Shown: in pieces, positions 1 through 47,206 of the stretch | Layout: each line of letters starts with the position of its first letter | Numbering within the stretch: the stretch's first letter is position 1 | The notes under the pieces: model-generated | The model's input: the letters and a program-made list of their open reading frames with translations, nothing else | Told to the model about the DNA's origin: nothing | Databases searched by the model: none | Position numbers and translations under genes: made by a program | Assembly (NCBI GenBank): GCA_017511685.1 | Contig: JAFWJE010000020.1 | Span: 1 to 47,206, forward strand | Length of the DNA stretch: 47,206 bases | Source: Candidatus Saccharimonadota bacterium | GTDB taxonomy: Bacteria > Patescibacteriota > Saccharimonadia > Saccharimonadales > Saccharimonadaceae | Direction: 5' to 3'

Positions 1-680
1 ACCGCGATGCTGACGGCACTGGCACCAAGAGATCCTACACCGTCAGAAAACTCGCCGATGGTAACTGTTGGATGACAGAAAACCTTAAATATGACTTAAG
101 AGGCCTTTACAATAACGGCAAGCGTGGCATCGGGTCAAAGAATGACGGCTCCACCTTTGAGATGACGGATGCTAACCTTGACACGGGTGTTTCTGGCTAC
201 TACACTACATCTGATGCTTATGACTACGTGATTACTCCGGATACTACCTCGGCGAATGTTACTAGATATAATGCCCAAATCGGCAACACTACTGGCACCG
301 AATACTACTACACTTGGACTGGCGCCACTGCTGGCCAAGGCTCCCAGAGCCAAAGCAGCAGCGGTACTAACATAGATGGCTCCATCTGCCCAGCCGGTTG
401 GAGATTACCAACCTATAGTGGCACTTATAGTTACCAGACACTCTACAGTAGCTACAATAATACTGCTGCCAAATGGGAACAATACCCAGCTACATTTCTG
501 CGCGTCGGCTACTTCAGCTCTGGTAGTCATCACGACACGTCGAGTGGCTATTACTGGTCGGCGTCTGTCAACTCTGCTATCTACGCATACTACATGTACT
601 ACTACAATGGAGATGTCCATCTGCAGGACTACTACATTAAGAACCTCGGCTTCTCAGTCCGCTGTGTCGCTAATCGCTAG
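1..680 (+). CDS. C-terminal part of a large surface protein with a FISUMP-type domain (partial, open at left edge)
   Basis: The frame is open from base 3 to the TAG at 678-680, so the true start lies outside the window. The visible part has the Fibrobacter succinogenes major paralogous (FISUMP) pattern: a DGNCWMTENL motif, a central WRLPT motif, YWSAS, and a terminal GFSVRCVA. These domains adopt a C-type-lectin/formylglycine-enzyme-like fold and end many large extracellular proteins of Saccharibacteria and Bacteroidetes. The sequence is rich in Ser, Thr, Tyr and Gly. There is no C-terminal membrane anchor or sortase signal. The coding strand is C-rich, unlike the neighbouring genes. Its role is probably extracellular binding, but no ligand can be read from the sequence. 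The gene at the right edge appears to belong to the same broad class. Confidence 0.75.
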   Translation, partial: RDADGTGTKRSYTVRKLADGNCWMTENLKYDLRGLYNNGKRGIGSKNDGSTFEMTDANLDTGVSGYYTTSDAYDYVITPDTTSANVTRYNAQIGNTTGTEYYYTWTGATAGQGSQSQSSSGTNIDGSICPAGWRLPTYSGTYSYQTLYSSYNNTAAKWEQYPATFLRVGYFSSGSHHDTSSGYYWSASVNSAIYAYYMYYYNGDVHLQDYYIKNLGFSVRCVANR

Positions 681-701
681 CTTGAACTATACCCTTAAAT
701 G

Positions 702-736
702 AAGTGAACCCCTTTTTGAAGTGAACCCTTTTTGTA
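702..736 (+). repeat. Short tandem direct repeat after the surface gene
   Basis: The unit GAAGTGAACCC(C)TTTTTG occurs twice in tandem just after the stop codon. It has no stem, so it is not a clear terminator. Function unknown. Confidence 0.5.
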
Positions 737-771
737 GGCTAGCCTAGTCTAATTCTGGCGCCATGAATACG

Positions 772-800
772 TTGAAATTGGTAAAAAAGTTTGGTATAAT
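772..800 (+). promoter_or_regulatory. Promoter of the first TA module
   Basis: TTGAAA (772-777), a 17-nt spacer and TGGTATAAT with TATAAT at 795-800. The predicted start near 807 gives a leader of about 37 nt that carries AGAAAGG (827-833) ahead of the ATG at 844. Confidence 0.7.
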
Positions 801-843
801 TAAAATTGTAAAAATATTTTTTAAAAAGAAAGGTTTTTAAAAA

Positions 844-1146
844 ATGGGGCAGATAATAACGCTAAGTCAGTCGGGGCAATTTACTTTGCCGCGGGCGATA
901 CGGGAGGATTTGGGATTTAAGAAGGGTGATAAGGCAGAGATAGAGGTGGCTGATGGAAAGGTAGTGATTACACGGCGGCGGACTTTTGACGAGATAGAAG
1001 CAGAGATGCAGAAAATGCGCGAGGCGGTGCCGGCGAAAAAGCGGGAGGCTTGGAAAAAGTATGCCGGAATGTCGGTAAGCGAAATACGCGAGGCGTGGGA
1101 CAAGACGCCGGAGGGGCAAGCTAAATATATGGAGGAGATGGCCTAG
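844..1146 (+). CDS. AbrB/SpoVT-type antitoxin (VapB-like), module 1
   Basis: A 100-residue protein. The N-terminus (about residues 1-48) is a swapped-hairpin AbrB/MazE-type DNA-binding domain: a QSGQFTLP strand, RAIREDLGFKKGD, then EVADGKVVITRR. The C-terminus (about 50-100) is charged and helical, as expected of the part that blocks the toxin. The stop TAG overlaps the GTG start of the PIN toxin by one base (TAGTG), which indicates translational coupling. Such antitoxins normally bind their own promoter together with the toxin. The ATG at 844 is 10 nt after AGAAAGG. The family is clear; the specific name vapB is by context. Confidence 0.85.
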   Translation: MGQIITLSQSGQFTLPRAIREDLGFKKGDKAEIEVADGKVVITRRRTFDEIEAEMQKMREAVPAKKREAWKKYAGMSVSEIREAWDKTPEGQAKYMEEMA

Positions 1147-1562
1147 TGAAAGACGATATACAGGCGATAGACACTAATGTGATAGTGCGATACATTACGC
1201 GCGATAATGAAGCATTATACAAGCGGGCAGTACGTCTGCTTTCTAGTGCGTTTTTGTATTTTGAGGTAGATGATATAGCGATTTCTGAAACGATATATGT
1301 GTTGGAGCGGACGCATTATGCGTTGTCTAGGCAAGAAATCGTGCGGTATTTATTGGACTTTTTGGAAATCCCATCGGTGGTGTGTCGGAATAGAGATGTA
1401 GTGCGCGACGCGTTCTCGTTGTATTTGGCACATCCGGCGTTGTCGTTTAATGATTGCTATTTGGCGGTGAAAACGGCGTTGCTTTTTGAGGAGCCTTTGT
1501 GGACATTTGATAAAAAATTAGCTAAGCAGTCTGGGACGGCGAAGTTGGTGCCGGCGGCATAG
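1146..1562 (+). CDS. PIN-domain toxin (VapC-like ribonuclease), module 1
   Basis: A 138-residue PIN domain, the usual VapC length. The acidic metal-binding residues are visible: D9 in AIDTNVIVRY, E48 in AISETIYVLE, D103 in SFNDCYLAVK and D122 in TFDKKLAK. VapC toxins are Mg-dependent RNases that cut specific RNAs (often tRNA or the 23S sarcin-ricin loop) when the antitoxin is degraded. The GTG start overlaps the antitoxin stop. The protein ends in LVPAA, exactly like the second toxin, so the two are paralogues. Target unknown. Confidence 0.87.
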   Translation: MKDDIQAIDTNVIVRYITRDNEALYKRAVRLLSSAFLYFEVDDIAISETIYVLERTHYALSRQEIVRYLLDFLEIPSVVCRNRDVVRDAFSLYLAHPALSFNDCYLAVKTALLFEEPLWTFDKKLAKQSGTAKLVPAA

Positions 1563-1579
1563 GGGGCTTTTAGTTGCGG

Positions 1580-1646
1580 AATTATTAAAGGTGTGATATA
1601 TTAATAATTAAGGGGGAATTAATAATAAAACGATAATTATTAAAGG
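1580..1646 (+). promoter_or_regulatory. Repeat-rich operator candidate before the second TA module
   Basis: The 12-mer AATTATTAAAGG occurs twice as a direct repeat (1580-1591 and 1635-1646), and its core pairs with TTAATAATT (1601-1609) as an inverted repeat. The second copy runs into the Shine-Dalgarno AAAGGAG (1642-1648). This fits an autoregulatory operator for the AbrB-type antitoxin. That role is inferred from layout only. Confidence 0.5.
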
Positions 1647-1654
1647 AGCTAGCG

Positions 1655-1966
1655 GTGGGCAGAAAGGCGAAATCTCAGATGAATGTGATGACAGTGACGA
1701 AGGTGGGGCAGGTGACGATACCGAAGTTTTTGCGGGAAAAGTATAACATTGTGGACACGGTGCGGATGGTGGAGCGGCCGGATGGACTTTTGATTAAAAA
1801 AGAGGAGGCGCTAGATGAAAGATTGGACAGAGTGCGAGCAAAGTTTTCTAAAAAAACGAAAACTTGGATAAGAGAAAATAGCGGTAAAACTGCTGGCGAG
1901 TTAAGAGAGGACGTATTAAAATCAAAAGAATGGGCAAAATACACGGAGGATAAATATGGCGTGTAG
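1655..1966 (+). CDS. AbrB/SpoVT-type antitoxin (VapB-like), module 2
   Basis: A 103-residue protein with the same architecture as the first antitoxin: an N-terminal AbrB-like hairpin (VTKVGQVTIPKFLREKYNI, then VERPDGLLIKK), then a charged helical C-terminus (SKKTKTWIRENSGKTAGELR). The GTG start at 1655 is chosen because AAAGGAG (1642-1648) lies 6 nt upstream; an in-frame ATG at 1679 would leave the N-terminal strand intact and is the alternative. The gene overlaps the following toxin by 11 nt. It shows only modest similarity to its partner upstream, so the duplication is old or the modules were acquired separately. Confidence 0.83.
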   Translation: MGRKAKSQMNVMTVTKVGQVTIPKFLREKYNIVDTVRMVERPDGLLIKKEEALDERLDRVRAKFSKKTKTWIRENSGKTAGELREDVLKSKEWAKYTEDKYGV

Positions 1967-2372
1967 AAAAACGATTTCGGTTGATACAAATGTGTTTTTG
2001 AGATTAATTCTTAGAGATAACGAGAATATGTATGAGCGAGCAAAGTATCTTATCAATACGCCGCGTTGTTATTTTACGGTGATAGATCAGGTGGTTTTGG
2101 AATGTATTTTTGTTTTGACCGGAGAAAAGATGGGGATGAGTAGGGAGCTGGCGGTGGAGGCGGTAATGGCGGTTTTGGATGAGCCAAGAATAGAGTATAA
2201 TGAGCCATTGTTTGAAAAAGTGTTTGCGATGTTTTTGGCGCATCCGAAGTTGTCACTTAATGACTGTTATTTAGTGGTGAAAGCAGAGAGCGATGAGGTG
2301 GCGCCACTTTATACATTTGATAAGAAATTGGCTGGGCAGGCGGAGGGGGCGCAGTTGGTGCCGGCAGCATAA
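1956..2372 (+). CDS. PIN-domain toxin (VapC-like ribonuclease), module 2
   Basis: A 138-residue PIN domain, the same length as toxin 1. The acidic residues are D10 (SVDTNVFLRL), E49 (VVLECIFVL), D103 (SLNDCYLVVK) and D122 (TFDKKLA). The C-terminal LVPAA matches toxin 1. The start codon lies inside the antitoxin gene, so translation is coupled. Predicted to be an RNase neutralised by the protein encoded just upstream. Substrate unknown. It converges on fmt with a 62-nt gap and no obvious terminator. Confidence 0.87.
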   Translation: MACRKTISVDTNVFLRLILRDNENMYERAKYLINTPRCYFTVIDQVVLECIFVLTGEKMGMSRELAVEAVMAVLDEPRIEYNEPLFEKVFAMFLAHPKLSLNDCYLVVKAESDEVAPLYTFDKKLAGQAEGAQLVPAA

Positions 2373-2434
2373 GGGGGGTCGGTGTGGTGTGTCGGCCGAT
2401 GTTGGTGCCGGTTAGTGATTGGCGTGGGTGCGCG

Positions 2435-3310
2435 CTATTTGGCGTAGCCGTTTTTGAAAGATTTGGCGTCCATAGGGCGCTTGCCGGCGGGCTGGAGGGT
2501 GTCGATGGCGAGGTAGGTGTTATCTTTGCACTTAATAGCGAGGGTGGCGCTTGCGGCATCGGCTGGGCTGTCAAGGACATGGGCGGCCAAGATGATACAC
2601 TCTTTGCCATAAAAAGTGTACTTGCTTTTAGGCCAGCCGATGTGGGCGCGGATTTGTCTTTCAAGCTCGGTGGCGGTGTGGGCTGCGGGGTCTAGTTTAG
2701 AAAGGGTGGTGCTAAGCATTTTGGTGTAAGACGGCTCGCCTTGCTGAGGTTCTGGCTGGACGAGTTGATTTAATGTGGCGGTGGGGGCTAGGCTGGCAAG
2801 TTTGCTGGCGAGCCAAGTGGCACCGGCCTCGGCTAGGGCGGTGTAGATTTCTGACTTAGGGGCGTTGTCGGAAAAATTAAGGGCGGTTTGGTAATAAAGT
2901 GGGCCGGCATCCATGGCGGCGACGAGTTTCATAATGGAGACGCCAAAGTCGGTGTTGCCATTTACGATGGCAGTTTCAATAGGCGAAGGGCCGCGGTATT
3001 TGGGAAGGCTGGAGGGGTGGATATTCAAAATACCTTCTGGCTCAAAGAGGTCTAAAACGTCTGATTTAATAATGACGCCGTAAGAGGCGAGGACGCCGTG
3101 GGCGGTAGGTTGAGATGTTTTGAGACGCTTAACCTCATCTAAATCGGATTTCGTGCGGGCGTGGAAAATGATGTCGCAAGTTGTTGCTAGTGTAGCCTTG
3201 GCGGCGTCAGCAAGGGGGCCGTTGCCAAAGAAAATGATTTGCGGGCGGCTGGTGCTGGTGTTGGTGCTGGTACTAACGCTGGTACTGGTGCTAGATTCGG
3301 TGCTAGTCAT
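2435..3310 (-). CDS. fmt: Methionyl-tRNA formyltransferase
   Basis: Transfers a formyl group from 10-formyl-THF to Met-tRNA(fMet) for initiation. The catalytic core is clear: NIHPSSLPKYRGPSPIETAI, with the conserved Asn-His and the HPS loop, and VAAMDAGP, followed by a C-terminal OB-like domain. 291 residues, slightly short. The ATG at 3310 overlaps the 3' end of def by 8 nt, the usual def-fmt pairing. Odd feature: residues 2-21 are almost only Ser and Thr, encoded by a degenerate six-base repeat, ahead of the first core strand (PQIIFFGNGP). No other in-frame start lies closer to the core, so the extension seems real. Confidence 0.92.
   Translation of the reverse strand: MTSTESSTSTSVSTSTNTSTSRPQIIFFGNGPLADAAKATLATTCDIIFHARTKSDLDEVKRLKTSQPTAHGVLASYGVIIKSDVLDLFEPEGILNIHPSSLPKYRGPSPIETAIVNGNTDFGVSIMKLVAAMDAGPLYYQTALNFSDNAPKSEIYTALAEAGATWLASKLASLAPTATLNQLVQPEPQQGEPSYTKMLSTTLSKLDPAAHTATELERQIRAHIGWPKSKYTFYGKECIILAAHVLDSPADAASATLAIKCKDNTYLAIDTLQPAGKRPMDAKSFKNGYAK
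3247..3292 (-). repeat. Degenerate GCTGGT/ACTGGT hexamer repeat inside fmt
   Basis: Read on the + strand, GGTGCTGGT-type units recur about eight times. They encode the Ser/Thr run at the Fmt N-terminus. Such a tract can expand or contract by slippage, in steps that keep the frame when whole units change. Confidence 0.6.
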
Positions 3311-3875
3311 CAGGGAAAAGCTCCTTGTTGCCTTTGATGTGCTGATCGTAATCTAGGGGGTCAAGGTCGCCTTTTTCGTTCATAATGTAGAAAGCATCGT
3401 GGTCGTCTTTGATGTGGTCGATGAATAAAATGCCGTCTAGGTGGTCGATTTCGTGGAGGAGGGTGCGGGCGAGGTAGCCGTCAGCCTTGATGCGGACCGG
3501 GGTGCCGTCCTCTAAAATGGCTTTGATTTTGCATTTTTCAGGGCGGGGAACTTTGCCGTAGATGTCTGGAACAGAGAGGCAGCCTTCATAGTCTCTAATA
3601 ATTTTACCTTCGGTTTTAATGACTTCTGGGTTGATCAAAGCGGTGAAATTATTGTTTTTCTTGTCATCTAAATCGTCGCGGACGATGATGACGCGCTTGT
3701 TATGCCCGAGCTGAGGCGCGGCCATGGCGGCGGAAAGCTCATGAGGGTGGTCGTTTTCCCATTCTAGGGAATTTTTGCGCATATCGGCGATGATTTTTAG
3801 GATTTCATCATCAATAACACCAACTTTAGTGGATTTCTGGCGGAGACGTGGGTCTGGGGTGGCGATGATGTTCAT
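3303..3875 (-). CDS. def: Peptide deformylase
   Basis: Removes the N-formyl group from nascent proteins; a metal enzyme acting at the ribosome exit. The three family motifs are present: SAAMAAPQLG (motif 1), YEGCLSVP (Cys metal ligand) and LLHEIDHLDG (the HExxH metal site). 190 residues, normal. Its -10 box TATAAT lies 6 nt upstream of the ATG, so the mRNA is predicted to be leaderless. It is co-transcribed with fmt downstream. Together with map (10285) the window encodes the full N-terminal formylation, deformylation and Met-removal route. Confidence 0.95.
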   Translation of the reverse strand: MNIIATPDPRLRQKSTKVGVIDDEILKIIADMRKNSLEWENDHPHELSAAMAAPQLGHNKRVIIVRDDLDDKKNNNFTALINPEVIKTEGKIIRDYEGCLSVPDIYGKVPRPEKCKIKAILEDGTPVRIKADGYLARTLLHEIDHLDGILFIDHIKDDHDAFYIMNEKGDLDPLDYDQHIKGNKELFPDD

Positions 3876-3881
3876 AGGGAT

Positions 3882-3910
3882 ATTATATCATAAAAGTGAC
3901 GGCGGGTCGA
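3882..3910 (-). promoter_or_regulatory. Promoter of def-fmt
   Basis: On the minus strand TATAAT occupies 3887-3882 and is separated by exactly 6 nt from the ATG at 3875. The -35-like TCGACC (3910-3905) is 17 nt further up and lies inside the dispersed repeat at 3886-3916. Confidence 0.6.
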
Positions 3911-3916
3911 GGGTGA
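3886..3916 (-). repeat. Dispersed 31-bp repeat, copy 1 (inverted relative to copies 2 and 3)
   Basis: On the minus strand this reads TCACCCTCGACCCGCCGTCA followed by CTTTTATGATA. A near-identical copy is at 5900-5930 in the opposite orientation and a third, shorter copy is at 6561-6589. Copies 1 and 2 flank priA as inverted repeats. Confidence 0.8.
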
Positions 3917-3919
3917 GCG

Positions 3920-3948
3920 TTGAACTCGAATATCAAAAAGAGTATAAT
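3920..3948 (+). promoter_or_regulatory. Promoter of priA
   Basis: TTGAAC (3920-3925), 17-nt spacer, TATAAT (3943-3948). The ATG at 3955 follows after exactly 6 nt, so transcription should start at the start codon. Confidence 0.7.
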
Positions 3949-3954
3949 AGAGGT

Positions 3955-5928
3955 ATGTACTGCGAGGTGATACCAATTCGGCTTTTTCGTGAGGACGCGG
4001 GCGTTTTGACTTACGCTTTTGACCAAGTGGTCACGCCAGTCAAAATCGGCCACATCGTCGAAATCCCACTAGGCAAAACCAAGACCTATGGCATCGTCGT
4101 CAGAATCGTCAAAACCGTAGATTTTAAGACTAAGCCGGTGACAAAAATCCTCTACAAAACACCGTTGCCGGAGCATATTATCAAGGCAATTTTTTGGCTT
4201 TCGGAGTATTATTTGGTGCCACTGCCGCTAGTTGCCAAAATGTTTTTGCCACAGGGCTTAGGTGTTAGCCGGCGGCGCAAGACCAAAAGTACCGTCGCAA
4301 AAAACAGCAAGCCGCAGTCCACATCAGAAAACATCCCTCTAAACACCGCCCAAAAACAAGCGTTAAAAGAGCTAGCAAAGGTCAAAAGTTCCACCAAACT
4401 GCTCTTTGGCGTCACCGGCTCCGGCAAAACCAACATTTATCTCACAGAGGCCAGAACGGCACTCCGGCAACAAAAATCCATCATCTTACTAGTCCCAGAA
4501 ATCGCCCTCACTTCGCAGCTAGTCCAGATTTTTGAACGAACTTTTGGCCACAAAGTCATTCTAATTCACTCCAACAAAACCGAGGCGGAGCGCCACCTGA
4601 TTTGGGAGGATATTTTAGATGCGACGGAGCCAAAAATCATCATCGGTCCACGCTCGGCTTTGCTTAGCCCAGTAAAAAATCTTGGTCTCATCATCATTGA
4701 TGAGGCTCACGAGAACACCTATTTCCAAGAGAACGCGCCCAAGTATTCAGCGCTTAGATTGGCTAGTTTTATGGCACGGACGCTCAAGATTCCTTGTATC
4801 TATGGCACCGCCACTCCGCTCGTTTCGGATTACTATCTGGCAGACAAAAAACAAGCGCTGGTCACACTTAGCCAAAAGGCTAAGTCCACCGCCGAGCGTC
4901 CCAACTTCCATTTGATTCCACTAAAAAATCGCGAGGAGTTTTCTAAAAATCGCTATTTTTCCGACAAGCTGTTGGCGCAAATCAAGGATAATTTGGCAAA
5001 CGGTTACCAGACTTTAATTTTTCATAACCGACGTGGTTCGGCGCCACTGACGCTCTGCGAAAATTGCGGTTGGCAGGCACTTTGCCCAAATTGTTTTTTG
5101 CCGCTAACACTTCACGCCGATAGTTACCAGCTGATATGTCACACCTGCGGTCATATTGGCAAAGTCCCCAAATCTTGCCCAGAATGTCAAAAGCCAGACA
5201 TCATTCACAAAGGTTTTGGCACTAAACTTTTAGAGCAAGAGCTAAAGAAACTATTTAAAGATGCCGCCATCATTCGCTTTGACGCAGACAATACTAAGAC
5301 TGAAACATTAGCCAATAATTTTGACGACGTCAAAAATGGGAAATACCAGATTATCATTGGTACCCAAACTATTACTAAAGGCCTTGATTTGCCGCTGTTA
5401 AAAACCGTTGGCGTGGTTCAGGCTGATGCTGGGCTGAGTTTACCAGATTACGCCGCACCGGAAAAAACCTATGAGCTATTAAACCAAGTTATTGGTCGGG
5501 TGGGTCGTGGACATTTGGATGCAACGGATGTATACATTCAAACTTATCAGCCAGAAAATCCAGTAATTGTCTCCGCTATTAATTCCGATTATGATACCTT
5601 CTATCGGACCACTTTGCGAATGCGGCAGGCGGGCCATTTTCCGCCATTTTACTACTTGGCAAAACTTAGCGTAACTTATAAAACTGAGGCCATCGCCGTC
5701 CGTAATATCAATGCAATTTATCGTGGTCTAGCACAAAGGGCTAGTGCGCTGGGCATAGAAGTAACCAAACCTACGCCAGCGTTTCACGAGCGGATCGCCA
5801 GCGGGTTTGTCTGGCAGATTTTCTTGCGTTCTACTTCCAGAGTTAAGCTTATTGCCGCTCTAAAAACTTTAGACCCGGTGCTCTCTCGCGGGCTACACAT
5901 CACCCTCGACCCGCCATCGCTTTTATGA
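3955..5928 (+). CDS. priA: Primosomal replication-restart helicase PriA
   Basis: A superfamily 2 DNA helicase that reloads the replisome at stalled forks. Order: N-terminal DNA-end-binding domain (about 1-100), Walker A GVTGSGKT (about 152-159), DEAH box in IIDEAHENTY (about 249), a cysteine-rich zinc-binding insert of CxxC pairs (about 366-415: CENCGWQALCPNC, then CHTCG and CPECQ), and helicase motifs GTQTITKGLDLP and QVIGRVGRG. With the ATG at 3955 the protein has 657 residues. A longer in-frame reading from 3775 runs back through the promoter and into antisense def, so it is rejected. The coding strand is C-rich, opposite to the neighbouring genes, and the gene lies between inverted repeats. 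Confidence 0.95.
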   Translation: MYCEVIPIRLFREDAGVLTYAFDQVVTPVKIGHIVEIPLGKTKTYGIVVRIVKTVDFKTKPVTKILYKTPLPEHIIKAIFWLSEYYLVPLPLVAKMFLPQGLGVSRRRKTKSTVAKNSKPQSTSENIPLNTAQKQALKELAKVKSSTKLLFGVTGSGKTNIYLTEARTALRQQKSIILLVPEIALTSQLVQIFERTFGHKVILIHSNKTEAERHLIWEDILDATEPKIIIGPRSALLSPVKNLGLIIIDEAHENTYFQENAPKYSALRLASFMARTLKIPCIYGTATPLVSDYYLADKKQALVTLSQKAKSTAERPNFHLIPLKNREEFSKNRYFSDKLLAQIKDNLANGYQTLIFHNRRGSAPLTLCENCGWQALCPNCFLPLTLHADSYQLICHTCGHIGKVPKSCPECQKPDIIHKGFGTKLLEQELKKLFKDAAIIRFDADNTKTETLANNFDDVKNGKYQIIIGTQTITKGLDLPLLKTVGVVQADAGLSLPDYAAPEKTYELLNQVIGRVGRGHLDATDVYIQTYQPENPVIVSAINSDYDTFYRTTLRMRQAGHFPPFYYLAKLSVTYKTEAIAVRNINAIYRGLAQRASALGIEVTKPTPAFHERIASGFVWQIFLRSTSRVKLIAALKTLDPVLSRGLHITLDPPSLL

Positions 5929-5930
5929 TG
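5900..5930 (+). repeat. Dispersed 31-bp repeat, copy 2
   Basis: TCACCCTCGACCCGCCATCG then CTTTTATGATG, differing from copy 1 at three positions by eye. It covers the last codons and stop of priA. Confidence 0.8.
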
Positions 5931-5940
5931 ATGGTTATGT

Positions 5941-5969
5941 TTGAATAAAACGATAGTTTTTGATAGTAT
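5941..5969 (+). promoter_or_regulatory. Promoter of the nuclease-like gene
   Basis: TTGAAT (5941-5946), 17-nt spacer, TAGTAT (5964-5969). The predicted transcript start near 5976 leaves almost no leader before the ATG at 5979. Confidence 0.45.
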
Positions 5970-5978
5970 GTGAAATAC

Positions 5979-6407
5979 ATGGTTTATATGAACCTTAAAA
6001 TTAAACGATACCCTCATAGAAAAATTGGAAAAATCCGAAAAGAAACAGGACGCAAATTAAGTGATGATGAAAACATGGTCGCAAAATCTTTAGCGCGTTT
6101 TGGCTATGATATGTTGTTTTTAAAAGAGGCTAAGTTAACCAATATGACTAATCCGGATTTCTTTTGGCAAAAGGATCATGCTAATTGGGAAATAAAGACA
6201 TTATATGGTAACAGTAGTAGCAATACTAAACATGCTTTTAGACATGCACTCTCACAATCTAAGAAAATAGTAATAAACGCCATTCGAACAAAGCGTGACA
6301 TAAAAAGAATAGCACAAGACATTCTTGATGCGATGGAGGATTTTCCGTCAATAAGAGGTATAGAGGTTATTATCGTTGACAAAGAGCAATACATAAAAAT
6401 CCCTTAG
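5979..6407 (+). CDS. Orphan PD-(D/E)XK nuclease-like protein, resembling CdiA C-terminal toxin domains
   Basis: A 142-residue basic protein of unknown function. The centre reads NPDFFW followed about ten residues later by WEIKTL, the PD...(D/E)xK layout of this nuclease superfamily. After it come QSKKIVINAI and a terminal IEVIIVDKE strand, as in the C-terminal tRNase domains of contact-dependent inhibition proteins. There is no signal peptide or delivery domain, and no recognisable immunity gene beside it. Possible starts are GTG 5970, ATG 5979 and ATG 5988; 5979 suits the promoter best. The gene lies between direct copies of the dispersed repeat (5900 and 6561). The nuclease call rests on motif reading only. 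Confidence 0.5.
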   Translation: MVYMNLKIKRYPHRKIGKIRKETGRKLSDDENMVAKSLARFGYDMLFLKEAKLTNMTNPDFFWQKDHANWEIKTLYGNSSSNTKHAFRHALSQSKKIVINAIRTKRDIKRIAQDILDAMEDFPSIRGIEVIIVDKEQYIKIP

Positions 6408-6420
6408 GCTGATTTAATAA

Positions 6421-6449
6421 TTGACCTTTTTATGGAATTGCACTATAAT
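6421..6449 (+). promoter_or_regulatory. Strong promoter of a candidate small RNA
   Basis: TTGACC (6421-6426), 17-nt spacer, TATAAT (6444-6449), close to consensus. The predicted start is about 6456, and no ORF follows before the terminator at 6525-6560. Confidence 0.75.
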
Positions 6450-6455
6450 GAAAAT

Positions 6456-6560
6456 AAGAGAGCTGGCCATGACAATTCGTTACACTCGTTATGGTTCACG
6501 AAGCGTTCCCCTACCAGCTCATTCAATACCGTGCCGATAACGCGTCGCGGTATTTTTTGT
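6456..6560 (+). ncRNA. Candidate small structured RNA of about 105 nt
   Basis: Bounded by a strong promoter and a U-rich terminator, with no coding frame. Outer stem GAGCTGG (6460-6466) with CCAGCTC (6514-6520); inner stem CCATGAC (6467-6473) with GTTATGG (6488-6494, one G-U pair). It lacks the 4.5S/SRP GGAAGGAAGCAGCC-type loop and the TpsiC/CCA features of tRNA or tmRNA. Identity unknown. Confidence 0.5.
6525..6560 (+). terminator. Rho-independent terminator of the small RNA
   Basis: AATACCG (6525-6531) pairs with CGGTATT (6548-6554), extended by two more pairs, followed by a T run (6553-6558). Confidence 0.75.
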
Positions 6561-6589
6561 TCTCGACCCGCCGTCACTTTTATGATGAT
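6561..6589 (+). repeat. Dispersed repeat, copy 3
   Basis: TCTCGACCCGCCGTCACTTT then TATGATGAT, same orientation as copy 2 and nearly identical to copy 1 over 26-28 bp. Confidence 0.75.
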
Positions 6590-6607
6590 TTGGGCGTAAG
6601 GAAAATG

Positions 6608-6636
6608 TTGTAAAAATGACCGTGGGGGTGTATAAT
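6608..6636 (+). promoter_or_regulatory. Promoter of the winged-helix gene and recJ
   Basis: TTGTAA (6608-6613), 17-nt spacer, TATAAT (6631-6636). The leader carries GCGAGGT as ribosome binding site ahead of the ATG at 6668. Confidence 0.65.
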
Positions 6637-6667
6637 GGAAGTAAGAAAAAAGCGAGGTAAAAATTAA

Positions 6668-6967
6668 ATGTTAGATGTGTTTATTACGTCCAGAGTGCGG
6701 CGGAAGATTCTAGTAGTGTTTGCAAAGTATCCAGATTTTCGGACGCATGTGAGGGGCTTGTCTAAATTGATTAAAGAGGACCCGGGGAATATCCAGAGGG
6801 AGTTGAAGCGCCTGGAGCGGGGGAATTTTGTGATTGTGACCAAGAAGGGAAATACACAGATTTATCAGACGAATAAACAGTTTCCGCTTCTAAAAGAGTT
6901 GCAGAGTATGGTGATTAAGAGCCAGCAACTATCGTCTGGTAAGGGACAGAGTAAGACGATTGGGTAG
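6668..6967 (+). CDS. Winged-helix DNA-binding protein (ArsR-like)
   Basis: A 99-residue protein. Residues 1-80 form a winged helix: FITSRVRRKILVVFAKYP (helix 1), HVRGLSKLIKEDPGNIQREL (helix-turn-helix), LERGNFVIVTKKGNTQIYQT (beta wing). This is the single-domain ArsR/MarR-like form common in CPR genomes. There are no cysteines for metal sensing. It starts a probable operon with recJ 41 nt downstream, so it may autoregulate or control recJ, but neither is shown. The C-terminal 20 residues are polar. Confidence 0.7.
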   Translation: MLDVFITSRVRRKILVVFAKYPDFRTHVRGLSKLIKEDPGNIQRELKRLERGNFVIVTKKGNTQIYQTNKQFPLLKELQSMVIKSQQLSSGKGQSKTIG

Positions 6968-7008
6968 CTGCCGGGGGTTGGCCGTAAGAGGCAAGGAGGA
7001 GGAATAGT

Positions 7009-8703
7009 GTGGCGAGTAAAATTTTTGAACAGATTTTGAGGAAAAGGGGGTTTGACTCTGGGTTTTTGGAGCCTAAATACGAGAAACTTTCTGAGGTAGC
7101 GGCGGGTTTGCCAGATGTTTTTAAAGCGGTGGAGCGGATTTTGGCGGCACGAGATAAGGGAGAGAAGGTGCTGATTTATGGCGACTACGATGTAGATGGG
7201 GTGACGGCGACGGCGATCATCAGGGAGACTTTAGGGTTGATTGGTTTTGATGCGGCGCAGGTTCTGATGATGTTGCCGGATAGGTTTACGGATGGATACG
7301 GGATGAGTGCGCGGCTAGTGGAGCGGGCGCGAACAGAGGGAGTGCGGCTAGTGGTGACGGTAGACTGTGGATCTAACAATGCGGAGATTATAGAGGCGCT
7401 CCTCGCGGACGGGATAGAAACGGTAGTAACGGATCATCACGAACTTTCTCATGAAGTGCCCGGTGCGGCGGTGGCAGTGGTCAATCCAAAGCGGCCGGAT
7501 TTTCGGAAAGAGGTATTGGCGCGGCAGGCGGCGGTACTTGAAAAAGAGAGCGCGGCGGCCGGTGAGGTGGCGGCGGCTGGTGAGCTGGCGTCGTTGGCAG
7601 ATTTGTCAGGGGCGGGAGTGGCGTTTTGCTTGGCTCTAGTGTTAGGTAATAGGGGTGAGATTGCTGCCGGGCAAGAAAAGTGGTTGCTAGATTTGGCGGC
7701 GATTGGGACGATGTGCGATGCGATGCCGATAGCGACTTTTGCGAACCGGATAATCTGTTATTTTGGAATGATAGTGCTTTCTAAGACGCGGCGAGCGGGG
7801 CTACTTGCGCTGATGCGGGCGGCTAAGACTCGAAAAATCACCTCTGAGGCGGTGGGGTTTCAGATAGGGCCACGGCTGAATGCGGCTGGACGGATGGAAA
7901 CGGCGGAGCTGGCGCTTAAACTGCTTTTGACGCAGTCGAAGGCGGAGGCGGAGGATTTAGCGCAGAAGTTAGAGCTGCTTAATAGGGAACGAAAGAAGCA
8001 GCAACAAACGGCCATAGCAGAGGTGGCGCAGCGGGGAGTATCTAGTAAGCCGGTGATAGTAGTAAAAGGCGATTGGCATGAGGGGGTGCTAGGGATTATT
8101 GCGGGCAAATTGACAGAAGCGTACCGGAAGCCGAGTTTTGTACTAACAGAGGTGGGGGAGGTTTTAAAGGGTAGCGGGCGGAGCTTTGGAGAGTATAATT
8201 TAGCACTAGCATTGTCCGAGTGCCAAGATTTGATAGTTTCCGGGGGCGGACACGCGGCGGCGGCGGGAGTAAAGTTAGAAAAAGGGCATTTTGAGGAGTT
8301 TTGCAAGAGACTAAATGATTATTATGCTCGATTAAAATTGACTGACCAAGAGCGGTTTTTGTCACGCGAGGTAGACATGGCGATAGATGATTTGTCAGAG
8401 TTGTCGCTTGATTTAGTAGACTCTTTGAGACAATTAGAGCCTTATGGGGAGGGAAATCTGGTGCCGGCGTTTTTATTAACGGATGTGTTAGTACTGGATG
8501 TATCTAAGATGGGAGAATCAGATCAGCATCTAAGAATGCTGGTGACGGACGGAAAAAACAATATGAAGCTAGTAGCATTTTATGCGAATAAAGATTGGTT
8601 CTTAGTGCGGCCTGGAGAGAGGATAAATATAGTGGTGGAGTTGTTGGAAAACGAATGGCAAGGAACACGGAGTGTGGAGGGGAGAATTGTAGAAATAAGA
8701 TAG
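7009..8703 (+). CDS. recJ: Single-stranded-DNA exonuclease RecJ
   Basis: A 5'-3' ssDNA exonuclease for recombination and mismatch repair. DHH motifs: LIYGDYDVDGVTAT (motif I), VTVDCGSN (II), VVTDHHEL (III, the DHH), then the DHHA1 domain with SGGGHAAAAGV, and a C-terminal OB-like region from about 450. 564 residues, normal. The GTG start at 7009 is preceded by AAGGAGGAGG. An Ala/Glu-rich insert around residues 175-200 sits between the DHH motifs and is the only unusual part. It ends at a bidirectional terminator facing rpsU. Confidence 0.95.
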   Translation: MASKIFEQILRKRGFDSGFLEPKYEKLSEVAAGLPDVFKAVERILAARDKGEKVLIYGDYDVDGVTATAIIRETLGLIGFDAAQVLMMLPDRFTDGYGMSARLVERARTEGVRLVVTVDCGSNNAEIIEALLADGIETVVTDHHELSHEVPGAAVAVVNPKRPDFRKEVLARQAAVLEKESAAAGEVAAAGELASLADLSGAGVAFCLALVLGNRGEIAAGQEKWLLDLAAIGTMCDAMPIATFANRIICYFGMIVLSKTRRAGLLALMRAAKTRKITSEAVGFQIGPRLNAAGRMETAELALKLLLTQSKAEAEDLAQKLELLNRERKKQQQTAIAEVAQRGVSSKPVIVVKGDWHEGVLGIIAGKLTEAYRKPSFVLTEVGEVLKGSGRSFGEYNLALALSECQDLIVSGGGHAAAAGVKLEKGHFEEFCKRLNDYYARLKLTDQERFLSREVDMAIDDLSELSLDLVDSLRQLEPYGEGNLVPAFLLTDVLVLDVSKMGESDQHLRMLVTDGKNNMKLVAFYANKDWFLVRPGERINIVVELLENEWQGTRSVEGRIVEIR

Positions 8704-8713
8704 TTATGAGCAT

Positions 8714-8749
8714 AAAAAATATCGCGGCTTTTATCCCGCGGTATTTTTT
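8714..8749 (+). terminator. Bidirectional terminator between recJ and rpsU
   Basis: AAAAAATATCGCGG (8714-8727) pairs with CCGCGGTATTTTTT (8736-8749) with a single G-U pair. The A and T tracts give a U run in both directions. It overlaps the last codon of rpsU. Confidence 0.88.
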
Positions 8750-8966
8750 ATTTAAGACCTAATTTGATGCGCTCAGCTTTTTCGGCTTTTCTGATTTCAC
8801 GGAGAATAGCTTTTTTGCGGCGCTCACGCTTGGAGATAGGTTTTTCAAAACGCATCTGAGATTTGGCAAGTGGCAAAATGCCGCTCTGTAAAACTTTGCG
8901 GTTGAAACGGCGAATGATGTTCTCATTAGCCTCGCCTTGGTCTTTTCTTGTAACTTTGATAGACAT
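8748..8966 (-). CDS. rpsU: Ribosomal protein bS21
   Basis: A small basic protein of the 30S subunit involved in initiation. With the start MSIKVTRKDQGEANE at 8966 it has 72 residues, close to the family norm. The core ENIIRRFNRKVLQSGIL and the basic tail SKRERRKKAILREIRKAEKA are typical. A longer reading adds ten residues (MEALWYNGYN) but these run through the -10 box, so the internal Met is chosen. Only about 3 nt should separate the transcript start from the ATG. Confidence 0.93.
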   Translation of the reverse strand: MSIKVTRKDQGEANENIIRRFNRKVLQSGILPLAKSQMRFEKPISKRERRKKAILREIRKAEKAERIKLGLK

Positions 8967-8975
8967 ATTGTAGCC

Positions 8976-9030
8976 ATTATACCAGAGAGCTTCCAAAAAA
9001 TCAACACTTTTTGCCTAGATTTGTTATAAT
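8976..9030 (+). promoter_or_regulatory. Divergent promoters of rpsU (minus) and the adenylate kinase pair (plus)
   Basis: Minus strand: TTGATT (9004-8999), 17 nt, TATAAT (8981-8976). Plus strand: weak TCAACA (9001-9006), 18 nt, TATAAT (9025-9030), with the ATG at 9037 six nt after the -10 box. The two -35 boxes overlap. Confidence 0.65.
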
Positions 9031-9036
9031 GAGGAT

Positions 9037-9588
9037 ATGAAAAGAATTATTTTGCTAGGTGCACCAGGGAGTGGTAAAAGCACACAGGGGCAGAAATTGG
9101 CGGAGTTTTTGGGATGTCCATGGGTGTCAACAGGGGAACTTTTGAGAGGGAGCGGAGATGCGCAGATTGCGGAGACTCTGAAAACAGCGCGGCTGGTGGA
9201 TGATGAGACGGTGTTTTTGATGCTTACTGGCGAGCTTGGAAAACTTGAAAAACAGAGGCGAGCGCAAGGCGTGGCAGAGGATGAGGTGCTAAGCGCGGTG
9301 ATAGATGGGTTTCCGCGGACTGGGGCGCAGGCAGAGCTGGCGGTATCTGGATTAGGAGTGACAGAGGTGATAGAGATAAGTGTACCGGACGAGGAGATTT
9401 ACGCAAGGCTCCGCGTCAGAGGTAGGGAGCAGGATATAGATGAGGTAGTGGCAGAGAGGATAGAGATTTACGAACGAATGAAATCAGAGGTGATAACAGT
9501 ATTTGATAGAGCCGGCGTGTCAATTCGGAAAGTTAATGGGGTGGGTACGATGGATGAAGTATTTGAAAGAGTAAAGGAGGTATTATGA
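9037..9588 (+). CDS. adk: Adenylate kinase family protein, paralogue 1
   Basis: 183 residues. P-loop GAPGSGKSTQG (8-18), NMP-binding motif VSTGELLRGSG, DGFPRTGAQAE, and the basic RVRGREQDIDEVVAERIEIY segment. A nucleoside monophosphate kinase making ADP from AMP and ATP. The LID insert of about 30 residues found in long adenylate kinases is absent, so it belongs to the short type. The first of two tandem paralogues: its TGA overlaps the next ATG by 4 nt. Which of the two is the main adenylate kinase cannot be told; a different NMP preference in one is possible. Confidence 0.82.
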   Translation: MKRIILLGAPGSGKSTQGQKLAEFLGCPWVSTGELLRGSGDAQIAETLKTARLVDDETVFLMLTGELGKLEKQRRAQGVAEDEVLSAVIDGFPRTGAQAELAVSGLGVTEVIEISVPDEEIYARLRVRGREQDIDEVVAERIEIYERMKSEVITVFDRAGVSIRKVNGVGTMDEVFERVKEVL

Positions 9589-10208
9589 TAATATTTTTTG
9601 GGCCGGCGGGGAGTGGCAAGAGTACGCAAGGGCGGATTATTGCCGATAAATACGGTTGGCGGTGGCTGTCGGTGGGGCAAGTGCTACGCGATACGGGGGA
9701 GTTTGATGAGATTTTGGAAAAGGGGGAACTAGTGGATGATGCGACGGTGGTAGAGTTGATGGATAAACAGATTGAGTTCGCTGAGGCGGAGGGGATGGAA
9801 GTGGTGCTAGATGGTTATCCACGAGATATGGATCAAGTAAATATATTGCTCAACCAAGATGCGGGCAGGTTCTTTGACAAGCTGACTGGCGCAATTATTT
9901 TGGATGTACCAAAAGAAGAATTGTACGAGCGAATAAAAGAACGGGGCAGGAGTGACGATACTATGGATGTGGTAAAAAAGCGATTTGCGATTTTTGAACA
10001 AAATATTTGTTCAATTTTACCTCTGTTAAGCGAACGAAAGGTACCAGTGGAACACGTGGACGGAACTGGCGACTTTGACGTGGTGACGGAGCGTATTATA
10101 AAAATTGTACAGAAAATGTTGCCGGGTTCGCCGGAAGTTTTTGAGAACGACAATCCGGAGAGTATTGAGAATGATGCTCTGGAGCGTGAGAAAAGTTACG
10201 GAGAATAA
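9585..10208 (+). CDS. Adenylate kinase family protein, paralogue 2
   Basis: 207 residues. P-loop GPAGSGKSTQGR, LSVGQVLRDTGEF at the NMP site (Val in place of the usual Thr of STGD), DGYPRDMDQVN, and RIKERGRSDDTMDVVKKR. Short type, no LID insert. About 25 acidic residues extend the C-terminus past the kinase fold. Starts within the end of paralogue 1 (ATGA), so both are translated together from the promoter before 9037. The changed NMP-site motif makes a shift in substrate possible. Confidence 0.78.
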   Translation: MIIFFGPAGSGKSTQGRIIADKYGWRWLSVGQVLRDTGEFDEILEKGELVDDATVVELMDKQIEFAEAEGMEVVLDGYPRDMDQVNILLNQDAGRFFDKLTGAIILDVPKEELYERIKERGRSDDTMDVVKKRFAIFEQNICSILPLLSERKVPVEHVDGTGDFDVVTERIIKIVQKMLPGSPEVFENDNPESIENDALEREKSYGE

Positions 10209-10250
10209 TAGTTTTTAGCAAGGTAGTTTTTAGTAAGGGCGCCGAGGCGC

Positions 10251-10278
10251 TTGATTAAGGGGTGGGAAGTGGTATAAT
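10251..10278 (+). promoter_or_regulatory. Promoter of map
   Basis: TTGATT (10251-10256), 16-nt spacer, TATAAT (10273-10278), then exactly 6 nt to the ATG at 10285. Confidence 0.7.
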
Positions 10279-10284
10279 AGAGGT

Positions 10285-11031
10285 ATGAACGATAAGAAAA
10301 TAACGGCAATGCGAGAGGGTGGTAAGATTTTGGGGCGGCTACTTTCCGACCTGAAAGCCTATGTGAAACCAGGGATGACAGGGAAAGAGATAGACGCGTG
10401 GGTGCGCTCTGAGGTGGTAAAGAGAGGCGCGATAGTGGCCTATGATGAGCTCAAAGAGAAGTTTCCGGGGGCGATTTGCATTTCGGTGAATGAACAGATT
10501 GTGCATGGGGCGCCGACGGATGAACCTTTAGAGGAGGGGGATGTGGTGTCTTTTGACATGGTGATAAAGTATAAAGGGTATTACACGGATGCGGCGTTTA
10601 CGATGTTAGTGGGTGGTACCGGCTCGCCAGCACATAAACGGATGATTGCGGTAACAGAGAGCGCACTTGATGCGGGGATTGCTGAGGTGCGGCCAGGGGC
10701 GAAATTGGGGGATATTGGCTATGCGGTTTGTAAAGTGCTTACCGGCGGTCATCTAGGGGTGGTAGAGAACTACGTGGGGCATTTTATTGGTGATAAAATG
10801 CATCTTTCTCCAGATGTGCCGAATTATGGTCGGAGAGGGCACGGGTATGCCTTGAAGGTGGGGGATACTCTGTGTATTGAGCCAATGGCGACGCTTGGTA
10901 AGGCGGCAAATCATATAGATAGAGATGATGAATCGGGGTGGACGGTGGTGACGAATGATGGGAGTTTTGCGTGTCATTTTGAACATACGGTGCTTGTTAC
11001 TCCTGATGGGCATGAAATATTAACTAATTAA
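10285..11031 (+). CDS. map: Methionine aminopeptidase, type I
   Basis: Removes the initiator Met after deformylation. 248 residues, normal. The dinuclear metal ligands can be placed: Asp in SFDMVIKY, Asp in YYTDAAFTM, His in GHFIGDKMH, Glu in CIEPM and Glu in FEHTVLV. The His motif is GHFIG rather than the common GHGIG. Predicted leaderless mRNA. Upstream neighbours are the adenylate kinases, a link also seen in ribosomal operons (adk-map), although the rest of that operon is absent here. Confidence 0.95.
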   Translation: MNDKKITAMREGGKILGRLLSDLKAYVKPGMTGKEIDAWVRSEVVKRGAIVAYDELKEKFPGAICISVNEQIVHGAPTDEPLEEGDVVSFDMVIKYKGYYTDAAFTMLVGGTGSPAHKRMIAVTESALDAGIAEVRPGAKLGDIGYAVCKVLTGGHLGVVENYVGHFIGDKMHLSPDVPNYGRRGHGYALKVGDTLCIEPMATLGKAANHIDRDDESGWTVVTNDGSFACHFEHTVLVTPDGHEILTN

Positions 11032-11053
11032 TAACTTTTTATTCCTTTTATGC

Positions 11054-11059
11054 TATAAT
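11054..11059 (+). promoter_or_regulatory. -10 box of ftsA
   Basis: TATAAT at 11054-11059, exactly 6 nt before the ATG at 11066. No convincing -35 box was seen. Confidence 0.55.
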
Positions 11060-11065
11060 AGTGGT

Positions 11066-12283
11066 ATGGAAGAAAATCTGAGATATGTAGCTGGGTTAGA
11101 TGTCGGTACGGAAAACGTGCGGGCGGTAGTAGCGACAGTGGGGCGTGATGGCTCGGTGTCGGTAGTAGGGTATAATGAGGGGCCGAATGCTGGGATGCGC
11201 AAGGGGGTAGTGGCTAATTTGACTGGTCCGGCAGAGTCGATTGACAGGATGCTCGGTGAAGTGGAACGGATGAGTGGATTTGAAGTTAATTCTGCTTATG
11301 TTTCAATTAACGGGGCGCACGTGATGAGCGTGAAAGCTGAAGGGATGATTGCTGTAGGTGCAGAGGACCATGAAATTTCTGAGGATGATTTGGCGCGCGT
11401 GGAAGGTGCGGCGGTGACCGGTCGGGTGCCGGCTAATAGAGATATTCTAGATGTTTTACCTTTGTCTTATACCTTGGATGGGCAGAAGGGGATAAAGGAC
11501 CCACTAGGGATGACAGGTGCGCGATTAGAGCTTGTGGCGAGCGTGATTTCGGCACTTTCTCCAAACTCTTTGAACCTGAGGAAGGCGACGGAGGGGGCTA
11601 AAGTAGAGGCAGAGAAATTAGTGCCTTCAGTAGTGGCGGCAGCGCGAGCAGTTTTGTCGGAGAAACAGATGGAAAATGGGGTGGCTGTGGTAGATCTTGG
11701 TGCGGCGACGACGTCGGTGGCGATATTTGAGGAAGGTGATTTACAATACGTTGGCGTTTTGCCAGTAGGCTCTAATAATATCACCAATGATTTGGCGATT
11801 GTGCTAGAAATCGATACGGAGATTGCGGAGGATATTAAGAGGAGATTTGCGACACGGAGTGCAGAGGAGGACGCCGAGGTAGTGGTGCGACGTGGTCGGG
11901 AAGAGATGACATTTTCTAGGGCGGAGATTTCGGAGATTATTGAGGCAAGATTGGCTGAGATATTTGATGGTGTGCGCAAAGAGCTGAAGACGGCAAAATA
12001 TGACAGGAGATTGCCGGAGGGAGTAGTACTAGTGGGTGGCGGAGCGCGACTAAAAGGCGTGGCGGATTTTGCTAAAAATGCCTTGGAGGCTTCAATTAAG
12101 ATTGGCGCGCCATCAGGTTTAGGTGGTGTGGCAGAAGCGATAGCTAAGCCGGAATACGCGGCGGCGGTGGGACTAGTGTTGATGGCGGCGCGTGATAACA
12201 ATCGTGGAACTATCCGAACACATAAAGAAAAGAAAAAATCGTCTAGTGGCGGTATGCTGAAAAAGATTTTTAAGAAATTCTAG
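11066..12283 (+). CDS. ftsA: Cell division protein FtsA
   Basis: An actin-family ATPase that tethers FtsZ to the membrane. 405 residues. Phosphate-1 motif VAGLDVGTENVRA near the N-terminus, the SHS2 1C domain (about 85-165, YVSINGAHVMSV and DILDVLPLSYTLDG), phosphate-2 VVDLGAATTSVAI, and adenosine motif VVLVGGGARLKGV. The last nine residues, MLKKIFKKF, form a short basic amphipathic helix, the usual membrane-targeting sequence. Followed 143 nt later by ftsZ, which has its own promoter. Confidence 0.95.
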   Translation: MEENLRYVAGLDVGTENVRAVVATVGRDGSVSVVGYNEGPNAGMRKGVVANLTGPAESIDRMLGEVERMSGFEVNSAYVSINGAHVMSVKAEGMIAVGAEDHEISEDDLARVEGAAVTGRVPANRDILDVLPLSYTLDGQKGIKDPLGMTGARLELVASVISALSPNSLNLRKATEGAKVEAEKLVPSVVAAARAVLSEKQMENGVAVVDLGAATTSVAIFEEGDLQYVGVLPVGSNNITNDLAIVLEIDTEIAEDIKRRFATRSAEEDAEVVVRRGREEMTFSRAEISEIIEARLAEIFDGVRKELKTAKYDRRLPEGVVLVGGGARLKGVADFAKNALEASIKIGAPSGLGGVAEAIAKPEYAAAVGLVLMAARDNNRGTIRTHKEKKKSSSGGMLKKIFKKF

Positions 12284-12366
12284 ATTTTTAGTAATTTTAG
12301 CAAGTTGAGTTAGTATTTTTTTGAGCGTGACTTTTTGGATTTGAATAAAAATTTTAATAAAAAGTA

Positions 12367-12393
12367 TTGTAAACTATTTTTTTGTGATATAAT
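12367..12393 (+). promoter_or_regulatory. Promoter of ftsZ
   Basis: TTGTAA (12367-12372) and TATAAT (12388-12393) with a short 15-nt spacer. The leader of about 27 nt contains GCGAGGAT ahead of the ATG at 12427. The AT-rich stretch 12290-12365 shows no other structure. Confidence 0.5.
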
Positions 12394-12426
12394 GGAAATA
12401 ACATTGTAAAGCGAGGATATAACAAA

Positions 12427-13689
12427 ATGCCCGAAATAAAGCCAACAGAGGTGGAAAGCACAGCAAGTATCAAAGTCGTCGGTGTCGGTGGCGCTGGTGG
12501 TTCTGCTGTGGACCGGATGAAAGAGGTCGGTCTAAATGGAGTAGAGTTTGTGGCGGTGAATACCGATGCGCAGGCTTTGTATCATTCTGCAGCAGATAAT
12601 AAAGTTCATATCGGTAAGGGGTTAGGTGCCGGTGGTGATCCAGAGAAAGGTCGCGAAGCTGCCGAAGAAAGCCGCGAAAATATCGGTAAGGCCCTAGAGG
12701 GTGCAGATATGGTGTTTATTACCTTAGGTGCTGGTGGTGGTACTGGTTCTGGTGCTGGTCCAATCGTGGCACAAGAGGCGCATGATAGGGATATTTTGAC
12801 CGTAGGTGTGGTAACGCGTCCGTTCTCATTTGAGGGGCCGGTGCGGAAAGAAAACGCTGAGGTGGCGATTGAGAAATTGACCCACGAAGTAGATGCGTTG
12901 ATTACCATTCCAAATGATAGGTTGCTTCAGACTATTGATCCTCGTACACCTTTACTAGAAACCTTTAAGATCGCTGATGATGTGTTGCGCCAAGGCGTTC
13001 AGGGTATCTCTGAGCTGATTACTGAACACTCTTTGATTAACTTGGACTTTGCCGACGTGAAAGCTATTATGAAAAACGCTGGTTCGGCGTTGATGGGTAT
13101 TGGTCGGGCCTCTGGTGAAAACCGGGCAGTGTTGGCCGCGCAACAGGCAATTGAATCGCCTCTGATTGAGGTAAAGATTGAGGGTGCGCGTGGTGTACTG
13201 TTCTCAGTAGCTGGTGGCTATGATATGAGTATGTCAGAAATCCAAGAGGCGGCTGAGGTGATTACTTCGGCGGTGGCGCCGGATGCCAACATTATCTTTG
13301 GCGCGTCAATTCGTCCAGAGCTAGAAGACGAAATCGTGATCACTGTAGTAGCAACTGGTTTTGATTCTGATTATTATAAAGAATTAGACCGCAAAGCAGC
13401 TGAGGAGGCTCGGGCGGCAGAGATTTCTGCGGCCGCGAAGGTTGATTCAGGCGAAGATAAGGTTGCTGATGAAGAAGCAAAGAGTGATACGGTGATAGAG
13501 AATGATACTGGCGCTAGAGTGGATTTACATGATTTGGACGAAAAACAGCCGATAGCATCCCAAGAGGAATTTGCCGCTGAGAATAAGAGCAATATGTGGG
13601 ATTCTATCAGATCTGAGGACGCCGAGGAGGACTTGGATGTACCACCTTCTCTGAGAGCGCGGCTAAAGAGACACAGGAACAAGGAATAG
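12427..13689 (+). CDS. ftsZ: Cell division GTPase FtsZ
   Basis: Tubulin homologue forming the Z ring. 420 residues. GTP-binding loop [12 protein letters not shown] near the N-terminus, tubulin signature [13 protein letters not shown] (about 100-112), and T7 synergy loop [11 protein letters not shown]. An acidic, Ala/Asp/Glu-rich linker (about 320-395) leads to the C-terminal peptide [14 protein letters not shown], which matches the D(I/V)PxFLR tail that binds FtsA. Codon use is more balanced than in neighbours, consistent with high expression. CIRCE begins 6 nt after the stop codon. Confidence 0.97.
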
Positions 13690-13694
13690 ATTTA

Positions 13695-13721
13695 TTAGCA
13701 CTCTCCAAGTGAGAGTGCTAA
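13695..13721 (+). promoter_or_regulatory. Perfect CIRCE operator (HrcA binding site)
   Basis: TTAGCACTC (13695-13703), nine-base spacer, GAGTGCTAA (13713-13721): an exact 9-9-9 match to the CIRCE consensus bound by the heat-shock repressor HrcA. It normally controls groESL, dnaK or hrcA. Here it sits between ftsZ and nrdR, 41 nt before the nrdR GTG. No strong promoter boxes are obvious next to it. Confidence 0.9.
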
Positions 13722-13762
13722 TGCTTATAAGGGTGGCGCAAAAAAGCAAAAGCGAGGTAAAA

Positions 13763-14230
13763 GTGAGGGGAATAAAGATAGGTGATAGTAAAGTTCTAGA
13801 AAGTCGCGAGACTGCGGATGGGATGATTCGGCGGCGACGGATTTCCTCAGATGGGAAACATCGGTTTACTACTTATGAGCGGATAGAATTACCGCCAATA
13901 ATGGTGCGGAAGCGGAGTGGTAATAAGGAGGAATTTGACAGAGATAAGTTGATAGCCTCAGTAAGACGGAGCGTGGGGAAGTTCTTTTCGTCTTCTCTAG
14001 AAGTGGAGCAGGTAGTAGATCAAGTAACAGAGCGGATTTATGAACTAGGAGTGGAGGAGGTAACTTCTAGGCAGATTGGGCAGATTACTTTGGATGTTTT
14101 GGCAGAGGTGAATGAGGTGGCGTACGTGCGGTTTGCGAGTGTGTTTCAGGAGTTTACGACTTTGTCGGAGTTTGAGCAGATTATCAAGGAACAGAAGGAA
14201 AAGAAGGCTGCAGGTAAGTTGCGGGGGTAG
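13763..14230 (+). CDS. nrdR: NrdR-like transcriptional regulator with ATP-cone and degenerate zinc ribbon
   Basis: NrdR represses ribonucleotide reductase genes when its ATP-cone binds dATP. The GTG start at 13763 follows GCGAGGTAAAA and gives 155 residues, the usual length; a reading from 13709 would begin inside CIRCE. Residues 1-45 align with the NrdR ribbon (DSKVLESR, IRRRR, RFTTYERIELPPIMVRKR). The four cysteines are all replaced: the first pair by VRGIKIG and the second by RISSDGKHR. The ATP-cone (about 46-140) is intact (KRSGNKEEFDRDKLIASVRR, RQIGQITLDVLAEVNEVAYVR split over 21 residues). The DNA-binding mode must therefore differ from the classical one. Confidence 0.85.
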   Translation: MRGIKIGDSKVLESRETADGMIRRRRISSDGKHRFTTYERIELPPIMVRKRSGNKEEFDRDKLIASVRRSVGKFFSSSLEVEQVVDQVTERIYELGVEEVTSRQIGQITLDVLAEVNEVAYVRFASVFQEFTTLSEFEQIIKEQKEKKAAGKLRG

Positions 14231-14286
14231 TTGTGGAGCCGTTGGCTGCTGGCGTGCTGGCTGGCGCCCTGGCGCGACAAAAGTGC

Positions 14287-14315
14287 TTGCGGTTTTTTGA
14301 TGGTTGACGTAAAAT
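14287..14315 (+). promoter_or_regulatory. Promoter of the thioredoxin-fold gene
   Basis: TTGCGG (14287-14292), 17-nt spacer, TAAAAT (14310-14315), then 6 nt to the ATG at 14322. Confidence 0.55.
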
Positions 14316-14321
14316 AAGTTT

Positions 14322-14588
14322 ATGAAATTGACGATACTTTGGAACGAGCAAACAGATTATGCGCGCGAGGTGCGCGATTGGAAGCGCGATTATATCGCGG
14401 ATACAGGGAGCGATGCGATAATTGATCTGGACCCGGAAACGGTAGCCGGAGAGAGGTTTGCGGCGCTGTATGATATTTTACAATATCCGGCGGTGGTGGT
14501 AACAGATGATGATGGACGACTGATGAATATATGGAAGGGAACGCCGATGCCACAGATTGATGAAGTGTCTTATTTTGCAAATAAGTAG
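14322..14588 (+). CDS. Small thioredoxin-fold protein without CxxC
   Basis: 88 residues. The pattern MKLTILWNE (strand), a helix, IDLDPET (strand), then LYDILQYPAVVVTDDDGRL with the cis-Pro before the strand, and IWKGTPMPQIDEVSYF, is that of a small thioredoxin/glutaredoxin fold. There is no cysteine at all in the protein, so it cannot be a thiol redox enzyme. More likely a binding or structural role. Converges on ileS with a 9-nt gap. Function unknown. Confidence 0.55.
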   Translation: MKLTILWNEQTDYAREVRDWKRDYIADTGSDAIIDLDPETVAGERFAALYDILQYPAVVVTDDDGRLMNIWKGTPMPQIDEVSYFANK

Positions 14589-14597
14589 AGCAACTAA

Positions 14598-17495
14598 TTA
14601 TAGTTTTTCAAGAGAGATGGTTATTTGGGTATTGTCAATTTTGGCGATTTCGTCATAGGAGAAATTGTGAGGGTCTTTTGCGGTGTAAAGCTCGGTGGCG
14701 AGAGTTTCGGTGGCGACGAGTTCACGTTGAGTTTGGTTTAACTTACAAGAGACATAAAGTTTGATGCGATCATCAACATTTAGTCCAGCCTTTTTCCTGG
14801 CGGATTGGACGATGCGGATGAGCTCACGAGCGGAACCTTCTTGTTTTAGCTCCTCTGTTAAGGTCTTGTCTAGGGCGGTTTTCTTGCCGTGAACAACTTT
14901 TTTAACATTAAGCTCATCTTCAATCATTTTTTCGTAGAAAGTGTCAAGTTTATCGCCGGCGTAGGTGAACTTGGATAGAGGCTGGCGGATTTTAATCTGA
15001 TCTTCGGTGTCAGATTTGTTCATGCGGAGGGCAAGGCCTTCTCTGATAATCTCGCGGGTGTGATCCATATTCTCTACGACGGCAACATCGACTTCGCCGG
15101 ACTCTGGCCAATCGGTGAGGTGAACGGAGTTTAGAGGGTCGGTATAATCAGTGGTGAGTTTCTGGTAGAGTTCTTCGGCAAGGAATGGCGTGAACGGGGC
15201 GATGAGTTTGCTGAAGTAAACTAGAACGTAGTAAAGAGTCTGGTAGGCTGCGGTTTTGTCGGTGTCGTCCTCGGATTTCCAGAAGCGGCGGCGAGAGCGG
15301 CGGACGAACCAGTTGGATAGATCGTCGATAAATGGCAAGATGTTGTCGGTGGCTTTTGGCAAGTTATATTCCTCCATACCTTCGGTGATGGTGTCTCTTA
15401 GGATGTGGAGTTTTGATATAATCCAAATATCGAGAGGGTTCGATATGTTTGTAAATTCGACGCGAAATAGTATATCGCTATTGAACCCGTCCACGTTGGC
15501 GTAGGTGGAGAAGAAGTCGTAAACGTTCCAAATCATAGAGAGTTTGCGGGCGGTGTCGGAGACATCTTTGTCTAGCAGGGCGAAATCTTCGCCGGAGAGG
15601 ACAGGGCTGGATAAAAGCAGGAAGCGGAGGGAGTCGGCGGAGTATTTGTCCATGAGCTCGTTCGGATCGGTGAAGTTGCCGAGGGATTTGCTCATTTTGC
15701 GACCGTCGTTGCCGGCGAGAGTGCCGGTGGTGATGACGTTTTTGTAAGCATTTTTGCCAAAGAGGGCGGTGTTGACGGCGTGGACATAATAGAACCAAGC
15801 ACGGACCTGGCCGACGTATTCGACGATGAAATCGGCTGGGTAGTTTTTTTCAAACTTTTCTTTATTCTCAAAGGGATAATGAAGCTGCGCAAAAGGCATG
15901 GAGCCGGATTCAAACCAGCAGTCTAAAACTTTGTCTATGCGAGTGAAATGCTCGCCATCAATATCAAACTCAATCGCATCAACCCAAGGGCGGTGGTAAT
16001 CATCAAGGCGGACGCCGGAAAGTTCATAGAGCTCGTCATAGCTGCCGACGACTTTAACGGTGCCTTGGTCACCTTTCCAGACAGGCATGGCGGTGGCCCA
16101 GAAGCGGTCACGCGAGAGGTTCCAATCTGGGGCTTGCTCGATATTTTTAGCAAAGCGACCGTGTTTTAGATACGCAGGGAACCAGTTGACGTTTTCGTTT
16201 TGTTCAAGCATCAGAGGTTTGCTACCTTCAATATCAAAGAACCAGCTAGGGAAGGCGCGATACATGATGCGTTGCTTGGAACGAGGGTTGAAAGGATACT
16301 CGTGCTTGATGTATTCAATTTTATAAATAATGCCAGCGGCTTCTAGGACTTTGGCGATGAATTTATTGCCAGCCCAGATTTCGATGCCGGATTCATCAGT
16401 ATCGCGGACGCCGAGGGCGTGGAGCTTTTCGGCCATTTCTGGGAGGTAGTAGCCGTTTTCGTCAACGACGTCGGCAAAATCGACAGCGTGTTTTTGGCAG
16501 AGAGCGTAATCATCCTCACCGTAAGCAGGGGCGATATGGACGATACCAGTACCGTCTGCGTCAGAGACGAAATCGCCAGCGAGGACAGTATAAGTTTCTT
16601 TTTTATCGTGAGGGTTTTCAATGATTGGCTGATATTTAGTGCCGACTAGATCTTTGCCTTTTAGCTCTTTTTTGATTTTATAGTTGGCATCTTTTCCGAA
16701 GGTGGCTTCAAGGCGGGATTTGGCAAGGATAAAGGCGTCGCCGTTTTCTAGTTCTGTTTCTACGTAGGTGAGTTTAGGGCTGATGGCGAGCGCCATGTTG
16801 GCTGGGAGGGTCCAAGGGGTGGTGGTCCAGGCAAGGAAGTACTTGTGATCTTCAATAGGGAACTTAACGTAGGCAGAAGGATCGGTGACTTCTTGATAAG
16901 CATCGTTGTCCATGGTGACCTCGGCTTTGGAGACGGGAGTGGCGAATTTAGTGTCATACATTAAGACTTTGCGGCCTTCGTAAATTTTGCCTTTATCATA
17001 GAGAGTCTTGAAGGCCCACCAGACGGATTCCATGAAGTTTTTATCCATAGTGCGGTAGGCACCTTTGAAATCTACCCAGCGGCCGATGCGGTCAATGGTG
17101 GATTCCCAAGTTTCGGAATTTGCGACCATAGATTCACGGGCTTTTTTGATGTAAGTTTCAAGGCTGATTTTAGTGCCGATGTCGCGGCGGTCGGTGATGT
17201 CTAGCTGTTTTTCTACGAAATTTTCGGCAGGGAGGCCGTGACAGTCCCATCCCCATTTTCTTTCAACACTATAGCCACGCATAGTCCAGAAGCGGGGAAC
17301 GGCATCTTTAACAATGGAGCTTAAAAGGGTGCCGTGGTGCGGATTACCAGTGATAAACGGAGGGCCGTCATAAAAAACATAGCTGCCGCCGGATTTGCGG
17401 CTTTTTATAGATTTTTCAAAAATCTGGTGTTGTTTCCACCAGTCTATTAGTGCTTTTTCGTATTCAATGGCCCGACGGCGTGGGGTATAACTCAT
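14598..17495 (-). CDS. ileS: Isoleucyl-tRNA synthetase
   Basis: Class I synthetase charging tRNA(Ile). 965 residues from the ATG at 17495; a longer reading from 17540 runs through the promoter. The N-terminal YDGPPFITGNPHHGTLLSS carries the HIGH-equivalent as HHGT (53-56), with Thr in the last position. Other landmarks are KWGWDCHGLPAE, an editing domain, DGRKMSKSLGN near residue 600, and a C-terminal anticodon-binding domain. The archaeal/eukaryotic-like sequence and lack of a visible C-terminal Cys-rich zinc finger suggest the type 2 lineage, which is often resistant to mupirocin; that is inference. Confidence 0.96.
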   Translation of the reverse strand: MSYTPRRRAIEYEKALIDWWKQHQIFEKSIKSRKSGGSYVFYDGPPFITGNPHHGTLLSSIVKDAVPRFWTMRGYSVERKWGWDCHGLPAENFVEKQLDITDRRDIGTKISLETYIKKARESMVANSETWESTIDRIGRWVDFKGAYRTMDKNFMESVWWAFKTLYDKGKIYEGRKVLMYDTKFATPVSKAEVTMDNDAYQEVTDPSAYVKFPIEDHKYFLAWTTTPWTLPANMALAISPKLTYVETELENGDAFILAKSRLEATFGKDANYKIKKELKGKDLVGTKYQPIIENPHDKKETYTVLAGDFVSDADGTGIVHIAPAYGEDDYALCQKHAVDFADVVDENGYYLPEMAEKLHALGVRDTDESGIEIWAGNKFIAKVLEAAGIIYKIEYIKHEYPFNPRSKQRIMYRAFPSWFFDIEGSKPLMLEQNENVNWFPAYLKHGRFAKNIEQAPDWNLSRDRFWATAMPVWKGDQGTVKVVGSYDELYELSGVRLDDYHRPWVDAIEFDIDGEHFTRIDKVLDCWFESGSMPFAQLHYPFENKEKFEKNYPADFIVEYVGQVRAWFYYVHAVNTALFGKNAYKNVITTGTLAGNDGRKMSKSLGNFTDPNELMDKYSADSLRFLLLSSPVLSGEDFALLDKDVSDTARKLSMIWNVYDFFSTYANVDGFNSDILFRVEFTNISNPLDIWIISKLHILRDTITEGMEEYNLPKATDNILPFIDDLSNWFVRRSRRRFWKSEDDTDKTAAYQTLYYVLVYFSKLIAPFTPFLAEELYQKLTTDYTDPLNSVHLTDWPESGEVDVAVVENMDHTREIIREGLALRMNKSDTEDQIKIRQPLSKFTYAGDKLDTFYEKMIEDELNVKKVVHGKKTALDKTLTEELKQEGSARELIRIVQSARKKAGLNVDDRIKLYVSCKLNQTQRELVATETLATELYTAKDPHNFSYDEIAKIDNTQITISLEKL

Positions 17496-17502
17496 ACGTT
17501 TT

Positions 17503-17532
17503 ATTATATCATAGATATCTGTTATTTGACAA
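17503..17532 (-). promoter_or_regulatory. Promoter of ileS
   Basis: Minus strand TTGTCA (17532-17527), 18-nt spacer, TATAAT (17508-17503), then 7 nt to the ATG. Confidence 0.65.
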
Positions 17533-17559
17533 AAATGCAAAAAATAAGCATAAAAGGTA

Positions 17560-17588
17560 TTGACTTTTTTGGCAAAGTGTGCTAGTAT
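17560..17588 (+). promoter_or_regulatory. Promoter of the 47-residue ORF, with shared GGTATTGAC context
   Basis: TTGACT (17560-17565), 17-nt spacer, TAGTAT (17583-17588). The -35 is embedded in AAAAGGTATTGAC, a context also seen at 17928 and 45840. The AT-rich leader runs about 72 nt to the ATG. Confidence 0.6.
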
Positions 17589-17666
17589 AGAAGATAGTTA
17601 GATAATAAAATAAACAATCTAACAAATAAATATAAAAATAATAAACAAAAAGGAGTGCTTATAAGT

Positions 17667-17810
17667 ATGAGCAGAAATAGTAACGTAATGAGCTTTCAAG
17701 CTCTCCCTGGTGAAGGACAATATACAGGGAGCAAAGGGGAAATTAGCGCGGAGGCGAAGGAAAGGATAACGCGCTTTATGGGTAGAGTTGCGACTAGCGA
17801 ACTGATGTAA
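17667..17810 (+). CDS. Short ORF, 47 residues, unknown function
   Basis: ATG at 17667 preceded by AAGGAG (17650-17655, 11-nt spacing), stop TAA at 17808-17810. The start reads MSRNSNVMSFQALPGEGQYT, followed by GEISAEAKERITRFMGRVAT and SELM. Hydrophilic, net basic, with one helix-prone stretch; no signal peptide or membrane segment. It has its own promoter and an excellent terminator, so it forms an independent transcript of about 270 nt. The short size and leader of 70 nt also leave room for an RNA function. It immediately precedes the envelope locus. Confidence 0.5.
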   Translation: MSRNSNVMSFQALPGEGQYTGSKGEISAEAKERITRFMGRVATSELM

Positions 17811-17835
17811 GTCGCTGGCGAACGTTACAACTTAG

Positions 17836-17864
17836 AAAAAACCGAACATATTGTTCGGTTTTTT
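17836..17864 (+). terminator. Rho-independent terminator after the 47-residue ORF
   Basis: ACCGAACA (17841-17848) pairs with TGTTCGGT (17852-17859), extended by five A-T pairs on each side into a T run. Bidirectional in principle. Confidence 0.92.
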
Positions 17865-17935
17865 GGTTTTTAAAGCAGGCTCTAAAGGTTTGTGTTTTAC
17901 GACTTCTAATACTTGATTTTATAAACATAAAGGTA

Positions 17936-17965
17936 TTGACAAAATAGGCGTAAGCGGTATACAAT
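17936..17965 (+). promoter_or_regulatory. Promoter of the envelope operon
   Basis: TTGACA (17936-17941) with TATACA (17958-17963, 16-nt spacer) or TACAAT (17960-17965, 18-nt spacer). It shares the ATAAAGGTATTGAC context with the promoter at 17560. AAAGGT lies before the ATG at 18008. Confidence 0.65.
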
Positions 17966-18007
17966 GAGGAGTAATAAGGTCATTAAATAAAGAGAAAGGT
18001 CACTCTT

Positions 18008-18376
18008 ATGGATAATAAGGATATTAATTTAACGGATGAAGAAACGATAAATTTGTTCGTCGAAGGTTTGATGGATGAAAAAGGCATCAAGCCGGAAAGC
18101 GAACAGATGCGTAAGGACATATTTGATGACCTCAAGACTAAGGTAATGACAGAATTAGACCGTTCCTTAGTGTCGGCTTTGCCAGATGATAAGTTAGAGG
18201 AGCTTTCCAAAGAAGCTGAGGAAAAAGGTCAGTTAGATCCAGAAGTGGTAGCAAAGGCTATAGAAGAAGCCGGTGTAGATGTCGGCGAAGTGGCGGGGGT
18301 AACGATGGCAAAGTTTAGGGAATTATATCTGGGTGAAAATCAAGAATCAGGTGCGGCAGAAGGCGCGGAGGCTTAA
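18008..18376 (+). CDS. Small acidic helical protein, first gene of the envelope locus
   Basis: 122 residues, strongly acidic, predicted all-helical. It has motifs such as EETINLFVEGLMDEKG, KVMTELDRSLVSALPDDKLE and TMAKFRELYLGE. The layout resembles the short DUF5663-like helical proteins of CPR bacteria, but this is a weak impression. There is no signal peptide or membrane segment, so it is probably cytoplasmic. It ends 2 nt before the giant-protein gene, with which it must be co-translated. A role as chaperone or regulator of its large neighbour is only a guess. Confidence 0.6.
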   Translation: MDNKDINLTDEETINLFVEGLMDEKGIKPESEQMRKDIFDDLKTKVMTELDRSLVSALPDDKLEELSKEAEEKGQLDPEVVAKAIEEAGVDVGEVAGVTMAKFRELYLGENQESGAAEGAEA

Positions 18377-18378
18377 AA

Positions 18379-21300
18379 ATGGCAGAGATAATTAAAGGAA
18401 GTAATTCGACCGCCGCGATCGACAAGATTTCTACTGGCGCGAAAATGCAGAATATGGAGCAGCCACAGGCAGATGACCAGCCTGCGGGTGACACGATAAA
18501 AAATGGCGAGAATGTTGACCTTAAGATCGCCACAGCGCTCAGAATGGGCAAAATAGGTAATGACCTAGTAGACCTTGAGGGGGGATTGCCAAAGACAAAC
18601 ATTATTTTGACCGAGATGGATAAGACTAACGCTAATAATATGATTAATACGGCGGTAGAACAGAAGATGGCGGAAAAGCCATTTCGTGGCGCTGGGTTTA
18701 TCAAGAACAACCCGATTATCAAACCGATATTGGTGGCTTATTGGCGGACGAAAGCTGCTAGTGCAGTAAAGAGTAGCGGTGATGCCAGCGCAGCGTTTTC
18801 TGCGTTAAAATTGGAAAATAGTGCTAATATGCCAGTTTCTGGTAATGAATACGCTGAGAGGAACGCGCGGTTAGCCTTAGAGGAATCTGGGTTTGCTGAC
18901 AAGGTGACCTCGGAGGATAGCGTGGCGCTTGCTGAGGGTGAGAAAGTGGAGAAAGTTAGTGATCCGTTGACGAAGGAAGTAAATGGCGCGCTAAAAGACC
19001 TGTTTACGGAAATGCAAGCTGCATATAAATATGATGGTCAGGAGCAAGCGGAAGCGGTCAATACTGCACGGAATAATTTTAACGAGCAACTTAAAAAATG
19101 GCAGAATGCGGGAACGTTTGGTGAAAACAAAGCCAATGTTTCTAGTAGATTCTGGGATAATAAAGTTGTGCAGTTTTTAGCTGGCGACCATAGCAAAAAG
19201 AGTATTACAGAACTTGATGGATTAAAGAAGGCCGCAGAAGGAGTTGAGCAATTAGCAAAAGCAAATAAGGCTAATAGCGAGTTTTCTAAGGCAGTGGAAA
19301 AATACTTTGATGATGGGAACGTATCGCTGTATAGCGCTTCAATGAAGGAAGGCTTGAATACTAAGCAAAAAGTTGATAATGTAGCAAACGCCGTAAGAGT
19401 AGGTGGCGTAGTAGGTGGTATCGCAAGTTATTTCCTCTCGTCTGGTGCGAGAAAAGACATTAAAGGCGCGGTGGCGAAAGAGGCGGCCGGGAAAGCAGTT
19501 GGTAATGCGGTAATAGATAGTGCATTAACTGGCGCTGGCGCTGGTGCAGTGGCTGGTGCGGTGTTTGGTGCGCTACGGGGTGCTAGAAATGCTAATGTGA
19601 AAATGTCCAAGGCGGAAATCAAGGATGCGACTTCTGGTGAAGCGATTATGACTGCTGAGGAAAGAGCAGAGAAGGCAGCAGCTGAAGCAAAAGCGGCAGC
19701 TGAGGCGGCAGCATTGGAGAATGCCGAGCAGGGGGCAGATGCGGATACTGATGCGGCCGGCGAAGATGCGGATACTAAGGATGCCGATGTGGAGCCGGCG
19801 GGGGAGCAGCAAAATGTAGATGAGCAGAATGCTTCGGAGCAGCAAAATGCAGCGCCGCAAGATAAGAAAATTAAGATTGCGGCGATAATGGCAAAAGTCG
19901 GAAAGTTTAGCAGATGGGCACATGGTGAGGAAATTAGTGAAAGAGCTAGAAAGAAAGCAGAAGAGAATGGTGAAGATGCTCCAAAAACTCGTCTTGAGAA
20001 AATCAATGAGAAACGCGGTAGGAGAAACGCAAAAGAACTTTATGATGCGCTAGAGAGTGGTATGCTGCTTTCAGAGTTGGCCGGTTCGGAAAACAAAGAA
20101 GCGTTTATTGAGAGATTGAAAGAAATGGGGGAGAAAAATGATGGTAGCTTAGAGATTGTTGTGAAGGGCATTAAGGAGCGCGTTGAAGGCGCGAAAGGTC
20201 TTAACAACGATGAGCGAAAATCGTTGACTGCTATAATGAATAAGATGATGAAGGGAGAGCTGGATAAAGGTGAGACTTCTAGAATCTTTGAAATGGTAAT
20301 GAGTGATGATTTCAAGAACAATTTGAAGAAAGATTTGAGAGATACCATTATTGACATTAGGGCTAGGAATAAAGTTTCTAAAGATTTGAAGATTGACCTA
20401 ATTAGATATTCAGAAGGGAATGTCGATAAGGAGAATAATTTACTCCGCGAGAAGATGGTGGAAGCCAATAAGCTGCTTGGCGAAGATGCCGTGAAAGCAA
20501 GTGGTGATGCTGATGTGGATGCGAGAGTGAAAGAACTGACTGAAATGCAGAAAGATGTTAAGAGTGAGCAAGGCTGGTTTGTGGTGCGTAATATTATGGT
20601 TGATACCGTAATTGGTGCGACTGCTGGTGGTGCGACTGGTGCGATTATCGGTGCGGTGAGAGGCTACATCGCGGTGAATAAGGCGGCGAGTGCTGAAAAT
20701 GCCGGCGGCGAGAATAATACTACAGATAGTGGAGCAGCTGAAAATAACAGTTCGGTAGAAGCTAGCGAGGCGAATGGTGCTGGTGCTACAAACGGGGAGA
20801 GTGTGGCTGGTGAGAATGTTGGTAATAGTGCTGGCGCAAATGGTGAGATGCTGAGTACGGAAACTCCGCCGAGGTTTGTGGACGAGGATGGCAACGGCGT
20901 CTATGAACTGAAAGTTGGTGACGAAACTCTAGTGACCGAGGGTGATGGAGGAATCTCCTTTGACCCAGAAACTGGCAAGATGTCAGAGAGCAGTATGGAA
21001 TTGTTGCGCTCAAGAGGCATTGAAGTCAATGAGACGTTTGAAACTACAACAGCACATGGCGCAATCAAGACCGAAGGAGTTTACGAATACTTCAAGAACA
21101 CTAATACCGAGGCCTACGAGGCTGGAATCGAAACTGGTAATAAATTAACAGACATCGACATCAAGAGTTACGTATCGGCAGAAGGTGCAAATCGTGCAGT
21201 AGACATCAGCCAAGTGAGTGTTGAGAATGACGGTGATTTGGTATTCCAGATAGCACCTAAAGGTGAGAATATTGATGTTGATAGCCTTCAAGTAGTATTG

Positions 21301-23124
21301 TCGGCCAATAAAGAACTTGGCGATGTAGGCGTAGTGCTTGACGTGGCAGCAGATGGAACTGTGACGGTGCCGGCTGGTTCGGTGGCGGCAAGTATGTTTA
21401 CTGAAGGTAACTTTAGCGGTGGAGCGCTTCGGGTGGTTCAGGACGCTGGCGAAGGCGGCGGATTTAACGTACTAGGTACCAGCTTTGGGTCTGGCAATTT
21501 GACCGAAGTTGGTTTCATTAATCCAACCGAAAAGACTGAATACTTCTACAATATCGGCGACGCCGTAATTGACAAGACGGGCATTGATGTTGATGCAGAT
21601 TTGGCGAGAGTCGGTTTGCAATCGGTGAGAGACAGCGGGCCAGTAGAATATAATTACAATCCAATTAATGTAGATGAAAATGGATATGTAAATGGGCAAC
21701 CAGTGAGTGATTATATGAATGGGCGGCCGACGACATTCGATCCGGAAAACGGTCGTGACTTTATTTCAGTAAATGGTGCAGCAAGTGACAACGGCTACGA
21801 ATTAATCCAGATGCCACATCGTGAGGGTAATTATAGCGAGGCACTGGATCCGTTCTTGTCAGATAATAAGGATAGCAATAATCTACTTGGTGAGAACTTG
21901 GTGCGGCAGATGATTGACCCAGACCGTGAAATGACGCCGGAGCAGGCCGATGCAGCGTTTATTGAAGCGCTTAATAGTGGTAGACTTTCTACTAACCAAG
22001 TGATTAGCCACATTTTGGAAGCCAAGGGTAATTCGCCAGAAGGTATCGTGGCTCTTAGAGCAAAGATGGGCGGATTTGAATGGGATATTGATAATGATGG
22101 TGATCCAGAGCTGATTGATACTCAAGAGGAAATTAACGCGTTAGCCGATATGCTAAAGAATTCGGCAGAGCCAGAAGGATACAGCGCGTTTGTTAATGAT
22201 ACCTATGAAGTATTCTTAAATAAGATGAATGGTGGCGAAGTTCGCGTAGTAAATTATGCGGATACGCCATATAGATATACGGAGCTTGGGTTTATTAATT
22301 CTGAGAATAATATCTTAAGGCTATTTTCTAGGAAACGGACGGCTTGCTCAGGGCTGGGCTTTGAATTCTTAGATAAAGATGGTCATTCGATTTATGACGA
22401 GGATACACTTCGGAAGATTTATCATATTCCAAGAGGTGAGAGAATCACGATGATTTCTGACCGTTTGGAATGTGGTGACGATACGCAGCTGACGGTACAG
22501 ACGGCGTTTGAGCGGGTGCGGTCTAGCAAGACTAATCCGGAGGGGACCAAGACTAGTCCAGAAGGTACCACTAAGACTAATCCGGAGGGAACTAAAACTA
22601 ACCCAGAGGGAACCAAAACTGATCCAGAGGGAACTAAGACCGAAAGTGAAACCACTAAGACTGACCCAGAAGTAACTAAGACTGATCCGGAGGACACGAA
22701 AACTGAAAGCGAGAAGACTAGCGAAAAAACTACCGAGAAAACCACTGAGAAAACTGGGCAAGAAATCGTGGGCAAGGGCGACAATCCACATGCTGGCGAT
22801 GAGACCGATTTGCCGGTAACGCCACCGGGTGAGGACTCATATATCCAGCCGACCGAGGATAATCATGTTAACCCGAATATTGAGCCAGGTACTGAAGTAA
22901 CAACACCACCAACTGATAATTCGTCGTTTGACAGCCTTGATAATGGTACGGCTACTGGGACAGATACGACGTCAACCTACAGTACGGATACTTCAGGCTG
23001 GCAAGGTGATACGTCCGGTGAAGGTAATGAACAGTCGCTGGTAACACAGGCAAACCCTGGTAGTGCGGAGGACAATACGCCGCCCCAAAGTAATGAAGAA
23101 TTAGCAAGTGCATTTAATAATTAA
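18379..23124 (+). CDS. Giant lineage-specific protein with glycine-zipper segments, EF-hand-like loop and PEGT repeats
   Basis: 1581 residues; not recognised. No signal peptide. Two Gly/Ala-rich membrane-active segments lie at about 341-405 (VGGVVGGIASYFLSS; GAGAGAVAGAVFGALRG) and 738-768 (TVIGATAGGATGAIIGAV). They are separated by an Ala/Glu/Asp/Gln-rich low-complexity part (424-497) and a long helical domain. Residues 768-828 are Asn/Gly/Ala/Glu-rich. From about 830 the protein is beta-rich. DIDNDGDPELID (about 1236) matches an EF-hand-type calcium loop. Residues about 1384-1465 are K-T-(N/S/D)-P-E-G-T repeats, followed by a Thr/Ser/Asp-rich tail. The beta-rich half and tail look extracytoplasmic. 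Export route unknown. Confidence 0.72.
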   Translation: MAEIIKGSNSTAAIDKISTGAKMQNMEQPQADDQPAGDTIKNGENVDLKIATALRMGKIGNDLVDLEGGLPKTNIILTEMDKTNANNMINTAVEQKMAEKPFRGAGFIKNNPIIKPILVAYWRTKAASAVKSSGDASAAFSALKLENSANMPVSGNEYAERNARLALEESGFADKVTSEDSVALAEGEKVEKVSDPLTKEVNGALKDLFTEMQAAYKYDGQEQAEAVNTARNNFNEQLKKWQNAGTFGENKANVSSRFWDNKVVQFLAGDHSKKSITELDGLKKAAEGVEQLAKANKANSEFSKAVEKYFDDGNVSLYSASMKEGLNTKQKVDNVANAVRVGGVVGGIASYFLSSGARKDIKGAVAKEAAGKAVGNAVIDSALTGAGAGAVAGAVFGALRGARNANVKMSKAEIKDATSGEAIMTAEERAEKAAAEAKAAAEAAALENAEQGADADTDAAGEDADTKDADVEPAGEQQNVDEQNASEQQNAAPQDKKIKIAAIMAKVGKFSRWAHGEEISERARKKAEENGEDAPKTRLEKINEKRGRRNAKELYDALESGMLLSELAGSENKEAFIERLKEMGEKNDGSLEIVVKGIKERVEGAKGLNNDERKSLTAIMNKMMKGELDKGETSRIFEMVMSDDFKNNLKKDLRDTIIDIRARNKVSKDLKIDLIRYSEGNVDKENNLLREKMVEANKLLGEDAVKASGDADVDARVKELTEMQKDVKSEQGWFVVRNIMVDTVIGATAGGATGAIIGAVRGYIAVNKAASAENAGGENNTTDSGAAENNSSVEASEANGAGATNGESVAGENVGNSAGANGEMLSTETPPRFVDEDGNGVYELKVGDETLVTEGDGGISFDPETGKMSESSMELLRSRGIEVNETFETTTAHGAIKTEGVYEYFKNTNTEAYEAGIETGNKLTDIDIKSYVSAEGANRAVDISQVSVENDGDLVFQIAPKGENIDVDSLQVVLSANKELGDVGVVLDVAADGTVTVPAGSVAASMFTEGNFSGGALRVVQDAGEGGGFNVLGTSFGSGNLTEVGFINPTEKTEYFYNIGDAVIDKTGIDVDADLARVGLQSVRDSGPVEYNYNPINVDENGYVNGQPVSDYMNGRPTTFDPENGRDFISVNGAASDNGYELIQMPHREGNYSEALDPFLSDNKDSNNLLGENLVRQMIDPDREMTPEQADAAFIEALNSGRLSTNQVISHILEAKGNSPEGIVALRAKMGGFEWDIDNDGDPELIDTQEEINALADMLKNSAEPEGYSAFVNDTYEVFLNKMNGGEVRVVNYADTPYRYTELGFINSENNILRLFSRKRTACSGLGFEFLDKDGHSIYDEDTLRKIYHIPRGERITMISDRLECGDDTQLTVQTAFERVRSSKTNPEGTKTSPEGTTKTNPEGTKTNPEGTKTDPEGTKTESETTKTDPEVTKTDPEDTKTESEKTSEKTTEKTTEKTGQEIVGKGDNPHAGDETDLPVTPPGEDSYIQPTEDNHVNPNIEPGTEVTTPPTDNSSFDSLDNGTATGTDTTSTYSTDTSGWQGDTSGEGNEQSLVTQANPGSAEDNTPPQSNEELASAFNN
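22528..22770 (+). repeat. Coding repeat (K-T-x-P-E-G-T units) in the giant protein
   Basis: About eight degenerate 18-21-nt units of the type ACTAAGACTAATCCGGAGGG, giving KTNPEGT, KTDPEGT and KTESE variants, then SEKTTEKT units. Confidence 0.8.
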
Positions 23125-23139
23125 AAGAAAGGAGAAAAA

Positions 23140-24654
23140 ATGAAAATCAGCTTTAAAAGAATCATTATTCTACCAGTAGCGATTTTAGCTTTTATCTTTG
23201 CATTCATGCAATTTAAGAGCGCGTCGGCGGCGGAAGTGGATTCGTGGGGGCCGCAAGATAGGGAAACTTTCTTGTGGGATAAACCGGCAACGTATCGGAC
23301 GTTTAACTCGATTACGGATAATCCAGTGCTGGGCGACGAGAGAAACTTTGTGCGCGTTAAGGAAGTTGGCGTGGACGGTCCACATTACGATACGGTGGAT
23401 GTGGTACCAGGTAAAGAATATGAGGTGTATATTTATTACCATAACAATGCCTCGGCGAGCTTGAATGCAAGTGGCAAGGGGATTGCTGACAATGTAAGGT
23501 TGGCAACTAAGCTACCAGAACGGCTAGAAGCTGGCCAGACTGGTGTAGTTTACGGTACGATTTCCTCAACTAACACAAAGCCAGAGAGTGTATGGGATAC
23601 GGCTTATCTTAAAGCTACCGATACGGTATTCTTAAGATACGTTTGGGATTCGGCGACGATTCATAATGCTGGTACAGCGAACGGTGCAATTCTGGACGCC
23701 AATGCGCTATTTTCTGAAGAAGGCGCAAAGTTAGCCTATAATTTAGAGAGAGCCGACAATGGCGAAAGTGCTTGGGGAATGGTTCCAGGCTGTAATGAAT
23801 ATGCTGGGTATGTAACTTATCGGGTAAAAGCTGATCAGCCAGGATTTGGTGTAGAAAAAGAGGTGTCGGCGGAAAACAAGAATCTTTTCGCAGATAATAT
23901 TACAACTACTCCGGGCGCAGTGCTAGATTTTAAGATTTTCTACAAAAACTCTGGAACCACGGCGCAAAGTGCAGTAACTATGTATGATATTATGCCGGAT
24001 GGTATGGAATATGTGGCTGGTTCGACCTTTGTAAAAACCACGGACGATCCAACTGGCAAATATGTTAGCGATGGTCTATTCAACGGTGGAATAATTATTG
24101 GCGATTTTGATGCTGGTGAGGAAGCGACGGTAACTTATAAAGCAAAGATTCGCGATGATATTAATAAGTTCCCATGCGGGTCAACGACTGTTTATAACGA
24201 GTCCTCTACTGCTACGGCAAACGGTACAATTACGGATAAAGCGAGAATTATAGTAGTGCGCGAGTGTACAACCAACACTCCGAAAGAGTTGCCAACGACT
24301 GGTCCGGGTGAAATTATCTTAGCAGCGGGTATCGTAGTGGTGATTATCGGCGGTGGGATTTATTTCTACCATTCGCGCAAGATGTTAAAGAAGGCTACTT
24401 CAGCGGCTGGCAGTAGTGCTGATGGTAGCGTAAGCGACAGTGCTAGCAGTAGCGTTAGCGACGACATCAATGCGGACGATTTTATGAAACAAGCTCCAAC
24501 TCAGGGAAATGAAAACACTTCTACTCCTTTGGAAAATGAAAGTAGTGCAGCTTTAGAAAATGAGAATGCGGCGCCAGTTTCAACAACTTCAACTCCTCAG
24601 GACGATAAGGGCGATATTGTTAAAGATAGCATCCAAAACAATCCAAGCGCTTAA
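23140..24654 (+). CDS. Secreted DUF11-type envelope protein with internal LPTTG-TM and long C-terminal tail
   Basis: 504 residues. A signal peptide (KISFKRIIILPVAILAFIFA, ending near SASA at about 30). Residues 30-245 are a beta-rich extracellular domain. Residues about 250-345 match DUF11 (VLDFKIFYKNSG, YDIMPDGMEYVAGST, GEEATVTYKAKI). LPTTG is at 384-388, followed by a TM helix (about 391-410) and basic HSRKMLKK, then a Ser/Asn/Glu-rich tail of about 90 residues. A sortase signal would end shortly after the basic residues, so the tail is unusual. RBS AAAGGAG lies 15 nt after the giant-protein stop, so both are in one operon. Likely a cell-surface structural or adhesion protein. Confidence 0.75.
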   Translation: MKISFKRIIILPVAILAFIFAFMQFKSASAAEVDSWGPQDRETFLWDKPATYRTFNSITDNPVLGDERNFVRVKEVGVDGPHYDTVDVVPGKEYEVYIYYHNNASASLNASGKGIADNVRLATKLPERLEAGQTGVVYGTISSTNTKPESVWDTAYLKATDTVFLRYVWDSATIHNAGTANGAILDANALFSEEGAKLAYNLERADNGESAWGMVPGCNEYAGYVTYRVKADQPGFGVEKEVSAENKNLFADNITTTPGAVLDFKIFYKNSGTTAQSAVTMYDIMPDGMEYVAGSTFVKTTDDPTGKYVSDGLFNGGIIIGDFDAGEEATVTYKAKIRDDINKFPCGSTTVYNESSTATANGTITDKARIIVVRECTTNTPKELPTTGPGEIILAAGIVVVIIGGGIYFYHSRKMLKKATSAAGSSADGSVSDSASSSVSDDINADDFMKQAPTQGNENTSTPLENESSAALENENAAPVSTTSTPQDDKGDIVKDSIQNNPSA

Positions 24655-24663
24655 AGAGGTAAA

Positions 24664-25944
24664 ATGTCAAAGCGGACTTTGACGGTAATGGAGGGGAGGG
24701 AAGAAAACTCTCAGCTAGTGGCCGACTTAGAGAAGGAGGCGAAAAAAGCTGGCTGGGGGTTTTTGAACCTTGCTAAAATTAATTCGGACAAAATTGCAAG
24801 GTGCGATTTTGATGACACTCCTTTAGATTATATAGTGTTTCGTGAGTTGTCTTTGAATAATTATCATGAGACAGAACGGGTCTTTGAGTGGCTGAAAAAA
24901 GAGGGGAAAGTTAGTATTAATATTGATATTGCTGGAGCAAGAATGTCGACTTCGGATAAACATTTTCAGCAAGGTTTGTTTTTGATGGATGATAAGCTGG
25001 CGCCGTATGCTTTGCCGACCTTTGAGGCAAAAAGTGAAAAAAATGTGAAGGCGTATCTGGCGTGGAATCGAGTGCATTATCCGATAGTTTTGAAACCGCG
25101 GCGGGGGACGACGGGAGATGGGATTATACTGGTTAGAAACGATAAGGAACTGCACGCGGTTAAGGATTTTAGTGAGTTTTTAATTGAGCAATACGTGGAG
25201 CCGGAATGTGATTTTAGGGTGTTTGTGATTGGCGGAGTGGCAGTGGGAGCGATGCGAAAAGTTGGCGATTTAAAACATCCAGAAAATTTTAAGGTGTGGT
25301 GTGCTGGGAAAGATAAAGTTAGAGAAAAAGACCGGAAAGTGCTAGAAAAATTATCGGAGATAGCGTGTGAAGCAGCGAGTGTTTCACGGATGGAATATGC
25401 CGGGGTAGATATTATGAGGGAAAAAGGCACTGGCAAGTATTATATTTTGGAGACTAATATAGCGGCGAGTTGGACGATTTTTACAGAAGTGACTGGTATT
25501 AATATCCCGAAGCTGGTGATTGAATGGCTGGCTGAAAGAGGTGATTATGAGGAAGGCGTAGTTTCTAAGGAGATGGCGGTTTCTTCATATATTGATAAAA
25601 GACTGAAATTTATATCCAAAAAAGTACAAAGTGACTACGAGGGGATTTTGAAGGGTAAAAAGGCCTGTCTAGAGCCATACGAGGTGGTTTTTGAACGCGA
25701 TAAACGTAAACATTTAATGGATAGCGGATATTTGTTTGATGAGTTAAAAAAGGCTTACTGTGAGGCTGTAGATAAGAAAATAAAGGGGAAAGCGATTCTT
25801 AAGTTAGAAATTATGCGCGAGATAGAAAAAATGCCGCTGTCCTGGGCGGGGAATTTTATTGGCCCGGAAGTGGGTGTACTAGAAAATGGGATGATTTTAT
25901 CGGCAATGTGGCTGTATCTGCTTGAAAAATCTACAAAAGTGTGA
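24664..25944 (+). CDS. ATP-grasp ligase of the RimK/LysX-like type
   Basis: 426 residues. The ATP-grasp core is visible: YPIVLKPRRGTTGDGIILV (about 139-157, phosphate-binding Lys and Gly-rich loop), FLIEQYVEPECDFRVFVIGG (adenine-binding hinge), and KYYILETNIAASW with the Glu-x-Asn metal-binding pair. Such ligases join an amino acid or peptide carboxylate to an amine, thiol or hydroxyl. The C-terminal 140 residues are helical and not recognised. It begins 9 nt after the DUF11 gene, with GAGGT as RBS, and is the last gene of the locus. The substrate may be a product of the same operon, but this is inference from position. Confidence 0.75.
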   Translation: MSKRTLTVMEGREENSQLVADLEKEAKKAGWGFLNLAKINSDKIARCDFDDTPLDYIVFRELSLNNYHETERVFEWLKKEGKVSINIDIAGARMSTSDKHFQQGLFLMDDKLAPYALPTFEAKSEKNVKAYLAWNRVHYPIVLKPRRGTTGDGIILVRNDKELHAVKDFSEFLIEQYVEPECDFRVFVIGGVAVGAMRKVGDLKHPENFKVWCAGKDKVREKDRKVLEKLSEIACEAASVSRMEYAGVDIMREKGTGKYYILETNIAASWTIFTEVTGINIPKLVIEWLAERGDYEEGVVSKEMAVSSYIDKRLKFISKKVQSDYEGILKGKKACLEPYEVVFERDKRKHLMDSGYLFDELKKAYCEAVDKKIKGKAILKLEIMREIEKMPLSWAGNFIGPEVGVLENGMILSAMWLYLLEKSTKV

Positions 25945-25950
25945 TAAAAT
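25922..25950 (+). promoter_or_regulatory. Promoter of rplU
   Basis: TTGAAA (25922-25927), 17-nt spacer, TAAAAT (25945-25950), overlapping the end of the ATP-grasp gene. RBS AAAGGA at 25968-25973. Confidence 0.65.
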
Positions 25951-25978
25951 AGGGCACAGTTAATTATAAAGGAATAAT

Positions 25979-26287
25979 ATGAAGAAAGCAGTTATTCTCG
26001 TTGGCGGGAAACAATACCTAGCCTCCGAAGATGAGACCCTACGGGTGGACCTCCTCCCGGCAGGCACCAAAGAGCTCGAACTACCTGCTCTCCTCGTTAT
26101 TGATGGTGATAAAACCACAGTTGGTACACCAGAAGTAAAGGGCGTGAAGGTTTCGGCGAAAGTAGTGGAGGAAAAAGTAGCCGGAGATAAAGTCCGCGTT
26201 ATTCGTTACCACTCTAAGAAGCGTGTCCACACTGAGACTGGTCACCGCCAGAAGTATTCGGAAATCAAGATTACTTCCATAAAGTAG
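25979..26287 (+). CDS. rplU: Ribosomal protein bL21
   Basis: 102 residues, normal length. The N-terminus KKAVILVGGKQYLASEDETL and the basic C-terminus RYHSKKRVHTETGHRQKYS are diagnostic. A 50S protein that binds 23S rRNA. In most bacteria rpmA (bL27) follows directly; here a strong terminator follows instead and bL27 is absent from the window. The first 130 nt use C-rich codons unlike the surroundings, as often in highly expressed genes. A 54-nt internal stretch is duplicated downstream. Confidence 0.95.
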   Translation: MKKAVILVGGKQYLASEDETLRVDLLPAGTKELELPALLVIDGDKTTVGTPEVKGVKVSAKVVEEKVAGDKVRVIRYHSKKRVHTETGHRQKYSEIKITSIK

Positions 26288-26288
26288 C

Positions 26289-26317
26289 AAAAACCACCCC
26301 TTTCAGGGGTGGTTTTT
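26289..26317 (+). terminator. Rho-independent terminator of rplU
   Basis: AAAAACCACCCCT (26289-26301) pairs perfectly with AGGGGTGGTTTTT (26305-26317) around a TTC loop. Confidence 0.95.
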
Positions 26318-26322
26318 GTTGG

Positions 26323-26377
26323 GGGCGTGAAGGTTTCGGTAAAAGTAGTGGAGGAAAAAGTAGCCGGTGATAAAAGT
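26323..26377 (+). pseudogene. Duplicated fragment of rplU coding sequence
   Basis: Matches rplU 26140-26193 with three substitutions and one inserted base, starting GGGCGTGAAGGTTTCGG in both copies. It lies after the rplU terminator and ends about 40 nt before parA. It is too short to code for anything and is frameshifted by the insertion. Confidence 0.85.
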
Positions 26378-26401
26378 GGACGATTTTTTGTGAAAGTATG
26401 A

Positions 26402-26407
26402 TATAAT
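26402..26407 (+). promoter_or_regulatory. -10 box of parA
   Basis: TATAAT at 26402-26407, 9 nt before the ATG at 26417. No good -35 seen; the rplU fragment occupies that side. Confidence 0.5.
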
Positions 26408-26416
26408 AAGTTCATT

Positions 26417-27193
26417 ATGGCTACGGTTATTTGTATAACTAACCAAAAAGGAGGTGTTGGTAAAACCACTACGGCGGTCAACCTTTCTTATTATCTGGCA
26501 AAGGACAAATTTAGGGTGCTTTTGATTGATTTTGATCCGCAAGGAAATGCGACTTCTGGATTGGGGATTTCTAAGAAAGATTTGAGGGCGACGATGTCAG
26601 AGGTGGTACTGGGTCAGGCTGGACTTTCTGATGCGATAATAGAGACGAAATATAAGAATCTATATGTTGCGCCGACGACGCCGGAACTAGCTAATGCTGA
26701 GGTGGAAATGACAAAATTGAGTAAGAAGTTTGTTCAGCTCAAGGCGGCGATTACTGCTGTTGACTCGCAATTTGACTATGTAATTATTGACTGTCCGCCG
26801 TCTTTGTCGCTTTTGACCGTAAACGGAATGATAGCAGCGGATTACCTATTATTGCCGGTACAGACGGAGTTTTATGCGCTGGAGGGAGTGGCGCAGCTCC
26901 TTGATAGTATGAAACTGGTGAAAAAAGCGATGAATCCTAACTTGAAACTGCTAGGAGTGGTGGCGACGATGTATGATAAACGGACTTCGCTCTCTGTAGA
27001 AGTGCTAAATGAGGTAAAAAAGTATTTTAAGGATAAGGTGTTTGAAACGGCGATTCCGCGGAATGTGCGGGTGGCCGAGGCGCCGAGTCACGGGGTGCCG
27101 GTGGGGGGGTATGATAAGTTTTCTAAGGGCGCGAAGGCTTATAAAGAGCTGACGCGTGAGGTGGAGCAACGGACGGGGGTGGCCGGTAAGTAA
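26417..27193 (+). CDS. parA: Chromosome partitioning ATPase ParA (Soj)
   Basis: 258 residues. Deviant Walker A KGGVGKTTTAVN (10-21), Walker A' LLIDFDPQGNATSGLG, Walker B VIIDCPPSLSLLT. Dimerises on nonspecific DNA with ATP and moves ParB-parS complexes. The size and the lack of an N-terminal helix-turn-helix place it with chromosomal Soj rather than plasmid P1-type ParA. parB follows 24 nt downstream in the same operon. Confidence 0.95.
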   Translation: MATVICITNQKGGVGKTTTAVNLSYYLAKDKFRVLLIDFDPQGNATSGLGISKKDLRATMSEVVLGQAGLSDAIIETKYKNLYVAPTTPELANAEVEMTKLSKKFVQLKAAITAVDSQFDYVIIDCPPSLSLLTVNGMIAADYLLLPVQTEFYALEGVAQLLDSMKLVKKAMNPNLKLLGVVATMYDKRTSLSVEVLNEVKKYFKDKVFETAIPRNVRVAEAPSHGVPVGGYDKFSKGAKAYKELTREVEQRTGVAGK

Positions 27194-27217
27194 AATCAAG
27201 ATGGTAAAAGGAGGAGA

Positions 27218-28063
27218 ATGACAGCAAAACATGGACTAGGAAGAGGATTTGAAAGTCTAATTCCGACGGAGTTGGTGGATGATGAATTTGACCCGACGGC
27301 GGATGCGACGCTGGATACTTTGTCAGAAATAGAATTAACTAAGATTGAACGTGACCCGGAGCAGCCGCGGAAAGATTTTGATGAGGAGGCGCTTTCATCA
27401 CTGGCGCAGTCTATCAAGGAGCATGGAGTACTTTCGCCAATTGTGGTGGTGAAAAATGAAAATAAGTATATGATTGTGGCTGGCGAGCGGCGGTTTAGGG
27501 CAGCGAAATTGGCTGGGCTTTTGAAAATCCCGGCGATAGTGCGGACACTGGATGCACAAAATAGATTAGAACTTTCGATTATTGAGAACGCACAGAGGGA
27601 AGATTTGTCGGCGATTGAGCTGGCGACGGCGTATGCGAAGCTGAAAAGCCAGTTTAATATGGATAATAAAGACATCGCAAGGCGGGTGGGGAAAAGCGAG
27701 ATTGCTATCGTGAATAGCCTGAGATTGTTAGACTTGCCGAACAACGCGAAAGAAGCGATGCGTGAGCATAAGTTGACTGAGGGGGTGATGCGGCCGTTGA
27801 TTAAGGCGGACGTTAAGACGATAGATGCGGCACTCCCGAAAATTATCGAGGAGGGTTGGAGTGCGAGACAAGTGGAGCAGTTTGTGGCGACGCACAAGAA
27901 GAAAAGCTCGTTCTCTGCGGTAAAAACGATGGGCTATAGAAAGCAGGAGGTGGCTCTACAAGAAAAGTACACTGTAGCTAAGGTGAGGATTAGTGCTAAG
28001 AGTATTACATTCTCTTGCAAAGATGAAAAAGAATTAAAAACGTTGATTGCAAAATTGAAGTAG
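27218..28063 (+). CDS. parB: Chromosome partitioning protein ParB (Spo0J)
   Basis: 281 residues. It starts with GLGRGFESLIP, the conserved N-terminal peptide that stimulates ParA. Then come the ParB/Srx CTPase fold with ERDPEQPRKDFDEEAL and IVAGERRFRAAKLAGL (the GERRxRA box), IIENAQREDLSAIELA, and the helix-turn-helix DIARRVGKSEIAIVNSLRLL. The C-terminal dimerisation domain is present. No canonical parS (TGTTTCACGTGAAACA) was found in the window. Confidence 0.95.
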   Translation: MTAKHGLGRGFESLIPTELVDDEFDPTADATLDTLSEIELTKIERDPEQPRKDFDEEALSSLAQSIKEHGVLSPIVVVKNENKYMIVAGERRFRAAKLAGLLKIPAIVRTLDAQNRLELSIIENAQREDLSAIELATAYAKLKSQFNMDNKDIARRVGKSEIAIVNSLRLLDLPNNAKEAMREHKLTEGVMRPLIKADVKTIDAALPKIIEEGWSARQVEQFVATHKKKSSFSAVKTMGYRKQEVALQEKYTVAKVRISAKSITFSCKDEKELKTLIAKLK

Positions 28064-28093
28064 TGAAGCTGAAACAATGCTTAATGATGCGTG

Positions 28094-29533
28094 CTAGTTT
28101 TTGTTACCGAGGCCGAGTTGGGCGCGGAGTTTTTGGCGAGCATGGGCGGTGAAAATTTTATCAAACCACGAGGCGCGGGCAGTTTTGTTTTTGCTAGTCA
28201 TGATTTCTACGACGTCGCCATGTTTTAGTTTAGTGTTTAGGCTTTTGATTTTGCCGTTAATTTTGACACCGATGACGTGCTCGCCGATTTCGGAATGGAG
28301 GCGGTAGGCGAAATCAAGGGGTAGGGAGCCTTTGGGCAAATCAATAATATCACCCTTGGGGGTATAAACAAAAATCTTGTCGGCAAATAGGTTGAGGCGA
28401 AGTTTTTTAATATCAACTTTTTTGCCGGCACGGAGCTTCGCGGCGGTGTCTTGGAGTTCAGTAATCCAAAGGAGATTAGTGGGAAGGTGCTGGATTTTGC
28501 CGGTTTTGTAATTTTCGGTGAGCTTTTGCTCGTTGTAATAGAAGCTGGCGGCCAGACCGCGCTCGGCATATTCATGCATTTCTTTGGTGCGGATTTGGAA
28601 TTCAACGATACGTTTATCTTTAGTAATGACGGTAGTATGGAGAGATTGGTAACCATTTTGCTTAGGCATAGCGATGTAATCTTTAATGCGGCCAGACATT
28701 GGCATATAGAGCGAGTGGATGACGCCAAGGGCAAGATAGCAATCGGTGATGTCACCGACGATGATGCGGAGAGCGATTAAATCGTAGATTTCACCCATGT
28801 TTTGATTGTGCTTGGCGAGTTTTTTGTGGAGGGAATAGACGGATTTGACGCGACCGGACATCTGGAATTTGATTTTTTCGCGGCCTAGAGCCTCGGAGAC
28901 TTCTTTTCTGATTTTCTGGATGGTTTTTTCGGCGGAGGTGTTGTATTCTTCAATTAAATTGCGAAGTTCCTCATAACGCTTAGGGTCAACATAGGAAAAG
29001 GCGATGTCGGCCATTTCGACGCGAAGGCGGCCCATATTAAGACGGTCAGCGAGGGGTGCGAAAATTTCTAGAGATTCTTTGGCAATTTTTTTCTGTTTGT
29101 CGGGCGGGAGAGCGGAGAGAGTGCGGAGGTTGTGAAGGCGATCGGCGAGTTTGATGATGAGGACGCGAATGTCAGAGCCGGTAGCAACAAGAAGTCTCAA
29201 GAGGTTACTTTTGGTCTGTGGTAGGTAGGTATCTAAATCGCGCATACCGGAACGAGCGTTACTTAATTTGGTGACACCATCAACGAGGAAGGCGACTTGC
29301 TCGCCGAACTGGTCTTTAATTTCTTGGAGGGTAACACTGGTATCCTCAACGGTATCGTGTAAAACGGCAGCGATGATGGTATCTTCGTCCATACCCCAGT
29401 CCTCAACGATTTTCATAACAGCTAAGGGGTGAGTGATGTAAGGGTCGCCGGACTTTCGGAACTGGCCGTCGTGAGCCTTGGTGGCAAGGACGATGGCCTC
29501 TTTGATGCGGTTTTTATTGGTGGATTTAGTCAT
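28094..29533 (-). CDS. rel: Bifunctional (p)ppGpp synthetase/hydrolase, Rel family, without the C-terminal ACT domain
   Basis: 479 residues from the ATG at 29533; a longer frame from 29611 runs through both divergent promoters. The HD hydrolase domain has YITHPLAVMKIV and AVLHDTVEDT; the ppGpp synthetase domain has GRVKSVYSLHKKL, YDLIALRIIV and NGYQSLHTTV; the TGS domain (about 385-445) has VYTPKGDIIDLPKGSLPLDFAY. It stops after TGS and a short basic tail, so the usual C-terminal helical, zinc-finger and ACT parts (Rel is usually over 700 residues) are missing. Both catalytic activities look intact; ribosome-dependent control must be reduced. Confidence 0.93.
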   Translation of the reverse strand: MTKSTNKNRIKEAIVLATKAHDGQFRKSGDPYITHPLAVMKIVEDWGMDEDTIIAAVLHDTVEDTSVTLQEIKDQFGEQVAFLVDGVTKLSNARSGMRDLDTYLPQTKSNLLRLLVATGSDIRVLIIKLADRLHNLRTLSALPPDKQKKIAKESLEIFAPLADRLNMGRLRVEMADIAFSYVDPKRYEELRNLIEEYNTSAEKTIQKIRKEVSEALGREKIKFQMSGRVKSVYSLHKKLAKHNQNMGEIYDLIALRIIVGDITDCYLALGVIHSLYMPMSGRIKDYIAMPKQNGYQSLHTTVITKDKRIVEFQIRTKEMHEYAERGLAASFYYNEQKLTENYKTGKIQHLPTNLLWITELQDTAAKLRAGKKVDIKKLRLNLFADKIFVYTPKGDIIDLPKGSLPLDFAYRLHSEIGEHVIGVKINGKIKSLNTKLKHGDVVEIMTSKNKTARASWFDKIFTAHARQKLRAQLGLGNKN

Positions 29534-29540
29534 TAATATC

Positions 29541-29573
29541 ATTATAGCATTTATAGGGGTTTTGTGGTATAAT
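29541..29573 (+). promoter_or_regulatory. Back-to-back -10 boxes of rel (minus) and rnhA (plus)
   Basis: Minus strand TATAAT at 29546-29541, 7 nt before the rel ATG. Plus strand TATAAT at 29568-29573, 7 nt before the rnhA ATG. Only 21 nt separate the boxes, so the promoters overlap and probably compete. Confidence 0.65.
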
Positions 29574-29580
29574 AGTAGTA

Positions 29581-30000
29581 ATGAGAATTTTATGGACTGA
29601 TGGTAGCGCAAACCCTAATCCAGGGCCGGGTGGTTATGCGGTGATAGAGGACGGTCAGCCGGTGGCGCTGGGGAGAGAGGCGCAATCTACAAATATTCGG
29701 ATGGAGGGAGCAGCGCTAATTGCCGCGATGAAACTCTTAGATGGTGAAACTGGTGAAATACGGACGGATTCTGAGTTTTGGAAAAATGTACTTACGAAAT
29801 GGGCGCCAGGTTGGGAAAAGCGGGGTTGGAAAAAGAGCACACCTGGTGAAATTCAAAACTTAGATTTAGTAAAAGAGGCTTATATGTTGTATAAAAATGG
29901 TGATGTGAAATTGACTTGGGTGCGAGGACATGTGGGAACGGAAATGAATGAGACTGCCGATGAATGGGCAAACAAAGCTAGGAAAGGAGCTACAATATGA
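29581..30000 (+). CDS. rnhA: Ribonuclease HI
   Basis: 139 residues. Cleaves RNA in RNA-DNA hybrids. The four catalytic carboxylates are visible: D7 (WTDGSANPNPGPGGY), E42 (RMEGAAL), D63 (RTDSEF) and D127 (ADEWAN), with His in RGHVGTEMNE. Short basic loop region. Predicted leaderless. Overlaps the next gene by 4 nt (ATGA). Confidence 0.95.
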   Translation: MRILWTDGSANPNPGPGGYAVIEDGQPVALGREAQSTNIRMEGAALIAAMKLLDGETGEIRTDSEFWKNVLTKWAPGWEKRGWKKSTPGEIQNLDLVKEAYMLYKNGDVKLTWVRGHVGTEMNETADEWANKARKGATI

Positions 30001-30575
30001 AAAGAGTAACCATTAAAGTTAAAGTCAAAGATATTGACGAGTTTGAAAAAAGAGTAAAAGACATCAACCTAGAGTTTGAGCCAACTTTGTATCAGCACGA
30101 TAGGGTTTATGTGCCGCGTGGTTACCAGCGGGGGATGAATTTGCCAAGATTGGTGATGCGGACAGAGATGAGTTCAGTAGATAAGCCGGCGATTTATAAG
30201 CTGATATTAAAGCGTCATATTGAGGATTCTGGGATTGAGATTACTGATAGATCGGTAATTAGGGACTATACGGAAATCGTGAATATGATTCATCAACTGG
30301 GATTTGTATTGGCGACAGAAGTGTCGCGTCGTCGTCGTCGTATCAAATTATCGGATACGTCTCGGATTTATCTAGATAAGGTAGATAAATTAGATAGCTA
30401 TTATGTGAAAATCGAGACAGCTCTAGAGGAAAAAGATAAAGTTTCCGAAGTAATGTCCGATCTAAAAAGAACATTGAAGCTATTCCATCTGTCGTCAAAG
30501 GAAATTTCTCAGGAGTCTTACTTTGAGATGCTAAAGAAAAGTGATATAATTGACAGTAAGAATAATGCTTTCTAG
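29997..30575 (+). CDS. CYTH-like protein with degenerate ExExK motif
   Basis: 192 residues. The order of strands fits the CYTH (class IV adenylate cyclase/thiamine triphosphatase) tunnel: MRTEM, YKLILKRHIEDSGIEI, RRRRRIKLSDTSRIYLDKVDKLDSYYVKIE. The N-terminal signature ExExK is not preserved; the equivalent strand reads VTIKVKVKD. Several basic and acidic tunnel residues remain. Catalytic activity on organic or inorganic polyphosphates is therefore uncertain. Translationally coupled to rnhA. Confidence 0.6.
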   Translation: MKRVTIKVKVKDIDEFEKRVKDINLEFEPTLYQHDRVYVPRGYQRGMNLPRLVMRTEMSSVDKPAIYKLILKRHIEDSGIEITDRSVIRDYTEIVNMIHQLGFVLATEVSRRRRRIKLSDTSRIYLDKVDKLDSYYVKIETALEEKDKVSEVMSDLKRTLKLFHLSSKEISQESYFEMLKKSDIIDSKNNAF

Positions 30576-30620
30576 GCTACTTAGCGTGGCATAGGTGCGA
30601 TTAAAAATAAGTGAGGTAAA

Positions 30621-31595
30621 ATGGAAAAATTTGATGTTTTTCAGTGGGCAAATGAAGTAGATGAAATTAAAAATAACGTATCGGTGGAGTTGTTTTTGTT
30701 TAATAAAAATTATACGCCGTATAAGGTACGTTATTCTGACTCTTTGACAGGAAATGTGAAAGAAATGTTTATGAATGCAGCGATAAAATATATTATTGAG
30801 GAAGCAGATAAGGGTCTAGAATGCCGCGATTACGAGATGTCTGATGGTGAGGAAAAGGTGATTTATCGGACTGAACTTGCTAAGGTGGGCCGGGCGGAAA
30901 CTCTGATTCATTTGATTGAACATGAATATAAAGATATTGATTACTTTTCTGATAATGAATATGAGTTTAAGAAAGTAAAGGGAATTATTGCAAAGTTCTC
31001 TTACCCAGGTGGGGAGGATGGGACCAAGACTTTTTATATTGCCAAGGGTGTGGCGGCTTCGTCAGCACTCAAGGGTGCGCAAGCTTGGGAGTTGAACGGT
31101 GAGAGTTTTGAGCCGTTTTCGGCAGAAGTGGCGATTAAGATGCCAGCGGATAATCAAGTGGCGATTATTGACGGGGTGGTAGTGATATTTAACCAGCCGA
31201 AATTTGAGACGTTGTTCCAGTATGATTATAAAGCACAGGTGATTGCGGAGGAAAAGGCTAAGGAACTGCAAGAAAAATATAAGTTGAGTTTTTCTGAAGG
31301 ATTGACACTAGATGCGCTTTTGGCCGATAAAAAACCGTTGCTGAAAAAGGTGCAGGCGTTTGATTTGGAAAACGAGATGGACCAGAAGCAGCTGATTGAC
31401 TATGCGGACAAGATGGAGCTAGAGCTGATGACGGATGATGATGGTTCGATTATTATTATGGACGATAAAGATTTGACGATGTTTGTGAACTTGGTAAATG
31501 AGGATTATTATGTCTCGCCGGTGAATGGGCGGAGGTATGAAATTAAATCCAAGAAACTATTAGAGGATGCGGAAGGCGAGCCGCCGAGAGGATAG
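30621..31595 (+). CDS. KwaB/DUF4868-like protein
   Basis: 324 residues, soluble, acidic. The central AIIDGVVVIFNQPKFETLFQYD resembles the strand-helix signature of DUF4868, the family of KwaB of the Kiwa anti-phage system. No KwaA-type membrane partner is present. It has its own RBS (GTGAGGTAAA) 45 nt after the CYTH gene and ends 4 nt before xseA, so it is transcribed with exonuclease VII. KwaB binds DNA at phage replication complexes, so the neighbourhood of DNA nucleases fits. The family assignment is from memory of the motif and needs a profile search. Confidence 0.45.
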   Translation: MEKFDVFQWANEVDEIKNNVSVELFLFNKNYTPYKVRYSDSLTGNVKEMFMNAAIKYIIEEADKGLECRDYEMSDGEEKVIYRTELAKVGRAETLIHLIEHEYKDIDYFSDNEYEFKKVKGIIAKFSYPGGEDGTKTFYIAKGVAASSALKGAQAWELNGESFEPFSAEVAIKMPADNQVAIIDGVVVIFNQPKFETLFQYDYKAQVIAEEKAKELQEKYKLSFSEGLTLDALLADKKPLLKKVQAFDLENEMDQKQLIDYADKMELELMTDDDGSIIIMDDKDLTMFVNLVNEDYYVSPVNGRRYEIKSKKLLEDAEGEPPRG

Positions 31596-31599
31596 GGCG

Positions 31600-32889
31600 A
31601 TGCTTGATAATTCGCAGAGTGCGATAGACTTGGTAGAAGCGCAAGAAAAAATTGCTGAGGCGCTGAAAGTGCCGGTCTATACGGTGTCGGATTTTTTGGC
31701 GGTTTGCAATCAAACCCTGGAATATAGTTTTTCGACAACAGTAATTGTGGGTGAGGTAGCGAGCTTTAAAGTCAATCAAGGTCGCTGGGTGTTTTTTGAT
31801 TTGAAAGATGAGGAGAGTACGGTATCTTGTTTTTTGCCGGCATGGGAACTGAGGACGTCGCTAGAGGATGGGATGAAAGTAGTAGTAAAAGGAGTGCCGA
31901 AGGTGACGAAGTGGGGGAAGTTCTCTTTGACGGTAAAACAAGTGCGGCCGATGGGTGAGGGGAGTTTGAAAAAGGCTTTGGAAATGCTGAGGCGGAAATT
32001 GGCGGCGGAGGGGCTGTTTGATCCGGCGCGGAAGCGGGAATTGCCGCGGGATTTGTCGCGGATTGGCGTGATTTCATCAACGCAGGCGGCGGGGTACGCA
32101 GATTTTTGTAAGATTTTGAACGCGAGATGGGGTGGACTGACGGTGCTGACGGCGCATACGCAGGTACAAGGCTTAGACGCTCCGGACCAAATAATTCGGG
32201 CGCTCCGGTATTTTAACGAACGTTCTGATGTGGAGGTGATTGCGATAATTCGAGGTGGTGGGAGTGCGGATGATCTGGCAGTGTTCAATGATGAGAAGTT
32301 GGTGCGGGAAATCGCGGCGTCGAAAATTCCGGTGATTACTGGTATCGGACACGAGGTGGATGAAAGTTTGGCGGACCTTGCGGCGGACGTGAGAGCATCG
32401 ACGCCGTCGAACGTGGCGGAGATGTTGACGCCGGATAAAAAGGCAGAGATAAAGCGTATTGAGAGGATGGTGAGCGGACTGAGTCTAAGGATTAGTAATG
32501 AGATTGAGGCTTGTAGAGAGCAGGCAAAACTAAAATTGCCGGATGCAAAAATCATGCAGGTGATTGCGGATATGAGAGAAAGTATTTTTGAATGGCGACA
32601 GCGGATGAATAATCGGATGTCGGACGAGAGTAGAGGAATGAGAACGGCGACAACGAGTAGTCGGAGTCGGCTAGTAGATTTTATGCGGCGAGAAATGGAG
32701 CGTCGGCAAAAAGATTTGCTGGCACAGAAAAAGATATTAGCGGTAGTAAATCCGGATGATACCTTAAAGAAAGGTTATGCGATAGTTTCTGGAGATTTAT
32801 CAGAGGGAAATGTTGTAAAAATTACAACATTTAGGAAAACTCTGGAGGCGCAAATTAAGAAAGTAAAAGAAAGGAGGCAAAATGCCTAA
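31600..32889 (+). CDS. xseA: Exodeoxyribonuclease VII large subunit
   Basis: Bidirectional single-strand exonuclease, catalytic subunit. The N-terminal OB-fold has EVASFKVNQGRWVFFDLKDE; the catalytic domain has IGVISSTQAAGYADF, IIRGGGSADDLAVFNDE and IPVITGIGHEVDESLADLAADVRASTPSNVAE, all family hallmarks (longer runs split here). A long coiled-coil follows and a short C-terminal segment has DDTLKKGYAIV. The ATG at 31600 is chosen over an upstream one at 31567 that lies within the previous gene. 429 residues. xseB overlaps by 8 nt. Confidence 0.95.
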   Translation: MLDNSQSAIDLVEAQEKIAEALKVPVYTVSDFLAVCNQTLEYSFSTTVIVGEVASFKVNQGRWVFFDLKDEESTVSCFLPAWELRTSLEDGMKVVVKGVPKVTKWGKFSLTVKQVRPMGEGSLKKALEMLRRKLAAEGLFDPARKRELPRDLSRIGVISSTQAAGYADFCKILNARWGGLTVLTAHTQVQGLDAPDQIIRALRYFNERSDVEVIAIIRGGGSADDLAVFNDEKLVREIAASKIPVITGIGHEVDESLADLAADVRASTPSNVAEMLTPDKKAEIKRIERMVSGLSLRISNEIEACREQAKLKLPDAKIMQVIADMRESIFEWRQRMNNRMSDESRGMRTATTSSRSRLVDFMRREMERRQKDLLAQKKILAVVNPDDTLKKGYAIVSGDLSEGNVVKITTFRKTLEAQIKKVKERRQNA

Positions 32890-33106
32890 AAATGAGAAAA
32901 ATTCAAAAAAGAAGCTTTCGGAAAAAATGAGCGAGTTGGAAAAAATGGTGGATTGGTTTTATTCGGACGAGTTTAGCTTGGATGATGCGGAGGAAAAATA
33001 TCGGAAGGCGATGGAGTTGTCGGCGGAAATTGAAAATGATTTAGACAATTTGGAAAACAAAATCGAGGTTATCAATCGGGACTTTTCCGATGGTGCTTCG
33101 ATTTAA
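32882..33106 (+). CDS. xseB: Exodeoxyribonuclease VII small subunit
   Basis: 74 residues, two helices. EKMSELEKMVDWFYSDEFSL and AEEKYRKAMELSAEIENDL match XseB, which wraps along the XseA coiled coil. AGGAGGC lies just upstream inside xseA. Last gene of the rnhA operon. Confidence 0.9.
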   Translation: MPKNEKNSKKKLSEKMSELEKMVDWFYSDEFSLDDAEEKYRKAMELSAEIENDLDNLENKIEVINRDFSDGASI

Positions 33107-33108
33107 AC

Positions 33109-33137
33109 TTTACAAAAAATAGTATTAGCATTATAAT
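33109..33137 (+). promoter_or_regulatory. Promoter of the single-TM protein gene
   Basis: TTTACA (33109-33114), 17-nt spacer, TATAAT (33132-33137), then 6 nt to the ATG at 33144. Confidence 0.7.
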
Positions 33138-33143
33138 GAGCAT

Positions 33144-33962
33144 ATGGACAATCAACCGTTTCAAACTTTTCAAGCTGGTGGTCAGATGCCGTCTGGACAG
33201 ACAGTACCGCCACAAGCAATGAGTAGTAATCAGCCGATGACGGCCGGGCAAACTGGGCCGCAGGTTGGGCAATTTAATCAGCAGTCGCAACCGACGGCAA
33301 GGCTGGTACCGGTGGTGGCGCAGAACAATAGCAAGGTTACGCTATTTATGGTGATTGCGATTGTAGCTGGGTTGATAGCAGTAACATTTATTGGGCTATT
33401 CGTGTGGATGTATTCACAATGGGATACGGCACAGAAAGACGTAGATAGTAAGGTTGATGCGGCGGTGGTAGCAGCGGTAAAAGAGAAGGCTGATGAGCTG
33501 GAGAGCCAATTCGTAGAAAGAGAAAAACAGCCGTATGCGACTTTTGCAGGGCCGATAGATTATGGTGAGTTGTCTTTTGAGTTTCCGAAGACGTGGAGCG
33601 TATATGAAGCAAAGGATGCTTCGTCTGGTGGTGATTATGAAGCCTACTTTAACCCTGGTTTAGTGTCGCCGATTAGCCAGAATACGATTAACGCTTTGCG
33701 TTTGACGATTAAAGATCAGTCTTATGATAGTTATATTGCGAATTATGATAACTATGTTAAGAATGGTAAATTGACCGTGGACGTGCGGCTAGTGAATGGC
33801 GAAAATGCGAATGTTTATACTGGTGAATTGCCACAGTCGCAGCTACAAGGAATTGCAACAGTATTTAGAATCCGTGATAAAACTGCAGTGATGCAGACGG
33901 ACGCAATGCTATTCAAAGACGATTACAACAAGATTTTAGATACAGTGAGATTTAATAAATAA
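33144..33962 (+). CDS. Membrane-anchored protein with extracytoplasmic PsbP-like domain
   Basis: 272 residues. Residues 1-62 are Gln/Pro/Gly-rich and cytoplasmic. One TM helix (about 66-90, LFMVIAIVAGLIAVTFIGLF) is followed by a short coiled stretch (DVDSKVDAAVVAAVKEKADE). The external domain (about 120-272) reads ELSFEFPKTWSVYEA and ends DDYNKILDTVRF, the start and end signature of PsbP/DUF1795-like folds common in Saccharibacteria. Function unknown; probably an envelope-associated binding domain. Predicted leaderless mRNA. Confidence 0.7.
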   Translation: MDNQPFQTFQAGGQMPSGQTVPPQAMSSNQPMTAGQTGPQVGQFNQQSQPTARLVPVVAQNNSKVTLFMVIAIVAGLIAVTFIGLFVWMYSQWDTAQKDVDSKVDAAVVAAVKEKADELESQFVEREKQPYATFAGPIDYGELSFEFPKTWSVYEAKDASSGGDYEAYFNPGLVSPISQNTINALRLTIKDQSYDSYIANYDNYVKNGKLTVDVRLVNGENANVYTGELPQSQLQGIATVFRIRDKTAVMQTDAMLFKDDYNKILDTVRFNK

Positions 33963-33963
33963 G

Positions 33964-33986
33964 TAATGCTATAAACATAAGCATTA
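33964..33986 (+). repeat. Inverted repeat between the membrane protein and the kinase gene
   Basis: TAATGCT (33964-33970) and AGCATTA (33980-33986). No T run follows directly (a TTTTTT run begins about 19 nt later), so either a weak terminator or an operator. Confidence 0.4.
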
Positions 33987-34046
33987 ACAGGGGTGATTTT
34001 GGGTTTTTTGTGTCTGGTTTTGACAGTTTTGTGCTAAAATAAAAGT

Positions 34047-34733
34047 ATGGAAAGCGAGGTAAACGGTATTTTGGTGGCGGCACATGAGCTGAAAGCGCCG
34101 CTTTGTCTTTTGAAACAACTGGCGTTTTCGATAGAGCTGGCGCTTGACGAGGGTGAGCGTCAGAAGATACGGAACCAGATGATAGACGTGTCGGATAGAG
34201 CTCTCCGACAGGTGGAGGATTTGACAAAAATCTCAAGGCTTTCTGATGGATTATTCGAAATGGAGCCGGTGGCGGTGCGGGCGGTATGTGATGAGGTAAC
34301 GGCGGAACTTAGGACGCTATTTAGATTTAATCATCGGAATTTGGAGATAGAATATCGGAACCGAAATCGGTTAGTATATGCGAACAGGGAATTGTTGTAT
34401 AGTGTGGTGTATAATTTTTGTTTGAATGCGATGCACTATTCGGACGAGGAGACGCGAAGTGAACTGACATTATCAGATAAGGATGGTTTAGTTCGGCTTG
34501 CGGTTCGGGATTTTGGGCCGGTGTTGCCGGCGGATGTGTGGAGGAGTCTGAAAAAAGGTTGGGTGGAGAAGCCAACTAGTATTGCAATGCGACCGGGGTC
34601 GTCGGGGTTGGGGCTGTATATTGCGTCGAAATTTTCACAGTATATGAAGGCAAATGTAGGGGCGGTGCGGCACCGCGATGGGACGAGCTTTTTTGTGGAA
34701 CTTTTGCCATCTAAGCAAGCGAGCCTATTCTGA
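34047..34733 (+). CDS. Soluble histidine kinase without a sensor domain
   Basis: 228 residues, no membrane segment. It begins directly with the H-box AAHELKAPL (H13), then a helical HisKA dimerisation region. The HATPase_c domain has N-box NFCLNAMHYS, G1-like VRDFGPVLP and G2 GSSGLGLYIASKF. The G1 box has Asp-Phe-Gly-Pro rather than DxGxG. With no sensor it must read a cytoplasmic partner or signal. Preceded by TAAAAT (34035-34040), 6 nt before the ATG. The next gene, a receiver, overlaps its stop by one base, so they form a pair. Confidence 0.85.
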   Translation: MESEVNGILVAAHELKAPLCLLKQLAFSIELALDEGERQKIRNQMIDVSDRALRQVEDLTKISRLSDGLFEMEPVAVRAVCDEVTAELRTLFRFNHRNLEIEYRNRNRLVYANRELLYSVVYNFCLNAMHYSDEETRSELTLSDKDGLVRLAVRDFGPVLPADVWRSLKKGWVEKPTSIAMRPGSSGLGLYIASKFSQYMKANVGAVRHRDGTSFFVELLPSKQASLF

Positions 34734-35119
34734 TGCTAGTGTATATTATTGATGATGATAAAATTTTTGCGGAATGTTTAGAGCGGTTTTTGAGGGTGGC
34801 AGAAAAAGATATGTCACAGTTTATAGTAAAGCATTTTTCAAATGTGATTGATGCGGTGGCGGAAATGAACGGGGAGGTGCCGGATGTGGTATTTTTAGAT
34901 ATATTGTTGGATGGTCCGGATGGATTCACGCTACTTAACGAAATGGCGTCGTATGATGACACGGCACGGGTATCGATAGTGATAGTGTCGTCGCTTGACA
35001 TTCGGCGGGATTTGAAAGACTATGGCGTAGTGGCAGTGCTTGATAAGGCAACGATGACGCCGGAGGAAGTAGGTGCGGTGCTCAGAGATCTCCACGACGG
35101 AGGTAGCCAAGATGAATAA
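34733..35119 (+). CDS. Single-domain response regulator (receiver only)
   Basis: 128 residues, one CheY-like domain and nothing else. Acidic pocket D7-D9 (YIIDDDK), phosphoacceptor D56 (VFLDILLDGPDG), conserved Ser in IVIVSSLD, and Lys in LDKATM. There is no DNA-binding or enzymatic output, so signalling is by protein contact or phosphorelay. Cognate kinase immediately upstream; recO begins within its last codons. Confidence 0.88.
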   Translation: MLVYIIDDDKIFAECLERFLRVAEKDMSQFIVKHFSNVIDAVAEMNGEVPDVVFLDILLDGPDGFTLLNEMASYDDTARVSIVIVSSLDIRRDLKDYGVVAVLDKATMTPEEVGAVLRDLHDGGSQDE

Positions 35120-35795
35120 TCCGGCGACTATTAGAACTAAGGCATTGGTGCTTAGGCGAACTAATTATGGTGAGGCGGATAGGATTTTGAACATATTGAC
35201 GCCGGAAGGGAAAATGGCGGTGCTAGCTAAGGGAGTGCGCCGAGAAAAATCACGACTGGCTGGAGGGATAGAGATGTTTTGTTTGTCTGAAGTGGTGGTG
35301 CATCGGGGGCGGGGAGAACTGATGATTTTGACTGCGGCAAAAAGTTTGAAGTTTTATCGCAATTTGCTAAAAGATTATGAACGGATGGAAGCGGCGGCGG
35401 AAATGCTAAAGAAGATGGATAAGGCGTCAGAGGCGGTGAGCGATGAGCGACAGTTTAATATTTTACAGCAGGCACTCTTGGCATTAGATGATGGCGCTAA
35501 TTTGGTGCTAGCTAAGGCGTGGTTTTATTTGAACCTGGCAGCGGCGATGGGTGAGCAGATAAATTTGTATACAGATATTGATGGAGTGAAACTAGAGGAG
35601 GGGGAACATTATAAATGGAATACGATGGAAAAAGTGCTGGAAAAAAATGAGCGGGGGGTAATTTCTACAGATACCATTAAAATGTTAAGACTGATGCTAT
35701 CGGCGGATTTGGCGTTGTGCCTTAAAGTGAAGCTTCCGGATGAAGGGATTTGTGGGGATGCGCTTTTTATCGCCGAAAGTTTGAATGTGATATAA
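35112..35795 (+). CDS. recO: DNA repair protein RecO
   Basis: 227 residues from the ATG at 35112, which follows GGAGGT and overlaps the receiver gene by 8 nt; a reading from 35073 adds only unrelated residues. The N-terminal OB-fold reads IRTKALVLRRTNYGEADRIL and GKMAVLAKGVRREKSRLAG, typical of RecO, followed by a helical domain. The CxxC zinc motif of some RecO proteins is absent. Loads RecA onto SSB-coated DNA with RecR. Confidence 0.92.
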   Translation: MNNPATIRTKALVLRRTNYGEADRILNILTPEGKMAVLAKGVRREKSRLAGGIEMFCLSEVVVHRGRGELMILTAAKSLKFYRNLLKDYERMEAAAEMLKKMDKASEAVSDERQFNILQQALLALDDGANLVLAKAWFYLNLAAAMGEQINLYTDIDGVKLEEGEHYKWNTMEKVLEKNERGVISTDTIKMLRLMLSADLALCLKVKLPDEGICGDALFIAESLNVI

Positions 35796-35796
35796 T
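35791..35796 (+). promoter_or_regulatory. -10 box of glyS
   Basis: TATAAT overlapping the recO stop codon, 6 nt before the ATG at 35803. A weak TTATCG lies 18 nt upstream of it. Confidence 0.55.
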
Positions 35797-35802
35797 GTAG
35801 AT

Positions 35803-37125
35803 ATGGGAAAATTAGATGATATTGTAAGTTTATGCAAACGCCGCGGGTTTATTTTTCCGGGGTCTGAAGTTTATGGCGGGATGGCCGGGACCTGGGATTT
35901 CGGGCCGCTGGGCGTGATGCTTAAAAGAAAAATTATGGATGCGTGGTGGAAGTATTTCGTAGAGGATAGGGAGGATATGTATGGCGTGGATGCGGCGATT
36001 TTGATGAACCCGCGGACGTGGGTAGCGTCGGGGCACGTGGATACATTCAACGACCCTTTGGTGGAATGTAAGAGCTGTCACGGGCGGTTCCGGGCGGATA
36101 AGCTGGCGGATGGTTTGAACGAAAGTGTGACAACGGAGGAATTTTTAGCTGCTGGCGCTAAGTGTCCGACTTGTGGCAAAAGCGACTGGGGGGAAATTCG
36201 TAAGTTTAACATGATGTTTTCTACGCACGTGGGGCCGGTGGCGGATGAAACGTCTGTGGCTTACCTTCGACCAGAAACGGCGCAAGGGATTTTTACGAAT
36301 TACAAAAATGTGGTGGATACGATTTATCCGGATTTGCCGTTTGGTTTAGCACAACAGGGTAAGGCGTTTCGGAATGAGATTTCGCCACGGGATTATATTT
36401 TGCGTGATCGTGAATGTTCACAGATGGAGATTGAGTATTTTGTGGCGCCTGGGACTTGGGAAGAGCATTTCGAGAAAATGCTTGCAGCCTCACACGATTT
36501 TTTGGAAAACGTGATTAAACTTCCGGCTTCGGCGATTCATGAGCTAGAGGTGGTACCGGAAGACCGTGCGCATTATTCCAAGCGGACGGTGGATATTGAG
36601 TTTGACTACCCAAATGGGCGTGAGGAGCTGATGGGGCTGGCTTACCGGACGGATTTTGACCTTTCTAACATCGCACGGGAGTCTGGCAAGAATATGGACT
36701 ATCGTGATAAAAATACCGGCGAAGTATTTGTGCCGCATGTGATTGAGCCTTCGATCGGGGTGGAGCGACTGATTTTGGCAGTACTAGCCTCGGCGTATGC
36801 GGAGGATGAAGTAGGCGGATCGTCTCGCGTAGTGTTGAGGCTGCCGGAGACTTTGGCGCCATACCGATTCTGCGTGTCGCCGCTTCTAAAGAACAAGCCA
36901 GAGTTAGTTAGCAAAGCGCAAGAAGTGTATGCGGCCTTGCGGGCTAAATATGGTAATGTAACTTGGGATGATTCGGGGAATATCGGCAAGCGGTATCGCA
37001 AGCAAGATGAAATCGGTACGCCAAAGTGTGTGGTGGTGGATTTTGATACGCTGGAGGATGGGACGGTGACGGTGAGAGATAGGGATAGCGCTGAGCAAGT
37101 ACGTATTAAACCTGAACAGTTATAA
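35803..37125 (+). CDS. glyS: Glycyl-tRNA synthetase, single-chain (alpha2) type
   Basis: 440 residues, class II. The N-terminus reads LCKRRGFIFPGSEVYGGMAGTWDFGPLG in order (a long conserved run, split here), then motif 1 near WWKYFVE. CKSCHGRF and CPTCGKS form the zinc-like Cys pairs. Motif 2 region: GLAQQGKAFRNEISPR. Motif 3: SIGVERLILAVL. A C-terminal anticodon-binding domain follows from about 340. Charges tRNA(Gly). Not the alpha2-beta2 GlyQ/GlyS form. Ends just before a long palindrome. Confidence 0.96.
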   Translation: MGKLDDIVSLCKRRGFIFPGSEVYGGMAGTWDFGPLGVMLKRKIMDAWWKYFVEDREDMYGVDAAILMNPRTWVASGHVDTFNDPLVECKSCHGRFRADKLADGLNESVTTEEFLAAGAKCPTCGKSDWGEIRKFNMMFSTHVGPVADETSVAYLRPETAQGIFTNYKNVVDTIYPDLPFGLAQQGKAFRNEISPRDYILRDRECSQMEIEYFVAPGTWEEHFEKMLAASHDFLENVIKLPASAIHELEVVPEDRAHYSKRTVDIEFDYPNGREELMGLAYRTDFDLSNIARESGKNMDYRDKNTGEVFVPHVIEPSIGVERLILAVLASAYAEDEVGGSSRVVLRLPETLAPYRFCVSPLLKNKPELVSKAQEVYAALRAKYGNVTWDDSGNIGKRYRKQDEIGTPKCVVVDFDTLEDGTVTVRDRDSAEQVRIKPEQL

Positions 37126-37127
37126 TA

Positions 37128-37293
37128 CAAAAATCCAAGAATAGTGCTCACATAAGTTTTTGTCCTCGACTTGAACTTCAAAAATGTCATACACTGGCTC
37201 GCTTCGCTCGCGTCAGGAATATACATTTTTGAAGTTCAAATCTGGTTGTCAGACGGACAAAAACTTACGTTTCGTACTATTCTTGGATTTTTG
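37128..37293. repeat. 166-nt nested palindrome between convergent glyS and ppa
   Basis: Three perfect stems nested around a common centre: CAAAAATCCAAGAATAGT (37128-37145) with 37276-37293; TAAGTTTTTGTCC (37153-37165) with 37255-37267; TGAACTTCAAAAATGT (37172-37187) with 37223-37238. They are separated by short near-symmetric internal loops (7/8 nt, then 6/16 nt). The centre contains a direct repeat GCTCGCttcGCTCGC. It could serve as a bidirectional terminator, or be a MITE-like palindromic element. Confidence 0.85.
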
Positions 37294-37299
37294 ATTTGA

Positions 37300-37824
37300 T
37301 TATTTCCAGCGTTTGATGGCGGCTTCGATGACGGATTTGGCTTCGTCTAGGCCGGCGAATTTTTCTACCTTGGTGGTGCCTGGTTTTTTCAGGTCTTTGT
37401 AATGGTTGAAGTGGAACTCAATTTGCTCAATGAGGCGCTTTGGAAGGTCCTCTAGGGTCTGGTAAGCGTCGCCATTATTGCGGTCGTCGGCGGGGACGGC
37501 GATAATCTTGTCGTCAACTTCGCCATCGTCCACAAACTTCATAACGCCAAGTACACGGGCTTTAGTATAAATACCGGTGGTAAGAGGTTGGTCGGTAATG
37601 AGCAATACGTCTAGTTCATCGCCGTCCTCATCTAAGGTCTGTGGGATAAAGCCATAGTTGCAAGGTTTAGCAAAAGCAATCGGCTCTACGCGGTCAAGCA
37701 TAAAGCAAGCGTTTTTTCTGTCCCATTCAATCTTATGGTTGCTACCGGTAGGGATTTCAACGACAACGTTAATTTCGCCGTTTTTGTAGTCTCCGGCATC
37801 TAAAATCTTATTAAAATCTGCCAT
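37300..37824 (-). CDS. ppa: Inorganic pyrophosphatase, family I
   Basis: 174 residues, normal for soluble bacterial PPase. Hydrolyses PPi using Mg. Markers: VVVEIPTGSNHKIEWD, NYGFIPQTLDEDGDELDVL (catalytic Asp cluster; the usual Pro in DGDPLD is Glu here), and GEVDDKIIAVPADD. Leader of about 20 nt with AAGGAG (minus strand 37835-37830). The -10 box TATAAT is at 37855-37850. Confidence 0.95.
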   Translation of the reverse strand: MADFNKILDAGDYKNGEINVVVEIPTGSNHKIEWDRKNACFMLDRVEPIAFAKPCNYGFIPQTLDEDGDELDVLLITDQPLTTGIYTKARVLGVMKFVDDGEVDDKIIAVPADDRNNGDAYQTLEDLPKRLIEQIEFHFNHYKDLKKPGTTKVEKFAGLDEAKSVIEAAIKRWK

Positions 37825-37849
37825 ATTTACTCCTTTTTATACAGTATTA

Positions 37850-37855
37850 ATTATA
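37850..37855 (-). promoter_or_regulatory. -10 box of ppa
   Basis: TATAAT on the minus strand, about 25 nt before the ATG. TTGTTC lies 19 nt upstream as a weak -35. Confidence 0.5.
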
Positions 37856-37888
37856 GCACAGAAAGATGAAATCCGAACAAGAAAATTA

Positions 37889-37913
37889 AAACCGAACACG
37901 CGATGTTCGGTTT
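37889..37913 (-). terminator. Hairpin with the same core as the terminator at 17841
   Basis: AAACCGAACA (37889-37898) pairs with TGTTCGGTTT (37904-37913). On the minus strand it is followed by TTTTAATTTTC, so it could stop leftward transcripts; the + side has only a short T run. Confidence 0.5.
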
Positions 37914-37944
37914 CTAAGAAACGAAAGCAGGGAATTGTCAAGCG

Positions 37945-37973
37945 GAGTTTTCCACAGAGGTGGTGGAAAACTC
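37945..37973 (+). repeat. Perfect 11-bp inverted repeat containing a DnaA-box-like sequence
   Basis: GAGTTTTCCAC (37945-37955), 7-nt loop, GTGGAAAACTC (37963-37973). TTTTCCACA (37948-37956) fits the relaxed DnaA box TTWTNCACA; a second match, TTTTGCACA, is on the minus strand at 37986-37978. Confidence 0.6.
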
Positions 37974-38002
37974 AAAATGTGCAAAAAAGGCCAAAAATAG
38001 GC

Positions 38003-38032
38003 TTGACTTTTTAGCATAAGCTGTGCTAAACT
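38003..38032 (+). promoter_or_regulatory. Promoter of the candidate RNA upstream of rsmH
   Basis: TTGACT (38003-38008), 18-nt spacer, TGCTAAACT with TAAACT at 38027-38032. Predicted start about 38039. Confidence 0.6.
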
Positions 38033-38038
38033 AGGGAC

Positions 38039-38330
38039 AAGTGGAACACAAGACAAAAATCCACAAACAAAAATGCACATTAAAAAAGTTTGAGGCTGGT
38101 CAACTAGGAGTTTTTGTGCGCGTTTAGGATACGCGAAACCAAAACCAATAAGTACATCACCTAAACACCTCCCAATTAACTCTAATGAACAACCTGAATA
38201 CACATTAAGCTCTCAACGACTACGAACTAGTTTCGTGGTGAACATAATGTGTCTTTAAACAAAAATCAAATCAAAAACAAACCCGCGAAAATTTCTAGTT
38301 GACCAGGCTCAAACTGCTGAAACCTTATAT
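38039..38330 (+). ncRNA. Candidate structured RNA of about 290 nt between ppa and rsmH
   Basis: No ORF of note on this strand. A long-range stem closes the molecule: TTGAGGCTGGTCAACTAG (38090-38107) pairs with CTAGTTGACCAGGCTCAA (38295-38312), 17 of 18 positions. Inside are CGCGT/ACGCG (38119-38123, 38131-38135), ACACATTA/TAATGTGT (38200-38207, 38245-38252) and ACGAA/TTCGT (38222-38226, 38232-38236). I saw none of the conserved cores of RNase P RNA, SRP RNA or tmRNA. The 3' end is uncertain. Confidence 0.45.
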
Positions 38331-38338
38331 TATAGTGA

Positions 38339-38344
38339 TATAAT
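38339..38344 (+). promoter_or_regulatory. -10 box of rsmH
   Basis: TATAAT, 7 nt before the ATG at 38352. The -35 is unclear. Confidence 0.55.
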
Positions 38345-38351
38345 GTAAGTA

Positions 38352-39227
38352 ATGGAAGAATACCACAAACCAGTGTTATTATCGGAAGTTCTTAGCGTGC
38401 TTGAGCCGCAACCAAACGAGGCCTACTTAGACCTTACTGCGGGGTATGCGGGTCATGCGAGCGCAATTTTGGATGTAACGCGGAATTATAAAAACTCGGC
38501 CCTGGTGGACCGAGACGATTATGCGGTAAAAATCTTGAAAGGGAAGTACAAAAGTGAACCGATCGAGATACTACATATGGACTTTTATAGTGCGGCGCTA
38601 CAACTTTTACAGTGTGGAAAGACTTACGATTTAATACTCGCTGATTTTGGGGTATCTTCTCCGCAACTAGACCAAGGGGAAAGAGGTTTTTCTTTCATGA
38701 ACGATGGCCCTCTCGATATGCGTATGGATAGGCGGCAAGATTTGACTGCAGCCGAGATTATTAATCATTGGAGCGAGAGAGAACTGGTAGAGATTTTTGA
38801 AAAGTATGGAGAGATGAGCCCGGGGTTTTCTCAGAAAGTGGCGAGAGTAATCAGGCTGAACCGGCCGTTTGAGACGACAGGGCAGCTGGCGGACGTAATT
38901 GCTAAGAACACGGCAAAATCACGGATACATCCGGCGACGAGAGTGTTCCAGGCGATTAGAATTGTCGTCAATGATGAACTCGGTCTGATTGAAAAGACGT
39001 TGCCATTGTTGCCACGGCTGCTAAAGCCGGGCGGGAGACTGGCGATTATCACTTTTCATAGTCTGGAAGATCGGTTGGTGAAAGATTATTTTAAGAAAGC
39101 TTCAAGCCTCGGCGAGGAGAGCGAGCTTATAATAATTAACAAAAAGCCGATAACGGCGGAGAAGTTGGAGTTAGTTAACAACCCTCGTTCCAGAAGTGCG
39201 AAGTTGAGAGGCGCTTACAAGCGTTAG
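38352..39227 (+). CDS. rsmH: 16S rRNA (cytosine(1402)-N4)-methyltransferase RsmH (MraW)
   Basis: 291 residues. SAM-binding YLDLTAGYAGHASAIL, DLILADFGVSSPQLDQGERGF (split motif), PLDMRMD, and RLAIITFHSLEDRLVKDYF are family hallmarks. Methylates C1402 in the decoding centre. It is the first gene of the division/cell wall cluster, as in most bacteria, but mraZ is missing upstream and is replaced by the candidate RNA. Predicted leaderless. Confidence 0.95.
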   Translation: MEEYHKPVLLSEVLSVLEPQPNEAYLDLTAGYAGHASAILDVTRNYKNSALVDRDDYAVKILKGKYKSEPIEILHMDFYSAALQLLQCGKTYDLILADFGVSSPQLDQGERGFSFMNDGPLDMRMDRRQDLTAAEIINHWSERELVEIFEKYGEMSPGFSQKVARVIRLNRPFETTGQLADVIAKNTAKSRIHPATRVFQAIRIVVNDELGLIEKTLPLLPRLLKPGGRLAIITFHSLEDRLVKDYFKKASSLGEESELIIINKKPITAEKLELVNNPRSRSAKLRGAYKR

Positions 39228-39330
39228 TCGCGGGCACTCAAGGCGGCCGCGTCGCGCTTTTTAAACTGAACACGATTGGTACGAGATTGTTAAAAATAAA
39301 AAAATAAAATAAACAAAAGGAGGCAAATAT

Positions 39331-39396
39331 ATGCCACGTCAAATCGTTGTGATGAACAAATCACGCGCACAAAAGATTAAAGTAAACTTCCGCTAA
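39331..39396 (+). CDS. 21-residue leader-type ORF in the dcw cluster
   Basis: ATG at 39331 with a strong AAAGGAGG (39317-39324) upstream, TAA at 39394-39396. The peptide starts MPRQIVVMNKSRAQK and is strongly basic. It is followed at once by a multi-hairpin region and 270 nt of leader before ftsL. The good ribosome site argues that it is translated. It may be a regulatory leader peptide or a tiny RNA-binding protein. Not recognised. Confidence 0.45.
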   Translation: MPRQIVVMNKSRAQKIKVNFR

Positions 39397-39403
39397 GACG
39401 GAA

Positions 39404-39546
39404 TGCCCGTAGCGCACGAGTCGCCGGGCAACATGGAGGGAAACCTCCACCAGGTTTAGAGCCTGGCAGGTGTTTATCAAAAAATATATGACCTTCCTGG
39501 GGTAGAGCTTTCAGCACTTATAGCTCTGCGGGAGTAGTCGCCCCAG
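39404..39546 (+). ncRNA. Structured leader RNA with four hairpins upstream of ftsL
   Basis: TGCCCG/CGGGCA (39404-39409, 39425-39430); TGGAGG-GAAA-CCTCCA with a GNRA tetraloop (39434-39449); CCAGG/CCTGG (39450-39454, 39462-39466); CTGGGG/CCCCAG (39497-39502, 39541-39546) enclosing AGAGCT/AGCTCT (39504-39509, 39522-39527). It has no ORF and is GC-richer than its flanks. It may be a riboswitch-like or protein-binding leader, or a stand-alone RNA. No known class recognised; no U-run terminator follows. Confidence 0.5.
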
Positions 39547-39666
39547 TCTTAGGACTTATAAAACAGATAGACACAAAGGCTCGAATAATTTTTGGACTCC
39601 CAGAAATTAAAACAGAATAGAAAATTGAGATAAAAATAAAAACGAAAATAAAAACGAAAGGGCGTA

Positions 39667-40017
39667 ATGCGAAACGAATACATATCAAGGCGAGGAGGTA
39701 TGGCGACGACAAGTGCTTGGTCTCGTAATCAGAATACAGTAAGACATACTGGAAAGAGACTAGGTAAGGTGAGCACGACAGCGATTTTTGGATTAATGGT
39801 CCTAATTGTCGGTTTGATTTATGCGACGCAGGGTGTGAAGGCTACCACATATGATTATGAACTTTCGGAAATTGATGAACAGGTAGCAGATTTACAGGCT
39901 AGGAAAGAAGATTTGGCGGTAGAGAAGGCGAGATTGACTTCTACGCAAACGGCGGCGTCATCTGAGGTGGCGGTGAATATGCCGGACGGACAAGTTTCCG
40001 GTTATGCTAAAGAATAG
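39667..40017 (+). CDS. ftsL: FtsL/DivIC-like septum protein
   Basis: 116 residues. A basic cytoplasmic N-terminus, one TM helix (about 39-57, TAIFGLMVLIVGLIYATQG), then a coiled coil (ELSEIDEQVADLQARKEDLA, VEKARLTS) outside. This topology and the position between rsmH and the division transpeptidase fit FtsL, which forms the FtsQLB complex. The start at 39667 follows GAAAGGGC; an ATG at 39700 sits immediately behind AGGAGGT, too close for good use. FtsL is poorly conserved, so the name rests on topology and synteny. Confidence 0.65.
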   Translation: MRNEYISRRGGMATTSAWSRNQNTVRHTGKRLGKVSTTAIFGLMVLIVGLIYATQGVKATTYDYELSEIDEQVADLQARKEDLAVEKARLTSTQTAASSEVAVNMPDGQVSGYAKE

Positions 40018-40022
40018 TATGC

Positions 40023-40028
40023 TATAAT
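40023..40028 (+). promoter_or_regulatory. -10 box of the transpeptidase gene
   Basis: TATAAT, 6 nt before the ATG at 40035. It allows expression of the ftsI-to-ftsQ block independently of ftsL. Confidence 0.55.
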
Positions 40029-40034
40029 AAGGAT

Positions 40035-41765
40035 ATGGATAAACGCACAAAAGCGCTCCGGATTATTTTGGTGGCGGCAGTCGCACTGGTTTTGGTGCGG
40101 CTATTTGTGATACAGATTTTTGAGCACGATATGTGGGTGGAGCGGGCAGAGCAAGAGCACGTGGTTCAATATACCATCCCGGCGGAGCGGGGCGAAATCT
40201 ACATGATGGACGGGGGAGAACCGACGGTGGTAGTGATGAATGAAGCAGTATGGACGGTGATTGTGGACCCGATGACGGTGGATGAAGAAGCGACAAAAAA
40301 GCTGATGGATGAGGTGGCCAAGGATAAGTTGGTGGCGGAGTGGAAAGATGTTTTTGCCGATAAGACGCGGCGGTATTATATCGTGGCGCAAGGAGTAAAG
40401 CGAGACGCGGCTCAGAAAATTCGCGAGGCGGGACTTACGGGCGTGTACTTAAAAGAGGGGAATGCGCGGGTGTATCCGGAGGGGGAGTTGGCATCGTCGC
40501 TGCTTGGATTTGTAAACAATGAAGGTGCGGGGCAATATGGAGTGGAGCAGGCGCTTAATAAAGATTTGGCCGGTGAAAACGGGGTACTAAAAACTGTGAC
40601 GGATGTGAACAATGTGGCGCTATCAATCGGCGACGACAACGTGCGAGTGCCGGCAAAAAACGGCAAAGACGTCGTGCTATCGGTGGACAGAAACATCCAG
40701 CGCAGATTGGAGCAGATTTTGGCCGAGGCGGTGGCGGGTTCGGCGGCGACGAATGCGGCGGGAGTTGTAATGGATCCAATGACGGGTGAGATTTGGGCAC
40801 TGGCTAACGTGCCAACCTATGATGCGACGAAATACAGCGAGATTAAAGATGCGTCAGTATTTGTAAATACGCCACTAGAAAGCGCATACGAGCCGGGCTC
40901 AATGTGCAAGACTTTTTCATTTGCGGCGGCCATAGATCAGGGCAAGATGACACCGGCGACGACTTATACTAATAACGGATATTTAACGGTGGATAACTGG
41001 AAAATTGAAAACGCGTACAAGGGGCAGCTGGGGACGATTACGATGCAGACGGGGCTGGACTATTCGCTGAATACTAGCTCAATGACGGCGTTGATGCTGC
41101 TGGGTGATGACGCCTCGCAGATTACCCAGAAAGGCAAAAATAAATTATATGAATATTATCACGATAAGTTTGGGTTTGGCGAATATACGGACATTGAACT
41201 GGTGGAGGCGAAGGGTTATTTGACGGAACCGGATGCGGAGGATGCGTATAATTCACGCTATGCTAATATGACTTTTGGGCAAGGTATGAACATTACGATG
41301 ATACAGCTGGCTGCGGCGTTTTCTAGCGTGATAAATGGCGGAGAATACTATCGACCGACGGTGGTGGCGGGCGAAATGCTGGAAAATGGAACGTTCAATT
41401 ACTTACAAGCGCCGGAGGCGGTGCGGCAGACGGTGTCGAAGGCGACGTCGGATACGATGCGACAGATGCTATACGGGACGCGGTCGTACAAGCGGACAAC
41501 TGGTGTGGACAAGCCGGGATATTACATCGGCGGCAAGACTGGGACATCGCAGGGGATTAAAGATGGGGCCTATACCTTTGATGAAACAGTGGGAAACTAT
41601 GTTGGATTTGGCGGGGCTACAAAGGAAAGCCCAAAGTATGTTATAATGGTAAAGATATGGGGGGACAACGCCAAAATGGAAGGCGAAAAAGACGCTATGC
41701 CAATGTTCGATAAAATGAGTGATTATATGATAGATTATCTAAAAATTAAACCAGGAGAAAGTTAA
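40035..41765 (+). CDS. ftsI: Class B penicillin-binding protein, division transpeptidase (FtsI/PBP3-like)
   Basis: 576 residues. One N-terminal TM helix (about 8-28), a PBP dimer/pedestal domain (about 45-190, IPAERGEIYMMDGG), and a transpeptidase domain with the three active-site motifs: SMCK in EPGSMCKTFSFA (SxxK), SLN in YSLNTSSM (SxN) and KTG in GGKTGTSQG. Cross-links septal peptidoglycan with FtsW as partner. The position in the dcw cluster favours FtsI over elongation PBP2. No PASTA domains. Overlaps mraY by one base (TAATG). Confidence 0.92.
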   Translation: MDKRTKALRIILVAAVALVLVRLFVIQIFEHDMWVERAEQEHVVQYTIPAERGEIYMMDGGEPTVVVMNEAVWTVIVDPMTVDEEATKKLMDEVAKDKLVAEWKDVFADKTRRYYIVAQGVKRDAAQKIREAGLTGVYLKEGNARVYPEGELASSLLGFVNNEGAGQYGVEQALNKDLAGENGVLKTVTDVNNVALSIGDDNVRVPAKNGKDVVLSVDRNIQRRLEQILAEAVAGSAATNAAGVVMDPMTGEIWALANVPTYDATKYSEIKDASVFVNTPLESAYEPGSMCKTFSFAAAIDQGKMTPATTYTNNGYLTVDNWKIENAYKGQLGTITMQTGLDYSLNTSSMTALMLLGDDASQITQKGKNKLYEYYHDKFGFGEYTDIELVEAKGYLTEPDAEDAYNSRYANMTFGQGMNITMIQLAAAFSSVINGGEYYRPTVVAGEMLENGTFNYLQAPEAVRQTVSKATSDTMRQMLYGTRSYKRTTGVDKPGYYIGGKTGTSQGIKDGAYTFDETVGNYVGFGGATKESPKYVIMVKIWGDNAKMEGEKDAMPMFDKMSDYMIDYLKIKPGES

Positions 41766-42796
41766 TGCTAGATATTAGGATGAGTGATGAAATGTTTTAT
41801 GGGCTAGTGTTAGCACTAGGGTCATTCTTGCTAGCGATGTTTCTCACGCCAATTTATACACATTTTGCGTATAAATATAAATTCTGGAAAAAGCAGAAAA
41901 AGACGGCGATAGACGGTAAAGCGTTGCCGGTGATGACAAAACTTCACGCGCATAAGTTTAAGCGAGTGTTTCCAACGATGGCGGGGATTGTGGGGGTGGT
42001 AACGGTAGGTTTGATTACCTATGTATGTAACTGGGACCGGGGTCAGACGTGGCTGCCGCTACTTGGCTTCTTGGGTGGCTCGGTGGTGGGGTTGATTGAT
42101 GATCTTATTAACGTGTTTGGCGATGGACATGGAGCGGCGGGGCTGCGCGCGCCGGTGAAATTTACGATGATTACAGCGGTGGGGATAGTTTTAGGATGGT
42201 TCTTTGCGGTGAAGCTGGGCTGGAGTTCCATTCATATTCCGTTTATAGGGGAATGGGTGCTGCCAGAACTTTTGATGATAGCGGTGTTTGCTTTTGCGGT
42301 GGTGGCGACGTCTAATGCGGTAAATATTTCCGATGGGTTAGATGGGCTGGCCGGGGGGCTGTGTATGATTGCTTATGGGGCGTTTGGGATTATTGCGTTG
42401 TTTCAGGGGCAGTGGATGCTGTCAGGGTTTTGTTTGACGGTGGTGGGGTGGCTGCTATCGTATGTGTGGTTTAACGTGCCGCCGGCGAGGTTTATGATGG
42501 GAGATGTAGGTTCTTTTGCGCTAGGTGCGGGGCTTGGTGTAGTGGCGATGATGACTAATTCGTTTTTCTTACTACCGATTATCGGCGGGCTTTTGGTGGT
42601 GGAGGCGGGCTCGTCGCTCTTACAAATGATTTGGAAAAAAGTGTTTAAGCATAAATTGTTTATTTCGGCACCGATACATCACCATTTGGAAGCCAAGGGT
42701 TGGGGGGAGGCGAAAATCGTGATGAGATTCTGGGTAATAGCTGGGGTGCTGGCGCTGATTGGGGTATTTATCGCGGCGGCAGGAGGGATTGCTTAG
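41765..42796 (+). CDS. mraY: Phospho-N-acetylmuramoyl-pentapeptide transferase MraY
   Basis: 343 residues, about ten TM helices. Makes lipid I from UDP-MurNAc-pentapeptide and undecaprenyl phosphate. Catalytic Asp cluster in GLIDDLINVF, then NAVNISDGLDGLAGG, MGDVGSFALG, and the HHH motif in SAPIHHHLEAKGW. All are MraY signatures. It directly follows ftsI and precedes ftsW; murE, murF and murD, which usually surround it, are not here. Confidence 0.95.
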   Translation: MLDIRMSDEMFYGLVLALGSFLLAMFLTPIYTHFAYKYKFWKKQKKTAIDGKALPVMTKLHAHKFKRVFPTMAGIVGVVTVGLITYVCNWDRGQTWLPLLGFLGGSVVGLIDDLINVFGDGHGAAGLRAPVKFTMITAVGIVLGWFFAVKLGWSSIHIPFIGEWVLPELLMIAVFAFAVVATSNAVNISDGLDGLAGGLCMIAYGAFGIIALFQGQWMLSGFCLTVVGWLLSYVWFNVPPARFMMGDVGSFALGAGLGVVAMMTNSFFLLPIIGGLLVVEAGSSLLQMIWKKVFKHKLFISAPIHHHLEAKGWGEAKIVMRFWVIAGVLALIGVFIAAAGGIA

Positions 42797-42805
42797 GGTG
42801 GCACT

Positions 42806-44014
42806 ATGAGGAAGCACAAGAGCGATAGAGTAATTGCGATACTGACATTTGTGCTGATGGCGGTGGGGTTGATTGTGATTTTTGCGATTGGACCGCAGCG
42901 AGTGAATTTTATGAACGCGAGTTTGCCGGATAGTCAGAAAATGGCAACGAACGCGTTCTTTATGGCGCAGCTAAAATCGGTGGTGGTGGCGACAGTGGGA
43001 TTTATCTTGGCGTTCAAATTTCCGTATGAGAAATTGCGGCAATATGCGAAGTGGATTATGTTGGCGGGTGTGGTATGCTGTGTGATACTGGCGGGAGCGG
43101 CGGCGGTAAAAGCGCCGGTGGCGATGTGTGAGCTGGGTGGTTGTCGGTGGATTAATTTGGGAGTGACGACGTTTCAGCCGGCGGAGCTTTTGAAACTGGG
43201 GTTGGTGTTGTATCTGGCGGGGTTGGCAGCCAAGTGGAAAAAAGCGGGAAAATTAGAAACGCGAGATTTCTTACAGCCGTTTGCGATAGTGTCGGTGGTG
43301 TCTTTGGTGTTCGTGGTGGTGCTACAGAAGGACTTGGGGACGGGGATAGTACTGGTGATGATAATCCTTGCGATTTTGTATATGAGTGGGATACAAATGA
43401 AGTATTTCTTAATTGCGCTAGGTATTTTGGCGGCAGGGGGGGTGTTTGCGATTGTGTCGTCGCCACACCGGTTGGAGCGGATGATGACGTTTTCTGGGCA
43501 GGGAAGTTCGGATGAAACTTACCATATTGACAATGCCAAAATGGCGATTGGGACCGGGGGGCTTTTAGGAGTAGGGATTGGTAATAGTGTACAAGCTACG
43601 GGGTATTTGCCGGAGTCGATTAACGACTCGGTGTTTGCAGTGATGGGGGAGACTTTTGGGTTTGTGGGGCTGCTGGCTATTATTGCGGTATTTTTCTGGT
43701 TACTTTCTAGGATTTTAAAGGTGTCGGCAAAACTGGAGACGGAGAGAAGTCTCGTAACGGTCGGAGTTTTTGCGTGGATAGCGACACAGACGATAGTAAA
43801 TATTGCGGCGATGACGGGGTTGATACCGCTAACTGGTATCACGTTGCCGCTGTTATCTTATGGCGGGACGAGTATGCTATTTGTGGCGATAGGACTTGGC
43901 ATAGTTTGCCAACTTTCGTGTTATACTGGAAGAGAGGTAAATCGTAATGAAGATATTAGTAGTGGGCGGAGGCTCGGGGGGACATATCACACCAGCCGTC
44001 GCCGTAGTGCGTGA
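42806..44014 (+). CDS. ftsW: Lipid II polymerase FtsW (SEDS family)
   Basis: 402 residues, about ten TM helices. SEDS motifs: CRWINLGVTTFQPAELLKLG, VLQKDLGTGIVL, GESFGF-like GETFGFVG, and ITLPLLSYGGTSML. Polymerises glycan strands at the septum with the class B PBP encoded upstream. The last 22 codons overlap murG by 68 nt. That tail (GRRLGGTYHTSRRRSA) is basic and cytoplasmic. FtsW rather than RodA by synteny. Confidence 0.93.
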   Translation: MRKHKSDRVIAILTFVLMAVGLIVIFAIGPQRVNFMNASLPDSQKMATNAFFMAQLKSVVVATVGFILAFKFPYEKLRQYAKWIMLAGVVCCVILAGAAAVKAPVAMCELGGCRWINLGVTTFQPAELLKLGLVLYLAGLAAKWKKAGKLETRDFLQPFAIVSVVSLVFVVVLQKDLGTGIVLVMIILAILYMSGIQMKYFLIALGILAAGGVFAIVSSPHRLERMMTFSGQGSSDETYHIDNAKMAIGTGGLLGVGIGNSVQATGYLPESINDSVFAVMGETFGFVGLLAIIAVFFWLLSRILKVSAKLETERSLVTVGVFAWIATQTIVNIAAMTGLIPLTGITLPLLSYGGTSMLFVAIGLGIVCQLSCYTGREVNRNEDISSGRRLGGTYHTSRRRSA

Positions 44015-45155
44015 GATATTGAAAATTAGCCCGCGGACTAGGGTAGAATTTTGGACGGATCGTAAGTACTATAAAAATGTTGTAAAAATTACAACAGAAA
44101 TAGGGGTGTCTTGGGGAGAGGAATCGCGTGTATCGGGTAGGCGACAGTATATTCAGGTGCGAAAAGTGTGCGCAGGGAAGTTCCACCGGTATGCGGGGTG
44201 GAAACTGGCGGATTATTTTAAGAATTTTGGGACAACGCTAAAAGACATAATATGGGGGAATATCTGCGGATTCTGCGGATTTATGGCGGGGATTGTTCAG
44301 AGTTTCTTTAGGATGGTGGGGAAGAAAACGCGGCCGGATGTGGTGTTTTTGAAAGGTGGATTTGTGGGGTTGCCGGTGGGGCTGATTGCAAGATTATTGA
44401 AAATACCTTACGTGGTGCACGAGAGCGATGCGGTGCCGGGGCTAGCGAATCGTGTGTTGATGAAGCACGCGAGTTTTGTGTGTAATCCGGAAAATACTGG
44501 TATTCCGGTGGCGCCAGAGTTTAAGAAGGTGTCGGCGAGCCGGCAGAAAGCGCTTAAAAAAGCGTTTGGGTTCTCAGAAGAGCGGCCGCTAGTGGTAATG
44601 ACTGGCGGAAGTCAAGGTGCAAAGCATATGAATGAGGCAATGCGGGAGATTTTGCCGGAAATGTTGAAGTTTACCAGCGTGGGGCTGGTGGCTGGTAGGG
44701 AACGCTATGAGGAAATGGTAGACCTTAAAAAATATGAAAACTGGGATAAGGCCAAGCTGGCGTCGGATTTTAGGATGTGGGCGTTCAACTCGACGATGGA
44801 TGAGCTGATGGGGGCGGCAGATGTGGTGATTTCGCGGGCAGGAGCGACGACGATAGCCGAGCTGGCGGCGCTTGAAAAGGCGGTGATACTGGTGCCGTTT
44901 GAAAAGTTGCCGGGGAGCCATCAAGTGAAAAATGCGGAGAGATTAGTTGAGATGGGCGCAGTAATGATGATAGGCGATGAGCGGATGAGTGAGCAACCAG
45001 GAATGCTGCTCCAGGCGGCGCAGAAGCTGGTACGTAGTCCGAAACTCCGGAAAGAGTTAGCGGAAAAGTTACACGCGACATATCGGCCAGATGCGGCTAA
45101 GAAAATCGCGGAGATTTTGTTAGAAAAGGGTGCGGGTGATGTCAAGAAAAAATAA
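43947..45155 (+). CDS. murG: UDP-N-acetylglucosamine-MurNAc-(pentapeptide) transferase MurG
   Basis: 402 residues. Converts lipid I to lipid II. The N-terminal glycine loop GGGSGGHITPAVAVV fixes the start at 43947 even though it lies inside ftsW. Also present: VVFLKGGFVGLPVGL, VVHESDAVPGLANR, VVMTGGSQGAKHMNE, and the donor-site VISRAGATTIAELAAL with PGSHQVKNAE. A segment of about 30 residues after KDIIWGN (ICGFCGFMAGIVQSFFRM) is unusually hydrophobic and may help membrane binding. Confidence 0.95.
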   Translation: MKILVVGGGSGGHITPAVAVVREILKISPRTRVEFWTDRKYYKNVVKITTEIGVSWGEESRVSGRRQYIQVRKVCAGKFHRYAGWKLADYFKNFGTTLKDIIWGNICGFCGFMAGIVQSFFRMVGKKTRPDVVFLKGGFVGLPVGLIARLLKIPYVVHESDAVPGLANRVLMKHASFVCNPENTGIPVAPEFKKVSASRQKALKKAFGFSEERPLVVMTGGSQGAKHMNEAMREILPEMLKFTSVGLVAGRERYEEMVDLKKYENWDKAKLASDFRMWAFNSTMDELMGAADVVISRAGATTIAELAALEKAVILVPFEKLPGSHQVKNAERLVEMGAVMMIGDERMSEQPGMLLQAAQKLVRSPKLRKELAEKLHATYRPDAAKKIAEILLEKGAGDVKKK

Positions 45156-45684
45156 AGATAGTTTGCGCGTGGGGCGGACGATTGCCGGTGAGTGGGAACG
45201 GCAAGAGAGCGAATCAGAGCGGCTGATGGCGCGGAAAAAAGAGCGCAACAAGAAAATTGTAAAAGTGTTACTAGTGGTAGCAGTGTTGGGGGTGATAGCA
45301 ACAATAGTGATAATAGAAGTAACGACTTGGGCTAACAACCGAGAAAAGATAGAAGCGGCGCGGACGGCGATTGTGCCGACAGTGGAAGTAATAGACGAGG
45401 CTGGTGCCGGGGTAACATCGCGGATGAAAGAATATATTGGCGTGATAGAAAAAGATTTTAGTGAGCTGGGATATACGGTGGATAGAGCGGTAGTGCCGGC
45501 GGGGAAAAGCCGGGAAGTGGATGTGTTCCTGAAAGGGTATGATTATTATATCAAGTTGAATATTGACCGAGGTACGGCGGTTTCGGCAGAGGACGCAAGT
45601 CGGATGATAAAATATCTGGGGGAGCATGATTTGAAACCGGAGTATGTAGATGTGCGGGTAAAAGGGAAGGGATATTATAAATAA
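45139..45684 (+). CDS. ftsQ: FtsQ/DivIB-like division protein
   Basis: 181 residues from the ATG at 45139, overlapping the murG end by 17 nt. A basic cytoplasmic N-terminus with MARKKERNKK, one TM helix (about 37-60, VKVLLVVAVLGVIATIVIIE), and an external domain of about 120 residues ending YVDVRVKGKGYYK, which resembles the terminal beta strand of FtsQ (xIDLRxPxxxYxK). It is shorter than typical FtsQ and the POTRA part is not clear. Position after murG supports the call. Confidence 0.6.
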   Translation: MSRKNKDSLRVGRTIAGEWERQESESERLMARKKERNKKIVKVLLVVAVLGVIATIVIIEVTTWANNREKIEAARTAIVPTVEVIDEAGAGVTSRMKEYIGVIEKDFSELGYTVDRAVVPAGKSREVDVFLKGYDYYIKLNIDRGTAVSAEDASRMIKYLGEHDLKPEYVDVRVKGKGYYK

Positions 45685-45688
45685 AATC

Positions 45689-45717
45689 TTGACGTCGTAG
45701 CTGCCGTGCGGTATAAT
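45689..45717 (+). promoter_or_regulatory. Strong promoter of a candidate small RNA
   Basis: TTGACG (45689-45694), 17-nt spacer, TATAAT (45712-45717). Predicted start near 45724; no ORF before the terminator. Confidence 0.75.
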
Positions 45718-45723
45718 ATTGGT

Positions 45724-45824
45724 ATATCATCGGTTTATCCGTGAAACCTTAATCATAAGAACAAGGGACAATTTTCGGGGATTTCCCGTTACCTCAGTGT
45801 AAAAACTGAGGTGAATTTTTTATT
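45724..45824 (+). ncRNA. Candidate small RNA of about 100 nt upstream of the surface protein gene
   Basis: Promoter at 45689 and terminator at 45791-45824 bound a non-coding unit. Small stems include GGTTT/AAACC (near 45731-45748) and CGGGgatttCCCG. The following surface gene has its own promoter after the terminator, so this is either a free-standing RNA or a read-through attenuator. Not recognised as a known riboswitch. Confidence 0.45.
45791..45824 (+). terminator. Rho-independent terminator
   Basis: ACCTCAGT (45791-45798) pairs perfectly with ACTGAGGT (45805-45812), followed by GAATTTTTTATT. Confidence 0.85.
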
Positions 45825-45847
45825 GGAAAAAAGTGGGGAAAAAGGTA

Positions 45848-45877
45848 TTGATTTTTTGATACGGCTTGTGGTAAAAT
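45848..45877 (+). promoter_or_regulatory. Promoter of the right-edge surface protein gene
   Basis: TTGATT (45848-45853), 18-nt spacer, TAAAAT (45872-45877). The -35 lies in AAAAAGGTATTGATT, the same context as the promoters at 17560 and 17936. Leader of about 64 nt ends in AGGAGGT (45933-45939). Confidence 0.65.
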
Positions 45878-45947
45878 GGTAGGGAATAGCCGTAACAGGT
45901 TGTGGCCGTGATGGTAGCATAAGTAAAAAAATAGGAGGTAAAAGGGA

Positions 45948-47206
45948 ATGAGCGCACTGAGAAGCTCAATGAAGAATAAAATTTGGCGAAGTCGAGCGGT
46001 TTTTGTGGGAGCAACGACTGGCTTGGCGGCGCTGGTGCTTACGTGGGTGCTTTCTGGCGTAGTGACAACAGCGACAGATGCCTCGGCGGCAACACAACTT
46101 TCTATTGCTTTGACGCAAGCCATCGCCGTAAGAGTATTGGATAGCACTGCTACTTCAGAAATCAGCACATTGAGTTATAATATCTCTCCTTCTCCTGCTG
46201 GCTTTACCACCAGAAACTCTGCCGTAGTAGATGTAGCCACTTCCAATGAGACTGGTTATAGCCTATCTATGACATCAGACTATAGAATAGATGGTACTTC
46301 CTCTGATCCATCCTCTCCTAACTATTCTGCCACTAGTACTGCTGCTTATACTACCGCTCTTGTGCCATCTCCAGCTAGCGGTATTTCTGTCAACATCCCA
46401 ACGAGCATCACTGCTACTAAGAACTACTGGAACTATGGTACTTCCTGGAATGAGGACCTAGAGGATGCCCTAAGCAATACTACCAACTACACTGGTGGCA
46501 CTAGTGCTAACAAAGTCATCCCAGCCCATACTACTTCAGACACCATCAGAAGTGATGTTGATGTTCCTACTGATAGTTCCAAGACTACCATTAACATAGA
46601 CGTCAATGCCAGTGAAGACATCCCTACTGGTACTTATAACAATAGACTAGTCTTTACTGCTACTGGTAATCCTATCCCAGCAGACTACACTCTAACTTAT
46701 GATAAGAATACTACAGACACTGTATCAAATCTCCCATCCCCAGACACTTGGAGTGGCGTAGCTAGCTCCCACACCTTCACCATCCCAAGTACCACTACTA
46801 TGGCCAGAGATGGTTACGGTTTTGTGGGCTGGTCCACTAGTGCCACAGAACGTCAAGGCTCTGGTTCTGGCCCAGACGGCCTTTATGTCGCAGGTGATAC
46901 CTACACCGTCAACGCCACCAGCCAAGTCTACCCAGCCCATGATACTGGTGAGGCTACCCTCTATGCCATCTGGGAAGTAGCCTTTTCCTGCGTAGCTAAC
47001 CAAATCTGCTATAATCCAAATGGTGCTGATGTAGTCGGCACGATGGAAAACCAAACTACCGTCTATATGACCTCGTCGACCACCGCCGGCGAAACTGACA
47101 GCACCGCCCTCTCTGGCAGCACTACCGAGTTTACCCTTTACTCACCTAACTTCTCTAGGACTGGCTACGGCTTTGCCGGCTGGAACACTAAGTCTGATGG
47201 CTCTGG
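45948..47206 (+). CDS. N-terminal part of a large secreted surface protein with Listeria-Bacteroides-type repeats (partial, open at right edge)
   Basis: 419 codons to the edge without a stop. The signal peptide has a basic start (MKNKIWRSR), hydrophobic core (about 18-38), and likely cleavage near ATDASA (about residue 47). Residues 48-245 are a Ser/Thr-rich beta domain (ATSNETGYSLSMTSDY). From about 247 there are InlB/List_Bact_rpt-type repeats: LTYDKN, GYGFVGWSTS, EATLYAIWE, then a degenerate second unit with CYNPNGAD and GYGFAGWNTKSDG. Such repeats carry adhesion domains. Full-length relatives often end in a FISUMP domain, as in the fragment at the left edge. Base composition changes from G-rich to C-rich just after the signal peptide. 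Confidence 0.82.
   Translation, partial: MSALRSSMKNKIWRSRAVFVGATTGLAALVLTWVLSGVVTTATDASAATQLSIALTQAIAVRVLDSTATSEISTLSYNISPSPAGFTTRNSAVVDVATSNETGYSLSMTSDYRIDGTSSDPSSPNYSATSTAAYTTALVPSPASGISVNIPTSITATKNYWNYGTSWNEDLEDALSNTTNYTGGTSANKVIPAHTTSDTIRSDVDVPTDSSKTTINIDVNASEDIPTGTYNNRLVFTATGNPIPADYTLTYDKNTTDTVSNLPSPDTWSGVASSHTFTIPSTTTMARDGYGFVGWSTSATERQGSGSGPDGLYVAGDTYTVNATSQVYPAHDTGEATLYAIWEVAFSCVANQICYNPNGADVVGTMENQTTVYMTSSTTAGETDSTALSGSTTEFTLYSPNFSRTGYGFAGWNTKSDGS

Follow-up and report, generated by a model that had tools for sequence, protein, structure and literature searches.

Why should a CIRCE element, the operator of the repressor HrcA, lie between ftsZ and nrdR? The question is raised by a DNA stretch of 47,206 nucleotides, here called the window, which is contig C11 of a Saccharibacteria genome of 524,474 bases rated 77.9% complete. 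The best named match to the NrdR encoded here (95% identity) belongs to an uncultured Candidatus Saccharibacteria bacterium, and many further matches bear ruminant-gut sample names.

A pattern scan of the window yields the CIRCE TTAGCACTCTCCAAGTGAGAGTGCTAA with 0 mismatches at positions 13695-13721 of the plus strand, exactly where it had been predicted. Its arms, which enclose the spacer TCCAAGTGA, agree with the consensus TTAGCACTC-N9-GAGTGCTAA, as given in PMC3842655, at 18 of 18 bases. The upstream operon gene is ftsZ (12427-13689, plus strand; Pfam Tubulin 157.3 bits, FtsZ_C 115.8 bits), whose stop codon TAG at 13687-13689 leaves a gap of 5 nt to the CIRCE and not of 6 nt, as first stated. 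The downstream gene and presumed target is nrdR (13763-14230, plus strand; Pfam ATP-cone 59.6 bits, Zn_ribbon_NrdR 37 bits), so that both flanking genes named in the original prediction are upheld by Pfam. The likely nrdR start is the GTG at 13763, 41 nt from the CIRCE end in agreement with the distance first given. It lies behind a probable Shine-Dalgarno sequence GAGG (13754-13757, plus strand), read in the sequence, which has an equivalent GAGG in the site-bearing relatives. An in-frame ATG at 13721, overlapping the last base of the CIRCE, is an alternative start; we prefer the GTG because the relatives start at the position equivalent to 13763. Downstream of nrdR an ORF of 88 amino acids on the same strand (14322-14588), possibly the next operon gene, has no Pfam match. 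Elsewhere in the window, an ORF of 145 amino acids (5970-6407) weakly matches the toxin-domain family CdiA_C (27.3 bits, cut-off 26.6).

The corresponding repressor is encoded in the same genome. The hrcA gene (G000:C2:625-1407, minus strand) is followed by grpE, and both HrcA domains, the DNA-binding and the C-terminal one, score above cut-off (PF01628 76.1 bits, PF03444 27.9 bits). A listing of CIRCEs, proposed together with the original prediction, shows further elements in this genome at groES-groEL and before a clpC-like gene (1 mismatch each) as well as at hrcA (3 mismatches), besides the one at the ftsZ-nrdR junction. CIRCEs at dnaK and dnaJ are found in relatives, while none was seen at these genes in the present, incomplete genome. 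In a search of 119 genomes of relatives, HrcA scores above cut-off in 106 and at least one CIRCE with at most 2 mismatches occurs in all 119, whereas the reversed control pattern gives one match each in only 2 of the 119. Members of this order generally use CIRCE. Some further CIRCE-like matches were set aside. The match at position 8200 of the window (2 mismatches) lies inside the recJ coding sequence and is not taken as an operator; since a recJ-internal match is present in the relative G019, too, we read it as coding conservation. The CIRCE-like matches inside ileS in loci L012 and L224 (ileS named by eye) are treated as coding matches, and so is the one at G000:C13:280 (3 mismatches), which straddles the beginning of an unrelated ORF on a contig of 3.9 kb. 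By eye, the ORFs and composition of this contig (L009, 3871 bases) are unlike the rest of the genome, and it is possibly a contaminant or a mobile element.

To assess conservation, we read the nrdR loci of related genomes. A CIRCE precedes nrdR in 4 of 80 named loci (0, 1, 0 and 0 mismatches), 61-91 nt upstream of the nrdR match; the remaining loci show 6-mismatch noise only (3/80) or no match (73/80). At the level of the genus, the element is carried by 5 of 30 nrdR loci, which comprise the window and members of higher NrdR identity. When copies of the same genome are counted once, seven distinct site-bearing lineages remain: the window, L010/G033, L012, L013, L014/G019, L124/G030 and L126/G021. 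Among the matches listed for the order-level genomes, whose positions were compared by eye, there is no CIRCE near nrdR. Whereas the spacers of the seven sites all differ, the arms agree with the consensus at 18 of 18 bases in five lineages and at 17 of 18 in two. Synonymous third positions of ftsZ (shared codon boxes) are 36-51% identical among the six of these lineages in which the gene is complete, G019/L014 with its cut ftsZ being left out. Exact arms despite such divergence point to a sequence-specific binder, as a hairpin maintained by pairing only would let the arms drift. One concern attached to the original prediction was that the genome might lack hrcA and the position might lack conservation; in fact hrcA is present and the element is kept in one clade. 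We consider it very probable that the junction element is an HrcA operator.

How this operator would act is less clear-cut. The site lacks a recognisable promoter of the kind that accompanies other CIRCEs. In five genomes, 22 of 22 CIRCEs at chaperone promoters show a -35/-10 pair scoring 9-12 of 12, with the -35 lying within the CIRCE spacer or straddling it. At the seven nrdR sites the score is 7-8 of 12, the level given by the CIRCE arms alone. (These counts leave out the recJ- and ileS-internal matches, G000:C13:280 and the hrcA CIRCE of G019 at G019:C40:38294.) A stricter scan of 187 nt about each nrdR site, covering the sigma-70-type consensus only, finds no promoter-like pair at any of the seven, while it does find one at 5 of 5 chaperone controls; a sigma-70-type consensus scan likewise finds none within 13300-14400 of the window. 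An overlap with a promoter, as seen at chaperone CIRCEs, is thus not recognisable at the junction site, whose downstream gene is nrdR. The only similar promoterless sites are second CIRCEs at dnaK, which occur in four relatives (L211, L218, L223 and L229, in G033, G021, G030 and G019, respectively) 49 bp downstream of the promoter CIRCE, between the promoter and the start codon. They provide a precedent for a non-promoter site. We favor, with about equal measures of belief and doubt, a reading in which HrcA bound within the operon would act as a roadblock, impeding polymerase on its way from ftsZ into nrdR until it is released by proteotoxic stress; an RNA role may add to it.

Several other readings have to be weighed against this roadblock. 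The junction site could be an HrcA operator of the usual kind, covering an internal nrdR promoter that is weak or departs from the consensus, and initiation would be blocked there as it is at groESL. CIRCEs elsewhere in these genomes do cover promoters, and in the window a TATAAG follows a few bases 3' of the site, but the low scores, for which the arms alone suffice, the failure of the stricter scan at all seven sites and the lack of conservation among the nrdR sites in the sequences 3' of the element make such a promoter rather unlikely.

We hold it to be similarly improbable that the element works mainly as RNA, with a hairpin that limits nrdR read-through or shields the ftsZ message at its 3' end and with HrcA binding secondary or absent. 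A read-through transcript could indeed form a hairpin at 13694-13722 (plus strand) with a 12-bp stem (13694-13705 pairing with 13711-13722) and a loop at 13706-13710, and the RNA fold of 13680-13765 reaches -20.8 kcal/mol (z -2.27 against shuffles). In addition, 14 of 21 spacer positions form Watson-Crick pairs at the nrdR sites compared to 19 of 78 at the 26 remaining CIRCEs (p 0.0015 by permutation, without regard to kinship), and both arm changes, in L012 and G021, retain a G-U pair. At the same place in the junction, L011/G071, which has no CIRCE, carries an unrelated strong hairpin (-21.2 kcal/mol) followed by TTTT, and this, too, speaks for an RNA element. It is, however, the only hairpin with a T-run: in the window no T-run follows the hairpin, no intrinsic terminator is flagged in 13300-14400, and an intrinsic terminator, taken as a G+C-rich stem plus T-run, was rejected. 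Stability alone does not single out the nrdR sites either, since their stems reach -14.0 to -18.4 kcal/mol and a dnaK promoter CIRCE folds nearly as well at -17.0 kcal/mol. Moreover, a search of 13400-14400 against Rfam gives nothing at E up to 1, and pairing alone would not hold the arms at 17-18 of 18 bases across seven diverged lineages.

The original prediction had also offered that the site marks a former chaperone locus. In a tree of FtsZ and NrdR with 84 rows, all seven site-bearing lineages fall within one clade of 9 rows (SH-aLRT 99), and the fewest site changes on the tree are 2, compared to 6.9 with shuffled labels (quick method). Two of the 9 rows, L011/G071 and L125/G032, are without the CIRCE. 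Relatives lacking the site also have ftsZ directly 5' of nrdR, in most cases with a short junction of about 9-38 nt to the start of the nrdR match (exceptions: L017 with 53 nt, L064 with 84 nt and L072 with 92 nt). On this tree, the CIRCE appears as a late acquisition of a single Saccharibacteria clade, within an ftsZ-nrdR operon that is itself old. A former chaperone locus was rejected on these grounds, the gene order being independent of the site and the CIRCE being nested in the tree. Although the site has been lost from two rows of the clade, a relic of this kind or a functionless CIRCE copy is very improbable, as the arms have been kept under near-saturated synonymous divergence. A chance match deserves practically no credence: imperfect matches with 2-3 mismatches do arise inside coding sequence, but only 0.01 matches with at most 3 mismatches are expected per window (mean of dinucleotide shuffles), and the recurrence of the element at this position in seven lineages refutes it.

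NrdR represses ribonucleotide reductase operons via two boxes, as described in PMC12176259 and PMC12051234. In the present genome this enzyme is of the anaerobic class III (NRDD 652.9 bits). Of 11 genomes searched, 10 have NRDD, while PF02867 (class I/II ribonucleotide reductase) has no match in this genome or in 6 relatives. Upstream of nrdD, pairs of palindromes resembling what we take to be the NrdR-box consensus, for example ACACTATATATAGTGT and ACACTAAATATAGCGT, were found by eye at 7 of 8 loci, with about 16-17 bp between the two boxes and the first box adjoining a TTGACA. At the eighth locus, L205, the inspected stretch contains the first box only; the second would lie beyond it. In published tests, box spacers of 14-17 bp allow binding (PMC12051234). 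Both the ATP-cone and paired boxes at a ribonucleotide reductase operon, by which we assign the protein to NrdR, are thus found.

According to PMC12176259, the N-terminal Zn-ribbon of NrdR carries two CxxC motifs. The N-terminal part of the protein contains no C..C at all, neither in the window nor in any of 83 loci (L010-L089 and L124-L126), and in the window NrdR this cysteine-less region still matches PF22811 above cut-off. It is apparently an NrdR without metal, which may still bind the boxes at nrdD. The box pairs upstream of nrdD render a route from HrcA via NrdR to the anaerobic ribonucleotide reductase plausible. G021, in turn, counts against this route, since it has the nrdR CIRCE and no match to either NRDD or PF02867 although it is rated 96% complete. 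The connection between HrcA and ribonucleotide reductase that was originally proposed gains support from the box pairs; the original prediction as a whole is borne out in part. In two relatives, the NRDD match ends at profile position 529, and a separate small ORF 35-40 kb away matches positions 532-562 (G036:C5:2000-3772 and 40860-40958, L207/L209; G003:C6:101264-103039 and 65499-65597, L208/L210). In G036 and G003 the C-terminal end of the anaerobic enzyme may thus be encoded by a gene of its own.

Taken together, the roadblock reading would proceed as follows. In the unstressed cell, active HrcA on the CIRCE would hinder the polymerase reading from ftsZ into nrdR, keeping nrdR low. Once unfolded proteins occupy GroEL, HrcA would leave the CIRCE and nrdR would rise along with the chaperones. 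NrdR would then repress nrdD, and dNTP synthesis would be lowered while proteins are damaged. GroE-dependent activity of HrcA is described for other bacteria (PMC8045354) and is assumed here for this clade; HrcA binding at the junction, its action as a roadblock and the sense in which nrdR responds are what we infer. Against the roadblock weigh the additional spacer pairing, which hints at an added or different RNA role, the two clade rows that lack the CIRCE, and G021 with its site but no NRDD or PF02867 match. Only tentatively can the pairing be accommodated in a two-level switch, arisen once in one clade, in which an HrcA roadblock on the DNA and a read-through-limiting hairpin in the RNA would together tie nrdR to ftsZ transcription and chaperone load, so that protein damage would slow dNTP supply. 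Overall, this suggests that stress from protein damage controls nucleotide production in the site-bearing clade.

While the operator as such is already known, its nrdR target and its position within an operon appear to be new. In the open-licence literature we found no report of an HrcA roadblock, of a CIRCE at nrdR or of work on HrcA in Saccharibacteria. If the proposed reading holds, a second repressor comes under the control of HrcA and, via NrdR, so does the synthesis of DNA precursors, and HrcA would have to stop an elongating polymerase instead of an initiating one. Very small genomes would then possess a direct link between protein-folding stress and DNA synthesis, for which close relatives with and without the CIRCE offer a natural control.

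HrcA acting outside the chaperone set has a parallel in Waddlia chondrophila, where it bound a CIRCE-like motif; the accessory targets named in the pertinent part of PMC4989314 are promoters, and neither nrdR nor ftsZ is among them. With the class I heat-shock CIRCEs of groESL, dnaK and hrcA operons, the junction site shares identical arms, the 9-base spacer length and an encoded HrcA. It differs from them in lying between two genes of a division and nucleotide operon, in having neither a -35 in its spacer nor a recognisable promoter, and in having as target a repressor gene and no chaperone. Comparable, too, are the second dnaK CIRCEs of relatives in the same genus, which are also without a promoter of their own and lie downstream of a transcription start. 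Unlike the junction site, they merely supplement a promoter CIRCE 49 bp upstream, and in 3 of 4 cases their spacer does not extend the hairpin, as the spacers of the nrdR sites tend to do. Operators within operons can act as transcription roadblocks, for example in LacI- or CodY-type cases. Like these, the junction operator is placed in the path of the polymerase without a promoter of its own.

Follow-up and report, generated by a model that had tools for sequence, protein, structure and literature searches.

Saccharibacteria live on other bacteria, and the surface parts with which they make this contact are, to our knowledge, largely unknown apart from type IV pili and the T4SS. It is type IV pili, and not the locus described here, that are the demonstrated host-binding factor (PMC12206443). 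The other described systems closest to this locus are the DUF11/CLIPPER fibrillar adhesins, for which the published order of the triad is Lys-Asp-Asn (PMC12617251), the sortase-assembled pilins with the related PrgB and antigen I/II Ig domains, and the RimK family of ligases. The locus was studied in the window (i.e., the whole 47,206-nucleotide stretch of DNA that was analysed), where an Rfam search gave no match. No mention of it was found in the parts of the Saccharibacteria open-access literature covered by our search, an absence that is not proof.

The initial annotation had described four ORFs (A, B, C, and D, of 122, 1581, 504, and 426 aa) separated by gaps of 2 nt (A-B), 15 nt (B-C), and 9 nt (C-D), all of which were borne out exactly. 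The features on which the comparison draws are as follows.

17560..17588, + strand: promoter-like site (TTGACT-17-TAGTAT, with TG preceding the second hexamer), a consensus match only, ahead of A0
17667..17810, + strand: A0, a 47-aa ORF starting MSRNSNVMSFQALPGEGQYTG, lying between ileS and A and belonging to a conserved family of small proteins
17836..17864, + strand: terminator-like hairpin of 13 pairs, closing the A0 unit
17936..17965, + strand: operon promoter-like site (TTGACA-18-TACAAT), sigma-70-like, 11/12, a consensus match only
18008..18376, + strand: gene A, 122 aa, acidic helical protein of DUF5663 type (Pfam matches of orthologues), predicted cytoplasmic
18379..23124, + strand: gene B, 1581 aa, predicted membrane protein with a signal anchor, a long ectodomain, and a stalk
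19381..19575, + strand: B aa 335-399, hairpin of two hydrophobic Gly-zipper segments, clear TM in orthologues
20593..20658, + strand: B aa 739-760, third Gly-zipper segment, the predicted exit TM
21820..22479, + strand: B aa 1148-1367, core ectodomain, common to short B proteins and ending at conserved Cys1365
22084..22119, + strand: B aa 1236-1247, EF-hand-like loop DIDNDGDPELID, from the alignment, kept in the long B group
22527..22709, + strand: PEGT/PEDT repeats of B (TRF array), start of a low-complexity stalk of ~210 aa
23140..24654, + strand: gene C, 504 aa, predicted exported LPxTG protein with two Ig domains
23836..24267, + strand: C aa 233-376, DUF11/CLIPPER (CnaA-like) domain with invariant Lys240, Asp283, and Asn353
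24289..24303, + strand: sorting motif LPTTG at C aa 384-388, with a TM helix after it
24664..25944, + strand: gene D, 426 aa, ATP-grasp ligase of RimK-like type, extended at the C-terminus by a region bearing SWxGNF[IL]

The order ileS-A-B-C-(D)-rplU-parA-parB is kept within the genus and across Saccharibacteria. Almost every genome of the genus was found to carry A-B-C, which is also widespread in the class; its single main copy lies at a fixed address, a housekeeping locus between ileS and rplU-parA-parB. The A-B-C-(D) arrangement is not due to chance, as it is seen again in dozens of genomes. A second A-B pair stands behind an S1-domain (rpsA-like) gene, at another housekeeping locus and without C or D, and because the pair recurs there A goes with B. 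The core of the locus is A-B-C, and D is accessory. Conservation of the four-gene order, as first proposed, holds for A-B-C but not for D, which is scattered on the C tree (at least eight changes are forced) and missing from most A-B-C genomes, so its activity is dispensable.

The operon was also said to have its own promoter. A promoter-like site does lie just upstream of A (17936-17965), whereas the site at 17560, where the annotated interval starts, would serve A0. This fifth gene, absent from the initial annotation, has promoter-like and terminator-like sites of its own. ORFs of the A0 family were found just upstream of A/B at 47 loci by iterative HMM search; 11 of the 20 relatives searched have one copy per genome (E=2e-16 for the window copy), and the family occurs in genomes lacking D as well.

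Gene A of the window had no match to Pfam PF18908 (DUF5663) at E up to 1 and is assigned to this family by orthology, through matches of its aligned orthologues (best 2e-7). No function of DUF5663, and no paper on it, was found in the open-access literature searched.

For gene B, the length of 1581 aa, the Gly-zippers, the EF-hand-like loop, the PEGT repeats, and the absence of an N-terminal signal peptide were all recovered as first described. The Gly-zipper segments span aa 335-400 and 739-760; as membrane segments they are marginal in the window protein (best 19-aa hydropathy 1.49) and clear in orthologues (1.5-2.7). Among 70 B orthologues, the positive-inside bias was N-in/C-out in 62 versus 6, which argues for this topology in B. 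A cytoplasmic N-terminus, an exterior domain, and a low-complexity stalk are predicted from the sequence; hence, of the "two large envelope proteins" of the initial annotation, both B and C are predicted to belong to the envelope, but the N-terminal part of B is predicted to be cytoplasmic. In most B proteins the core ectodomain ends with a C[Gx]xQ motif at the conserved Cys1365. A thioester at C-G-x-Q (cf. CGEQ of alpha-2-macroglobulin) was considered and rejected, as the spacing varies (CGQ, CxQ, CGDDTQ). Searches of B against Pfam, NCBIfam, and PHROGs gave no meaningful match. The model of the ectodomain was moderate (pLDDT 69.8), and a fold search with aa 815-1390 returned nothing convincing (Foldseek E 0.05 or worse), and the best match, to VIA, had Z 6.8 and covered an Ig-like stretch; for this reason we claim no adhesin family for B. 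Across 19 genomes, B was the fastest-evolving protein at the locus, with a mean identity of 20% (54% aligned) compared to 43%, 76%, and 85% for C, parA, and rplU, respectively, in the same genomes.

The claim that C is exported and membrane-anchored is upheld at the level of prediction: the protein has an N-terminal hydrophobic helix (aa 10-26), a DUF11 match above the Pfam cut-off (30.5 versus 24.6 bits), and an LPTTG motif ahead of a C-terminal TM helix (390-423) carrying SRKMLKK. The motif [LI]PxTGP was present in 40 of 46 C orthologues, and the window protein scored 12.5 against NCBIfam LPXTG_anchor, below the cut-off of 15.9. Its tail after the LPTTG/TM region is unusually long. The same genome has three sortase (PF04203) matches above cut-off; no sortase was seen among the genes recurring beside C. 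The C model (pLDDT 82; >95 over most of aa 40-370) best matched Streptococcus sanguinis PilA/PilB, PrgB, RrgB, the C-terminal domains of AgI/II, and the CLIPPER structure 9ifr, the last with Z 11.2 over 117 aligned residues (rmsd 2.4, 20% identity). Residues K240, D283, and N353, in the published triad order, were invariant in all 46 orthologues, with D283 falling within the stretch aligned to 9ifr. Domain 2 of C is predicted to carry an isopeptide triad, and the Lys-Asn bond itself is a prediction.

We see about an even chance that the locus encodes an envelope-spanning surface/adhesion complex, for which D would in some lineages be a dedicated modifying ligase. The data behind this reading are the gene conservation, the topology bias, the domains, the isopeptide triad, the catalytic residues of D, and its link to B-C; from there we infer A-B binding, wall attachment, a role in host contact, and both the chemistry of D and what it acts on, with host contact and modification of B or C by D suggested by architecture, topology, and evolution rate. 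B would be held in the membrane by its signal anchor with the long N-terminal half in the cytoplasm, where A, a small protein, may bind it and act as adaptor or chaperone. The exterior half would offer a folded domain, a Ca2+-loop in the long forms, and a conserved single Cys, and the Pro/Thr/Glu-rich stalk would cross the wall and show a variable tip. C would be exported as a wall protein accompanying B, with an intramolecular Lys-Asn isopeptide bond to stiffen it and a sortase to attach it to the wall. A fast-evolving B with a slower Ig-like wall protein C is the pattern expected for a recognition system, and the exterior of B (perhaps with C) may touch the host cell or neighbouring surfaces. 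D, as a putative cytosolic RimK-type ligase in some lineages, would extend a carboxylate of one of the complex's components with amino acids and could thereby tune the complex. The likeliest target would be A or, prior to its export, B, at its cytoplasmic part or its C-terminus.

Alternatively, A-B-C might be a structural envelope module, a wall/membrane tether or a division/morphology scaffold, that serves the cell's own architecture and not host contact, the stalk and the stiff Ig protein spanning the wall and holding the layers together. Its near-universal presence in the genus and wide presence in the class, a main copy that is single and fixed in place among housekeeping genes, duplication of the A-B pair at another housekeeping locus, and the large cytoplasmic part of B all fit such a role. 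However, one would expect a scaffold to change slowly in evolution, yet B is by far the fastest at the locus, and C resembles adhesins and pilins; we regard this alternative as possible but rather unlikely.

Turning to D within the surface/adhesion complex, its description as an ATP-grasp ligase is well founded. It scored 64.5 bits against Pfam RimK (PF08443; cut-off 21), a model that all 15 of the 15 D sequences match, and K144, R185, D249, E263, and N265 are invariant. Its score against NCBIfam TIGR00768 (rimK_fam) was 80.1 bits, below the curated cut-off of 143.4, and its best PDB relatives are RimK-type ligases. Judged by these similarities, D is a relative of the RimK family alpha-L-glutamate ligases and is not filed as a member. 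We looked for such ATP-grasp proteins in unrelated contexts, and instead, of the 21 strong D matches given by 392 class genomes, 17 stood directly behind C and 2 directly behind a second B (19 in all); two strong D-like matches, longer proteins in other contexts (L200, L201), were left out of the D count. Divergence of D and C was correlated (rs 0.62, Mantel p 0.001). The D of the window is 53-55% identical to that of distant loci, nearer than its C predicts, which suggests that D has been exchanged between loci. By eye, the C-terminal residues of A, B, and C showed no clear difference with the presence of D. Together with the surface/adhesion complex we offer a more specific and decidedly tentative proposal, unlikely as it may be in full: a RimK-like ligase covalently tags the surface recognition complex of an epibiont (B/C, or A), an amino-acid tailing of a fast-evolving host-contact protein by an exchangeable accessory module of the B-C operon.

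Other roles for D are conceivable. Sortases join their substrates to amino groups of cross-bridges, and such bridges can be made by ATP-grasp ligases (e.g., the enterococcal D-Asp ligase); D, lying beside an LPxTG gene, might extend the stem peptides of peptidoglycan, or another wall precursor, by an amino acid and so make the sortase acceptor for C. We consider this improbable, as D is closer to RimK/LysX/MptN than to D-Ala-D-Ala ligases, the LPxTG motif of C is retained in genomes with and without D, and the cluster holds no other wall-ligase genes. Quite improbable, too, is a D unrelated to B-C that modifies ribosomal protein L21 (rplU) as RimK modifies S6. D is RimK-like and lies directly upstream of rplU in nearly all cases, but rplU adjoins C also in genomes lacking D, D overlaps or abuts C (-1 to 3 nt) at five loci (L109, L142, L099, L197, and L199), and in one genome (G122, locus L189) it directly follows the second B, 8 nt apart. 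Moreover, in genome G321 (L199) B-C-D stand together at a different locus without rplU, and D therefore belongs with B-C and not with the ribosomal gene. Finally, although graspetide synthetases are RimK-like ATP-grasps, the B stalk repeats (KTNPEGT) are Lys/Thr-rich next to Glu, and the small ORF A0 is nearby, it is very improbable that D works as a maturase of graspetide type, forming ester/amide cross-links in the T/K/E-rich stalk repeats or in A0, given that similar T/E-rich stalks and A0 occur in genomes without D, that D scored only 20.3 bits against TIGR04187 (cut-off 350), and that the long stalk would need modification before export.

Overall, the initial annotation stands as to gene order, the predicted envelope location of B and C, and the tie to an ATP-grasp enzyme, but not as to a four-gene core, and it had overlooked A0. 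The locus is widely conserved at a fixed ileS-rplU-parAB address and pairs a fast membrane protein with a slower Ig-like wall protein, and D defines a family of RimK-like ligases whose ties are to a surface operon and not to the ribosome. The wide spread of the locus suggests that some cultivated, transformable strain has it; if so, its role would be open to direct testing.

Compared with known systems, the locus shares with Saccharibacteria type IV pili (T4P-1/T4P-2) that both are envelope structures conserved in the group with a proposed or shown role at the host surface; the genes are unrelated, and it is for the pili that host binding has been shown by experiment (PMC12206443). C is like the DUF11/CLIPPER fibrillar adhesins (PF01345; 9IFR, PMC12617251) in its DUF11 domain, CnaA-like fold, Lys-Asp-Asn residues, export, and sorting motif, but it has a single DUF11 with a preceding Ig-like domain outside any Pfam family instead of a long tandem stalk, no adhesion domain was identified in it, and it has the conserved gene partners B and A. 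With the sortase-assembled pilins (S. sanguinis PilA/PilB, RrgB, BcpA) and the PrgB/antigen I/II Ig domains, C shares the fold of domain 2 (Z 11-13.5), the tandem Ig arrangement, and the LPxTG anchor. Unlike the pilins, it has a single subunit gene in a cluster without a dedicated sortase, and the pilin Lys motif (YPK, YPKN type) was not found in the window protein; polymerisation of C is unlikely. D shares the ATP-grasp domain and the conserved nucleotide/metal residues with the RimK family (the ligase of ribosomal protein S6 and related alpha-L-glutamate ligases), from which it differs in being longer (about 420 aa), in its SWxGNF[IL] C-terminal extension, in scoring below the rimK_fam cut-off, and in its surface-operon partner. 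A resembles DUF5663 in that 14 of its 24 aligned orthologues match the family and in being small and acidic, and differs in that it is here the gene partner of large B-type membrane proteins, so that the locus supplies DUF5663 with a genomic partner.

The initial annotation had read A to D as a four-gene envelope operon with its own promoter. The four ORFs and their intergenic gaps (2, 15, and 9 nt) were borne out by the window sequence, and the features of this region are as follows:

17667-17810, + strand: A0, a 47-aa ORF between ileS and A, with its own promoter-like site at 17560 and a terminator-like hairpin closing the unit
17936-17965: promoter-like site, 11/12 consensus match
18008-18376, + strand: A, 122 aa
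18379-23124, + strand: B, 1581 aa
23140-24654, + strand: C, 504 aa
24664-25944, + strand: D, 426 aa

The promoter-like site of the operon is the one at 17936-17965; the site at 17560 is part of another unit (A0). A0 represents a genuine protein family, because an iterative HMM search placed it just upstream of A/B in 47 loci and it was present as one copy in 11 of the 20 relatives searched (window copy, E=2e-16).

Gene order proved to be conserved in Saccharibacteria. The order ileS-A-B-C-rplU-parA-parB recurs in same-genus genomes, where C was found in every cassette-bearing locus and 25 loci had an identifiable A ahead of C; those without A were mostly contig ends. A profile scan of GTDB genomes detected 317 C-encoding loci; nearly all of the best 80 were labelled Saccharibacteria, and many had the same neighbourhood. 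Full-length C occurs throughout the class, and matches in other Patescibacteria were mostly partial. Most same-genus genomes also carry, at another site, a further C paralogue that is more divergent, with about 29-39% identity (e.g., loci L070 and L071).

As initially described, B has no signal peptide and carries glycine-zipper segments, an EF-hand-like loop (conserved in long B), and PEGT repeats. Versions of B range from about 500 to 1662 aa. In most of them, an acidic N-terminus and one to three TM segments precede an ectodomain, which usually terminates at a single Cys (C[Gx]xQ and variants); beyond it come a low-complexity stalk and a short tail at the C-terminus. Profile comparison finds the core ectodomain (window aa 1148-1367) in both long and short B (20 loci). 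An N-in/C-out topology is predicted, since Lys/Arg residues border the TM on its N-terminal side in 62/70 (mean 5.1 vs 1.5). B is also the fastest-evolving gene of the locus, with a mean identity of 19.8% compared to 43% for C, 76% for parA, and 85.5% for rplU (19 genomes). Its AlphaFold model was moderate (pLDDT 69.8), and fold searches with it returned no convincing structural match.

A, a small acidic protein encoded immediately ahead of B, is assigned to DUF5663 by orthology. In three genomes, an A-B-like pair lacking C and D is also present at a second locus, where it follows an S1-domain (rpsA-like) gene; A is thus most probably a partner of B in the cytoplasm. At these second loci (L213, L214, and L215), the DUF5663 ORF precedes a large acidic protein of 547-986 aa, which in L214 also has a glycine-zipper-like segment. 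A more distant, third DUF5663 copy, perhaps the ancestral one, lies between infB-like and fmt-like genes in several genomes (L215-L219).

In the AlphaFold model of C (pLDDT 81.7), a helix at the N-terminus is followed by two Ig-like domains spanning aa 36-376, then by a TM helix and a tail predicted to be disordered. Structural matches to domain 2 include sortase pilins (S. sanguinis PilA, Z 13.5; BcpA, 12.9; RrgB, 11.8) and, at Z 11.2, the crystal structure of CLIPPER/DUF11 (9ifr); domains 1 and 2 jointly match tandem Ig regions of PrgB and AgI/II. Lys240, Asp283, and Asn353 are invariant in 46/46, in the order published for DUF11 (PMC12617251), which makes an intramolecular isopeptide bond likely. 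The genome encodes three sortases.

D is a RimK-like ATP-grasp protein that retains every catalytic residue and is extended at its C-terminus by a region carrying SWxGNF[IL]. When 392 genomes of the class were searched, the strong matches (E <= 4e-62) numbered 21, and a gap separated them from generic RimK (4e-27). Rather than occurring in unrelated contexts, 19 of the 21 lay behind C or B: 17 immediately followed C, and two immediately followed the second B of tandem A-B-C-A-B-D cassettes. Together with L199, where B-C-D lie between penicillin-binding-protein-like and rsmD-like genes without ileS or rplU, this places D in the B-C unit and not with rplU. In the tandem cassettes L037 and L189, the first B is short and the second long, an A-B duplication. 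On the whole, D and C are inherited together (Mantel p 0.001), and D has a patchy distribution on the C tree, with 12 changes, of which at least 8 are forced. The window D has been exchanged between loci, as it shares 53-55% identity with the D proteins of loci at which C reaches only 36-40%. D is an accessory, exchangeable part of the locus. D-like ATP-grasp proteins of greater length (655 and 773 aa; L200 2-1966 and L201 6240-8561) occur in unrelated contexts, in L201 adjoining another RimK-like gene, and probably belong to a different system.

The best-supported reading of A-B-C-(D) is an envelope-spanning surface complex, in which A would be the cytoplasmic adaptor, B a membrane-anchored, stalked protein, C a wall-anchored Ig protein, and D an optional modifying ligase. 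We infer a role in host contact because the group is epibiotic, B evolves fast, and the C fold is adhesin-like. The demonstrated host-binding structures remain type IV pili (PMC12206443), and targeted term searches of selected Saccharibacteria papers, PMC10633639 among them, found no description of the locus. C and D are variants of protein types already known; for B and the A-B pairing, DUF5663 is the only known family.
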